Part shown: in pieces, positions 1 through 46,666 of the stretch
Layout of the letters: each line of letters opens with the position of its first letter
How positions within the stretch are numbered: position 1 is the first letter of the stretch
NCBI GenBank assembly: GCA_015522845.1
Contig: WALL01000021.1
Location: forward strand, 1 to 46,666
Reading direction: 5' to 3'
Source of the DNA: Nanobdellati archaeon
GTDB taxonomy: Archaea; B1Sed10-29; WALL01
Length of the DNA stretch: 46,666 nt
Notes under the pieces: generated by a model
What the model saw: the letters and a program-made list of their open reading frames with translations, nothing else
Databases searched by the model: none
Told to the model about the DNA's origin: nothing
Made by a program: the position numbers and the translations under genes

Positions 1-450
1 CTCACAAACTCCTCTTTCTTGCACTTGCCGGAGGTGCGGGAAGGCTTAAGGCAGTTTGATATGATACAAGCAAAGCTTGATGCCCCCAGTGAGGAGCTAT
101 TTAGGAAGATAAACCGGCCTGCGGAGGGGATAAGCTTCGATGATATTATTGGCGGGATCAAGGCAATGAAGCGGGAGTTTAAGGGGGAGCTTTCGCTGCA
201 AATGATGTTCGTGGAATTGAACAAGGGATATGCAGGCGAGATGGCAGCAATTGCAAGGGAGATAAGGCCGCATAGCGTCTTCCTTGGCACGCCACTTAGG
301 CCGGGTGCTAGCAAGCCCCTTACGAAAGAAGAAATGGATAGGATAAAGTCCGAGTTTGCTGGCTTAAACGTGTTCATGGTTTATGATAGGGAAAGGCCAA
401 AAGCCGTGCCGCTTAATTTGCATGAGACAAGGATGCGGAGGCCAGAATAG
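1..450 (+). CDS. Radical SAM family protein, C-terminal part (5' end outside window)
   Basis: Frame is open from base 1 (LTNSSFLHLPEVREGLRQFDMIQAKLDAPSEELFRKINRP...), resembling the C-terminal half of COG0731/MoaA-like radical SAM enzymes; the track start at TTG 19 is internal. Confidence 0.6.
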   Translation, partial: LTNSSFLHLPEVREGLRQFDMIQAKLDAPSEELFRKINRPAEGISFDDIIGGIKAMKREFKGELSLQMMFVELNKGYAGEMAAIAREIRPHSVFLGTPLRPGASKPLTKEEMDRIKSEFAGLNVFMVYDRERPKAVPLNLHETRMRRPE

Positions 451-1316
451 TGAAGCTAAATGTCCTTTCTGGCAAAGGAGGGGTTGGAAAGAGCAGCATC
501 ACTGCATCGCTTGCGGTCCTGCTCTCACGGGAGCATAGGGTTGTTGCTGTTGACTGTGATGTGGATGCATCGAATTTGGCATTGGTGCTGGGGGTCAGGG
601 AGATTTCCAGCAAGAAGAAGCTCTCACTTAGCGAGAAGGCGCGCCTTGCCCCTAACAAGTGCACAGGCTGTGGCAAGTGCGTGGAGGCCTGCGCCTTCGG
701 GGCGATAAAAATGGAATCAGGGAAGCCAGTGATCAACAGCGCCCTCTGCGAAGGGTGTGGTTCGTGTGCCCTTGCCTGCCCCTTGGATGCTATTGAGCTA
801 TACCCTATTGAGGATGCAACCATTGGGTCTGCAAATACCAAATATGGCTTTCCAGTTGTTTCTGCCCAGCTTGAGATGGGGGAAGCCGGCTCCGGGAAAG
901 TTGTTTATGAGGTAAAGAAGCTTGCCGCGGCATTTCCCGCGGATATAACCATAATTGACTCTGCTGCGGGAATTGGCTGCCCGGTCGTGGCGTCAGTCCA
1001 AGGGAGCGACTATGTAATAGCCGTTACCGAGCCCACCCCCGCGGCACTCTGGGACCTGAAGCGCGCGCTGAAAGTAGTGTCGCACTTCAACATCCCAGCG
1101 GGCATAGTTATAAACAAGGCGGATTTAAATCCGGAACAGGCGGAAGCCATCAGGCGGTTTGCATCCAAGAATGGCCTAAGAATCCTTGCCGAGATACCCT
1201 ACGACAAGGCGTTTGTTGAGGCGCTTGTCCGCATGGAGCCGCCTGTGGCTTACAAGCCGGAGCTTGAGCCAATTTTCAAAAAGATAGCTGATGCGGCGCT
1301 TCTTGGCAGCGGGTGA
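450..1316 (+). CDS. MinD-superfamily P-loop ATPase with inserted 2x[4Fe-4S] ferredoxin domain
   Basis: GKGGVGKSS deviant Walker A, then CTGCGKCVEACAFGAI and CEGCGSCALACPLDAI clusters (COG1149-like). Confidence 0.88.
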   Translation: MKLNVLSGKGGVGKSSITASLAVLLSREHRVVAVDCDVDASNLALVLGVREISSKKKLSLSEKARLAPNKCTGCGKCVEACAFGAIKMESGKPVINSALCEGCGSCALACPLDAIELYPIEDATIGSANTKYGFPVVSAQLEMGEAGSGKVVYEVKKLAAAFPADITIIDSAAGIGCPVVASVQGSDYVIAVTEPTPAALWDLKRALKVVSHFNIPAGIVINKADLNPEQAEAIRRFASKNGLRILAEIPYDKAFVEALVRMEPPVAYKPELEPIFKKIADAALLGSG

Positions 1317-1320
1317 TCAT

Positions 1321-2172
1321 ATGCCGTTTGTGAATGCCATGATTTGGGAGGCATTTGCGGGGACCATGAAGATCCTTACAATTGTCTTTGTCCTCATGGT
1401 AATTGTTGAATATCTTATGCTCCGCTACAAGAAGGCCATAACTTCCCATGTCACTGGAAAGCCATTTACCCAATATGTGTTTGCTTCTATGCTGGGCGCA
1501 ATTCCTGGCTGCATTGACGCGTTTTTTATTGTCTCACTCTACATTAGTGGCATAGTTGGGTTTGGTGCGCTGGTGGCAGTTATGCTTTCCACCGCTGGGG
1601 ATGAGGCCTTTGTGATGCTGGCTATGTTTCCTGACACGGCACTTTTGATTTTTGGGATATGTATTATCCTAGGCATTATTGGTGGGTTCCTTGCAGATAA
1701 GCTTGCAAAGGCACTAAATTTGCACCTTTCAAAGAAGTGCCAGGTAGTGCCACATAAGGGAGAAATGTCGCTGGGGCTTAGCCATTTTATCCACAAGCAT
1801 GTATGGGAGCATATAGTAAAAAAACATATGCTCCAGCTGTTCCTTTGGCTTTTTTTCACTTTGCTTGCAATGAACTGGCTGACAGCAAACTTTGACTTGC
1901 AGGCGGTGATCCCCCAAAACCGCCTTCTCATGCTCCTGTTTGCTGCGCTAATAGGCGTTATCCCAGAGTCTGGCCCGCACCTGATATTTGTGGTAATGTT
2001 TGCGCAAGGGCTGATCCCCTTTTCTGTCCTGTTGGTGAGCACATTGAGCCAGGATGGCCATGGCCTTCTTCCGCTTTTGTCTTATTCTGTGGAAGATACA
2101 ATTTATGTGCAGATATTTACAACGCTGTTTGCTGTGGCAGTAGGGCTTGTCCTGTTTGCGCTAGGATTCTAA
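1321..2172 (+). CDS. Putative multi-TM metal/arsenic exporter (ArsP_2-like)
   Basis: Polytopic membrane protein with PGCIDAFFIVSLY, STAGDEAFVML and IPESGPHLIFV motifs typical of ArsP_2/putative Mn transporters. Confidence 0.6.
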   Translation: MPFVNAMIWEAFAGTMKILTIVFVLMVIVEYLMLRYKKAITSHVTGKPFTQYVFASMLGAIPGCIDAFFIVSLYISGIVGFGALVAVMLSTAGDEAFVMLAMFPDTALLIFGICIILGIIGGFLADKLAKALNLHLSKKCQVVPHKGEMSLGLSHFIHKHVWEHIVKKHMLQLFLWLFFTLLAMNWLTANFDLQAVIPQNRLLMLLFAALIGVIPESGPHLIFVVMFAQGLIPFSVLLVSTLSQDGHGLLPLLSYSVEDTIYVQIFTTLFAVAVGLVLFALGF

Positions 2173-2177
2173 AGCAA

Positions 2178-2573
2178 TCAGGGCTGTGTGAGCCCAGGGT
2201 AGCAAAGCTTTTTTGCCTTTGCCACATCATCAACAACAAAGCCCATCATACTCCCGTTTCTTTCCTTGCCTACTATGTAAGCGGACTTGATGTTGATGTT
2301 ATCCTTTGCAAAGTCCTCTATGCATTTCAGCAGCTGGCCCGGCTTGTCTTCCAGCCGCATTGTCACTACTTCATTCTCCGCGAACTTAAATCCCCCCTTT
2401 TTAAGGGTCTCGCGTGTCTTATCATGGTCATTTGTGATGACCCTAATCTGCCCTTCCTTGCCACAAACATCAGTTGAGACAGCTTTGATGTTTATGCCTG
2501 TGCTTGCGATCGCCTTAAATACATCACGCACCGCACCAATCCTGTCACTTGTTGAAACAATAAACTCTTTCAT
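2178..2573 (-). CDS. Tandem ACT-domain protein
   Basis: Two ACT-like halves (DRIGAVRDVFKAIASTGINIKAVST; DKPGQLLKCIEDFAKDNINIKSAYI). Confidence 0.75.
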   Translation of the reverse strand: MKEFIVSTSDRIGAVRDVFKAIASTGINIKAVSTDVCGKEGQIRVITNDHDKTRETLKKGGFKFAENEVVTMRLEDKPGQLLKCIEDFAKDNINIKSAYIVGKERNGSMMGFVVDDVAKAKKLCYPGLTQP

Positions 2574-2676
2574 AAGCCCACCATATTATTCTTATGCCTT
2601 GCTCATAAAAAGCTTGCCGGTAGAGGAATTAGTGGGCTTTTTATTGTAAGATGTGTATATCCCCCCGGGTGCTTAA

Positions 2677-3240
2677 ATGCTAAGCGAAATTGCTGATGAG
2701 ATACGGGCCTGCAGGAAATGCAGCTTGTGGAAAACGCGGAACAGCGCCGTCCCAGGAAGCGGGAACATGAATGCAGCGGTCATGCTCATTGGCGAGGCGC
2801 CCGGCCGCAATGAGGACATGCAGGGGAAGCCATTTGTCGGTAGGGCCGGGGAAATACTAAATAGCCTCCTGGCTTCTGCCGGGCTAAGCCGTGAGGAGAT
2901 ATTCATTACCAACGTGGTGAAGTGCCGCCCGCCCCAGAACCGGAACCCATTGCCCGGCGAGATAAAAGCATGCTCCCCCTACCTGGACAGGCAGATCGAC
3001 GCCATCCGGCCCAAAGTGATCGGCACGCTTGGGAACTTTGCCACCACTTACGTAATGCAAAAGTTTGGGCTTGAGCCACGGCCAATAGGCCAGGTGCACG
3101 GCCAGGCGTTTGCGGTAAACACGCTGGTGCACCACCTTGTAGTTGTCCCGCTTTACCACCCCGCGGCGGCGATTTACGATCCCACGAAGATGCCAATCTT
3201 GGAAAAGGACTTCATGCTCCTAAAGCCAAAAAGGCTTTAA
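2677..3240 (+). CDS. udg: Uracil-DNA glycosylase, family 4-like
   Basis: GEAPGRNEDMQGKPFVGRAGEILN, TNVVKCRPPQNRNP and VPLYHPAAAIY motifs; Cys positions CRKCS. Confidence 0.9.
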   Translation: MLSEIADEIRACRKCSLWKTRNSAVPGSGNMNAAVMLIGEAPGRNEDMQGKPFVGRAGEILNSLLASAGLSREEIFITNVVKCRPPQNRNPLPGEIKACSPYLDRQIDAIRPKVIGTLGNFATTYVMQKFGLEPRPIGQVHGQAFAVNTLVHHLVVVPLYHPAAAIYDPTKMPILEKDFMLLKPKRL

Positions 3241-3313
3241 AGGCGGCTGGCTGGCCTGCCAGGTTATTTTTTGGGCTGGAGCTCATGCTTGGGATAAAGG
3301 CTGCCTTCGAGGG

Positions 3314-3490
3314 CTAGAGCAGCTCTATCGACAGCCGCACCTTCCGCCTGTCGCCGATGTTCGGCGCTATCGAAAGGAGCATCTTCTCGAACTCCCCTGT
3401 CCCGCCATCATCGAACCCGAGGTGGTTCACCTTCTTTCCGCCAATTACCTCGATGCGGTTATAAACAGTCCCTTCCACATAGTCCCCCAT
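3314..3490 (-). CDS. Small hypothetical protein (58 aa; not in ORF track)
   Basis: Hand translation: MGDYVEGTVYNRIEVIGGKKVNHLGFDDGGTGEFEKMLLSIAPNIGDRRKVRLSIELL*. Confidence 0.6.
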   Translation of the reverse strand: MGDYVEGTVYNRIEVIGGKKVNHLGFDDGGTGEFEKMLLSIAPNIGDRRKVRLSIELL

Positions 3491-3525
3491 AAACCCTTTT
3501 ATTTGCGGGGCAATTATTTTAACCT

Positions 3526-4116
3526 ATGCCCCGGCGCGTGGTTTATGTGATGAAGGAGTCACTTAACTGGAACATCGTGCTGTTTCCTGGTGTTGTCTTC
3601 CACGAGCTTAGCCACTTTATTATGAGCATACTTATGGGCTCACGCGTAACCAAAGAGCGGTTTTGGGGGGAAAGGGACGCGGCGATAACGCACGAGGAGG
3701 TTCCGGGGATACGCGGCTACCTCATATCGTCAGCGCCGTTTTTGTTCGGGACCGCGACGGCGGTGGCGCTGCTCTGGCTGGCAGAGATGGCCGCAGTTGG
3801 GCTCACACTTTATTCACCCTGGCAGGCTATATTCCAGGTGTTCCTCCTTTATTATCTCGCACTTTCAATAGCAGTGCACTGCTTTCCCTCGTCAAAGGAT
3901 GCAAGCAATGCAATGCACAGCTTATCATCATTTTATGCACGCAAGGCATCAATGGCTGATGGCATTTTGCAAGGCATCTTTTGGCTGCTCACTGTCCCGT
4001 TTGTCTTTTTCCCATTGTATCTTGGTGCCATTATCATGGGCGTGTTTTCCACCATCCGCAACCTAGGGTTCTTGTGGTTTGCCATTTTGTTTTGGCTCGT
4101 GGCAGTTTATTTGTAA
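3526..4116 (+). CDS. Membrane metalloprotease-like protein (HExxH)
   Basis: VVFHELSHFIMSILMG (HExxH) followed by several TM segments. Confidence 0.55.
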   Translation: MPRRVVYVMKESLNWNIVLFPGVVFHELSHFIMSILMGSRVTKERFWGERDAAITHEEVPGIRGYLISSAPFLFGTATAVALLWLAEMAAVGLTLYSPWQAIFQVFLLYYLALSIAVHCFPSSKDASNAMHSLSSFYARKASMADGILQGIFWLLTVPFVFFPLYLGAIIMGVFSTIRNLGFLWFAILFWLVAVYL

Positions 4117-4140
4117 TCTTTATATACCTCCTATTGGATA

Positions 4141-4446
4141 ATGCTTAGCATGACCGTAAAGATATACAAGATAAATCCAGCTAAAGTGGCAGCCATACGC
4201 CAAGTGTTGGCAGCAGACCACTGGGCTAGGAAGGGGTATACCCTGCGCTCTGGAAAGGGTATGGGCTTTGACATAGCAGAGTATTTCCTTTATGTAGACG
4301 CTCCAGACAAGTTTTTTGACCAGTATGAGGGAGAAGTGCTCATTGATGGGGTAGTAGCTATAAAGGGCAACGAATATGATAATGTCAAGAAAGCCTTCGA
4401 TGCTGAAGAGGACAATGTTGCCAGTGGCATAGCGCTTTTCGGCTGA
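4141..4446 (+). CDS. Hypothetical protein (101 aa)
   Basis: Intact ORF; upstream TATA-like ctttatata about 26 bp before ATG 4150. Confidence 0.6.
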   Translation: MLSMTVKIYKINPAKVAAIRQVLAADHWARKGYTLRSGKGMGFDIAEYFLYVDAPDKFFDQYEGEVLIDGVVAIKGNEYDNVKKAFDAEEDNVASGIALFG

Positions 4447-4480
4447 TTATCTATAACATTTAAATACAATGTCGCTGTTA

Positions 4481-4496
4481 ATATCGGTGTCGATAT
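4481..4496. promoter_or_regulatory. Candidate operator upstream of PadR gene
   Basis: Perfect inverted repeat ATATCG-GTGT-CGATAT just upstream of the PadR-family start at 4510. Confidence 0.45.
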
Positions 4497-4509
4497 AAGA
4501 GGTAGTTAG

Positions 4510-4926
4510 GTGAGCCTATTTACGCATGGCCTGTTAAAAGTGTACCTATTGCATATGGCCAAGCAAAGCCCCATCTCCGGGAAAATGGCCGTTAATGAGA
4601 TTGCTGCTGCCACTCTCGGTAAGTGGAAGCCAAGCCCTGGTTCGGTTTACCCCCTCCTGAAGAAGCTTGAGCAGGATGGCTTGCTCCGGCGTGAGGAAGC
4701 CATTGCAAAGGCAGGGCGGCAGCTGTTTTATTCAATAACAGCAAAGGGGCTACAAGAGCTTAAGAAGCAAAGAAAAGAGTATATGGCAAAATACAGCGAG
4801 TACCTTAATTCGCTTTTGCCGCTTGTTTTCCAGCTGGATGCTGGCAAGGAGCTGGACGGCATTGCCCGTGGATTAAGCAAGGCACTTGCCATTTGTAAGG
4901 AGCATTCGCTAAGTTATACTAGCTAA
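4510..4926 (+). CDS. PadR-family transcriptional regulator
   Basis: Winged-helix PadR signature: GSVYPLLKKLEQDGLLRREE...GRQLFYSITAKGLQELKK. Confidence 0.85.
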   Translation: MSLFTHGLLKVYLLHMAKQSPISGKMAVNEIAAATLGKWKPSPGSVYPLLKKLEQDGLLRREEAIAKAGRQLFYSITAKGLQELKKQRKEYMAKYSEYLNSLLPLVFQLDAGKELDGIARGLSKALAICKEHSLSYTS

Positions 4927-4931
4927 TAGAA

Positions 4932-6410
4932 GTGAGAAAAATGGCCGAGGAAAAGTTATTGAGGGAAACGTTCTCCGTATGCCCGGAATGTGGCAAGAAA
5001 ATACCTGCAAAGATCGTTGAAAGCGATGGGAAAGTCCTTATGCGGAAGCACTGTGACGAGCATGGGGACTTTGAGGATATATACTGGGGCAGTGCCAAGA
5101 CATATGCAGAATACATGAAATGGTTTTATACAGGGGATGGTGTCTCCAACCCAAATACAAAGTCCACAGGGAGCTGCCCTTATGACTGCGGGCTTTGCAG
5201 CAACCACAAGTCCCAGACAATTCTCTCGATTATAGATGTCACAAACCGGTGCAACTTTAACTGCCCAATTTGCTTTGCAAATGCGAACAAGGCAGGCTAT
5301 GTCTATGAGCCATCAAAGGAGCAGATAGAAGAGATGCTGGATATGCTTGCTTCGCAGAAGCCAAGCAGGAATTGGGTAGTCATGTTTTCTGGTGGGGAGC
5401 CAACTGTCAGGGATGACCTCCCCGAGCTGATAAAGATGGCCCGTGATAAGGAGTTCTTTGTCCTTATAGCAACCAATGGGAAGCGTATGGCAGAAGACAA
5501 GGCATTCTGCAAGAAAGTGGTGGATGCTGGGCTTGATATTGCTTACCTGCAGTTTGATGGCGTAACACCCGAGCCGTACATTGTAGCGCGCGGCTTTAAT
5601 GCATTTCCGCTAAAGACCAAGCTTCTCCAAAACTTCCGTGAGATTGGGTTTAAGGGGACAGTGCTTGTGCCAACTGTTGTTAAAGGTGTGAATGATGGGC
5701 AGGTTGGTGACATCATCCGGTTTGCATTCGACAACATAGATGTTGTGCGGGGGGTTAACTTCCAGCCCGTGTCCTTTGCTGGCAGGACAGACAAGAGCAA
5801 GCTTAAGGAGCGGAGAATAACAATACCTGACTTGATAGACAGGATTTCAGAGCAGACCAACGGCGACCTTTCGCAGGATGACTTTTACCCCATTCCTGTT
5901 TCCATCCCGCTAAGCAAGTTCCTTATGAAAAAAGGGCAGCCTTGGGAGCTTAGCGCACACCCAATGTGCGGCGCATCCAGCTACATTATAAAGACAAAAG
6001 AAGGGAAGCTCAAGTCCATACCCCAAATGGTCGACATTAAGAAGCTTATGGGCCTTTTGAAAGAAGCTAATGAGGGGAAGATAGGCAGGGCGCGGCTTGC
6101 AATGCAGCTGCCTGGGATAATGAAGCCTGGAAGCATGAGGTGGGGCGGTGCAAAGCTACTAAGCTGGATTAAGGGGGTTTTCTTTGGCGATGAAAATGTG
6201 AGGAACTTCCAGACGCCAGACATGCTTTTTATAGGCATGATGCATTTCCAGGACAAGTACAATTTAGACTTGGAGCGCCTTGAAAGGTGCATTGTGCATT
6301 ATGCAACGCCTGATAAAAGGATAATCCCGTTCTGCACATACAATAATTTCCACCGTGTTGGTGTGGAAAAGGACTTTTCAAGGCCGCTTAGCTCACCGCC
6401 CAAAGTGTGA
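4932..6410 (+). CDS. Radical SAM protein of the tetraether synthase (Tes)/MJ0619-like family
   Basis: N-terminal CPECGKK zinc-like motif, CPYDCGLCSNHKSQTILSIIDVTNRCNFNCPICFANANKAGYVYEP, then FSGGEPT; about 490 aa. Confidence 0.75.
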   Translation: MRKMAEEKLLRETFSVCPECGKKIPAKIVESDGKVLMRKHCDEHGDFEDIYWGSAKTYAEYMKWFYTGDGVSNPNTKSTGSCPYDCGLCSNHKSQTILSIIDVTNRCNFNCPICFANANKAGYVYEPSKEQIEEMLDMLASQKPSRNWVVMFSGGEPTVRDDLPELIKMARDKEFFVLIATNGKRMAEDKAFCKKVVDAGLDIAYLQFDGVTPEPYIVARGFNAFPLKTKLLQNFREIGFKGTVLVPTVVKGVNDGQVGDIIRFAFDNIDVVRGVNFQPVSFAGRTDKSKLKERRITIPDLIDRISEQTNGDLSQDDFYPIPVSIPLSKFLMKKGQPWELSAHPMCGASSYIIKTKEGKLKSIPQMVDIKKLMGLLKEANEGKIGRARLAMQLPGIMKPGSMRWGGAKLLSWIKGVFFGDENVRNFQTPDMLFIGMMHFQDKYNLDLERLERCIVHYATPDKRIIPFCTYNNFHRVGVEKDFSRPLSSPPKV

Positions 6411-6447
6411 AGCTTTTATATCCCCCCACTAAACAATTAGTGCTCGT

Positions 6448-6564
6448 GCGGGGGTTCCAGAGTGGCCAAATGGGATGGACTCAAGGGGTAAGGCAGCATA
6501 GCCCGTCTTTCCGGTGAAATCCATTGGCTTAGTGCCTTCGGGAGTTCGAATCTCCCCCCCCGCA
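6448..6564 (+). tRNA. tRNA-Leu (CAA) with intron
   Basis: Acceptor GCGGGGG/CCCCCGC, anticodon stem ATGGA/TCCAT, anticodon CAA at 6482-6484, T-arm GGGAG-TTCGAAT-CTCCC, long variable arm; 33-nt insertion 6486-6518 at canonical position 37/38. Confidence 0.85.
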
Positions 6565-6601
6565 CTGGGCTTTGTGCCCCAGAGGTTCTAGTTTCCGCCA
6601 G

Positions 6602-6663
6602 CTGGCAAATTGCGAAGCAATTGCCGGGGCACCTGGCAAATTGCGAAGCAATTGCCGGGGCAC
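6602..6663. repeat. Two perfect tandem 31-bp palindromic units
   Basis: CTGGCAAATTGCGAAGCAATTGCCGGGGCAC x2; each folds as GGCAAATTGC-GAA-GCAATTGCC. Confidence 0.9.
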
Positions 6664-6755
6664 TGCTTTTCTCACAGCTTTTCACGGAAAACTCTCCCTG
6701 CTGCAACCGTAATTCTTTTATTTTTTAGATGCACAAATAAGGGGGAGGTGGTTTT

Positions 6756-7172
6756 ATGTATTGGGATCCTTTTGATGAAATGCAGCAGGAGATGAATAGG
6801 ATTTTCTCTTCGTACAAAAGCAAGCTTCCAGAGCGCGCTGCCTCGCAGCCTGCAATGGACATGATGGACAACGGCAAAGAGATTGTTGTTATTTTAGATT
6901 TGCCTGGTGTTGACAAGCGCAACATACAGATAGACTGTGACGGGAAGTTCCTGCAGATAAGTGCAAAGTCGTCTGCCGGCACTGAGGAAAAGAAAGAAGG
7001 CTATTATTTTGCTGAGAGGAGCGCTTCCTCGTTTAGCAGGGGCGTATCTCTCCCTACAGAAGTAATCCCCGAGAAAGCAAAGAGCACCTTTAAGAATGGG
7101 GTTCTTGAGATCCGCCTTCCAAAGAGAGAGGCAAAGGCGGGAAAGAGAGGGCATAGGATACGGGTTGATTGA
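6756..7172 (+). CDS. hsp20: Hsp20/alpha-crystallin family small heat shock protein
   Basis: IVVILDLPGVDKRNIQIDCDGKFLQISAKS ... FSRGVSLPTEVIPEKAKSTFKNGVLEIRLPK. Confidence 0.93.
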   Translation: MYWDPFDEMQQEMNRIFSSYKSKLPERAASQPAMDMMDNGKEIVVILDLPGVDKRNIQIDCDGKFLQISAKSSAGTEEKKEGYYFAERSASSFSRGVSLPTEVIPEKAKSTFKNGVLEIRLPKREAKAGKRGHRIRVD

Positions 7173-7197
7173 GGGGGCATTTGCCCCCTAACTTTTT
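7172..7197 (+). terminator. Intrinsic-like terminator after hsp20
   Basis: AGGGGGC-ATTT-GCCCCCT stem followed by aacTTTTT. Confidence 0.55.
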
Positions 7198-7224
7198 ATA
7201 AGTAAGCTATGCTTATTTAGCACT

Positions 7225-8775
7225 ATGCCTGCTAGGAAAGAGTTTGTTGTTGCCGCTTATGTTATAAAGGGCAATAAAGTTCTGCTTGTCCACCACAAAA
7301 AGCTTGGCATGTGGCTGCCACCTGGTGGGCATATAGAGCAGTACGAGACACCGGAAGAAGCGGTTGTCCGTGAGGTAAAGGAGGAAACTGGCCTTAATGT
7401 TGAAGTAGTGCGGGAGGCGGGCGGGCATCCACGGACGAACGTTGAGATTCTTGCCCAGCCAAAGCATATACAGCTTGAGAACATTAAGGGCACCCATGAG
7501 CATATAGATCTGGTGTATGTCTGCAGGGTTACTGGGGGGAAGCTCTCCATAAACCACGAGGTGCATAGCGCACAGTTTTTTAGAATTGGGGAGATAGCTG
7601 TATTAGAGGGTGTGCCAGCCGATGTAAAGCACTATGCTCGGGTGTTCTTGCACAAGGAGACAGACAGGACAGCTTATGACCTACCGGTGTTTAGGGAGCT
7701 GGTCAGGGAAAACAAAGTTGACTTTTCAGGCATTTCGCTGTTGGTTATACAGCATCTTAAAAAGAATACGGTACAATTTATCAAGTTGCTAGGTGAGGCT
7801 GGCTTTAATGGCATTACAGTTATTGGGAAGCCTTACTCAATAGACAGAAGCGCAATGGCAGATATAAAAAGGTATGCCACTGTGCTTACCCCCTCTTTTC
7901 GGCAGATGGAAAGCTTAGAGGCAGTGGAGAAAGCGGTAAAGGCCACCAGCGGGAAATTTATATGCCTTGACCTTGGCGGCTATTTTACAAGGTACTTTGA
8001 TAAGCAGGGCACCCCTCCCGGGCTATTGGGGGTTGTTGAAGATACAAAGAATGGGATTTGGTTTGATAGGCAAAAGAAGTTTAGCTACCCTTTTTTTTCA
8101 GTTGCAAACTCAGAGCTGAAGAGCCATGCAGAAAGCTTTTTTGTGGCAAAGGCAATTGTGCGCAATATCGAGAATGTACTCATAAGCAGCTTTCAGGAAA
8201 CTTTAGCTGGGAAGTACGTGCTTGTGGTGGGCTATGGCACAATAGGAACGCACGTGGCAAGGATACTCCAGGCAAGCTCTAATGTTTGGGTTTATGACAT
8301 TGATCCAATTAGGCTGCTGCGCGCAAAAGTGAGTGGCTATGGGATTATCAGCGATTTGCTTGGCATCCATAAGTTTGATGTAATAATTGGGATCACTGGA
8401 AAAATTGCCATTAAGGAGGGGTTGAAGTATGCAAAAAATGGTGTGGTTCTTGTTAACGGCTCAACCCGGCAAATGGAATTTGACCGCAGCTCAATTAGGC
8501 AGCTGTCACGGAAGGCAATTAAAAAGAGGCAATTCACAAAATATGAGCTTTGGAACGGAAAAAATATTTACCTGCTTGCCGATGGCTACCCCATAAACTT
8601 TATGGGAACCGAGTCTGTCCCTGAGTTCATTTTGGACATGATATTCTCGGAAATGTTCCTTCTCTGCAAGATTCTGAAAGAGAGGGAAGTTAAGCCGGGG
8701 TTTTATCCAGTAGAAACAGCACATCCAGAGGTTGAGCAGGGGGTTGCAGAGAGGTGGCTGGATTATTGGGCATGA
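7225..8775 (+). CDS. NUDIX hydrolase fused to an adenosylhomocysteinase-like NAD-binding region
   Basis: NUDIX box GGHIEQYETPEEAVVREVKEETGL; C-terminal SAHH-like GVVEDTKNG, VVGYGTIGTHVARILQASSNVWVYDIDPIRLLRAKVSGYGI, DVIIGITGK, NGVVLVNGSTRQMEFD, IYLLADGYPINF. Confidence 0.75.
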   Translation: MPARKEFVVAAYVIKGNKVLLVHHKKLGMWLPPGGHIEQYETPEEAVVREVKEETGLNVEVVREAGGHPRTNVEILAQPKHIQLENIKGTHEHIDLVYVCRVTGGKLSINHEVHSAQFFRIGEIAVLEGVPADVKHYARVFLHKETDRTAYDLPVFRELVRENKVDFSGISLLVIQHLKKNTVQFIKLLGEAGFNGITVIGKPYSIDRSAMADIKRYATVLTPSFRQMESLEAVEKAVKATSGKFICLDLGGYFTRYFDKQGTPPGLLGVVEDTKNGIWFDRQKKFSYPFFSVANSELKSHAESFFVAKAIVRNIENVLISSFQETLAGKYVLVVGYGTIGTHVARILQASSNVWVYDIDPIRLLRAKVSGYGIISDLLGIHKFDVIIGITGKIAIKEGLKYAKNGVVLVNGSTRQMEFDRSSIRQLSRKAIKKRQFTKYELWNGKNIYLLADGYPINFMGTESVPEFILDMIFSEMFLLCKILKEREVKPGFYPVETAHPEVEQGVAERWLDYWA

Positions 8776-8797
8776 TCCCTTGCTAGCAGGCGATAAT

Positions 8798-9493
8798 ATG
8801 ATTTGGGAATGGGATGGCAAGAGGAAGGAGTTTCGCTTTTCTAAGGAGCTGATCACTCCAGATGTGCGCACATATGAGCAGATGAAGCCAGTCCTTTATG
8901 ACCCTCTGGCAGATGCGCCTAGCGTGTTTTATTATATGTACCGTGGCCTAAGCCTTCCTGAAGATAAGGGGCTCTTTGCAAGCCAAAAAATACGATATGA
9001 TATAACTGTTATGCCTGCTGCAGCAATTGGCGGGGAATACATCAAGACAAAAGGGCATTTCCACCCAGTGAAAGGCGAACACAGTTACCCCGAGATTTAT
9101 GAGGTGCTTGCTGGTGAGGCTTATTACCTCCTCCAAAGCCGCAAGGAGCTGTTGGCAGCTCATGCAATCGCAGGCGATAAGGTAATTATCCCCCCAGACT
9201 ATGGGCATGTTACAATTAATCCGGGGGAGGGAACACTCGTCATGGGCAATTTGGTATCATCAGAGTTCAAGTCAGACTATGCCCCTTTCCTGAAGGGGCA
9301 TGGTGCTGCATTTTACCTGTTGGAGAGTGGCTGGGTTAAGAACCCTAACTACAAAGGGGTTTCCCTGCATGTGGGGCCATTGCATACCAAAAAGGTTTTC
9401 CTAAGGGGGGAGGGGGGCCTGTATTATCTCTTTAGGGAGAATCCAAAACGCTTTGCATTCTTGAATAACCCTAATTTTTACTTTGAAAAATAG
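8798..9493 (+). CDS. pgiA: Cupin-type (archaeal) glucose-6-phosphate isomerase
   Basis: TKGHFHPVKGEHSYPEIYEVLAGEAYYLLQ and IPPDYGHVTINPGEGTLVMGNLVS motifs. Confidence 0.88.
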   Translation: MIWEWDGKRKEFRFSKELITPDVRTYEQMKPVLYDPLADAPSVFYYMYRGLSLPEDKGLFASQKIRYDITVMPAAAIGGEYIKTKGHFHPVKGEHSYPEIYEVLAGEAYYLLQSRKELLAAHAIAGDKVIIPPDYGHVTINPGEGTLVMGNLVSSEFKSDYAPFLKGHGAAFYLLESGWVKNPNYKGVSLHVGPLHTKKVFLRGEGGLYYLFRENPKRFAFLNNPNFYFEK

Positions 9494-9552
9494 AAAAGTT
9501 TAAATACGGTTGATAGGTAATTCGTTTTATAATCTTCATAGGAGGTAAGTGA

Positions 9553-9696
9553 ATGCCGGCAAAGAAGAAAAAGACGACAAAGAAGAAGGTTGTGAAGAAG
9601 GCAACTAAGAAAAAGACAACCAAGAAAAAAGTCGTGAAGAAAAAGACCACAAAAAAGAAGACAACAAAGAAGAAAACCACTCGTAAAAAGAAGTAA
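9553..9696 (+). CDS. Lys/Thr-repeat basic microprotein (47 aa; not in ORF track)
   Basis: MPAKKKKTTKKKVVKKATKKKTTKKKVVKKKTTKKKTTKKKTTRKKK*; strong ggaggt SD and upstream TATA-like gtttaaata. Confidence 0.8.
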   Translation: MPAKKKKTTKKKVVKKATKKKTTKKKVVKKKTTKKKTTKKKTTRKKK

Positions 9697-9768
9697 ATTG
9701 TTCTTTGTAGACTGGTCTTTTTGAACCCTTCTCTTTCTGTTTCTTAAAGCCCCTCAGGGGGGCATTCT

Positions 9769-10002
9769 TTAAAGCCCGAGAAGCTCATCGATTTTTGCTT
9801 TGTCGAATCCAACAACAATGTTTCCATCGATGTCAACTACAGGCACGCCACGCTGGTGGCTCTTTTCAATCATTTCCATTGCCCTATCAAAGTCTACTGA
9901 CACATCGTAGTTATCAAAAGGTATCCCCTTGTCAGTAAGGTAGCCCTTTACCCGTGCACACCACGGGCAGTTTGGCGTTGAATATACAATGACTTTAGCC
10001 AT
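9769..10002 (-). CDS. Glutaredoxin-like protein
   Basis: VIVYSTPNCPWCARVKGYLTDKGIPF ... RGVPVVDIDGNIVVGFD. Confidence 0.85.
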   Translation of the reverse strand: MAKVIVYSTPNCPWCARVKGYLTDKGIPFDNYDVSVDFDRAMEMIEKSHQRGVPVVDIDGNIVVGFDKAKIDELLGL

Positions 10003-10054
10003 GGCCTACATTATAGCCACCACTTATATAAATCTCTAACCCCTAACTAAGGGT

Positions 10055-10729
10055 ATGAGGGCAATAGCCGCCATGCAAGGTGCCTGGCATGCATACAAAG
10101 CAAGCTTTGCTAGGCTTATTATAGGGACAGCTGTCCTTCTGATTGCCTACGTGCTGTTAGTCATGTTTTCTTTTCTCCCACTTCTGCTAACAGCGGTATC
10201 AGCAAGCAGAGGTATGCTCTTCTTTTCACTGTCGCTCTTTTCCCTGTTTGCTCTTGTTGCCATTGGCGTTGCGGGATTGTTCTTTCACGGGTATCTAAAA
10301 TTCTTATCAAGGGCTTCTACCCGGCCGTCTTTCATAACAATCTTAAAAGATGCAGCTAGCGGCAAGCGTATGGCGGCCTTAGCATATGCTTTTGTGGCTA
10401 GCCTTGTAGTCATCTTTGCCATCCCCTACTTTTACACATCATCCAGCTTGTCCCTCCTGCTTGCAGCGCCTTTTGCAGCAGCTTTCCTATTTTTTACTGC
10501 GCTTTCCCCATGTGTGGTGATATTTGGAAAGCTCCAGCCGCTTGAGGCTTGGGGGAAATCATTTGAGCTTGTCGTGGCGAGCTTCTGGCAGTTCCTGTGG
10601 CTGTCTGTTATCCTTTGCGTCATTGGCATAGCGGTCTTAGTGATCCCTGCTGTTGGGCCTGCGCTGCTTTTTGTAATTTTCCCGTGGATGGTCCTCTCAT
10701 ATGAGCGGTTTTATGAGGGGTGCAAATAG
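10055..10729 (+). CDS. Polytopic membrane protein
   Basis: About six hydrophobic segments; intact ORF. Confidence 0.6.
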   Translation: MRAIAAMQGAWHAYKASFARLIIGTAVLLIAYVLLVMFSFLPLLLTAVSASRGMLFFSLSLFSLFALVAIGVAGLFFHGYLKFLSRASTRPSFITILKDAASGKRMAALAYAFVASLVVIFAIPYFYTSSSLSLLLAAPFAAAFLFFTALSPCVVIFGKLQPLEAWGKSFELVVASFWQFLWLSVILCVIGIAVLVIPAVGPALLFVIFPWMVLSYERFYEGCK

Positions 10730-10746
10730 CTAGGGCAGGCGGCCAG

Positions 10747-10863
10747 ATGAGGCTTGGGATAATTGTTGCTGACGAGGCTTTCTTGGCCATTCGCCTTCGG
10801 CTCATTAAGAAAGCCCCGCCGGCAAAGAACCTGTTCGCTTTGCTCACAAGGGTGGTTGCATGA
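10747..10863 (+). CDS. 38-codon ORF sharing its first 27 nt with ribH; possible leader ORF
   Basis: MRLGIIVADEAFLAIRLRLIKKAPPAKNLFALLTRVVA*; TGA overlaps the ribH ATG (ATGA). Confidence 0.4.
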   Translation: MRLGIIVADEAFLAIRLRLIKKAPPAKNLFALLTRVVA

Positions 10864-11249
10864 GGCTTGGGATAATTGTTGCTGACTTCAATAAGGAGAT
10901 GACTGAGAAGATGCTTGCCAGGGCAGAAGAGGTTGCATCATCTCTTGGCATAGATGTGGTTGTCAAGCATGTGCCGGGTGTCTATGACATGCCGCTTCAA
11001 ATAAAAAAGATGCTCCCATCGGTGGATGCTGTTGCACTTCTCGGCGTTGTGAAGAAAGGCAAAACCGCTCATGACCGCATTGTTGCTGAAAATGCAGCAC
11101 GCCTTGCAGCGGACTTGAGCTTGGTGTTCAATAAGCCAGTGGCACTTGGCGTGATTGGGCCGGATGCCCCATTAGATGTTGCTAGGGAGCGCTTGGATGG
11201 CTATGCTGAGCGTGCAGTCCTGGCTGCGTACAAGCTGGTGAAGGAATGA
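10860..11249 (+). CDS. ribH: 6,7-dimethyl-8-ribityllumazine synthase family protein
   Basis: LGIIVADFNKEMTEKML...VKHVPGVYDMPLQIKKML...DAVALLGVVKKGKTAHDRIVAENAA. Confidence 0.85.
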   Translation: MRLGIIVADFNKEMTEKMLARAEEVASSLGIDVVVKHVPGVYDMPLQIKKMLPSVDAVALLGVVKKGKTAHDRIVAENAARLAADLSLVFNKPVALGVIGPDAPLDVARERLDGYAERAVLAAYKLVKE

Positions 11250-11959
11250 ATATCCCAAAGTCACATCCAAGATATAAGTCATTGCTTTACCGTGAGAAGA
11301 TAGTTGAGGGCATTAATCGTGGCTATACTTCCCAGGTGGGGCTTGTTGCCCATGGCCGGGGTGAGGCATTTGACTACCTCCTTGGCGAGAAGACCAGCAG
11401 TTATGCCCATGCTGCCTGTGAAGCGGCAGTGGCAAAGCTTATGTCAACCCGTTCAGTCCTTTCTGCCAATGGGAACGTTGCCGCACTATGTGCGGAGGAA
11501 TATGTCACACTAAGCAAGGTGCTTAACGCCCCAATTGAGGTGAACCTGTTCTACCGCACGCCGGAAAGGATGAAGGCTATGGAAAAGCGCTTCCTTGAGG
11601 CTGGTGCGGAAGAGGTCCTTGGCTTGGCGGAGGATGCGGAGATACAAATCGAAAGCGAGCGCCGCAAGGTGGATTCGCGCGGCATTTACTCTAGGGAGAC
11701 GGTGCTTGTTCCTCTTGAGGATGGGGACCGCACTGAGGCACTCAAGCGCATGGGGAAATTTGTTATTGCGATTGACCTTAACCCGCTTTCGAGGACTGCG
11801 AAAAAGGCAGACATAACTATTGTCGACAACATAGTGCGTGCTGTCCCGCTTATGGTTGAGCTAGCCAAGAAGAAGCCGCGATGGAGGGGATTTGACAATG
11901 CTGCAAACCTTGCTGGCTCTATGGCAATTATGCAGCAGAACCTTTCCAATTCCCAATGA
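11246..11959 (+). CDS. 4-phosphopantoate--beta-alanine ligase (archaeal phosphopantothenate synthetase)
   Basis: IPKSHPRYKSLLYREKIVEGINRGYTSQVGLVAHGRGEAFDYLLGE ... AIDLNPLSRTAKKADITIVDN (COG1701). Confidence 0.9.
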   Translation: MNIPKSHPRYKSLLYREKIVEGINRGYTSQVGLVAHGRGEAFDYLLGEKTSSYAHAACEAAVAKLMSTRSVLSANGNVAALCAEEYVTLSKVLNAPIEVNLFYRTPERMKAMEKRFLEAGAEEVLGLAEDAEIQIESERRKVDSRGIYSRETVLVPLEDGDRTEALKRMGKFVIAIDLNPLSRTAKKADITIVDNIVRAVPLMVELAKKKPRWRGFDNAANLAGSMAIMQQNLSNSQ

Positions 11960-12323
11960 GCTGACTGCCAGCTCCCTAGCAGGAGGCCACCACCAGCAAG
12001 CGGTATTGCCAGGCTTGGCTTGAGCATGCTTGCACGGATATGCGAGAATCCGTTGCCGTCGCCCCATTTCTGGCCGTAGTGGTAGCTGCCCTTTGGGATA
12101 AGGCGCCCCACTGCTTCCATAAAGCCTGCTTGGAGCTGTGGCCTATATTCGGTTCTCGTCACTGCCCCGGTGCCTCCGGGACAAACACAAGGGCTTGCCC
12201 ATCCTTCAGGCTGGATGCATCCAAGATAGACTGTACATCCTTAGTTATGCCCATCATCTTTGGCTCTGCTGTTGGGCTAAGCCGTATCTTCTCTTTATTA
12301 CGTGCATCAGCTTTATAATGCAA
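11930..12323 (-). pseudogene. YjbQ/UPF0047-family protein with one-base frameshift
   Basis: Frame A ITKDVQSILDASSLKDGQALVFV then, after a -1 shift at 12178-12180, PGGTGAVTRTEYRPQLQAGFMEAVGRLIPKGSYHYGQKWGDGNGFSHIRASMLKPSLAIPLAGGGLLLGSWQS. Confidence 0.7.
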
Positions 12324-12364
12324 GCCGGGCTAATTAATATTATGCTCGGAGAAGGTGGCAAAGG

Positions 12365-12973
12365 ATGCTTGGCATAGCGCTTGTCTCGGGCGGGATTGAC
12401 TCTCCAGTTGCAGCGCATATGATTGCAAAGCGGGGCGAGGCACTCCTGCCAGTCTATTTTGATAATTTCCCCCACGCAGGCGAAGCCGCAAAGCAGCGCG
12501 CCCTTAAGGTGATACACAAGCTGCAGTTAGCCCACCGGAGCATCCTTGACCCGGTGATCCTCCAGCACGGGCATTCGCTGGAAACATATGCCAAGGAATG
12601 CAACCGCAGGTACCAGTGCATCTTCTGCAAGCGGATGATGGTGCGTGTTGCCTCTGTACTTGGGAGGAGGGAGGGTGCGGGCTATATAATAATGGGCGAC
12701 TCGCTTGCGCAGGTTGCATCCCAGACTCTTCAGAACCTGTACGTTGTTGAGCAGGCCGCATCGCTGCCAATTGTTAGGCCGCTAATCGCACTGGACAAGG
12801 TGGAGATAGAGAAGGCTGCAAAGGAAATTGGGACGTTTGGCATTTCAACGGCAGAGCAGCCCCCCTGCCCGTTTGTCCCTGAAAGGCCAAGCACCAATGC
12901 GCAGCTTGATGCCATCCTTGCTGAGGAGGCGAAGCTGGACATAAGCGGGCTTGTTGAAAGCCATTTCCAGTAA
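12365..12973 (+). CDS. ThiI-like PP-loop sulfurtransferase lacking the THUMP domain
   Basis: SGGIDSPVAAHMIAKRG, CXXC motif in RRYQCIFCKRMMVRVA, GDSLAQVASQTLQNL. Confidence 0.8.
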   Translation: MLGIALVSGGIDSPVAAHMIAKRGEALLPVYFDNFPHAGEAAKQRALKVIHKLQLAHRSILDPVILQHGHSLETYAKECNRRYQCIFCKRMMVRVASVLGRREGAGYIIMGDSLAQVASQTLQNLYVVEQAASLPIVRPLIALDKVEIEKAAKEIGTFGISTAEQPPCPFVPERPSTNAQLDAILAEEAKLDISGLVESHFQ

Positions 12974-13005
12974 GACTTTTAAACTCCAATGGCTTATTCC
13001 TGCAT

Positions 13006-13434
13006 ATGGAAAAGGTGCAGATTGCTTTGATTGGCGGCGCGGCAGTTGTTTTGGTCGTGCTAATTATCCTTGTAGGGATGCTAGGGCTAATTGGCTATAT
13101 GTATTTCAAGTCGCACCCAAACGCCGGAAATTACAACTATAGCACTTATAACGGCTCGGTAACCGTGACTCCCAGCCCAAGCGCAACGCTGGTTCCATCG
13201 GCAACTCCAACGCCGGCGCCAAATGCAACTGTGACGCCCACGCCAACCCCTACGCCAACGCCAAGCCCTTGCCCGGCATATGAGGGGAAGACAGCAGCCG
13301 GCTCGCGAGTATGTGGCGGCAAGGATGCGGACCCGACGAAGAAGTATGTATGGGAATGCCAGGACGGAAGCTGGACTTTCATTGAGGCTTGCTCGTCTGC
13401 ATCCGCCTGCTCGGACGGCATCTGCAGCAGTTAG
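13006..13434 (+). CDS. Membrane-anchored extracellular protein with Pro/Thr stalk and Cys-rich C-terminus
   Basis: N-terminal TM segment; TPTPTPTPTPSPCP linker; C-terminal CGGKDADPTKKYVWECQDGSWTFIEACSSASACSDGIC; leaderless start behind cttttaaact. Confidence 0.7.
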   Translation: MEKVQIALIGGAAVVLVVLIILVGMLGLIGYMYFKSHPNAGNYNYSTYNGSVTVTPSPSATLVPSATPTPAPNATVTPTPTPTPTPSPCPAYEGKTAAGSRVCGGKDADPTKKYVWECQDGSWTFIEACSSASACSDGICSS

Positions 13435-13435
13435 C

Positions 13436-13443
13436 TTTAAATA
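13436..13443 (+). promoter_or_regulatory. TATA box for poly-Cys leader/cysK
   Basis: TTTAAATA centred about 26 bp upstream of ATG 13466, predicting a leaderless transcript. Confidence 0.6.
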
Positions 13444-13465
13444 TAATTGCGAGAAAAGGATAGCG

Positions 13466-13498
13466 ATGCGTAAAATGGCCTGTTGCTGTTGCTGCTGA
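13466..13498 (+). CDS. Candidate poly-cysteine leader peptide MRKMACCCCC
   Basis: ATG CGT AAA ATG GCC TGT TGC TGT TGC TGC TGA directly upstream of cysK. Confidence 0.65.
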   Translation: MRKMACCCCC

Positions 13499-13565
13499 GA
13501 AAGCATCCAACTACTTCTTGCAATGGGCCTGGCAATTGCTTTAGAAGGCTTACACCTTGTGCTGC

Positions 13566-13598
13566 CGCCTGTTGCATGAACCCAAAAAACAACAGGCG
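13566..13598 (+). promoter_or_regulatory. Hairpin just upstream of cysK start
   Basis: CGCCTGTTG (13566-13574) / CAACAGGCG (13590-13598), 9-bp perfect stem ending 6 nt before GTG 13605. Confidence 0.6.
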
Positions 13599-13604
13599 AT
13601 TGGC

Positions 13605-14516
13605 GTGATATACAAAAGCGTGCTGGACATGATTGGAAAAACCCCGATGGTGGAGCTCTCCCTGAACCGCAACCCCCGGGCAAAGCTATTCGCAAAGCTG
13701 GAGAAATTCAACCCCGGCGGCTCTGTAAAGGACAGGATAGCGCTCTCAATGATAGGGGATGCCGAGCAAAAGGGGATCCTGAAGCCAGGGTCCGTTATTG
13801 TCGAGCCAACCAGTGGCAATACGGGCATTGGCCTCGCACTTGTTGGTAGGCGAAAGGGATACCGCGTGAAGATAGTCATGCCTGCGGATGCAAGCAGCGA
13901 AAGGAAAGTAATGATTCGGGCGTTGGGCGGCGAGCTGGTGCTGACCCCTGCTTCCAAAGGTGTCGATGGGGCAAGGGAGCGTGCTGCGGAGCTGGCTGCA
14001 AACCCAAACCATGTCATGCTTGACCAGTATTCCAATGATGCCAACTGGCTTGCGCATTACAGCACAACGGCAAATGAGATATGGGGGGACACGGGCGGCA
14101 AGGTTACGCATTTTGTTGCCGGCATGGGAACGGGCGGCACGCTTATGGGAGTCTCGCGCCGGCTGAAGGAATTGAACCCAAGCATCAAGATAATTGGCGT
14201 GGAGCCAACCAAGCACCATCACTTGGCCGGGCTGAAAAACATGCGCTCGCAGGAAAGGCCAGCCATATATGACGAGTCATTGATTGATGAAGTAATCACT
14301 GTTACCGACGAGCAGGCTTCTCACATGGCCCGTGCCCTCGCCGAAAAAGAAGGGCTTCTCGTGGGCATGTCCAGCGGGGCTGCTGCTTATGCGGCACTGG
14401 CACTCACAAGGCACCTGGATGGGGGGGTTGTCGTCGCCCTTTTTGCGGATGGTGGCGAGAGGTATCTGAGCACACGGCTCTTTGACAGTAAGGGTTTTAA
14501 ACGGGTTGGTGCTTAA
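13605..14516 (+). CDS. cysK: Cysteine synthase (PLP-dependent)
   Basis: GTG start gives MIYKSVLDMIGKTPMVELS; PLP lysine FNPGGSVKDRIAL; EPTSGNTGIGLA; MGTGGTLMG. Confidence 0.92.
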   Translation: MIYKSVLDMIGKTPMVELSLNRNPRAKLFAKLEKFNPGGSVKDRIALSMIGDAEQKGILKPGSVIVEPTSGNTGIGLALVGRRKGYRVKIVMPADASSERKVMIRALGGELVLTPASKGVDGARERAAELAANPNHVMLDQYSNDANWLAHYSTTANEIWGDTGGKVTHFVAGMGTGGTLMGVSRRLKELNPSIKIIGVEPTKHHHLAGLKNMRSQERPAIYDESLIDEVITVTDEQASHMARALAEKEGLLVGMSSGAAAYAALALTRHLDGGVVVALFADGGERYLSTRLFDSKGFKRVGA

Positions 14517-14526
14517 AATGCCGTTA

Positions 14527-14545
14527 GGGCATGCAAAGCATGCCC
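14527..14545. repeat. Perfect hairpin between cysK and tRNA-Cys
   Basis: GGGCATGC-AAA-GCATGCCC. Confidence 0.8.
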
Positions 14546-14573
14546 CGAGAGGCTGGTCCATGCTCCTATGGAC

Positions 14574-14647
14574 GCAGAGGTGGCAGAGCGGCTATGCACC
14601 CGGCTGCAGACCGGGAGACTCGGGTTCAAATCCCGACCTCTGCTCCA
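14574..14647 (+). tRNA. tRNA-Cys (GCA), CCA encoded
   Basis: Acceptor GCAGAGG/CCTCTGC, anticodon loop CTGCAGA, T-arm TCGGG-TTCAAAT-CCCGA, U73 then CCA. Confidence 0.95.
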
Positions 14648-14832
14648 GTTACCCACCCTTACTGGAGGGTGAGGATCCCCAGGGTATCCAGGGGGGCTGT
14701 GCCCCCCTATGGACGCTGTTTTGATCCCGACCTCTGCTCCAGTTACCCACCCTTACTGGAGGGTGAGGATCCCCAGGGTATCCAGGGGGGCTGTGCCCCC
14801 CTATGGACGCTGTTTTGATCCCGACCTCTGCT
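14630..14832. repeat. 94-bp tandem repeat (2 full copies + partial third) starting in tRNA-Cys 3' end
   Basis: ATCCCGACCTCTGCTCCAGTTACC...CTATGGACGCTGTTTTG at 14630-14723 and 14724-14817; ATCCCGACCTCTGCT at 14818-14832. Confidence 0.92.
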
Positions 14833-14836
14833 TTTT

Positions 14837-15097
14837 ATGAGAATAGAGAAAAAGGTCTGGCCCGAATATTTCCAAAAAATCCTTAATGGCGACAAAACGT
14901 TTGAGTTGCGCCTAGCGGATTTTGAATGTGCTCCTGGTGACACGCTGCTGTTGGGGGAGTGGGATCCAGCAACGCGGGATTATACCGGTAGGGAAACCGA
15001 AAAGACGGTCAGCTATGTTATAAAAACAAAAGGCCAGAAGTTTTGGCCGCAGAGAGATGTGGACAAATACGGGTTTCAGGTAATCGCGTTCAGCTGA
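14837..15097 (+). CDS. ASCH/DUF3850-like small protein
   Basis: KVWPEYFQKILNGDKTFELRLADFECAPGDTLLLGEWD. Confidence 0.7.
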   Translation: MRIEKKVWPEYFQKILNGDKTFELRLADFECAPGDTLLLGEWDPATRDYTGRETEKTVSYVIKTKGQKFWPQRDVDKYGFQVIAFS

Positions 15098-15104
15098 TGC
15101 CTGC

Positions 15105-15536
15105 TTATTTCCAAAGTGACTTCTTTAAGTGCCTCTTTGGCTCGTAGTAGTATAACCCCATCCATGAGCGGATGGCGGGCTTGGCGGGAACAAGCGTTTC
15201 CTGGTAGCCCTCCTCCCATTCATCCACAAGCTTTTTTACCTGTGGCTGGCCTAAGCCGGTCTCGTCGGCTATGCGCTTGCTAGCCTGCTCCTTGAATTTA
15301 TTTGGCAGCATTGCTAACGGGCTTATACCTTCCCAAAACTGAATGTAGCGAGGGCTGTCCCCCCACTGTTCCTGCATGCTCTTATCCCTTTTGGCGGCTT
15401 CCTCAAGGAATATCTTGTGTATGGTGGCAACATGCTCTTCTTTTATTTTGCCTTTCTTTGCAAGGTGTTCCAGATGGGCTTTCCATTCCCTTTTAACCTT
15501 GCTGATTTTCCTCTCATAATATGGCTCTTTTGGCAT
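15105..15536 (-). CDS. Hypothetical protein
   Basis: Intact 143-aa charged ORF. Confidence 0.55.
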   Translation of the reverse strand: MPKEPYYERKISKVKREWKAHLEHLAKKGKIKEEHVATIHKIFLEEAAKRDKSMQEQWGDSPRYIQFWEGISPLAMLPNKFKEQASKRIADETGLGQPQVKKLVDEWEEGYQETLVPAKPAIRSWMGLYYYEPKRHLKKSLWK

Positions 15537-15566
15537 ACAGCATCCCTTAGTTATACTCTCTTACAC

Positions 15567-16457
15567 TTAAAATGTTTTCGCAATGGAAAGCACACCCAGT
15601 GCGTAAGCAGCCGCCTGCGAGGCGCGCATCGGCTCGCTCGAGCGCGGTCCGAGGTGCACGACGGCCTTGCACTGCCTCTGTGTGGAGAGCTTCAGCCCGC
15701 GCTCCTCGTTGCCAAAGACAAGTGCCTGTGCACCGCTTTTGGAAAGCCATTTCTCGCCCTTGTCACCCCAAAGCGAAAGTGCAACAGCGTCGAGGCCAGC
15801 GATAGCATCTGCTGTGTGCTTATAAGTCATAACTTTAGTTTTTTCATGGCCCTTAATGATTGACTTGGCTTCCTCAAGTGCGTGCAGCGTGCGCAGGTCG
15901 CCCTCCATCGAGATGCGGAGTTGTGCCTTAAAGGCGATTGCCAGCCGGAGGAAGTCGGCGATTTCGTGTGGTGTCTTTGGTGACTCAAGGACAAGGACAA
16001 CAGGTGTTTTAGCTTCTGTATGGAATTGGATTGGCAGGCCAACACGGATGTAGACACCACCGCCCTTCTTGTGTGCCTCCACATATAAGGTGCGCCCGGC
16101 TGGATGCTTAATCTTTTTCTTCACACGGTCGCGCAGTGCCCGCTCGTGGAAGGGCACATCCCCAAAAAGCTTCGCCCGGATGGTAAAAGACGATAGCTTC
16201 TGCTTTCTAGCAGCATTTATAATTAGCTTTGCAGCCTCAGATAATGTTTTTGTCTGCCCCTCCATGACAATGGGGATAACTTGGGAAACGCCCTCCACTT
16301 CAAACAGCTTGCCGTCTGCCTTGCCTTCCACAATTAGCCGCCGCTGGGGGGCAAAGGGGTCTGAATGCACATGGTACTCCATCTCAGAGATGCGGCCGGC
16401 TACTTCCTTTTGTTCGCTTGGGGAAACAAAACGGGCAAGAGTAATTAGTGTTTTCAC
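15567..16457 (-). CDS. THUMP domain + SPOUT-like RNA methyltransferase
   Basis: THUMP-like N-terminal half; C-terminal ALVFGNEERGLKLSTQRQCKAVVHLGPRSSEPMRASQAAAYALG (SpoU/SPOUT motif). Confidence 0.65.
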   Translation of the reverse strand: MKTLITLARFVSPSEQKEVAGRISEMEYHVHSDPFAPQRRLIVEGKADGKLFEVEGVSQVIPIVMEGQTKTLSEAAKLIINAARKQKLSSFTIRAKLFGDVPFHERALRDRVKKKIKHPAGRTLYVEAHKKGGGVYIRVGLPIQFHTEAKTPVVLVLESPKTPHEIADFLRLAIAFKAQLRISMEGDLRTLHALEEAKSIIKGHEKTKVMTYKHTADAIAGLDAVALSLWGDKGEKWLSKSGAQALVFGNEERGLKLSTQRQCKAVVHLGPRSSEPMRASQAAAYALGVLSIAKTF

Positions 16458-16482
16458 AGCTATTTCTATGCGCCATTAAAAT

Positions 16483-16507
16483 AAAAAGGGGGGGGCTAAA
16501 AGCCCCC
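16483..16507 (-). terminator. Intrinsic-like terminator of the 16508-16717 gene
   Basis: Minus strand GGGGGCT-TTT-AGCCCCC followed by CCCTTTTTATTTT. Confidence 0.5.
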
Positions 16508-16717
16508 TCAAGCCAGCCGTGCCATCCTCACAAAGACACCTGCCAGGATCCCCGCCTGCATAAAGACAAAATACTGCTGCAGCACCTGCTCGATGAACCC
16601 AACGGCTGCAGACAGCACCACGGCGTATTTCGTGAGGCCTGTTGAATATGCCCCCAAGGCAAAGCCAAGCACGAAGAGCCAGTATTTCCAGCCTTGCACT
16701 ATGAGGGCTGAAGCCAT
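16508..16717 (-). CDS. Small two-TM membrane protein (69 aa)
   Basis: Hydrophobic ORF MASALIVQGWKYWLFVLGFALGAYSTG... Confidence 0.5.
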   Translation of the reverse strand: MASALIVQGWKYWLFVLGFALGAYSTGLTKYAVVLSAAVGFIEQVLQQYFVFMQAGILAGVFVRMARLA

Positions 16718-16938
16718 AAAAGCCAGCCAGTCATTCCAACCACCCCCGCAAATCGGAATGAGCCAAGCTTTCGAACACCTCGCTCGATGCCTTACTCACT
16801 AGGCACTTTTATCTTGTGTAAGCATATAGATTAAATTATCGATAAAAAAGTATACATTGTGTTAATCTAATTTGTTAGGATAGAATATATGTAAACTTTA
16901 TATATAAATATCTTTATAATATTTTTACGGGTGTCATT

Positions 16939-17406
16939 ATGCGCAAGCTTAGCAAATCCGAGAAAAAGGTCTTGGAAAGCCTAATGGCAGATGGGAGGCG
17001 GCCTCTTTCCAAGATAGCCAAAGACAATAAGCTGACAAGGCAGACTGTCCACAATGTTGTTAGGAGGCTTTATGACTCCGGCATCATCCAAAAGTTTAGC
17101 CTGAGGGTTGACATGGAAAAAGTGGGGCTGGACATAAAGGTCTACAGCCTGATATCGCTGAAGAAGAGGGACAACATCCGCAAGGTTGAGAAGACACTTA
17201 GCTATATGAAGGAGATATCCCAGATCCACCGCATCCTTGGCCATCAAGACTACATACTTGAGATAAGCGTGCCGAGCAGGTCAGCGCTGACCAAGCTGTT
17301 TGAGAGGATTGGGGAGATCCCTGACATTGAAAAGATGGAAACCATGCTGGTATTCCAGACAGTCAAGTATGCGCCAAATGACCCTGTTAGAAAGCTGCTT
17401 AGCTAA
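16939..17406 (+). CDS. Lrp/AsnC-like winged-helix regulator
   Basis: LMADGRRPLSKIAKDNKLTRQTVHNVVRRLYDSGIIQKF then RAM-like domain. Confidence 0.75.
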   Translation: MRKLSKSEKKVLESLMADGRRPLSKIAKDNKLTRQTVHNVVRRLYDSGIIQKFSLRVDMEKVGLDIKVYSLISLKKRDNIRKVEKTLSYMKEISQIHRILGHQDYILEISVPSRSALTKLFERIGEIPDIEKMETMLVFQTVKYAPNDPVRKLLS

Positions 17407-18550
17407 GCGGGTATATGACAAGCCCGCTTAGCAGCTTTGGGTCGAACCACGTTGATTTTGGGGGCATGTCCATTCCCTTGTCTGCAATCTCCTCTATCTC
17501 TCCAGTTGTTGTAGGATAAAGGCTAAAGACAAGTGCATTTCCCATTTCAGTGACATAGCTCTCCAGATCCTCTTTTCCCATCTCGCCACCAATGAAGAAT
17601 ATGTTAGGGTCAGTCCGTGGATTGGCTATCCCAAGCACAGGCGACAGCAGCTTGTCCTGTAACATGGCAACGTCCAGCTTCCCGATGGGGCCTTTTCCCG
17701 CTTCGCGTGGGACAAGCTTGTACCATTTCCCATTGAACATGCATATCTCCCCCCTCTGCGGGCTTGAGCCCCCCTCAGTCACTTCAAAGTGCTCTGAAAC
17801 CTTTTTAAGGAAGCCATCAAAGCCCATCGGCAGCTTCCGTATGACTCGGTTGTAGGGCAGCACCCGGACCTCGTCGTCGTTGGCCATGTATGCCATCACA
17901 TAGTCCCACGGGCCATGCTCATTTTTTGTTTTCATATACTCATAGGCCGATGCAATGCGATGGTGTCCATCTGCAATATAAAGCTCATTCCCGCCGGCTA
18001 TCTTGATTATTTCCCTTTCGGTTTCTGGGGGGATTTTCCACATCTTATTTTCCCACCCATATTTGCTAAAGCTAAACAGCGGCTTGCCTTTTTCAACTTC
18101 ACTAAGCAATCCCTTTAGCCGGCTGTTTGACCTTATCATTAGCCAAACAAGCCCGCAGTCTGCTTTTGTTGCAGTGATGTGGGCAATCCTGTCACGGAGC
18201 GGCTTTTCCCGTGTTTTCTCATGGCGCTTTATATTGCCCCTAGCATAATCCTTGAGGCTAAACCCGCCTATCACACCCCGCTGGCGGAAGCTGCCGCGGC
18301 TTTGGCTGTATAAGTAAAGTGCTGGCCCCTCCATACTAAGCACCCCACTGGAAAGGTATTTTTGGAGCGTTTCCCTTGCCTTTTGGTAGTCCCCACCTTC
18401 TGGCAGGAGTATATGTATCATGCTTTTTGGCAGCTCCCTAAGCTTTGCTAGCTCACTGCTGGAGATAACATCATAGGGGTTTGTTGTGAATTCTGCTGGG
18501 TTAGACGGCAAGGCTGCGCGTATTGGCACCAACTTAACCATTTGCAGCAC
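17399..18550 (-). CDS. DUF1015 family protein
   Basis: NPYDVIS, YIADGHHRIASAYEY, HILLPEGGDYQKARETLQKYL. Confidence 0.75.
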   Translation of the reverse strand: MLQMVKLVPIRAALPSNPAEFTTNPYDVISSSELAKLRELPKSMIHILLPEGGDYQKARETLQKYLSSGVLSMEGPALYLYSQSRGSFRQRGVIGGFSLKDYARGNIKRHEKTREKPLRDRIAHITATKADCGLVWLMIRSNSRLKGLLSEVEKGKPLFSFSKYGWENKMWKIPPETEREIIKIAGGNELYIADGHHRIASAYEYMKTKNEHGPWDYVMAYMANDDEVRVLPYNRVIRKLPMGFDGFLKKVSEHFEVTEGGSSPQRGEICMFNGKWYKLVPREAGKGPIGKLDVAMLQDKLLSPVLGIANPRTDPNIFFIGGEMGKEDLESYVTEMGNALVFSLYPTTTGEIEEIADKGMDMPPKSTWFDPKLLSGLVIYPLS

Positions 18551-18551
18551 C

Positions 18552-18998
18552 TTATCTTATCAGCTGGGAGATTATGTCATCTGCAAAGAGCAGCCCAGCA
18601 AGCTTCCCGTTTTCCATGACAGGCAGCACGCCTGCCTTTGCCATATACATCTTTTTTGAGGCGCTACGCAGCGTGTCGTCAGGCGATAGGAATGCATTGT
18701 GCTTGCGCATAACATCCTTCACGCTTTTTGGGAAGAAGCTCATCCCAAGCAGTGGCTCCATAACTATCTGCTGTGTTGACATATCGCGTGGGTCAATGAC
18801 TATCTTAAGCAGGTCCTCTTCAAAGACTTCGCCGAGGTAATTCCCACCATCCATCACAGGGAGCATGCTAAGCTCGTGGGAGCTGAGCCACCGTATTGCT
18901 GTTGCTACAGAGTCAGTTGGCTTAAGCTTTTTAATTTTCTTTTTTCTCATAATGTCTTTTACTAGTGTATTCCGAATTTCTTCCATGTCTACCGCCAT
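18552..18998 (-). CDS. Tandem CBS-domain protein
   Basis: VKDIMRKKKIKKLKPTDSVATAIRWLSSHELSMLPVMDGG ... VKDVMRKHNAFLSPDDTLRSASKKMYMAKAGVLPVMENGKLAGLL; ATG overlaps upstream antiporter stop. Confidence 0.85.
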   Translation of the reverse strand: MAVDMEEIRNTLVKDIMRKKKIKKLKPTDSVATAIRWLSSHELSMLPVMDGGNYLGEVFEEDLLKIVIDPRDMSTQQIVMEPLLGMSFFPKSVKDVMRKHNAFLSPDDTLRSASKKMYMAKAGVLPVMENGKLAGLLFADDIISQLIR

Positions 18999-20170
18999 TA
19001 GGTTCCCTCCTTTTTTATGAATATCTTTAGTAGGATTGCTGTGATGATTGCCCCAAGCAGGACAATCAGCATAGTTGTTGAGAACATTAGGTTCCCAATT
19101 TTTGGCGTTACTATAAGCGAGCCGGATGCGCCCACCATAGTCGTGGCAATCGAGACAAGTATTAGGTTTATGTCGCCGCGCGGGAGCATGCTTATGCTCA
19201 TAAGCAGGCAATCATCCTTGGAAAAGTGGTTCAGCTTCCCGGAGAAATAAGCCGCGAGGGCGTTTGCAATTAGCACGGCGCCAACAACAACAAAAGAAAC
19301 CAGCTCGAGTGAGCTAAGGTTCAGCAGCAGGCCTGTCCAAACAAAGAACAGGGGCACAAAGATTGCATATGAAATGCTGGATATCTTCTCTATGAAATTA
19401 GTCCCCGCAATTGGCGAGCGCGCAAGCACGGCGCCAGCAAGGAAAGCCCCAATTATGCCGTGCATGCCAAATACTTCTGCCAGCCATGCAACCAGTATCA
19501 TGAAGATAAATGCGAAGCTAAACTCCGCTTGCTCCACCGTTAGGTGCTCAATGCTATCAATTAGCATTGGGATGAAGCGCTGTATGAGCAGGAACACCAG
19601 GAGGAAAATGATTATTGAGACAACCACCGACCCAAGCTCAAAGAAGTCAAGGTGCCCAACTGACAGGTAAGTCATGATTGCTGTGAAGATGATTAGCCCG
19701 GTTGTCCCGTCCATCACTGTTACGCCAAGCATTGTCTTGCCAGCACGGGTGCCAAGCTTGCCAACGCTGTTAATGCTCTTTAGTGTTATGCCGGAGTCTG
19801 TTGCAGCCATTATCATACCAAGCAAGAGCGCTTGGTTCATGGTAAAGCCAAAGCCCAGGGCAACTGCCATCGCGGCCCCGTAAGGCACGAAATACCCAAT
19901 CCACGAGACACTTGCAATTGCCTTGATGTTGTGCAGCAGCTCCTCTATGTTCCCCTGCTCAAACCCAGTTACAAAAAGCATAAGGATTATCCCAAGCTGG
20001 GCAAATGCTGAGACGTCATCCGCAGTGCTTATCCCAAGGAACATTGGGCCTGCGATTACCCCTGCAAATATGTACCCAATCACGCTTGGCAGCCCTATGC
20101 GCTCGGCTAGTTCCCCAAGCAGCTTCGCCCCCACCAGGAGCACAACAAGGCCAATGATGATTTCTGCCAT
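18998..20170 (-). CDS. CPA2-type Na+(K+)/H+ antiporter
   Basis: KLLGELAERIGLPSVIGYIFAGVIAGP; HGIIGAFLAGAVLARSP. Confidence 0.85.
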   Translation of the reverse strand: MAEIIIGLVVLLVGAKLLGELAERIGLPSVIGYIFAGVIAGPMFLGISTADDVSAFAQLGIILMLFVTGFEQGNIEELLHNIKAIASVSWIGYFVPYGAAMAVALGFGFTMNQALLLGMIMAATDSGITLKSINSVGKLGTRAGKTMLGVTVMDGTTGLIIFTAIMTYLSVGHLDFFELGSVVVSIIIFLLVFLLIQRFIPMLIDSIEHLTVEQAEFSFAFIFMILVAWLAEVFGMHGIIGAFLAGAVLARSPIAGTNFIEKISSISYAIFVPLFFVWTGLLLNLSSLELVSFVVVGAVLIANALAAYFSGKLNHFSKDDCLLMSISMLPRGDINLILVSIATTMVGASGSLIVTPKIGNLMFSTTMLIVLLGAIITAILLKIFIKKEGT

Positions 20171-20204
20171 TGCAGTGGAAAGAGGATAAGGGGATTTTTA
20201 AAGG

Positions 20205-20800
20205 TTAGTCTTTGCTCCAGAAATTGCCCAGGAGGGGGAACAATGCAAGGAGGGAGAGCGGCAATACCACCATCCAGTCCCCTATCCCCAGCGGTGCCGT
20301 CTTGAGTAACCGTTGCAATACGGGCACGTATATGACCGCAAGCTGAAGTACAAGGCTAAGCCCGACCGATGCCAGGAGTGCCCTGTTTTTGAACATGCCG
20401 TTGAAGACGGACTGGCGGGGCGACCGGCAGTTGTAGACGAAAAAAAGCTCGAAGAGAACTGCGGTGGTGAATGCCATTGTGCGGGCTTTTTCGACACAGC
20501 TCCCCAATCCAACAACAAACGCGACGGAGGTGGCGGCAGCTGCAATTGCCCCGGCCATGATTATCTGGTCGCTTATCCCGTGGAATATGTGCTCATCCCT
20601 TCGGCGCGGCTTCTGTTCCATCACAGACGGATTAGGCGGGTCAAGCCCGAGGGCAAGTGTGGGGAACCCGCCGGTAACCAAGTTAATCCAGAGTATCTGG
20701 GCGGGCAGGAACGGCAGGGCATCCTCATCAATGCCGCCCCGCCAACAACAATTATCTCATCGAAATTAGGTGCCAAAAGGCCTCTGGGAAAAGTAGCGCA
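20205..20800 (-). pseudogene. Truncated and frameshifted C-terminus of a cation-transporting P-type ATPase
   Basis: LLAPNFDEIIVVGGAALMRMP in one frame, then LPFLPAQILWINLVTGGFPTLALGLDPPNPSVMEQKPR... in another; no N-terminal domains upstream. Confidence 0.75.
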
Positions 20801-20853
20801 TTCACGCAATTAAACCCAACACATATATATTAGAGTAGCCCGTTAATCTGTTT

Positions 20854-21786
20854 GTGATCGGGCAATTTGTTGTATTTATTATAAGCTTGCTTGTGGTTGT
20901 CTTCTTCAGCAATATAGTAATCCGCGCCGTCATGAAACTCGCGGAGTACCTGAAGATAGCGGAGTTTGCAATCGGCTTCGTGGTAATTTCCATTTTCACC
21001 AGCCTGCCTGAGTTTATTATCTCGACAACAGCTGCCTATTCAGGCGAGCCGGGGATAGCTGTTGGGAATGTGCTTGGCTCAAACATAACTAACATACTGC
21101 TTGTGCTTGGCCTTGCAATTGTTTTGCGCGGCGTGGTTGTCCGCAGGAAGGAGCTTGAGGAGAACTCTGAGATACTTCTGTTAATAACCCTTGCACCGCT
21201 TATTTTCTTCCTGAGGGGGACGCTTGGCTTCTTTGAGGGCTTGTTGCTGGTGCTCCTGTTTGCAATTTACGTATTCTTTGTCATTAAGCGCGATTATAGG
21301 TTCGAATTCCCTGACCATGTCCTTGCAAAGGATTGGATAGCAACCAACCTGCAATTTTGGTTTGGCATGGTGGTTGTGATAGTGTCGGCAAGGTTTGTCA
21401 TCAGCTCTGCAGCAGCGCTGGCAGCCATGCTTTCATTGCCTGAGTCGGCCATAGGCGTTACCATAGTTGCATTTGGCACATCGCTGCCGGAGCTTGCGAT
21501 AGCAGTTGGTGCTGTTAAGAAAGGCCATACAGGCCTTGCACTTGGGGAAGTGCTTGGGAGCAACGTCGTAAATTTAACGCTGGTGCTTGGCGCTGCGGCA
21601 ATCATTCATCCGCTTAGTGCAGACTACAGCACCTTTGCGTCAACAATTGCATTTCTTGTGGCCATATGCATACTGCTGTGGTACCTTCTTGTAAAGCACA
21701 ACCGGCTTAGCCGCCGCCATGGCATGCTGTTTGTGTTGCTTTACATACTATTCATAATGTCAGAGATGCTTATCCAAGCAGTCTAA
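20854..21786 (+). CDS. Na+/Ca2+ exchanger (CaCA family)
   Basis: Duplicated GNVLGSNITNILLVLG / GEVLGSNVVNLTLVLG and FTSLPEFIIS / GTSLPELAIA motifs. Confidence 0.9.
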   Translation: MIGQFVVFIISLLVVVFFSNIVIRAVMKLAEYLKIAEFAIGFVVISIFTSLPEFIISTTAAYSGEPGIAVGNVLGSNITNILLVLGLAIVLRGVVVRRKELEENSEILLLITLAPLIFFLRGTLGFFEGLLLVLLFAIYVFFVIKRDYRFEFPDHVLAKDWIATNLQFWFGMVVVIVSARFVISSAAALAAMLSLPESAIGVTIVAFGTSLPELAIAVGAVKKGHTGLALGEVLGSNVVNLTLVLGAAAIIHPLSADYSTFASTIAFLVAICILLWYLLVKHNRLSRRHGMLFVLLYILFIMSEMLIQAV

Positions 21787-21938
21787 AAAAACCGGTAAAC
21801 CCGCTCCGCGCGGGCGATTGAGTCTTTTGTTAGCTCAATGAAATCGTGATATTCCCGTGTGGATATCTTTCCCTTCTTCCATTTCATATGCATATCCTTT
21901 AGGTTATGCACCGTCTCCGGATTCGTAAGCAGCCGCAT
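21783..21938 (-). CDS. Small hypothetical protein (51 aa; not in ORF track)
   Basis: MRLLTNPETVHNLKDMHMKWKKGKISTREYHDFIELTKDSIARAERVYRFF*. Confidence 0.5.
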   Translation of the reverse strand: MRLLTNPETVHNLKDMHMKWKKGKISTREYHDFIELTKDSIARAERVYRFF

Positions 21939-21985
21939 AAGCCCAGCTATGCAAGCTTAGTTTATAAAGGTAGCCCCACCAGCCA

Positions 21986-22246
21986 TTATTTCTTCTCAGC
22001 AGCCGCGGCTTCTGGCGCTTCTGGCTTGCCTGCAGTTATGTCTATGACTCTCTGCTGCCCATCGGGGGTGAAATAAATTACATGCACTACCCCAAACGCC
22101 TTTCCACCATCTACCCACTGCTGCAGTGATGCCAGCGATGCAGTATCCTTAACGCTAACTCCCCCCTCAAATATTATCTCTGCCACCTTAAAGCTATTAT
22201 CTTTTAGCATGCGATAAGTGGTCTTAACCTCATCTTCCATAGTCAT
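21986..22246 (-). CDS. Hypothetical protein (86 aa)
   Basis: Intact ORF with Ala/Glu/Lys tail. Confidence 0.55.
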   Translation of the reverse strand: MTMEDEVKTTYRMLKDNSFKVAEIIFEGGVSVKDTASLASLQQWVDGGKAFGVVHVIYFTPDGQQRVIDITAGKPEAPEAAAAEKK

Positions 22247-22289
22247 GCGAACACCCTTAGTTACAAAATCAGTTGTTATTTAAAAAGCT

Positions 22290-23015
22290 TTAGTGGCCGC
22301 GCGGCTTTAAGCCCCTCACAATCTTTGATGCTTTTCCAATTAGGTTATTGCTAACTTTTCCCCACTGCTTTCCCCACTCCATAACATTGATTGCCTGCTG
22401 TGTGAGGTTGCTAACGCCATTTGCAGTGCCTCCCCTAGCTATCCCCGTGGCCTTCATCGCTGTCGATTCCCTTAAGGCTGCCCCATTCAGCCTACTTACC
22501 AGCCTCCCGGTTATGGGCGACTTGCTGGCAGTGCGCACTACCATTTCCTCCGTACGGGTGGCAACTGCCTCCATCCTAAAGGTGCGGGTTATAACTGCAA
22601 GCCCGCCAAAGAATGGCAGCAGCTCGCTAAGGAGTATCAGCCCGTCAATGCCATCTGCATGTATGTGGCTTCCCTTTGCGAAGTCTATAGACCTTTGCAT
22701 CAAGTAGGCATAGCCTGATGCGGCCATGGTTATCCCACTGACATCCATAAGGATTGCATCGTGCTGCACATAGGCAATTGCTGCAAGTATGGCCCCATAA
22801 ACTGCAAGCACGGTCATTGCTTTGTATGGCTCATATGGCGACTCGGCAAGGAAAGTTATTATGCTTTTTGGCTTTGTAAGCACTGAAAGTGAGCCAACCA
22901 CAAGCTCAAAGACCTTCAGCGCAAACATCAGCGGGTGCCGGATTGCCCAAGCGCTTTCCCTAAAGAATTCTATTACAGAGAGCCACCAGCCGAGGAGCAT
23001 ATGCCTTATGCGCAT
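22290..23015 (-). CDS. Hypothetical membrane protein
   Basis: Intact 241-aa ORF with hydrophobic segments. Confidence 0.55.
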   Translation of the reverse strand: MRIRHMLLGWWLSVIEFFRESAWAIRHPLMFALKVFELVVGSLSVLTKPKSIITFLAESPYEPYKAMTVLAVYGAILAAIAYVQHDAILMDVSGITMAASGYAYLMQRSIDFAKGSHIHADGIDGLILLSELLPFFGGLAVITRTFRMEAVATRTEEMVVRTASKSPITGRLVSRLNGAALRESTAMKATGIARGGTANGVSNLTQQAINVMEWGKQWGKVSNNLIGKASKIVRGLKPRGH

Positions 23016-23069
23016 ATAATAATTATTGCAGGGGAAGTTTATAAAAGCTTCCCTTCTTATTATTGCCCC

Positions 23070-23441
23070 ATGGAAATGGTTTCAACATCTAAGGCACCGG
23101 CTGCGGTTGGCCCATATTCGCAGGCCATTGTGGCCAGTGGATTTGTTTTTACAGCGGGGCAGATTGCGCTTCGGCCAGATGGCACGCTTGTTGGGGGCGG
23201 CATCGCCGCACAGACAGAGCAGGTGATAAGGAATTTGGCTGCAGTGCTTGGGGCTGCTGGCTCATCGCTTGCCAAAGCCGTAAAGGTAACAGTTTACCTT
23301 GCAGACATTGGTGACTTTGCAGCAATGAACAAGGTGTATTCCAAATACTTCACCGCCAAGCCTGCGCGCTCCACGGTTGCAGTGAAGGCGCTGCCGAGGG
23401 GTGCCCTTGTTGAAATTGATGCAGTTGCGGTGGTGGGATGA
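23070..23441 (+). CDS. ridA: RidA (YjgF/YER057c) family protein
   Basis: STSKAPAAVGPYSQAIVASGFVFTAGQIALRPDG...VKVTVYLADIGDFAAMNKVYSKYF; ATG 23070 is the likely start. Confidence 0.92.
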   Translation: MEMVSTSKAPAAVGPYSQAIVASGFVFTAGQIALRPDGTLVGGGIAAQTEQVIRNLAAVLGAAGSSLAKAVKVTVYLADIGDFAAMNKVYSKYFTAKPARSTVAVKALPRGALVEIDAVAVVG

Positions 23442-24838
23442 GGATATTCAACACGATGGGCAGGAAGCTCCAGGAGTTTATTCCAGTGCACAAGGGGGAG
23501 GTGCGCATCTACTCGTGCGGCCCTACAGTGTATGCAATGCCGCACATAGGTAACTTCAGGACGTTCTTCCTCACCGACATAATCCACCGCTACTTTGAGT
23601 ATAAGGGATACAAGGTCACACTTGTCATGAACATTACTGACATCGATGACAAAACCATCCGTGGCTCCGAGGCGGCGGGCATGACGCTGAAGGAGTTCAC
23701 CGACAAGTACACGAAGGTGTTCTTCGACGGCCTCGACGCGCTGAACATACTCCGCGCAGACCATTACCCGCGTGCCACCGAGACGGTGCCGGAAATGCTT
23801 GATATTATCCAGCACCTGCTTGAGAATGGAGTTGCATACATAGCGAATGGCTCTGTCTATTTCTCCATACACAAGTTCCCAGCCTATGGCAAGCTTTCTG
23901 GGATGGACTTGGATGCCTTAGACCACGGGCACCGCGTTGACAGCGACGAGTACGAGAAGGATGCCCCCGGTGACTTTGCACTCTGGAAGGCGGCTACGCC
24001 AGACGAGCTCAGGCGCGGCATATTCTTTGAGGCGCCATGGGGCAAGGGCCGGCCGGGATGGCACATCGAGTGCTCGGCGATGGGCCCAAAATACCTTGGC
24101 TCTCCCCTGGACATCCATATTGGGGGGGTTGACCTGATATTCCCGCACCACGAGAATGAGATTGCACAGTTCGAGGCAGCTTATGGCAAGAAGTTTGTAA
24201 ACTATTGGGTGCATGGCGAGCACCTTGTAGTTAATGGCAGGAAGATGAGCAAGTCAAAGGGCAACTATTTCACGCTAAACGACCTGCTGAAGAAATACAC
24301 TTACAACGAAATACGCTACCTATTCCTCTCGACACATTACCGCGACAAGCTTAACTATACTGAAAAGGCGATGCAGAATGCTGCAAAGGGCGCGGCAAAG
24401 CTAGAGCTAGCGCTGCAGAACTTGGATTTCTTCATTGCAAATGCAAAAGAGGGGGAAAGCGACAGCGGCTTCCTAGCAACTGCCAAGCAGCGGAGGAGGG
24501 AATTTGAGGAGGCAATGGACGGCGACTTCAATACCCCCAAGGCCCTTCGTGTTATCCATGAGCTTGTTTCAGATATTTACAAGTATGCTGGCAAGGAAAA
24601 GGGAACCCTGGAAACGGCCCGCAGTACCCTCCTGCTGATGCTCCATACCTTCGGGCTCTTTGAGAAGGAGGGTGAAAGCTCACAGCTGCCAGCGGAGCTT
24701 ATTAAGGAGATCCATGAGCGCGAAGCAGCAAGGGCAGCTAAGGACTGGGCGAAAGCGGACGCTATCCGCAGCAAACTAAAAGAAAAAGGGATACTCCTTG
24801 ATGACTTCCCTGAAGGAACACGCTGGAGAAGGGCTTAG
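23438..24838 (+). CDS. cysS: Cysteinyl-tRNA synthetase
   Basis: YSCGPTVYAMPHIGNFRTFFLTDII, MNITDIDDKTI, HIECSAMGPKYLGSPLDIHIGGVDLIFPHHENEIAQ, RKMSKSKGN. Confidence 0.97.
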   Translation: MRIFNTMGRKLQEFIPVHKGEVRIYSCGPTVYAMPHIGNFRTFFLTDIIHRYFEYKGYKVTLVMNITDIDDKTIRGSEAAGMTLKEFTDKYTKVFFDGLDALNILRADHYPRATETVPEMLDIIQHLLENGVAYIANGSVYFSIHKFPAYGKLSGMDLDALDHGHRVDSDEYEKDAPGDFALWKAATPDELRRGIFFEAPWGKGRPGWHIECSAMGPKYLGSPLDIHIGGVDLIFPHHENEIAQFEAAYGKKFVNYWVHGEHLVVNGRKMSKSKGNYFTLNDLLKKYTYNEIRYLFLSTHYRDKLNYTEKAMQNAAKGAAKLELALQNLDFFIANAKEGESDSGFLATAKQRRREFEEAMDGDFNTPKALRVIHELVSDIYKYAGKEKGTLETARSTLLLMLHTFGLFEKEGESSQLPAELIKEIHEREAARAAKDWAKADAIRSKLKEKGILLDDFPEGTRWRRA

Positions 24839-24841
24839 TGC

Positions 24842-25006
24842 CTATTGGATTGCAGATACTGGGCATGCCTTTTTTGCTGCTTCAACGCAGTCTGCATTCC
24901 CGTCCTTGACGTGCGACTTGCCGTTGCTTCCCATCTCAAACCCTGCTGGGCAGATGCTAACGCAAGCGCCGCAGCCAATGCATAAGTTCTCATTTACCTT
25001 AACCAT
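24842..25006 (-). CDS. Ferredoxin (54 aa; not in ORF track)
   Basis: MVKVNENLCIGCGACVSICPAGFEMGSNGKSHVKDGNADCVEAAKKACPVSAIQ*. Confidence 0.85.
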   Translation of the reverse strand: MVKVNENLCIGCGACVSICPAGFEMGSNGKSHVKDGNADCVEAAKKACPVSAIQ

Positions 25007-25042
25007 AAAAGCACCTGTTGTTGGATTTACTTATTCCCCTTT

Positions 25043-25249
25043 TTATTCTTTATCCCTGATTGCTACATTGATACGCCTAACCGTTTCCTCAGGGTCAAGG
25101 CCGTGTGCAAGGCATCCCTGCTCCAATGTCTCGAATTGGGCGGCAATGCATCCGATGCAGTGCATTCCCATCTCCAGGAGTAATGGAATGCTCTCAGGAT
25201 ATCTTTCAGCAAGCTCTGTTATGCTAATCTCCTTCGTTATGGATGCCAT
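25043..25249 (-). CDS. DUF1858-like small protein
   Basis: ITELAERYPESIPLLLEMGMHCIGCIAAQFETLEQGCLAHGLD. Confidence 0.75.
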   Translation of the reverse strand: MASITKEISITELAERYPESIPLLLEMGMHCIGCIAAQFETLEQGCLAHGLDPEETVRRINVAIRDKE

Positions 25250-25319
25250 ATTGGCGTTCTAATAATGGCACTATTTAAGGGTTAGTATTAAATATGCCAC
25301 TAGCTTAATTTTTCCAACG

Positions 25320-25994
25320 GTGAAAACAATGCTTTCCCCTAAACAGCTATTTTTCATACTAGCGTTCAGCCTGCTTGTCCTTGTTGGCTCGCAGCTGAAC
25401 TTCTCGCCGATTATCGGTGCCGACAACCAGTTCTTCACGATGTTCCAGTTCTTTGGCCCAACTGCGGGCGCTTTCCTTGGCCCGATTGTTGGTGCAGCAA
25501 CCGTGCTGCTTGCTGAGCTAATTAATTTCGTGTTTGCTGGAAAGGCATTCACGCTTATAAACTTGGCTTGGCTGGCGCCGATGCTGTTTGCAGCAGCCTA
25601 TTTCAATGGCAAGGGCAAGCGGCTAGTTGCAGCAGTGCCGCTGCTTGCGATGGTACTCTTTTGGATGCATCCCATTGGCAGACAGGCATGGTTCTACGCG
25701 CTTTACTGGCTGATTCCAATTTTGGCAACGCTTAAGCCGAATCTGATAAGCCGCTCCCTTGGCGCGACATTTACCGCACATGCCATTGGAAGTGTTGCAT
25801 TCCTCTATGCAGTGCCAACTACCCCTGCCCTTTGGATCGGGCTTATCCCGATAGTTGCATTTGAGCGTGGCCTGTTCTCGCTAGGGATTGCTGCCAGCTA
25901 TGTCGTGCTAAATACCGTGATGGCAAAGCTACACCTGCCAGTCTTTGATGTTGACCCGCGCTATGTCATCTCGAAGCGGCTTTTGCTGGGATGA
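25320..25994 (+). CDS. Membrane protein, possibly ECF-transporter S-component-like
   Basis: Polytopic; FGPTAGAFLGPIVGAATVLLAELINFVFAGK. Confidence 0.4.
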   Translation: MKTMLSPKQLFFILAFSLLVLVGSQLNFSPIIGADNQFFTMFQFFGPTAGAFLGPIVGAATVLLAELINFVFAGKAFTLINLAWLAPMLFAAAYFNGKGKRLVAAVPLLAMVLFWMHPIGRQAWFYALYWLIPILATLKPNLISRSLGATFTAHAIGSVAFLYAVPTTPALWIGLIPIVAFERGLFSLGIAASYVVLNTVMAKLHLPVFDVDPRYVISKRLLLG

Positions 25995-25998
25995 TTAA

Positions 25999-27054
25999 AT
26001 GGCCCCCTCAAAGAAGAAGGCAGCGGCTAAAAAGCCATTGGGGCAGAAAGCAAAAAAGCCAACTAAAGGTGGCACTGCTGGGCCACGGCGTATTGCCTAC
26101 CATGAGCGCCTCGGCCTCTCTAAAGACCAAGCTTATTTTCTTGGCATTACTGCAGCCTTAGTTTTTGCGGTTGCAGTTTATTTTGCCTTCAGCTCTGCCC
26201 ATCAAATCCCTGCTGCGCCCCCTGCCATTGAAGCGCCGCAGCAAGAGGTAGGGACAGTCCTTACGGTGGTGGATGACCCAAGCTGCACCTTCTGCAATAA
26301 GTTCATCAAGCCAGTTGAAAGCCAAATCATGGAGGCAGCCTTTAGCGGGCTGTCGATAAGGCAGGTATCGGCAAGCTCAAAGGAAGGCAAGTTGCTGATA
26401 TCTAGCTTGGGCATTAAAGCTCTTCCGGCATACGTCTTCAACAGCCATGTAGCTGCAGAGGAAAACTATTCGGTTTTCAAGCCATTCCTCCACAAGGCAA
26501 ATGGCAGCTACTTGCTTGATGAGAAAACTATAAGAGGCGTGGCGGTCCGCTACTTCTCCCCTCCCCCCACGGGGGGCGAGCCATCCCTTGGGGCACCAGA
26601 TGCAGCAGTTACAATTATAGTTTTTTCGGACCCTGCCTGCAAGGCATGCAAAGTGTTTGGCTTAAAGACGCTCCCATTTTTAGAGAGTGCTTATAACAGC
26701 ACAGTTCGTGTGGTATTTAAGGCGCTTCCGCTTTCACCGAGCACCCTTAACGCATCGATTGCAATGGAATGCGCTGCAGGGCAAGGGAAGTTTTGGGAGT
26801 ATGCGCATGCTGGCTATGAGAGTGGCATTGGCAATCTAACTCGCCTGGCTGATGAAGCAGGGCTTAATACAACGGAGTTTAATGCTTGCCTCTCCTCACA
26901 AAAGTATAAGGATAAGGTAATGCACAACCGCGTAGAGGCATTTAACTATGGCGTTAGCGGTGTGCCAACTTTATTCATCAATGGGATTAAGATAGTTGGC
27001 GTTCCAACTGATGCAGCCATAAGGCAAATTATTGGTTCGGAGCTGGCGCGATGA
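25999..27054 (+). CDS. Membrane-anchored thioredoxin-fold (DsbA-like) protein with two CxxC domains
   Basis: K/A-rich N-terminus, TM, DDPSCTFCNKFIKP and FSDPACKACKVFGLKTLPFLE, GVSGVPTLFINGIKIVG. Confidence 0.75.
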   Translation: MAPSKKKAAAKKPLGQKAKKPTKGGTAGPRRIAYHERLGLSKDQAYFLGITAALVFAVAVYFAFSSAHQIPAAPPAIEAPQQEVGTVLTVVDDPSCTFCNKFIKPVESQIMEAAFSGLSIRQVSASSKEGKLLISSLGIKALPAYVFNSHVAAEENYSVFKPFLHKANGSYLLDEKTIRGVAVRYFSPPPTGGEPSLGAPDAAVTIIVFSDPACKACKVFGLKTLPFLESAYNSTVRVVFKALPLSPSTLNASIAMECAAGQGKFWEYAHAGYESGIGNLTRLADEAGLNTTEFNACLSSQKYKDKVMHNRVEAFNYGVSGVPTLFINGIKIVGVPTDAAIRQIIGSELAR

Positions 27055-27416
27055 ACATTGCCATAATTGGTGCCTCCAAGGATAGGAGCAAATATGGGAA
27101 CAAGGCCGTGCGTGCCTATGCCATGATGGGGCATACTGTCTTCCCGGTCAACCCGCATGAAACAGAAATCGAAGGGCATGCCTGCTATAAGGCAGTCACT
27201 GCAATCCCCTACAAGATAGACCGGGTGTCGCTGTATGTTCCCCCGGAGGTAGGCATAAAGCTTGTGAGCCAAATAAAGAAGGTCAATCCAAAAGAGGTTT
27301 ACATAAACCCTGGTGCGGAGTCAGATGAGCTCATTGAGGCATTTAGGAAGGTGGGCATAAACCCCCTTTTGGTGTGTGCGATAAACGCCATCGGAGTAGA
27401 CCCTGGCAAGATATGA
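27051..27416 (+). CDS. CoA-binding domain protein
   Basis: IAIIGASKDRSKYGNKAVRAYAMMGHTVFPVNPHETEIEG...VYINPGAESDELIE. Confidence 0.85.
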   Translation: MNIAIIGASKDRSKYGNKAVRAYAMMGHTVFPVNPHETEIEGHACYKAVTAIPYKIDRVSLYVPPEVGIKLVSQIKKVNPKEVYINPGAESDELIEAFRKVGINPLLVCAINAIGVDPGKI

Positions 27417-27539
27417 CAGAAGGTTTAAATAGCTTTTTCTGCCATAATTATGCGGTGTGATTATCGGATAAGCTCGTGCTCTTTTTGCCGGAAAACCTGA
27501 GAGAACAAAGCTTAAAAACCGAAGCATCGTAGTCTACCT

Positions 27540-28469
27540 ATGCGCATTGTTATTGTCTTATTGGCACTTCTCCTGTTGGGTTGTGTCGGGACAGCGCCCC
27601 AGCCTACGCCTGCGGCGGCGCCTGCCCCCACTGTAGCCCCAAGTGTAATACCCACACCCGCCCCGTCATACGGCCCGGCAGTAGTTAATGAGACTGTCGA
27701 GCGCGGCGACTTTCTCGTAAAGATAATCTCTGTTGGGAAATACAGCTATGTTTCTCCTTTTGGGAAGAACCGGACCGACTACCGCGTTGACATGGGGATT
27801 ACAAACACCGCACGCCAGCCAGAGGAATACCGTTTTGCATACCTGCTCTTTAACGACGACAGGCACTTCCCACTGCGCTGGTACTCAACACTTGATGACC
27901 AGGGGCTTTTGCCGGCAGGCGGAGAAACTGAGGGCTACCTCCTTTTTGATGTTGGCAACTCCACGGGGCCGTTCAAACTAGTAGTCGCTACACTCCCGCT
28001 ATCTAGTTTCGACTACGTTGATGTAATTGGCAAAAACGAGCTTGGGAAGCCGGTGGCGGGAAACCGAATGTATGGAAACACTTGCGGCACGAGCACATTG
28101 GGCGAAAAATATCTTGGCTCGCTGCTTGGTGGGGAGCCATGCAAAAGCATATCCGCTGCCCGCGACCTATATGTATACCCATCTTGGCATGACGACCACG
28201 TCGTCATAGTGCGCCTCAAGCTCAAGAACTCGGCGGAGCATGGCGCTAATGTGCTGGTTGTTGATGAGATACCAAAAGGATTTGGTGTTACAGCGCACAA
28301 CATCAGCTACAGCAAGCAGCCAATATTCCTTGACAGCTACCACCCGGCATGGCTAATCCACCTATCGCGCAATGAGATATGGAAGACAGACATGAACTAC
28401 AGCATTTTCCTTGATGGCAACCAGGTTGGGAACATGCCTGCGCCCGTGGTGCTGGGCATCAGCCTGTAA
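27540..28469 (+). CDS. Secreted/lipoprotein-like protein
   Basis: LLALLLLGC lipobox-like signal, Pro/Ala/Thr linker, beta-rich remainder. Confidence 0.55.
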   Translation: MRIVIVLLALLLLGCVGTAPQPTPAAAPAPTVAPSVIPTPAPSYGPAVVNETVERGDFLVKIISVGKYSYVSPFGKNRTDYRVDMGITNTARQPEEYRFAYLLFNDDRHFPLRWYSTLDDQGLLPAGGETEGYLLFDVGNSTGPFKLVVATLPLSSFDYVDVIGKNELGKPVAGNRMYGNTCGTSTLGEKYLGSLLGGEPCKSISAARDLYVYPSWHDDHVVIVRLKLKNSAEHGANVLVVDEIPKGFGVTAHNISYSKQPIFLDSYHPAWLIHLSRNEIWKTDMNYSIFLDGNQVGNMPAPVVLGISL

Positions 28470-28572
28470 ACCGCATATCCATCAAACCGGTGTATTTATA
28501 TATAAATTCGTACAAAATGGATATCCACCAATTTGGTGCTAATCTTAATACGATTAAAGGAAGTGATATAAA

Positions 28573-30237
28573 ATGACACAACAGTTAGCAGGACAATTGG
28601 CAGGACAGCCAATACTTGTATTGCCTGAGGGCGCCCAAAGGCTCTTGGGCAGGGATGCGCAGCGGTCGAACATCGCCGTTGCCAAGGCAATAGCGAATGC
28701 AATAAGAACCACACTTGGCCCGAAGGGAATGGACAAGATGCTCGTTGATGACCTAGGGGACATAGTCATAACAAACGATGGTGCAACAATCCTTGAAGAA
28801 ATGACTGTCGAGCATCCCGCCGGGAAAATGATGGTTGAGGTTGCAAAGACGCAGGATGAGGAAGTGGGGGATGGCACAACAACAGCTGTAGTCCTTGCAG
28901 GTGAGCTCCTTAAGAATGCAGAGGACCTGCTTGAGAAAAAGATACACCCCAGCGTGATAATCCGTGGATATGGCATGGCATCTGCTAAAGCCCTTGAATT
29001 CCTTAGGGAGAAGTCAGCAGACGTAAGCTTTGATGACGATAAGCTCCTTAAGCAAATGGCAATGGTTGCTATGACAGGGAAGGGTGCGCAGCGCGCAGGT
29101 GACCATTTTGCTGGCATTGCAGTGCAGGCCGTAAAGCAGGTTGCAGACCGCAGCAAAGGCTCTGTCTCAATAGACAGCGACTACATTAAAATTGAGAAAA
29201 AGCAGGGCGGCGACCTTATTGACACTGAGCTTATCAATGGGATTGTCATAGACAAGGAGCGCGTCCACTCAGGGATGCCTAAGAAAGTTGAGAATGCAAA
29301 GGTGGCCCTCCTTGATTCTGCACTTGAGGTTAAAAATACCGAGACGGATGCTGAAATCCGCATTACAGCACCAGACCAGCTCCAAGCGTTCCTAGCACAG
29401 GAGGAGAACATGCTCAAGGAGATGGTTGATGATATCCAAAAGAGCGGTGCAAATGTGCTTTTCTGCCAGAAAGGGATTGATGACATGGCACAGCATTTCT
29501 TATCAAAGGCAGGCATTCTTGCTGTGCGCCGTGTTAAGAAGAGCGACATGGAAAAGCTCTCCCGGGCAACAGGGGCCACAATTGTCACAAGGATACAGGA
29601 CCTTTCAGCAGGGGATCTGGGCGATGCTGGCCTTGTTGAGGAGCGCAAAATAGCTGGCGAGGACATGGTCTTTGTTGAGAAGTGCAGAGACCCCAAGGCC
29701 GTCACTATACTTGTCCGCGGCGGGACAGAGCACGTTGTTGATGAGGCAGAGCGTGCCCTTACTGATGCAATTGGGGTAATCTCTTCTGCACTTGAGGACA
29801 AGAAGGTTGTTGTCGGCGGCGGAAGCATCGAGATTGAGCTGGCGCTCGCGCTGAACAACTACGCAAAGACGGTAGGCGGCAGGGAGCAGCTTGCAATATC
29901 TTCATTTGCAAGCGCCCTTGAGATCATACCACGCACGCTTGCCGAGTCTGCAGGCATGGACTCCATTGACACGCTTGTTGAGCTCCGTGCAAAGCATGAG
30001 AAAGGCGACAAGTTTGCTGGTGTTGATGTGATGGGCGGCAAGGTCTCCGATATGGAAAAGATACATGTCTTTGAGCCAGCAAAAATCAAGAAGCAGGCAA
30101 TAACAAGCGCGAGCGAAGCAACCGAGATGATACTTCGCATAGATGATATAATTGCCTCTTCTGGAAAGGGATCCAATACGCCACCTGAAATGCCGCCTGG
30201 AGGCGGCATGGGTGGCGGAATGCCCGGCATGATGTGA
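28573..30237 (+). CDS. thsA: Thermosome (group II chaperonin) subunit
   Basis: [29 protein letters not shown]...[26 protein letters not shown] tail. Confidence 0.97.
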
Positions 30238-30250
30238 GCCAATAAGAACC

Positions 30251-30285
30251 CCGCGGGCATCATGCCCGCGGCTTGCTATTTTTTT
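30251..30285 (+). terminator. Intrinsic-like terminator after thermosome gene
   Basis: CCGCGGGC-ATCAT-GCCCGCGG followed by cttgctaTTTTTTT. Confidence 0.65.
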
Positions 30286-30364
30286 ATGCAAACGTGCCCG
30301 TAATTGGCATCGGCAGCACCCAAAACCCTTGCTTTTTATATATTCGTTGGTATAATTTTTACAT

Positions 30365-33300
30365 ATGCCCCTGGAAAGATTGCACGAGTTCAGCAGGCGC
30401 TTTCACGAGTTCGAGCCAGTCAGCAGGCTGGAAACAAAAAGGAAAGATCTTGTTGTCTCATCAATGGAAAGGTATGCCAAAGCGTTCGAAAGCAGGCAGA
30501 ACTTACTCAAGGCAGGCAAAAGGCTCGAAGCTGAAAAGGCGCTTGGGGTGATGATGGAGCATGCCGACAAAATAAAAAGCACTTTCGAGAAAAACGAACT
30601 GCACTCAATTCTCCACGATGCAGTGGACAAGGGAATCATCCACTACAGCGACCTGAAGTCATTCACGGGGCTTGTTGACAAGCAGGCGCTGGAAAGCGTT
30701 TCACAGCGGCTGAAGCAAGGCATTCAGATAAGGCAGGCAACAACGGGGGATCTTGCGGGCATAATGCAGGTGGAAAAAAGGTTCCCGGGGGACCTGCAAA
30801 CAGAAGAAAGCACATACAAGGAGATTATCGGGCTGCACCCGGAAGGCAACCTTGTTGCGGAAAAGGGCGGCAAAATACTTGCTTACCTATCCTCAATCCG
30901 GCTAAAGGACAGGGAACTTTCATGGGGCCCCGATGTGGAGCCAAGCGACCACGACCCAAAAGGGAAGCACACGTTCATATGGTCACTTGCCGTACTGCCG
31001 AGCCATGAGGGCCTTGGCATTGAGTCCGAGCTGATGAAAAAGCTCGTTAAGGGGGAACACGGCAGGGAGATTATCTCCATCACTCCCGATGCCAAGAGGT
31101 TTTATGAAACGATGGGGTTCAAGCAGGAAGACGTTGTGGGAGACTATTACAATGAGGGGGAAGATGCCCCCCTCATGGTGAAAATCCCTGAGAAAGCAAG
31201 TGTGGAAAGCAAAGAAACTGCCCCTGTGGAAATCCCCGAGAAAGTTCCCACGGAAAGCAAGAAGGCCTCCGTGGAAGGTAAAGAGAGCAGGAAAGCAGTG
31301 CCTTCCGCACCAGGCCCTCCAACTCCAATTAAGCCGAAGGGGGAGGAACACCCAATCACCGAAACAGTGAGGGCAATTTCAAAAGTGCTGGAGACGCACA
31401 CCGCCAGGGACTTAAGCCGCATTGAAGAAGCAGTTAGCTCTGGAAAAGCGGAGGAGGTTGAGAAGGAGCTGCAAAGGCTCCATGGCTATGCCCTCCCGCT
31501 TGCCATTAAGGAGGCGATGGTCGAGTCCAAAAGCCCGGAAGAGCTTGAGAGGAAGCTCATGGAAAAGCTGCAGCCGAAATCAAAATTAACGGAGCTGCTG
31601 GCGGATTATCCCGACCTTCTCAGGGAGGGGGTGGATCACAAAAAAATTGTGGGGATGGCAAGGGAAAAGCTGACGGGGGAGGAAACAACAGGCGGCGGCC
31701 TGAGCCACACGGAAACGGCTATCCTTGCGTCACTTACCCATGACACTGTTTTGGCGTTGCACGAAAAGAAGCCGTTCGGCGACAGGGAAACAAACAAAAA
31801 AATTATGGAGCGGGTAAAGGAGATTGAGGAAAAGCAGGGCTTAATCCCCAATGCGGAGCAGCTGCTAAAGCCATTTGCGAAATACCGGCTGGAGGCATTG
31901 GAGGCTATAGCAGAGGCTGAGCCGGAGAAGGATGCCGGGGAGTTTTATAACAAGGATGTGCCTGCCATGATGGGGGCACTCACAGCCATTCCGGATGGGG
32001 AGAGGATGGAAGCATTGAAGGTTATGGCAGAGGCTGCGCCGAAGGGGTATGCCTGGGCGTCTTGGATATTTTATAAAGAGAATGTGCCAACCGTAATGAA
32101 AGCACTCACGGCCATTCCGGAGGGGGAGAGGATGGAGGCTTTGAAAGTTATAACAGGGGCTGCGCCGAAGGGGTATGCCTGGGCGTTTTATGAGAAGATT
32201 GTGCCTGCGGTGGTTGGGGCATTCAAAGACATCGGGCAAATCAAGGAGGCTTTGAAGGTTATAACGGAGGCTGAGCCGGAGGAGGATGCCAAAGAGTTTT
32301 ATGGGGATAGTGTGCCTGTGGTGGTTGGGGCATTCAAAGACATCGGGCAAATCAAGGAGGCGCTGAAGGTTATAACGGAGGCTGAGCCGGAGAGGCATGC
32401 CTGGAGGTTTTATGGGGGGAGTGTGCCAACCGTAATGAAAGCACTCACGGCCATTCCGGAAGGGGAGAGGATGGAGGCTTTGAAGGTTATAACGGAGGCT
32501 GAGCCGAAGGAAGATGCCTGGGCGTTTTATGTTAAAACTGTGCCAACTGTAATGAAAGCACTCACGGCCATTCCGGAAGGGGAGAAGGGTGGCATACTAA
32601 AAGTTGTGCTGAAAGAGATTTCGCACCATGGCTCTGCAGTGATACAGGAGGGGGAATATTGGGGGGATATCCTCAAAACGCTCCCCTTGCTTTCGGAGGG
32701 GTATGGCAAAGAGGTGGAATTGCAAAGGAAAAGCCTTGAGGAGTCGCTGAAAAAGGCTCCTGAAGCGGCAAAGCCAAGGATAGCCGCCAAAATAAAAGGG
32801 CTAACCGCGGCCAGGTTTGCCTTGAACGACATAGTGCGGCTTATCCATCAGAGCGGCGGGAGCGCGAAATACGCCGCCACGGCCCTGGAATACATCGATG
32901 CCAGCACACTGAAAAAGGGGAAAATTTCCGAAGTTGACAGCAGGCTCATGCGCGCGCTGGAAAAGCGCGTTGGGCTAAGCCTGTTTGGGGGGAAAATTAC
33001 GGACTTTGGCTGGAGCCGGCCGAAGATCGTTGACTTTGAGAGGAATGTGGATGATTTCGTGGAGCATAAGGCCATACTCCAGCACATCAACAATTACAGG
33101 GAGTGGTTTGAGGCGCAGCACAAGGGGGAATACCAGAGCCTGCGGAAAGCAGGTTACAACACGGATGTCCTGCTGGGGGACTGGAGCGACTCAAAAAAGG
33201 TAGAGGCCAGAGCCGAGGTGCCGAAGCTGCCAAAGGATGAGGAGGATGAGCTTGTCAGGCGGTCGGCGGAGATTATGCGCGAGGCCGTGGAAACAAAGGG

Positions 33301-34288
33301 GGAGCTGGCTGAGCTGGCTGGGAACGTGCTGGCCAAGGCAAAGGAGATAAGCATACCTAACAAGAGAAAGCAGGAGCTGGTTTCCATATTGGAGAGGGCG
33401 CTTGAGCATCCCTCCCAGGAAAGCATTGAGGGCGCGCTAAGGAAGATTGAAAAGCCGCCACTGATGAGCCTCGTGCTTAGGCCAATGCTGAAAAAAGGGC
33501 TCTTGGAGCCATACGCCCTGCTGACTAGCCAGCTAACCGCCCGGAGGATGGGGCACTACCTCTCGCACTTTAAGGTTGAAGGGCTTGCATCCGCAAAGCA
33601 GGCAATGAATGCGATATCGGAATTTTTCAGGGACGAGGATGCCTATGGGTTCAAAAGCGCCATTGACGCAAAGTCGCACAGCAGGATAATAGCAAAAAGC
33701 CGCGAGCTGGCAAATAAAATCCCGGAAACAACCGAGAGGGGGGCGACAATAACCGCAGTGCAATGGGACAGGGACCCCAAGTCGGACACTTTCAACGGCA
33801 GGTTCTCCGGTGACTGCACCTCGCCACCGGGGGAAGGGGACTATGGCGGGAACAAGTTCTGGGCGAACTTCACTTATTTGCAGGATGCCGGGACGGCCAT
33901 CCTGAACCTCTATGCAAACAAGAAGCCCATCGGCAGGGCATACATAATGCTTTCGGACAAGGGCCCCGTCCTGGACAGTGTGGAGGTAAGCACGGATTAC
34001 TTCACGCGATATGGCTCAACAAAGGCGCATAAGAAAGTGTTTTTCGGCCTTGTTGACAGCTATTGCAAAGAGCTGTATGGGAAAGGGGCGATGCTTTCAG
34101 AGAGGGTTTCAAACAGGAATGAGCTGAAAGGTTACGCGAAAAAGGAATACGCTTTGAAAAATATGGTGCTCAAGAAACTGGGGGTGAGGAAAAACATTTA
34201 CACCGATACGTGGGATACTGATGATGAGGATGATATCAGCAGTAACAAGACAGAGGTTAGGGTGAGGAAGCCCCCCAAGTCAAGGTAG
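30365..34288 (+). CDS. Giant 1307-aa protein: GNAT-like domain, linker, alpha-repeat array, uncharacterised C-terminus
   Basis: GNAT-like IRQATTGDLAGIMQVEKRFP...WSLAVLPSHEGLGIESELMKKL...AKRFYETMGFKQED; about six repeats of (R/K)MEALKVITEAEP..AW.FY...VPTVMKALTAIPEGE at 31861-32590. Confidence 0.75.
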   Translation: MPLERLHEFSRRFHEFEPVSRLETKRKDLVVSSMERYAKAFESRQNLLKAGKRLEAEKALGVMMEHADKIKSTFEKNELHSILHDAVDKGIIHYSDLKSFTGLVDKQALESVSQRLKQGIQIRQATTGDLAGIMQVEKRFPGDLQTEESTYKEIIGLHPEGNLVAEKGGKILAYLSSIRLKDRELSWGPDVEPSDHDPKGKHTFIWSLAVLPSHEGLGIESELMKKLVKGEHGREIISITPDAKRFYETMGFKQEDVVGDYYNEGEDAPLMVKIPEKASVESKETAPVEIPEKVPTESKKASVEGKESRKAVPSAPGPPTPIKPKGEEHPITETVRAISKVLETHTARDLSRIEEAVSSGKAEEVEKELQRLHGYALPLAIKEAMVESKSPEELERKLMEKLQPKSKLTELLADYPDLLREGVDHKKIVGMAREKLTGEETTGGGLSHTETAILASLTHDTVLALHEKKPFGDRETNKKIMERVKEIEEKQGLIPNAEQLLKPFAKYRLEALEAIAEAEPEKDAGEFYNKDVPAMMGALTAIPDGERMEALKVMAEAAPKGYAWASWIFYKENVPTVMKALTAIPEGERMEALKVITGAAPKGYAWAFYEKIVPAVVGAFKDIGQIKEALKVITEAEPEEDAKEFYGDSVPVVVGAFKDIGQIKEALKVITEAEPERHAWRFYGGSVPTVMKALTAIPEGERMEALKVITEAEPKEDAWAFYVKTVPTVMKALTAIPEGEKGGILKVVLKEISHHGSAVIQEGEYWGDILKTLPLLSEGYGKEVELQRKSLEESLKKAPEAAKPRIAAKIKGLTAARFALNDIVRLIHQSGGSAKYAATALEYIDASTLKKGKISEVDSRLMRALEKRVGLSLFGGKITDFGWSRPKIVDFERNVDDFVEHKAILQHINNYREWFEAQHKGEYQSLRKAGYNTDVLLGDWSDSKKVEARAEVPKLPKDEEDELVRRSAEIMREAVETKGELAELAGNVLAKAKEISIPNKRKQELVSILERALEHPSQESIEGALRKIEKPPLMSLVLRPMLKKGLLEPYALLTSQLTARRMGHYLSHFKVEGLASAKQAMNAISEFFRDEDAYGFKSAIDAKSHSRIIAKSRELANKIPETTERGATITAVQWDRDPKSDTFNGRFSGDCTSPPGEGDYGGNKFWANFTYLQDAGTAILNLYANKKPIGRAYIMLSDKGPVLDSVEVSTDYFTRYGSTKAHKKVFFGLVDSYCKELYGKGAMLSERVSNRNELKGYAKKEYALKNMVLKKLGVRKNIYTDTWDTDDEDDISSNKTEVRVRKPPKSR

Positions 34289-34360
34289 ACGATGGCGCCA
34301 CAAGGGTGCCCGGCGGCATCACGCAAACCACCTATGCTTTTTTCCATCAATGCTTTTACT

Positions 34361-34508
34361 GATTTTTGGCTTCGTGCCGAAGGCACTGATTTCCCCAGGC
34401 TTTGCCTACAGGGGAAAGGCTGCTGTAATGCTTAGCCAAAGCCAAAAATCCTTAACAGAAAAGGATTGTTTTCCATCAATGCTTTCCCACGCACCCTTTT
34501 CTGTTAAG
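34361..34508. repeat. Nested inverted repeats (possible structured RNA or element)
   Basis: GATTTTTGGCTT/AAGCCAAAAATC (34361-34372/34439-34450) enclosing GTGCC-GAA-GGCAC and TTTCCCC/GGGGAAA; then CTTAACAGAAAAGG/CCTTTTCTGTTAAG (34451-34464/34495-34508). Confidence 0.8.
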
Positions 34509-34578
34509 CATTAGCGAAAAAAGCGTGCACGGAAAACGGCGGGCAAGCGAGCGTGGCTCTAACAGAAAAAGGATTGCT

Positions 34579-34746
34579 TTAGATTTGATACAGCTGCCCC
34601 TTGAACCACTGGTAGATGAAGGCAAATGCAATTAGGTTTGCAAACAAGAAGACAACTAAATTACTTCTGAAGGCGCCATATAGTATCTTGAATACAGTAA
34701 AATAATATACGATTGCTATAATTAAAATCATTATAACCCGTTTCAT
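34579..34746 (-). CDS. Small membrane protein (55 aa; not in ORF track)
   Basis: MKRVIMILIIAIVYYFTVFKILYGAFRSNLVVFLFANLIAFAFIYQWFKGQLYQI*. Confidence 0.55.
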   Translation of the reverse strand: MKRVIMILIIAIVYYFTVFKILYGAFRSNLVVFLFANLIAFAFIYQWFKGQLYQI

Positions 34747-34804
34747 CAGCTATCTGACAGCACGCATATATAAATTTATATTGGGGAATGCCCTTATCAA
34801 CCCA

Positions 34805-36916
34805 ATGAGACGGCTATTGTTCCTGCTCCTGCTTTTTACCCTTGCACTTGGGCAAATAAGTGAGCCAAAGCTAGTCCAGCAGGTAAATGCCACGGTGCTT
34901 CAAAAGGGGTCAATCCAAGCTAGTGGGGGGGATATATACCTGCTTGGCTTAAACTTAACTGTGCCTCAGACAACCGGCTACCAGCACGCCAGCACAGAAA
35001 GCACTACTGTCACGGACAGCGAGGGGAATGAGCTGGCCCACCTGTCTGCTTCTGCCCCTGGGCAGTCATACTCATATGCTATCCGTTCGAACGTTACAAC
35101 CAATGAGCGGATAACGGCGTCGCTTCCAGAGTCATACTCAATCCCGCAGGAGCTTATGAGGTACACGCTGCCTTCTGCAAAGGTCCAAAGCAACAGCCCA
35201 GAAATCCGCCAGTTTGCGAAGTGGATTACAGCAAATTCTACAACCGACTTTGAAAGGGTATGCCGCCTTGCTGGCTGGGTACATAATCATGTAAAATACA
35301 ATTTAGGGCTGGTAGGGCAGCGGGAAGATGCGCTTTGGGTGCTTAACAACGGGGAAGGGGTCTGTGTGGAATATGCGACCTTGTTTGCGGCCTTCGCCCG
35401 CTCGCTTGGCTATCCAACACGCTTTGTCCTCGGCCAGGCCTATGGCGACTATGGCTGGCTAGGGCATGCCTGGAATGAGGTATACATTGGGAAGTGGGTT
35501 CCGGTTGATGCAACTTGGCTGGAGGTGGGGCACTTAGATGCTACCCATATTGAGTTTTCAAAAGGTGCTGAGCCAAATTCAAGCAATACTGTTGTTGCTA
35601 AGGTAAGCAGTGCTGCATCAATACACTGGCAAAAGCCGGAGTTTGCAGGTGAGAGCAGCAGTGGGGTACAGGTAAAAGTAGCATCTGCCAGGAGTGCGTC
35701 ACCCCCGGATAGCTATTCCCTTTCAATAGCATCGCCCATCCTTGGGTTTGGGGACCAGACATTAGTTACTTTTTCAATGCGCGGAAGCGATTATCGCCTC
35801 ATTGACTTGCGGCTTGTTCCCTGCTTGTCTGATACCCCCATTATAAGCGTATCAAGCCCAATCCGCTCAGTAGTTCTTGAGCCAGGGAAGGAGGCGCATG
35901 TTAGCTGGATTGTTTCAACATCAAATAAGCTTAATCCATCTATTGTATACACCTGCCCCCTTACATTGAATTCACGCTATCTTAAAGAGAAAAGCATCCC
36001 AGTTACCGTAAGCAAGGCAGCTTCCAGAAGCGGCTTTACAGCGTTCTTATCTGATACATCGGTGGCACTTGGGGGGATGTTATCTGTTTATGTGCGGGCC
36101 ACACCTGGAGAGCGTATCACCGTTTATAGCGATGGGCACTTAGAGACACGCATGGCAACTGCTGGCACGACAAAGTTTGGCTTTGTGCCAGCCCATGCTG
36201 GTGCCCATACTGTGTATGTGGCTTCTGAGACAGGGGGGGTGGCAACACTTGCCTTCACAGTAAGGAGTTCCCCAGGCATCTACATAAAGCATATAAGCTT
36301 GCCAAAGCAGGCGTTTGTTGGTGAGCCAGCCAGCTTTGATGTTACCATTGAGGGCCCGAAGGCTGCACATACCCTCTCTGTAAGTGCTGCTACAAATGGC
36401 AGCGAATACCATAGCCGCCTAGTGGTATCCGGTGAAACACAGCTTAACTTTACACTCCTCCCGCATGAGCCGGGCGAGCAGGCACTTACAGTATCAATAG
36501 ATGGCGATAGTGCCCATAACACCAAGAGTGTTCCATTTTTTGCTTATGAAGCCCCGTCCCTGTCGGTCGGCAAGCCTATCTTTAGTGAGTACAATGGGAA
36601 AGTAGTGGTGTCGGCCCCAATTACCAAATCCAATTCAGTCACTAATGTGCTGGTGTCGCTTGGCAGCCAAAGCCAGACCTTAAACGGGAGCAAGGCTAGC
36701 TTCCTTGTTAAGCAAGGGAGTTACAAGCTTTCTGTTAGGTGGTACGATATAAGTGGTGCAGAGCACATAACTACAACCACAATAAACGCCGTTAAGCCAT
36801 ACAAGGGGGCGGACATAGCAGGGAGCTATCCCTTCTTGTTTGCAACAATGGTTGCATTTGCCTTATTCCTAGGGTTTTATGCATTCTCTAAAATAATAAG
36901 AAAAATAAGGGGCTAG
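34805..36916 (+). CDS. Secreted membrane-anchored transglutaminase-like protein
   Basis: Signal peptide; LNNGEGVCVEYATLFAAFARSLGYPTRFVLGQAYGDYGWLGHAWNEVYIGKWVPVDATW (Cys-His-Asp triad); Ig-like region; C-terminal TM. Confidence 0.85.
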   Translation: MRRLLFLLLLFTLALGQISEPKLVQQVNATVLQKGSIQASGGDIYLLGLNLTVPQTTGYQHASTESTTVTDSEGNELAHLSASAPGQSYSYAIRSNVTTNERITASLPESYSIPQELMRYTLPSAKVQSNSPEIRQFAKWITANSTTDFERVCRLAGWVHNHVKYNLGLVGQREDALWVLNNGEGVCVEYATLFAAFARSLGYPTRFVLGQAYGDYGWLGHAWNEVYIGKWVPVDATWLEVGHLDATHIEFSKGAEPNSSNTVVAKVSSAASIHWQKPEFAGESSSGVQVKVASARSASPPDSYSLSIASPILGFGDQTLVTFSMRGSDYRLIDLRLVPCLSDTPIISVSSPIRSVVLEPGKEAHVSWIVSTSNKLNPSIVYTCPLTLNSRYLKEKSIPVTVSKAASRSGFTAFLSDTSVALGGMLSVYVRATPGERITVYSDGHLETRMATAGTTKFGFVPAHAGAHTVYVASETGGVATLAFTVRSSPGIYIKHISLPKQAFVGEPASFDVTIEGPKAAHTLSVSAATNGSEYHSRLVVSGETQLNFTLLPHEPGEQALTVSIDGDSAHNTKSVPFFAYEAPSLSVGKPIFSEYNGKVVVSAPITKSNSVTNVLVSLGSQSQTLNGSKASFLVKQGSYKLSVRWYDISGAEHITTTTINAVKPYKGADIAGSYPFLFATMVAFALFLGFYAFSKIIRKIRG

Positions 36917-37299
36917 CCTTTCAGCAGCTCTGCCCCTTGCTTTGGGTTGTCGAGGGAAAACACGAGGCTTATCCTGTCTTTGCCCTTGCCAGCCAAATAA
37001 AGCGATTCAATGTTTACACCAGCGGAACCGAGCCGCTTCGCTACATCTGTTAATGCATTTGGCTTGTTAGGGAGTGACTTGACAACAACTTCATTTTTGG
37101 CATATACAATGTCGTTGCTATCGAGCACATCTTCCATCTCCTTTTCCCTATCAACAACCATCCGCACGAATACTTGCTTTCCCGTGCGCTCTGTGGCTAT
37201 TGCATTTAGGTTAATGCCGTTCTGCCCGATAAGCTCGCATATCCTTGCAAGCTCGCCTGGGTTGTTATCAAGCTCAATGACAAACTCGTTTGTCCTCAT
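36913..37299 (-). CDS. Tandem ACT-domain protein
   Basis: LDNNPGELARICELIGQNGINLNAIATE ... PNKPNALTDVAKRLGSAGVNIESLYLAGK. Confidence 0.8.
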   Translation of the reverse strand: MRTNEFVIELDNNPGELARICELIGQNGINLNAIATERTGKQVFVRMVVDREKEMEDVLDSNDIVYAKNEVVVKSLPNKPNALTDVAKRLGSAGVNIESLYLAGKGKDRISLVFSLDNPKQGAELLKG

Positions 37300-37346
37300 T
37301 TTAACACCTCAACCATATTGCTCATCCCAGCTATAAATCACTTTTG

Positions 37347-38558
37347 TCATAGCCCTTTGGCTATTGCATCAGCGATTTTAGCCACCTCCTCATCGCTAAG
37401 CCTGCCAAATTCCCCTTTTTTAACCTTCCCCATCACTTGGGAAATAACGTGCTTTGCTGTCTCCTTTTGTATTCTCTCCAGCATTTTTGGGTGGATGCTT
37501 TTGCCGATGCGCTCCTGAAGTGCGGCTACCACCTGCCTTGTGGCTATATGCGTCATTGCTAGCGAATGTGCGCGCCTCTCAAGCCTTTCCTTTTCTGCTG
37601 GCGTGAAAATGATTTTTTTCACACCCGTTCCATGCATCTCCTCAAGCTCCAGCTTCCTACTCTTGTTCCACACCTTGCCTATTTCCCCGATAGCGTGCCC
37701 GTCGAGGCCATATTGCTCAAGAACGCGGTTTTTTATTTTCTTTGCAGCTACAAGATACTGCTTTGGTGTCATGGCTTCTGCTTTGCTGTAATCCCCTGCC
37801 AGCCCCCGCGCCTTATCGGCTATTTCCCTGCTCCTCTTAATGAGCCCCTCCTCGCCAAGGCTGCTGAGCCCTTCTTCCTCTATCCATTCTGCAAGTGCAC
37901 GGCCGAATGCATTTCTTTGGGGTTCCCCCATTGCTTCTGCCAGCATTCCAACTTCCGCGCCAATCGGTTCCAGCCAGCCTGAGAACACAATCCCATTATC
38001 ATGCACCTTTATGGCAGTTGGCTCGCTGCCTATTCCCTTGGCTTCCCTGTCCAGCTGGGATATGTCTGTGTAGTATTCCCACTTGTCCTTGGGCACATGC
38101 AGCAGCTTGAGCAGGTGCTCCCTTATCTGTGTTTGGTGGCCCTCTTCGAGCATTGAAAAAAGCTTTGCAGGCGACAGCTTCTTTAGCGCCCTTTCGGGCA
38201 GCGAAACGCCCCTCTCTTCCAGCCTGGAAATGAGCTTGTCCCTTAGCTTTCCAGGCCGTGCAATCTCCCTTTCCTCCCTGATTCTTGCCAGCTCTTCTGC
38301 AATCGCATTGTGGTGCCGTGTGGGGGCTGCCTTTTTAAGCCAGTTTGGCAGTTCTACCCCCTTTTTGCTTTCTTGGTGCCACTCCTCTGGGGCCTTAAAC
38401 CCAGGAATCTCCTTCTCCATTATGCGCAGCAGCTGGCCAGCCGTTCTTGGCCTTCTTTTCCTTATGATTCCTGATATTGCTTGTGCATGCTCAGGAAATC
38501 TCTTTTTTATCTCATCAAGTGACTCATGTAGCAGGCTCTCAGGGTGGAATTCTGGCAT
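37347..38558 (-). CDS. Large helical hypothetical protein (403 aa)
   Basis: Intact charged, helix-rich ORF with no recognised family motif. Confidence 0.6.
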   Translation of the reverse strand: MPEFHPESLLHESLDEIKKRFPEHAQAISGIIRKRRPRTAGQLLRIMEKEIPGFKAPEEWHQESKKGVELPNWLKKAAPTRHHNAIAEELARIREEREIARPGKLRDKLISRLEERGVSLPERALKKLSPAKLFSMLEEGHQTQIREHLLKLLHVPKDKWEYYTDISQLDREAKGIGSEPTAIKVHDNGIVFSGWLEPIGAEVGMLAEAMGEPQRNAFGRALAEWIEEEGLSSLGEEGLIKRSREIADKARGLAGDYSKAEAMTPKQYLVAAKKIKNRVLEQYGLDGHAIGEIGKVWNKSRKLELEEMHGTGVKKIIFTPAEKERLERRAHSLAMTHIATRQVVAALQERIGKSIHPKMLERIQKETAKHVISQVMGKVKKGEFGRLSDEEVAKIADAIAKGL

Positions 38559-38599
38559 AGCTAATGCTATGCCTTTCTAAAAATAAAAAGGGGGAGGGG

Positions 38600-40360
38600 C
38601 TAGTCGTCAGCCATCGTTGAAAGGTCGCCAGTTGGGAGCCCAAGCTCCTTTGCCTTTAGGACGCGCCGCATTATCTTACCAGAGCGTGTCTTTGGCAGGT
38701 GGTCAACAACCTCTATCTCCCGCGGTGCCGCATGTGCTGCAAGGCCCTTCTTCACGAATTGCCTTATGTCCTCAAGCAGCTCAGGGGTGTTCTTATAGCC
38801 CGGCTTTAAGGTTATAAACGCCTTTATAATATTCCCCCTAATTGGGTCCGGCTTGCCTATGACGCCAGCCTCTGCAACGGCAGGGTGCTCAACGAGCTTT
38901 GACTCCACTTCAAAGGGGCCAACGCGCTCGCCACTGGTCTTAATTACATCATCTATCCTCCCTTGGAACCAGAAGTACCCTTCGTCATCCATGTATGCTG
39001 AGTCACCCGATACATACCATTTTGTCCCGTCGTCGCCCTTCACAAAATAGCTCTTATACTTCTCATCATTGCCCCATATCTTTCTCATCATTGAGGGCCA
39101 GCCGGACTTTATTGCCAGGTTGCCAATTGTATATGGCGGGACAACGTGCCCATTGTCATCAATGATTGCTGCGGTCACACCCGGCACAGGCTTCCCCATT
39201 GACCCCGGCTTAAGTGCCAGCGCAGGGTAGTTTGCAATAAGCTGCATGCCAGTTTCAGTCATCCACCAGTTCTCATATATTGGAAGGTGGAACACCTTCA
39301 GCCCCCACCTAATTACCTCTGGATTCAGCGGCTCACCAACTGAGTATATAAGCCTAAGCGAGCTTAGGTCATATTTCCTGACAAGATCGTCTCCCTTTGC
39401 CATCAGCAGCCTGAATGCTGTTGGTGCTGAGTACCAAACTGTTACTTTGTAGTCCTCTATTGTCTTATACCATTCCTCTGCGCTGAACCTGCCCCCCTTT
39501 ATTAGCGATGACACACCATGTAGCCACGGGCCGTAAATGCCATAGCTTGTCCCAGTCACCCAGCCAGGGTCGGCTGTGCACCAGTAAACATCCTCCTCGT
39601 GCAGGTCAAGCACCTTCTCAGCGGTGTGGTAGTGCCCAATCATTGCGTTTTGGACGTGGAGGACGCCTTTTGGCTTTCCTGTTGAGCCGCTGGTATAGTG
39701 CAATATTAGCCCATCCTCAAGCCCAAGCCACTCAATGTCAAATTTGTCACTTGCTTGGCTCATCTCGCGGTGGTAGCTTACCTCCCCACCTTTTATCATG
39801 CCCTCCTCCCCAACCATTATGACATTCTTAAGCGCTGGCAGCTCTTCCTGAGGAATGCGGCTTCGCATGGGCGGGGTGGTAATTATTGTGCTTGCCCCGG
39901 AATCCTTCATCCGGTCCCTCACTGCCTCCTCCATGAATGCCTCAAACAAGGGCATTGCAATTGCCCCAATCTTTGCAATGCCAATGAATGATATGTAAAG
40001 CTCCGGTGAGCGCGGCATAAACACAGCAACGCGGTCGCCCTTCTTCACACCAAGCTTCTTTAGGACGTTAGCAAACTTGTTGGAGAGCAGCTTCATTTCC
40101 TGAAACGTGTATTTTTCTTTCCTTTCCCCATTATCATAGTAAAGTGCAACCTTATTCCTCCTCCACCCTTCTGCATGGCGGTCTATTGCCTCATAGGCCA
40201 TGTTCACCTTCCCTGTTGTGTGCCAGGAGAAGTTCTCTTTCACATCATCCCACTTGAATTCCTGATAAGCCTTATCGTAGTCCTCCATGTTTGGCTTAAG
40301 CTTGTGCGCTTCTATGGGCGTATTTATAACTTCCTGTTCCATTAGCTTCTGGCCCTCCAT
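38600..40360 (-). CDS. acsA: AMP-forming acetyl-CoA synthetase / acyl-CoA ligase
   Basis: LHYTSGSTGKPKGVLHVQNA, ENWWMTETGMQLIANYP, YVSGDSAYMDDEGYFWFQGRIDDVIKTSGERVGPFEVES, KTRSGKIMRRVLKA. Confidence 0.92.
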   Translation of the reverse strand: MEGQKLMEQEVINTPIEAHKLKPNMEDYDKAYQEFKWDDVKENFSWHTTGKVNMAYEAIDRHAEGWRRNKVALYYDNGERKEKYTFQEMKLLSNKFANVLKKLGVKKGDRVAVFMPRSPELYISFIGIAKIGAIAMPLFEAFMEEAVRDRMKDSGASTIITTPPMRSRIPQEELPALKNVIMVGEEGMIKGGEVSYHREMSQASDKFDIEWLGLEDGLILHYTSGSTGKPKGVLHVQNAMIGHYHTAEKVLDLHEEDVYWCTADPGWVTGTSYGIYGPWLHGVSSLIKGGRFSAEEWYKTIEDYKVTVWYSAPTAFRLLMAKGDDLVRKYDLSSLRLIYSVGEPLNPEVIRWGLKVFHLPIYENWWMTETGMQLIANYPALALKPGSMGKPVPGVTAAIIDDNGHVVPPYTIGNLAIKSGWPSMMRKIWGNDEKYKSYFVKGDDGTKWYVSGDSAYMDDEGYFWFQGRIDDVIKTSGERVGPFEVESKLVEHPAVAEAGVIGKPDPIRGNIIKAFITLKPGYKNTPELLEDIRQFVKKGLAAHAAPREIEVVDHLPKTRSGKIMRRVLKAKELGLPTGDLSTMADD

Positions 40361-40454
40361 TTTCTCACCTTCTCAATTTAGCAATGATGCTTTAGCAGTA
40401 AAGAATACGCTTATTGTGCTTTTTTTTGTCTCTTTTAGTATATAAATACGTCGA

Positions 40455-40721
40455 TTATTTAATTATCTTATATATCTTTGACTGGTGGTAAATCCCAAAT
40501 ATTATGACAAGGTAAGCTATAATCTGTATCCCGATTATTGGGAAGTCACCAACCAGCTTTCCCACGCTAAGTATTGTAGCTAGGTGGACTACAGCAAAGA
40601 AAGCAAACGCATCTGCCAGGAACATAAATATCCTGTCACTAGTGGTTTTGTATTCCACATACGCCATTGCAGTGACTACAAGTGCTAGGAAAAAGCTGAC
40701 GACCATTAGCAGCAATCCCAT
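40455..40721 (-). CDS. Small membrane protein (88 aa)
   Basis: Three hydrophobic segments. Confidence 0.5.
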   Translation of the reverse strand: MGLLLMVVSFFLALVVTAMAYVEYKTTSDRIFMFLADAFAFFAVVHLATILSVGKLVGDFPIIGIQIIAYLVIIFGIYHQSKIYKIIK

Positions 40722-40743
40722 GCCTTCGCCTACTCCATTTTTG

Positions 40744-41625
40744 TTAATAAGCCTTTAGGTGTTCCAAAATTTGGCATGCCTTGCATATCTCTCCACTCGA
40801 CGGCTCGCCGCAAATCTTGCACCTGTTTGGTGTGCCTTTTGGCTTTTTTCCGCCATACTCATGCAAGTAAAAGGCGATTATATTGTCTTTCACATTTGGG
40901 TGCTTCTTTTCAAGCGTATCTAAAAAGTCCCTAAAGCTCTTGCGGTAAGCCCCCACTGAATAGGGGCACCTGCTGTAATTTACAGGAAAGCCCATTGCCT
41001 TTGAGTATGCTGTAGTCTCCCTTTCCTTCAGCAGGTAAAGCGGCTTCACGCGTGTGGCAAGCCCACTTCCCTTGCTCTTTGGCCCTCCACGCAAGGCTTG
41101 TGCGCTATCATTCCGGGATATGTTCATCAAAAATGCCTGGGCCTCATCATCCATGGTGTGCCCGGTTGCCACAGCATCAAAGCCTTTTGCTGCACGGCTT
41201 ATCAGCTGCCTCCTAAGGACCCCGCATACTGCGCATGCGCTCATTGGCGTATGCCTTTCTTTAAGCACGTCAAGCATCTCCTTAAGCGTATAGCCGTATT
41301 CCCCCTTAAATGAGGCCACCTTCAGCGGGATGCCATACTTGCTGCAGATGCTTTGCAGCGCACTCAAATTCTTGTCTGTATAGCCAGCAATCCCCGGCTC
41401 TACCATCACCGCCTCAACGCCATAGCCAAACTTATGGAGCATGTAAAGCAGCACAGTTGAGTCTTTTCCTCCCGATGCTGCAACCAGCACCTTATCGCCC
41501 TTTTTCAGCAGTGAGAACTTCCGGATTGTGTATCTCACTTTTTTTTCAAGGTATTCCATGAAGTGCTCCTTGCAAAACCCGCTTTCGTACACTTTCTTGC
41601 CGCACTTCCTGCACCTCATGTGCAT
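40744..41625 (-). CDS. TtuA/NcsA-family tRNA 2-thiolation PP-loop protein with terminal zinc fingers
   Basis: CRKCGKKVYESGFCKEHF, AASGGKDSTVLLYMLHKFG, CAVCGVLRRQL, CKICGEPSSGEICKACQI. Confidence 0.88.
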   Translation of the reverse strand: MHMRCRKCGKKVYESGFCKEHFMEYLEKKVRYTIRKFSLLKKGDKVLVAASGGKDSTVLLYMLHKFGYGVEAVMVEPGIAGYTDKNLSALQSICSKYGIPLKVASFKGEYGYTLKEMLDVLKERHTPMSACAVCGVLRRQLISRAAKGFDAVATGHTMDDEAQAFLMNISRNDSAQALRGGPKSKGSGLATRVKPLYLLKERETTAYSKAMGFPVNYSRCPYSVGAYRKSFRDFLDTLEKKHPNVKDNIIAFYLHEYGGKKPKGTPNRCKICGEPSSGEICKACQILEHLKAY

Positions 41626-41670
41626 ATTCTTCCCTCATTGTTTTTATTGGTTGTGTGCCTATTGCCTTGC

Positions 41671-41946
41671 ATGAAGCGTGTCCGCCTTGTCATATCCGGC
41701 CGTGTGCAGGGCGTCTTTTATCGTGCTGCCATCCGCAGTGTCGCTGCCAAATATCCTATTACTGGCTTTGTGCGCAACCTGCCTGACGGCACGGTAGAGG
41801 TAGTCGCCGAAGGCCCCGAGCCTGAGCTGCGCAGCTTTGCTGCTGAATGCAAGATTAATGATGGGGTCCGCAAGGCAGAAAAAGCGGATGCAACGTGGTT
41901 TGATGCCCCGTCGCGCGAGTTTAAATACTTCTCAATACGCTATTAG
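41671..41946 (+). CDS. acyP: Acylphosphatase
   Basis: RLVISGRVQGVFYRAAIRSVAAKYPITGFVRNLPDGTVEVVAEG. Confidence 0.93.
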   Translation: MKRVRLVISGRVQGVFYRAAIRSVAAKYPITGFVRNLPDGTVEVVAEGPEPELRSFAAECKINDGVRKAEKADATWFDAPSREFKYFSIRY

Positions 41947-41953
41947 TGGTAGG

Positions 41954-42721
41954 ATGAAATTGCCGTTTGGAATGCGCCCGTCCTCACTTGAGGAAAGAAA
42001 ACGATTTTACGAGTCATTTGACCTTAAGCGATCGCGCAACTGGGTAGGAAGGAAGCTTGTTTATGCGGCAATCATCGGGCGCCACTCCGGAGTTTATCCG
42101 CCGGAATACAAAGAAGACAAAAACGTCCCGCTTGTTATTGACAATTACACGTCCCTTAAGGAAGTCATGCGCTACATACTGCACTTCCTGCCAGAGGGCG
42201 TTTACTATGACCGCAATTACTACCACAACTTCTCACTCTGCCATTCGCATGACCTAAGGGATTGCTGGAATTGGGGCAACTTTGCAGGGCAGCAGCTGGC
42301 TTTTGACCTTGATCCAGAAAATGTAGACTGCCCAATCCATGGCCCCCTTAGCAGGCGCTTGCACAAGCAAGGGCTTTCGTTTTGCAAAACAGCTTTTGAG
42401 ATTGCCCGCCAAAACACGGTTTCCCTTTTTGATGAGCTATCCAGCCAATACAGCGATGTCCGTGCGGTTTTTTCTGGCCGTGGCTTTCACATCCATGTAT
42501 TTGATAGTGATGCAATCTCCCTAACCCGCCGTGAGCGTGCCAAGATTGCAGAGCAATACTCGCACTTTGGCATTGACAAATGGGTTACTGAAGGGGAGAT
42601 GCGGCTGATGCGCCTCCCTTACACACTCAATGGGATCTCTTCCCGCATAGTAACTCCCCTCAAGAAATCAGAAATAGCTTCGTTCGATCCGGCAATCCAG
42701 GCGCTTCCACCTTTCCTCTAG
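41954..42721 (+). CDS. priS: PriS-like DNA primase small subunit
   Basis: GQQLAFDLDPENVDC, RAVFSGRGFHIHVFD, MRLMRLPYTLNGISSRIVTPL. Confidence 0.8.
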   Translation: MKLPFGMRPSSLEERKRFYESFDLKRSRNWVGRKLVYAAIIGRHSGVYPPEYKEDKNVPLVIDNYTSLKEVMRYILHFLPEGVYYDRNYYHNFSLCHSHDLRDCWNWGNFAGQQLAFDLDPENVDCPIHGPLSRRLHKQGLSFCKTAFEIARQNTVSLFDELSSQYSDVRAVFSGRGFHIHVFDSDAISLTRRERAKIAEQYSHFGIDKWVTEGEMRLMRLPYTLNGISSRIVTPLKKSEIASFDPAIQALPPFL

Positions 42722-42846
42722 GCCTTCTTTTCCCCTTCTTTGTAGTAGTACTTCTTTTTTGCCTCTTCGGCCTTCTTTTCCCCTTCTTTGTAGTAATACG
42801 CCTTTTTCTCGCCTTCTTTGTAGTAATACTTCTTCTTTTCTCCCAT
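42718..42846 (-). CDS. Repetitive microprotein with three YYYKEGEKK units (42 aa; not in ORF track)
   Basis: MGEKKKYYYKEGEKKAYYYKEGEKKAEEAKKKYYYKEGEKKA*; stop overlaps the priS stop on the other strand. Confidence 0.65.
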   Translation of the reverse strand: MGEKKKYYYKEGEKKAYYYKEGEKKAEEAKKKYYYKEGEKKA

Positions 42847-42906
42847 GCTGTTCAATTTCTTTTTGACCTTAATAAGCTTTATCTATGTCCTCTGCATTAT
42901 TAAGCT

Positions 42907-43413
42907 GTGGAAAAATTGTTGCTTGTACTAGCCATCCTCTTGGCTGGCTGCACGCAATCCGAGGTGCATAACATGAATTTAACAAGCCCTGCATTTGAGG
43001 ACAAAGGGACGATCCCTATTAAGTATACCTGTGATGGTGAGGATATCTCCCCACCCCTTATGATTTCAGGCATTCCCAATGGGACAGATTCGCTTGCACT
43101 TATCCTTGACGACCCGGATGCGCCCATGGGCACCTGGGACCACTGGCTGCTTTGGGATTTTGACCCCGTTGACCGCATAGATGCCAATACAACTCCCCAA
43201 GGCGCAGTGTTGGGGATGAACAGCTTCAAGCGCCTTTCATATGGCGGGCCTTGCCCTCCAGACCGCGAGCACAGGTACTTTTTCCACCTCTATGCGCTTG
43301 ACATGAAGATCCAGCTTCCAGAGGGCTCATCCAAGGGGGCGCTCCTAAAGGCAATGCGCGGGCACATCCTTGCTGAGGCGGAGCTAATGGGCAGGTATGA
43401 CCGGAAGCGCTAA
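42907..43413 (+). CDS. PEBP/YbhB-family lipoprotein
   Basis: LLAGC lipobox; YTCDGEDISPPLMISGIPNGTDSLALILDDPDAPMGTWDHWLLWDF. Confidence 0.92.
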   Translation: MEKLLLVLAILLAGCTQSEVHNMNLTSPAFEDKGTIPIKYTCDGEDISPPLMISGIPNGTDSLALILDDPDAPMGTWDHWLLWDFDPVDRIDANTTPQGAVLGMNSFKRLSYGGPCPPDREHRYFFHLYALDMKIQLPEGSSKGALLKAMRGHILAEAELMGRYDRKR

Positions 43414-43562
43414 GCCCTTTTCTTCAGCCTTGCTAGCTCGTATTCTAAGTTGGACCTTTTCACCTTATCCATTATGGGCAGCTTAAGCTCGTTTTCTATC
43501 TCTGCAATCCTGTCCTTTATTCCCTTGGCCCGTGCATGGGCCTGCTTCTTGCTGATTGGCAT
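43410..43562 (-). CDS. Small coiled-coil-like protein (50 aa; not in ORF track)
   Basis: MPISKKQAHARAKGIKDRIAEIENELKLPIMDKVKRSNLEYELARLKKRA*. Confidence 0.55.
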   Translation of the reverse strand: MPISKKQAHARAKGIKDRIAEIENELKLPIMDKVKRSNLEYELARLKKRA

Positions 43563-43632
43563 GGGTTAGTAGTGGCTGCGGAACAATAAAAACCCCAGTT
43601 ATGCTTATAAGTGCCAATCCCATTTTACCATC

Positions 43633-43968
43633 ATGGCACTCAAAGCAATAAAATCGGTCGATGTGATGTCCGCTGCGAAGATGTACGCCGTGATGATGGG
43701 GGCGGTGGGATTCTTCTTAGGGGCATTCGTTGCGGTGATTTACGGCATTTTCCTTGGCGGAGTGGGCATGCTCGGGCTGATGGCTGGAGGCAATTTTGCA
43801 GGCATGAGCATAGTGGCAGTAATCGTAGGCATAATCATGCTGATTGTTCTTGTCGTCGTTGCCACCATAAGCCAAGCAATAATAGGCTTCATCAGCGGCG
43901 CAATCGGGGCATTCATCTACAACTTCTTCGCCAAGCGCGTTGGCGGAATTAAGATAGAGCTGGAATAA
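43633..43968 (+). CDS. Membrane protein (111 aa)
   Basis: Gly-rich hydrophobic segments, intact ORF. Confidence 0.6.
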   Translation: MALKAIKSVDVMSAAKMYAVMMGAVGFFLGAFVAVIYGIFLGGVGMLGLMAGGNFAGMSIVAVIVGIIMLIVLVVVATISQAIIGFISGAIGAFIYNFFAKRVGGIKIELE

Positions 43969-44055
43969 GCTGGGATGCCAAAGGGCGAACCCCCATCCCC
44001 AACAGCCGCTGAGCGGCTTATGGTGGTTCCGCCACTCACGCGTTAAAAGGACTGA

Positions 44056-44310
44056 TTAATACGCCTTGTCGTGATGGTCTATCGAGATTATTTTCACTAT
44101 GCCGTCTCTTATTGTATAAACCAACACAAAACTCCCGAAATGAACTCGCCTGTAACCAGCCAAGTCGTGTTTGAGCGGCTTGTATCTTTCCGGAGCCCCG
44201 ACAATTTCAATCAATTTTCTTTGTATTTGCTTGAAAAGAACGGAATCCTTTTTCTTCATCTTCTTCATTGATTTCTCAAACTGCTTGCTGAATTTAATCT
44301 TGTAATCCAT
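44056..44310 (-). CDS. RelE/ParE-family toxin
   Basis: KIKFSKQFEKSMKKMKKKD...PLKHDLAGYRRVHFGSFVLVYTIRDGIVKIISIDHHDKAY. Confidence 0.85.
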   Translation of the reverse strand: MDYKIKFSKQFEKSMKKMKKKDSVLFKQIQRKLIEIVGAPERYKPLKHDLAGYRRVHFGSFVLVYTIRDGIVKIISIDHHDKAY

Positions 44311-44540
44311 TAAAGCCCTTCCAAAAAGGCAATGGCCTCCTTCTTTCCCATGGCTTTCGCCTCCCTGTCCATTTCAGCCTCTATCTGCTCATACCTCGCA
44401 ATCCTCTTTGCCATCACTTTCTTCCGTATCTCGTCCAGTATGAATTCCTGTATGTTTTTGTAACCGTACTCTTCAGAATAGTCTTTAGATGCTTTGAACA
44501 GGTTCGCGGGCATCGTCACGCTTATTTGCTTCAAACTCAT
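44310..44540 (-). CDS. Antitoxin (ribbon-helix-helix-like)
   Basis: MSLKQISVTMPANLFKASKDYSEEYGYKNIQEFILDEIRKKV, immediately upstream of toxin. Confidence 0.75.
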   Translation of the reverse strand: MSLKQISVTMPANLFKASKDYSEEYGYKNIQEFILDEIRKKVMAKRIARYEQIEAEMDREAKAMGKKEAIAFLEGL

Positions 44541-44606
44541 TGAATTCACCAACGTATTTATGCGTACGTCTAAGTATTTAAAGTTATTTGCTTTTTACGT
44601 AGCGGC

Positions 44607-44729
44607 ACAGCTGGTTTCCCGGCGCCACCGCCACACGGGCATTAAAGCCGCTGAGCTACTTATAAGGGCTCAGCAGCTACTCCTACGCCACACAACAGGC
44701 GTTCCACGGTGCCGAAACCAGCCTCCTGT
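44607..44729. other. Multi-stem structured element
   Basis: ACAG/CTGT, CTGGTTTC/GAAACCAG, GGC/GCC, ACCG/CGGT closing stem enclosing GCTGAGC/GCTCAGC and ACGCC/GGCGT hairpins. Confidence 0.55.
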
Positions 44730-44916
44730 ACGGTTCTTAGGATGGCGATGTTTTTAATGGTCTCCATCAGCAACTGTTATCCTTCTTTCCCGAATAGTTC
44801 CATATGGAACGCCAAGTGGAATATCAAGAAACAAGGCGGGGGGATAAGAGCGGATTGATGAGGTGTTCTTATTTGGTTTCCTCTCAGATAAGTGATGGTG
44901 CCCCGGAGGCATAACC

Positions 44917-46158
44917 TCACTGGAGTTTATTGAAAAGAGGGTATAAATCAAACGATGCCCCCGTTTTCAACTTGAGGAATTCCTTTCTCCGGATTGCCTT
45001 GGTGGCATAACTCTCACAAATATCCAAGAACTCTTTTGCCCTTTCCCCAGAGATGGAGCCGGTTCCATGTGCAAATATCGAGTCGTTCCTCAAGCTCATG
45101 CTGCTCTCCAATTCCAGATCGTTCAGCATTTCCTCGGATAAGCGGTTTCCCAGTTCCTGCAAGAGGTATAATTTGCGTCTATATCCCAATCGTAGAGGCA
45201 GCTCAAGGCGATTTTCCAGTTTAAACTCATCGACCACTTTTTGGGTATCCTCTGTCACATCAGCCAATCGCAAGCCATTATGCTCGTCATATATCCCATA
45301 GTTGGACAAAAGTAGCTGGGCAATCATCTCCATAGCCCGATATGTGGTTGCAACGGCCGCATTGTAACGACCCTGTTTAATCCGGCGACTTGAGTTGTTT
45401 ATCAGGTCTGGCAACAACATACGCAGCTGCCCCGGGTAATCTTTTCCCTTCTTCAGTTTTGCAAGGTTCTGGAGATACGACCAATTCTCTTTGCTTAAGA
45501 GCGCGCCATCCCCATTTTTGATGGCCGAGCCATGGTTGAAGTTGTCCCATTCGTAAAATAAGTCCAATGTGTCTATTATACTGCCCTTATTCATGTTTGT
45601 AAGAAGCTTTTCCGCCCTTTTTTTTGCCGCGGAAAAGTAGTAGAGTTCCGAAAATTTCCTAATCATATACTCGTTTATCCTGTCCGAAGAGGTGTGGTTC
45701 TCAAATGCCATTATCTTTTCCGTATTGTCAATTGGCTTCCCCTTTTTGCCCCTATCCGGGACAATATACTCCAAGGTTATGTCCCTGCCATCAACAGCCA
45801 CCAACTCCGCCGCCGCGACAATCGCGGAAACGATGGGCTTTGTGCCGCCCGTGAAATTCAGTGTAATCATGTCCTCCGGCGGAATCCCCTTAAGGAATTC
45901 AAATACGGTCGTCTCTATGTCGGGCAAGTTTGTTGGCGATTGAAGCTTAAGAGGCAGGTGCGCGATTCCCGCGGCGGATAGCTCCTCGGAAAAACGCAGA
46001 TAAAGGTGTTCTGATGCATCAGTATGTATAAAAACCACCGTGGAGCTTTTCTTGCGCCCGTTTGTCTTCTTGGTTATATCATTGCTCACAAACCGTATCA
46101 GACCGGACTTTCCTGCCGCCTCCCAGTTTCCCAAAGAGTAAACGACCCACAGTCCCAT
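44917..46158 (-). CDS. CRISPR-associated CARF-like protein (Cas02710/TIGR02710-like)
   Basis: N-terminal CARF-like TLNFTGGTKPIVSAIVAAAEL; C-terminal helical YNAAVATTYRAMEMIAQLLLSNYGI; divergent from cas6. Confidence 0.7.
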   Translation of the reverse strand: MGLWVVYSLGNWEAAGKSGLIRFVSNDITKKTNGRKKSSTVVFIHTDASEHLYLRFSEELSAAGIAHLPLKLQSPTNLPDIETTVFEFLKGIPPEDMITLNFTGGTKPIVSAIVAAAELVAVDGRDITLEYIVPDRGKKGKPIDNTEKIMAFENHTSSDRINEYMIRKFSELYYFSAAKKRAEKLLTNMNKGSIIDTLDLFYEWDNFNHGSAIKNGDGALLSKENWSYLQNLAKLKKGKDYPGQLRMLLPDLINNSSRRIKQGRYNAAVATTYRAMEMIAQLLLSNYGIYDEHNGLRLADVTEDTQKVVDEFKLENRLELPLRLGYRRKLYLLQELGNRLSEEMLNDLELESSMSLRNDSIFAHGTGSISGERAKEFLDICESYATKAIRRKEFLKLKTGASFDLYPLFNKLQ

Positions 46159-46159
46159 G

Positions 46160-46190
46160 ATGTTATTAATAAGTTCCAGCTTAATAACAT
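46160..46190. promoter_or_regulatory. Palindromic bidirectional promoter/operator
   Basis: ATGTTATTAA-N11-TTAATAACAT in the 36-bp gap between the two divergent starts. Confidence 0.55.
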
Positions 46191-46194
46191 TATC

Positions 46195-46666
46195 ATGCGC
46201 TTAAAGATTGTGTTACGCGCCTTGAACGAGGGCACCGTCCCCTACAATAAAAAGCGTGCGCTAAATGCGTGGATATACAACATGATAAAATCCGCTGAAG
46301 TTGAATTGGCGGAAAAAATGCACGACAGCAGGCAGATAAAATTCTTCACATTCAGTGATGTCTTTCTCCAAAAGCCCTATTCGCTAACTAATGACGGGAT
46401 AGCGGTGAGGAAATGGAGTCATCTAACCGTGGTGTTTTCGGCGTGGGATGACAATCTGCCAAAAGCCATATCAAAAGCGATGATAAAAATAGCCAACAAG
46501 AACCTGCGGCAACTGGTATTGGGCACTGTGACATATGACATATTGTTCATAGAGGGGATTGCTGAACCAGAAATAACGGAAGAAATGGAATTTGGGCCGG
46601 TCTCGCCAATATCCGTATCCACAGAAAAGAATGAAAAGATTGTGAGTGTTGAGCCTGTCTCTTATA
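46195..46666 (+). CDS. cas6: Cas6 endoribonuclease, N-terminal part (runs off window)
   Basis: MRLKIVLRALNEGTVPYNKKRALNAWIYNMIKSAEVELAEKMHDSRQIKFFTFSDVF. Confidence 0.8.
   Translation, partial: MRLKIVLRALNEGTVPYNKKRALNAWIYNMIKSAEVELAEKMHDSRQIKFFTFSDVFLQKPYSLTNDGIAVRKWSHLTVVFSAWDDNLPKAISKAMIKIANKNLRQLVLGTVTYDILFIEGIAEPEITEEMEFGPVSPISVSTEKNEKIVSVEPVSY

Follow-up and report, generated by a model that had tools for sequence, protein, structure and literature searches.

A conserved fusion of a Nudix domain with a SAHH-like module in a Nanobdellati archaeon and its relatives on plasmids and phage-like contigs

The fusion gene and its surroundings

The DNA analyzed here (the window) is a 46,666-nucleotide contig, WALL01000021.1, from the assembly GCA_015522845.1 of a Nanobdellati archaeon (genome G000 below). 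At positions 7225–8775 of its forward strand lies one open reading frame of 516 codons without an internal stop, as the first-pass annotation had reported, and its product joins an N-terminal Nudix domain to a C-terminal module that resembles SAH hydrolase (SAHH) and is here called SAHL. The gene and its major parts are the following.

7225–8775, + strand: Nudix-SAHL fusion gene, 516 aa; stop codon TGA at 8773–8775
7246–7638, + strand: NUDIX domain, aa 8–138 (Pfam PF00293, E 6e-18), with a GxHxHIDLVY stretch inside it
7327–7395, + strand: Nudix box GX5EX7REUXEEXGU, aa 35–57, intact by direct reading
7678–8772, + strand: SAHH-like (SAHL) module, aa 152–516, with substrate and NAD-binding domains (from ahcY, PDB and AlphaFold/Foldseek comparisons)

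The cupin-type GPI gene that had been placed 22 bp beyond the fusion stop does start there, at 8798. On the other side, a GGGGGCA-TT-TGCCCCC hairpin can be seen by eye at 7173–7200 (+), directly 3′ of the Hsp20 stop, and is followed, again by eye, by CTTTTTATAAG about 28 bp 5′ of the ATG at 7225; these look like a terminator and then a TATA box for a leaderless archaeal gene. Farther upstream are a tetraether lipid synthase gene, tes (4932–6410, +; NF045702, 590 bits, cut-off 450), and, a few bases 5′ of it, a PadR-type regulator gene (PF03551; 4510–4926, +). A functional tie between the fusion and the GPI, Hsp20 or tetraether synthase gene was considered and rejected: none of the three recurs at the related loci described below, so their adjacency to the fusion is taken as incidental.

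The Nudix half

The Nudix box that had been called canonical in the first reading is complete, and the domain around it scores 65.6 bits against the Pfam NUDIX model (cut-off 21.1). Its residues G35, E41, R49, E50, E53, E54 and G56 are invariant across all seven aligned Nudix domains. The nearest solved relatives are 1jrk/1k2e (phmmer against PDB chains, E 4e-16) and 3f6a. The best-scoring of these, the 1k2e-like Nudix proteins of Pyrobaculum aerophilum, have the Nudix box in common with the window protein but stand alone, whereas the window's Nudix domain is fused to SAHL; the P. aerophilum protein has no function assigned in PMC5389931. A BFVD fold search returned chiefly Nudix proteins, with SAHH absent, and in PADLOC the candidate Nudix model PDC-S07 was matched, together with weak E1–E2 matches over the Rossmann loop only.

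The C-terminal half has a SAHH fold

The NAD-binding domain model AdoHcyase_NAD (PF00670) matches residues 326–459 with E 6e-15 and 56.1 bits (cut-off 27), and NCBIfam ahcY (TIGR00936) aligns over residues 152–495 with 105 bits, far under its cut-off of 497.6; the NCBIfam adenosylhomocysteinase models together cover about residues 152–509, all far under their own cut-offs. Pfam PF05221 has no match in the fusion protein or elsewhere in genome G000. Among PDB chains, phmmer matched SAHH over residues 145–507 (E 7e-23). An AlphaFold model for which five fusions were aligned (mean pLDDT 76.8, pTM 0.59) has SAHH as its best Foldseek match (E 6e-24, 22% identity), and all 50 of the PDB matches listed are SAHH or SAHH-like proteins, so that a full-length SAHH fold extends from about residue 150. 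The first-pass annotation had named a generic D-2-hydroxyacid dehydrogenase fold as the alternative. Such a Rossmann domain fused to Nudix is extremely improbable: the 2-Hacid_dh_C match is sub-threshold (18.9 bits over 34 residues, cut-off 25.1), whereas the SAHH match spans some 350 residues, and this fold is ruled out by the weak match together with the SAHH-only list from Foldseek.

Active-site residues

SAHH-like motifs had been noticed in SAHH order, and they are present in that order, though several are altered: EDTKNG stands for EETTTG, NGSTR for N-x-GHF and SVP for GHP. Residues were mapped in an alignment of 18 SAHL and 14 canonical SAHH rows, with mammalian SAHH numbering. In mouse SAHH the 2′-OH is contacted by E156 and D190, the 3′-OH by T157 and K186, and the 5′-OH by H55, D131 and H301; the GHF gate that contains H301 is described as fully conserved among SAHHs (PMC4647836). 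The corresponding positions in the window are listed here.

7753–7755, + strand: H177, equivalent to H55; kept in 18 of 18 SAHL
8038–8055, + strand: EDTKNG (aa 272–277) in place of EETTTG; E155 and T157 (T274) kept, E156 changed to D
8119–8133, + strand: K299 to E303, equivalent to K186 to D190, the 3′-OH and 2′-OH contacts (PMC4647836); the lysine is present in 18 of 18 SAHL
8230–8247, + strand: NAD loop GYGTIG (aa 336–341); GxGxxG in 18 of 18 SAHL
8296–8298, + strand: D358, at the end of beta-2, position of SAHH E243
8461–8469, + strand: STR (aa 413–415) in place of the GHF gate; H301 absent in 18 of 18 SAHL
8596–8598, + strand: N458, equivalent to N346; kept in 18 of 18 SAHL

The proposed check of SAHH catalytic residues gave a divided answer. 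With SAHH (AHCY; PF05221/PF00670, TIGR00936) the window protein shares the fold, the motif order, the NAD loop and H55, T157, K186 and N346, but it lacks D131 (L250 is at that position), N181, the GHF gate with H301, and H353, and it has a shorter C-terminus and the added N-terminal Nudix domain. This pattern extends to the other SAHL proteins. All 18 also keep E155, have alanine for N181, carry other residues in place of the GHF gate and lack H353; D131 is lost from 16, the exceptions being the Streptomyces plasmid loci L060 and L062. E156 is D in most of them, and an acid is found at or beside the D190 position throughout. The lysines K202 and K275 were considered as a phosphate-binding signature and dropped; they are invariant in five fused copies and lost in genome G248 (see below). 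By contrast, all 14 canonical rows have an intact gate and D131. From its position, D358 is expected to favor NAD over NADP.

The base pocket differs as well. Substrate fingerprints are HxTxE/Q for SAHH and HxExK for S-inosylhomocysteine (SIH) hydrolases (PMC13406329); the window has HLKKN (HxKxN), which is neither, and the fusions L023 and L024 have HxDxK, close to that of the SIH hydrolases. Since the pocket is unlike that of SAHH (T57/E59 are K/N or D/K, and H353 is lost), adenosine is not assumed to be the ligand. SAHL chains also lack a C-terminal segment that canonical SAHHs have, and because archaeal SAHHs are truncated at the C-terminus too (PMC13406329), this alone is not diagnostic; with N181 replaced by alanine, it is a reason not to take NAD affinity or hydride transfer for granted in SAHL.

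Judged by its sequence, then, the window protein is not an SAH hydrolase. The human K426R SAHH, which keeps oxidation and loses 5′ hydrolysis (PMC12955632), separates the two steps, and with the 3′-OH residues kept and D131 and H301 gone, SAHL would have retained the redox half of the reaction and lost the hydrolytic half.

SAHL is a separate clade

In tblastn searches against plasmids, the C-terminal module joins a large set of proteins annotated as adenosylhomocysteinase, NAD(P)-dependent oxidoreductase or hypothetical, and SAHL genes are scattered among plasmids, phage-like contigs, Patescibacteria and DPANN archaea. HMM scores separate the two groups: SAHL loci reach 277–479 with a SAHL model and no more than 105 with a canonical model, and canonical SAHH loci no more than 166 and at least 219, respectively. 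A fecal phage scaffold (L067), taken up as a SAHL candidate, was rejected because it scores as canonical SAHH. In a tree built from 18 SAHL rows and 15 that are canonical or canonical-like, from which a Simkania copy (L066, 137 on the SAHL model) was left out, the split between SAHL and canonical SAHH has 100/100 support; the root inside SAHL may lie at another place than in this tree, as the one alternative compared is not rejected (p-AU 0.23). SAHL is a SAHH-like clade apart from every canonical SAHH compared. This goes beyond the first-pass annotation: the SAHH part is, on sequence grounds, a member of a divergent clade of paralogues in which the residues for SAH hydrolysis are lost and those for 3′-OH redox chemistry are kept. 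The family is rare in archaea, and in a sample of 394 archaeal genomes only G000 and G092 rise above the canonical SAHH background (1e-112 versus 2e-47).

A Klebsiella ‘adenosylhomocysteinase’ gene beside cobT/cobS (L086, 6914–8023) is divergent from canonical SAHH (219 bits) and keeps the GH of the gate; it represents a further SAHH-like group.

Fusions and gene pairs elsewhere

With the C-terminal part as query, genome contigs yielded four loci, all of them full Nudix-SAHL fusions: L021 (bacterium AUK117), L022 (Micrarchaeota), L023 (Nanohaloarchaea; the same contig as G127) and L024 (DPANN KA24; the same contig as G092), with end-to-end identities to the window of 53, 48, 29 and 28%, respectively. 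A search in the phylum of L021’s genome added a more distant copy of 561 aa (L053, genome G704), whose neighbors read from the sequence as bS16, MnmA and AlaS and whose group reads as Patescibacteria. Six genomes, our own included, therefore carry the fusion; since five others have it, it is not an assembly accident. Gene neighbors differ between the more distant loci (L021–L024 and L053 compared). The Nudix-SAHL fusion is real, conserved and built from two known families. Its architecture, which had not been recognized at first, was not found in the literature searched either, and this is weak evidence of absence with narrow queries and few subscription journals covered.

The window and L021–L024 form one clade (98/93), which the G248 pair adjoins, and L053 is placed elsewhere, among bacterial SAHL. 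Forcing all six fusions into one clade was rejected (p-AU 0.002, a test limited by long branches). The fusion thus occupies two positions in the tree, on branches that include long ones.

The two genes are also found side by side, as the first-pass annotation did not foresee for either the pairs or the second fusion position. In G248, from the phylum of L022’s genome, a 379-aa SAHL gene is followed by a 156-aa Nudix gene with an 8-bp overlap; on a Streptomycetaceae plasmid (L058) a Nudix frame, frameshifted as read, lies 3′ of the SAHL gene; and on three phage-like IMG/VR contigs (L083–L085) SAHL is directly followed by a Nudix gene, which in L083 is a Pfam NUDIX match. The IMG/VR scans gave no match with the first alignments, and these three contigs were found with a wider alignment. 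By eye, L083 has an integrase-like ORF and L084 a serine-recombinase-like ORF.

Counting a locus as Nudix-linked when a Nudix domain is fused to the SAHL or SAHH gene or lies within 1.5 kb of it, 11 of 18 SAHL loci are linked and none of the canonical SAHH loci (at least 45); Fisher’s test gives p 5e-8, or 2e-7 with the window removed (10 of 17), figures that ignore kinship, the three phage-like contigs and the Streptomycetaceae plasmid being close kin. Parsimony on the tree needs three changes of the linked state. Several SAHL lineages have no adjacent Nudix gene (L060–L065), so the partner is not obligatory. Nevertheless, with two fusion positions in the tree and gene pairs in both archaea and bacteria, chance is hard to invoke: the link is not incidental, and relatedness among the loci weakens the Fisher figure.

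SAH handling in the host genomes

The archaeal assembly G000 (750 kb, 89.67% complete) has a bacterial-type SAM synthetase (PF02773) and a radical-SAM enzyme. Apart from the fusion, no SAHH-like gene, canonical SAHH included, was found in that incomplete assembly, nor was any match to a PNP/MTA-nucleosidase family; its congener G001 has a canonical SAHH. The gene content of G000 would suit a protein that, though divergent, truly hydrolyzes SAH or S-inosylhomocysteine and stands in for canonical SAHH, with Nudix acting on a by-product. SIH hydrolases, archaeal SAHHs with the HxExK fingerprint, share the fold, the archaeal setting and a changed base pocket, to which the HxDxK of L023 and L024 comes near. 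However, the window group has HxKxN, which fits neither fingerprint, and lacks D131 and the GHF gate with H301. In genome G102 the fusion coexists with a canonical SAHH; G103, which has the fusion, has no SAM synthetase match, and the sole match in G104 has an internal stop. Moreover, at 89.67% completeness the canonical gene may simply be missing from G000. We consider replacement of SAHH possible but decidedly unlikely.

A possible function of the fused halves

SAHH is commonly regarded as an enzyme with a single task. The widespread SAHL clade appears to keep only the first half of SAHH chemistry and to be tied to Nudix in archaea and bacteria. Our tentative preference, held at somewhat below even confidence, is for a two-enzyme nucleotide-processing module that couples Nudix diphosphate cleavage to NAD-linked 3′-OH redox chemistry without 5′ cleavage. 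The Nudix half would hydrolyze a nucleoside-diphosphate-X compound or a di- or triphosphate, and the NAD-bound SAHL half would oxidize or reduce a ribose 3′-OH, either on that product or on a nucleoside or nucleotide related to it, without the SAHH 4′,5′-elimination and the addition of water or thiol; together they might act on one specific nucleotide, or a conjugate of one, to salvage, detoxify or remodel it. We favor this because the Nudix box and NAD loop are intact, the 2′/3′-OH residues are kept or conservatively replaced and the 5′ residues are gone; because Nudix is fused in six genomes, overlapping in G248 and neighboring in the plasmid and three IMG/VR contigs; and because other SAHL genes lie in a nucleotide context, with orotate phosphoribosyltransferase, HD and Nudix genes in Staphylococcus and methyltransferase, phosphoribosyltransferase and HAD genes in Streptomyces. 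The original suggestion of nucleoside-conjugate salvage or sensing fits these data as a possibility.

The main rival, to which we give a lesser and rather modest probability, is a SAHL half that lacks catalytic activity and, by binding NAD(H) or a nucleoside, acts as a sensor to regulate its Nudix partner. By analogy, AHCYL1, a SAHH paralogue that has lost its activity and gained an N-terminal domain, acts as a regulator in animals, and the substitutions in AHCYL1/2 abolish SAH catalysis, leaving action through the added domain (PMC12955632); a reference title in PMC13406329 cites AHCYL1 as an SAH sensor. AHCYL1/AHCYL2 (IRBIT) resemble the window protein as SAHH paralogues with catalytic substitutions and an N-terminal addition, but here the addition is a Nudix domain with an intact catalytic box, the protein is prokaryotic and there is no IRBIT domain. 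Loss of D131, H301, H353 and N181 would agree with a silent domain, and allosteric coupling would fit a gene fusion. Yet even distant SAHL (25–30% identity) retain H55, T157, K186, N346 and the acid of the D190 position, beyond what a pure binding domain would need, and SAHL genes without adjacent Nudix are also found in biosynthesis-like operons.

If SAHL did keep only the first half of SAHH chemistry and is tied to Nudix, many genes now named adenosylhomocysteinase or NAD(P)-dependent oxidoreductase would need corrected annotation and should be left out of counts of methyl-cycle enzymes, and the single-chain fusion protein would allow a direct search for the substrate. A broader idea, which we regard as improbable, is that SAHL plus Nudix forms a mobile nucleotide-conversion module that makes or neutralizes a specific modified nucleotide such as a conflict signal, toxic analogue or defense metabolite: phage-like contigs and plasmids carry the module, it is fused in ultra-small archaea and Patescibacteria, and SAHL would be its 3′-oxidizing SAHH paralogue.

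Operons with unfused SAHL genes

The bacterial SAHH-like ‘NAD(P)-dependent oxidoreductases’ of S. epidermidis, L. plantarum, Streptomyces and Agrobacterium plasmids belong to the same SAHL clade, with the same kept residues and the same loss of H301 and D131 (D131 except in L060/L062), but they are unfused and lie in operons with HD, phosphoribosyltransferase, HAD, methyltransferase and transporter genes. On a 24.9-kb S. epidermidis plasmid (L059, 3578–11418) the operon contains SAHL, HD, orotate phosphoribosyltransferase and MFS genes as well as genes for an HpaB-type hydroxylase, a NUDIX protein, an M24 peptidase-like protein and a PLP enzyme; the Nudix gene is a few genes away from SAHL and not adjacent. 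This looks like a cluster for a nucleotide-type metabolite; production of 6-HAP was considered and set aside, as the literature found did not confirm it. Streptomyces plasmid clusters (L062, 7667–13969; L060, 7771–14068) have GNAT, SAHL, methyltransferase, phosphoribosyltransferase and HAD genes; their SAHL is 500 aa long with an extra N-terminal region, and the phosphoribosyltransferase is 650 aa. On a Lactiplantibacillus plasmid (L065, 8262–10068) a MFS gene is followed by an HD-domain gene that overlaps SAHL, and SAHL matches are found on about 40 Lactiplantibacillus plasmids like it.
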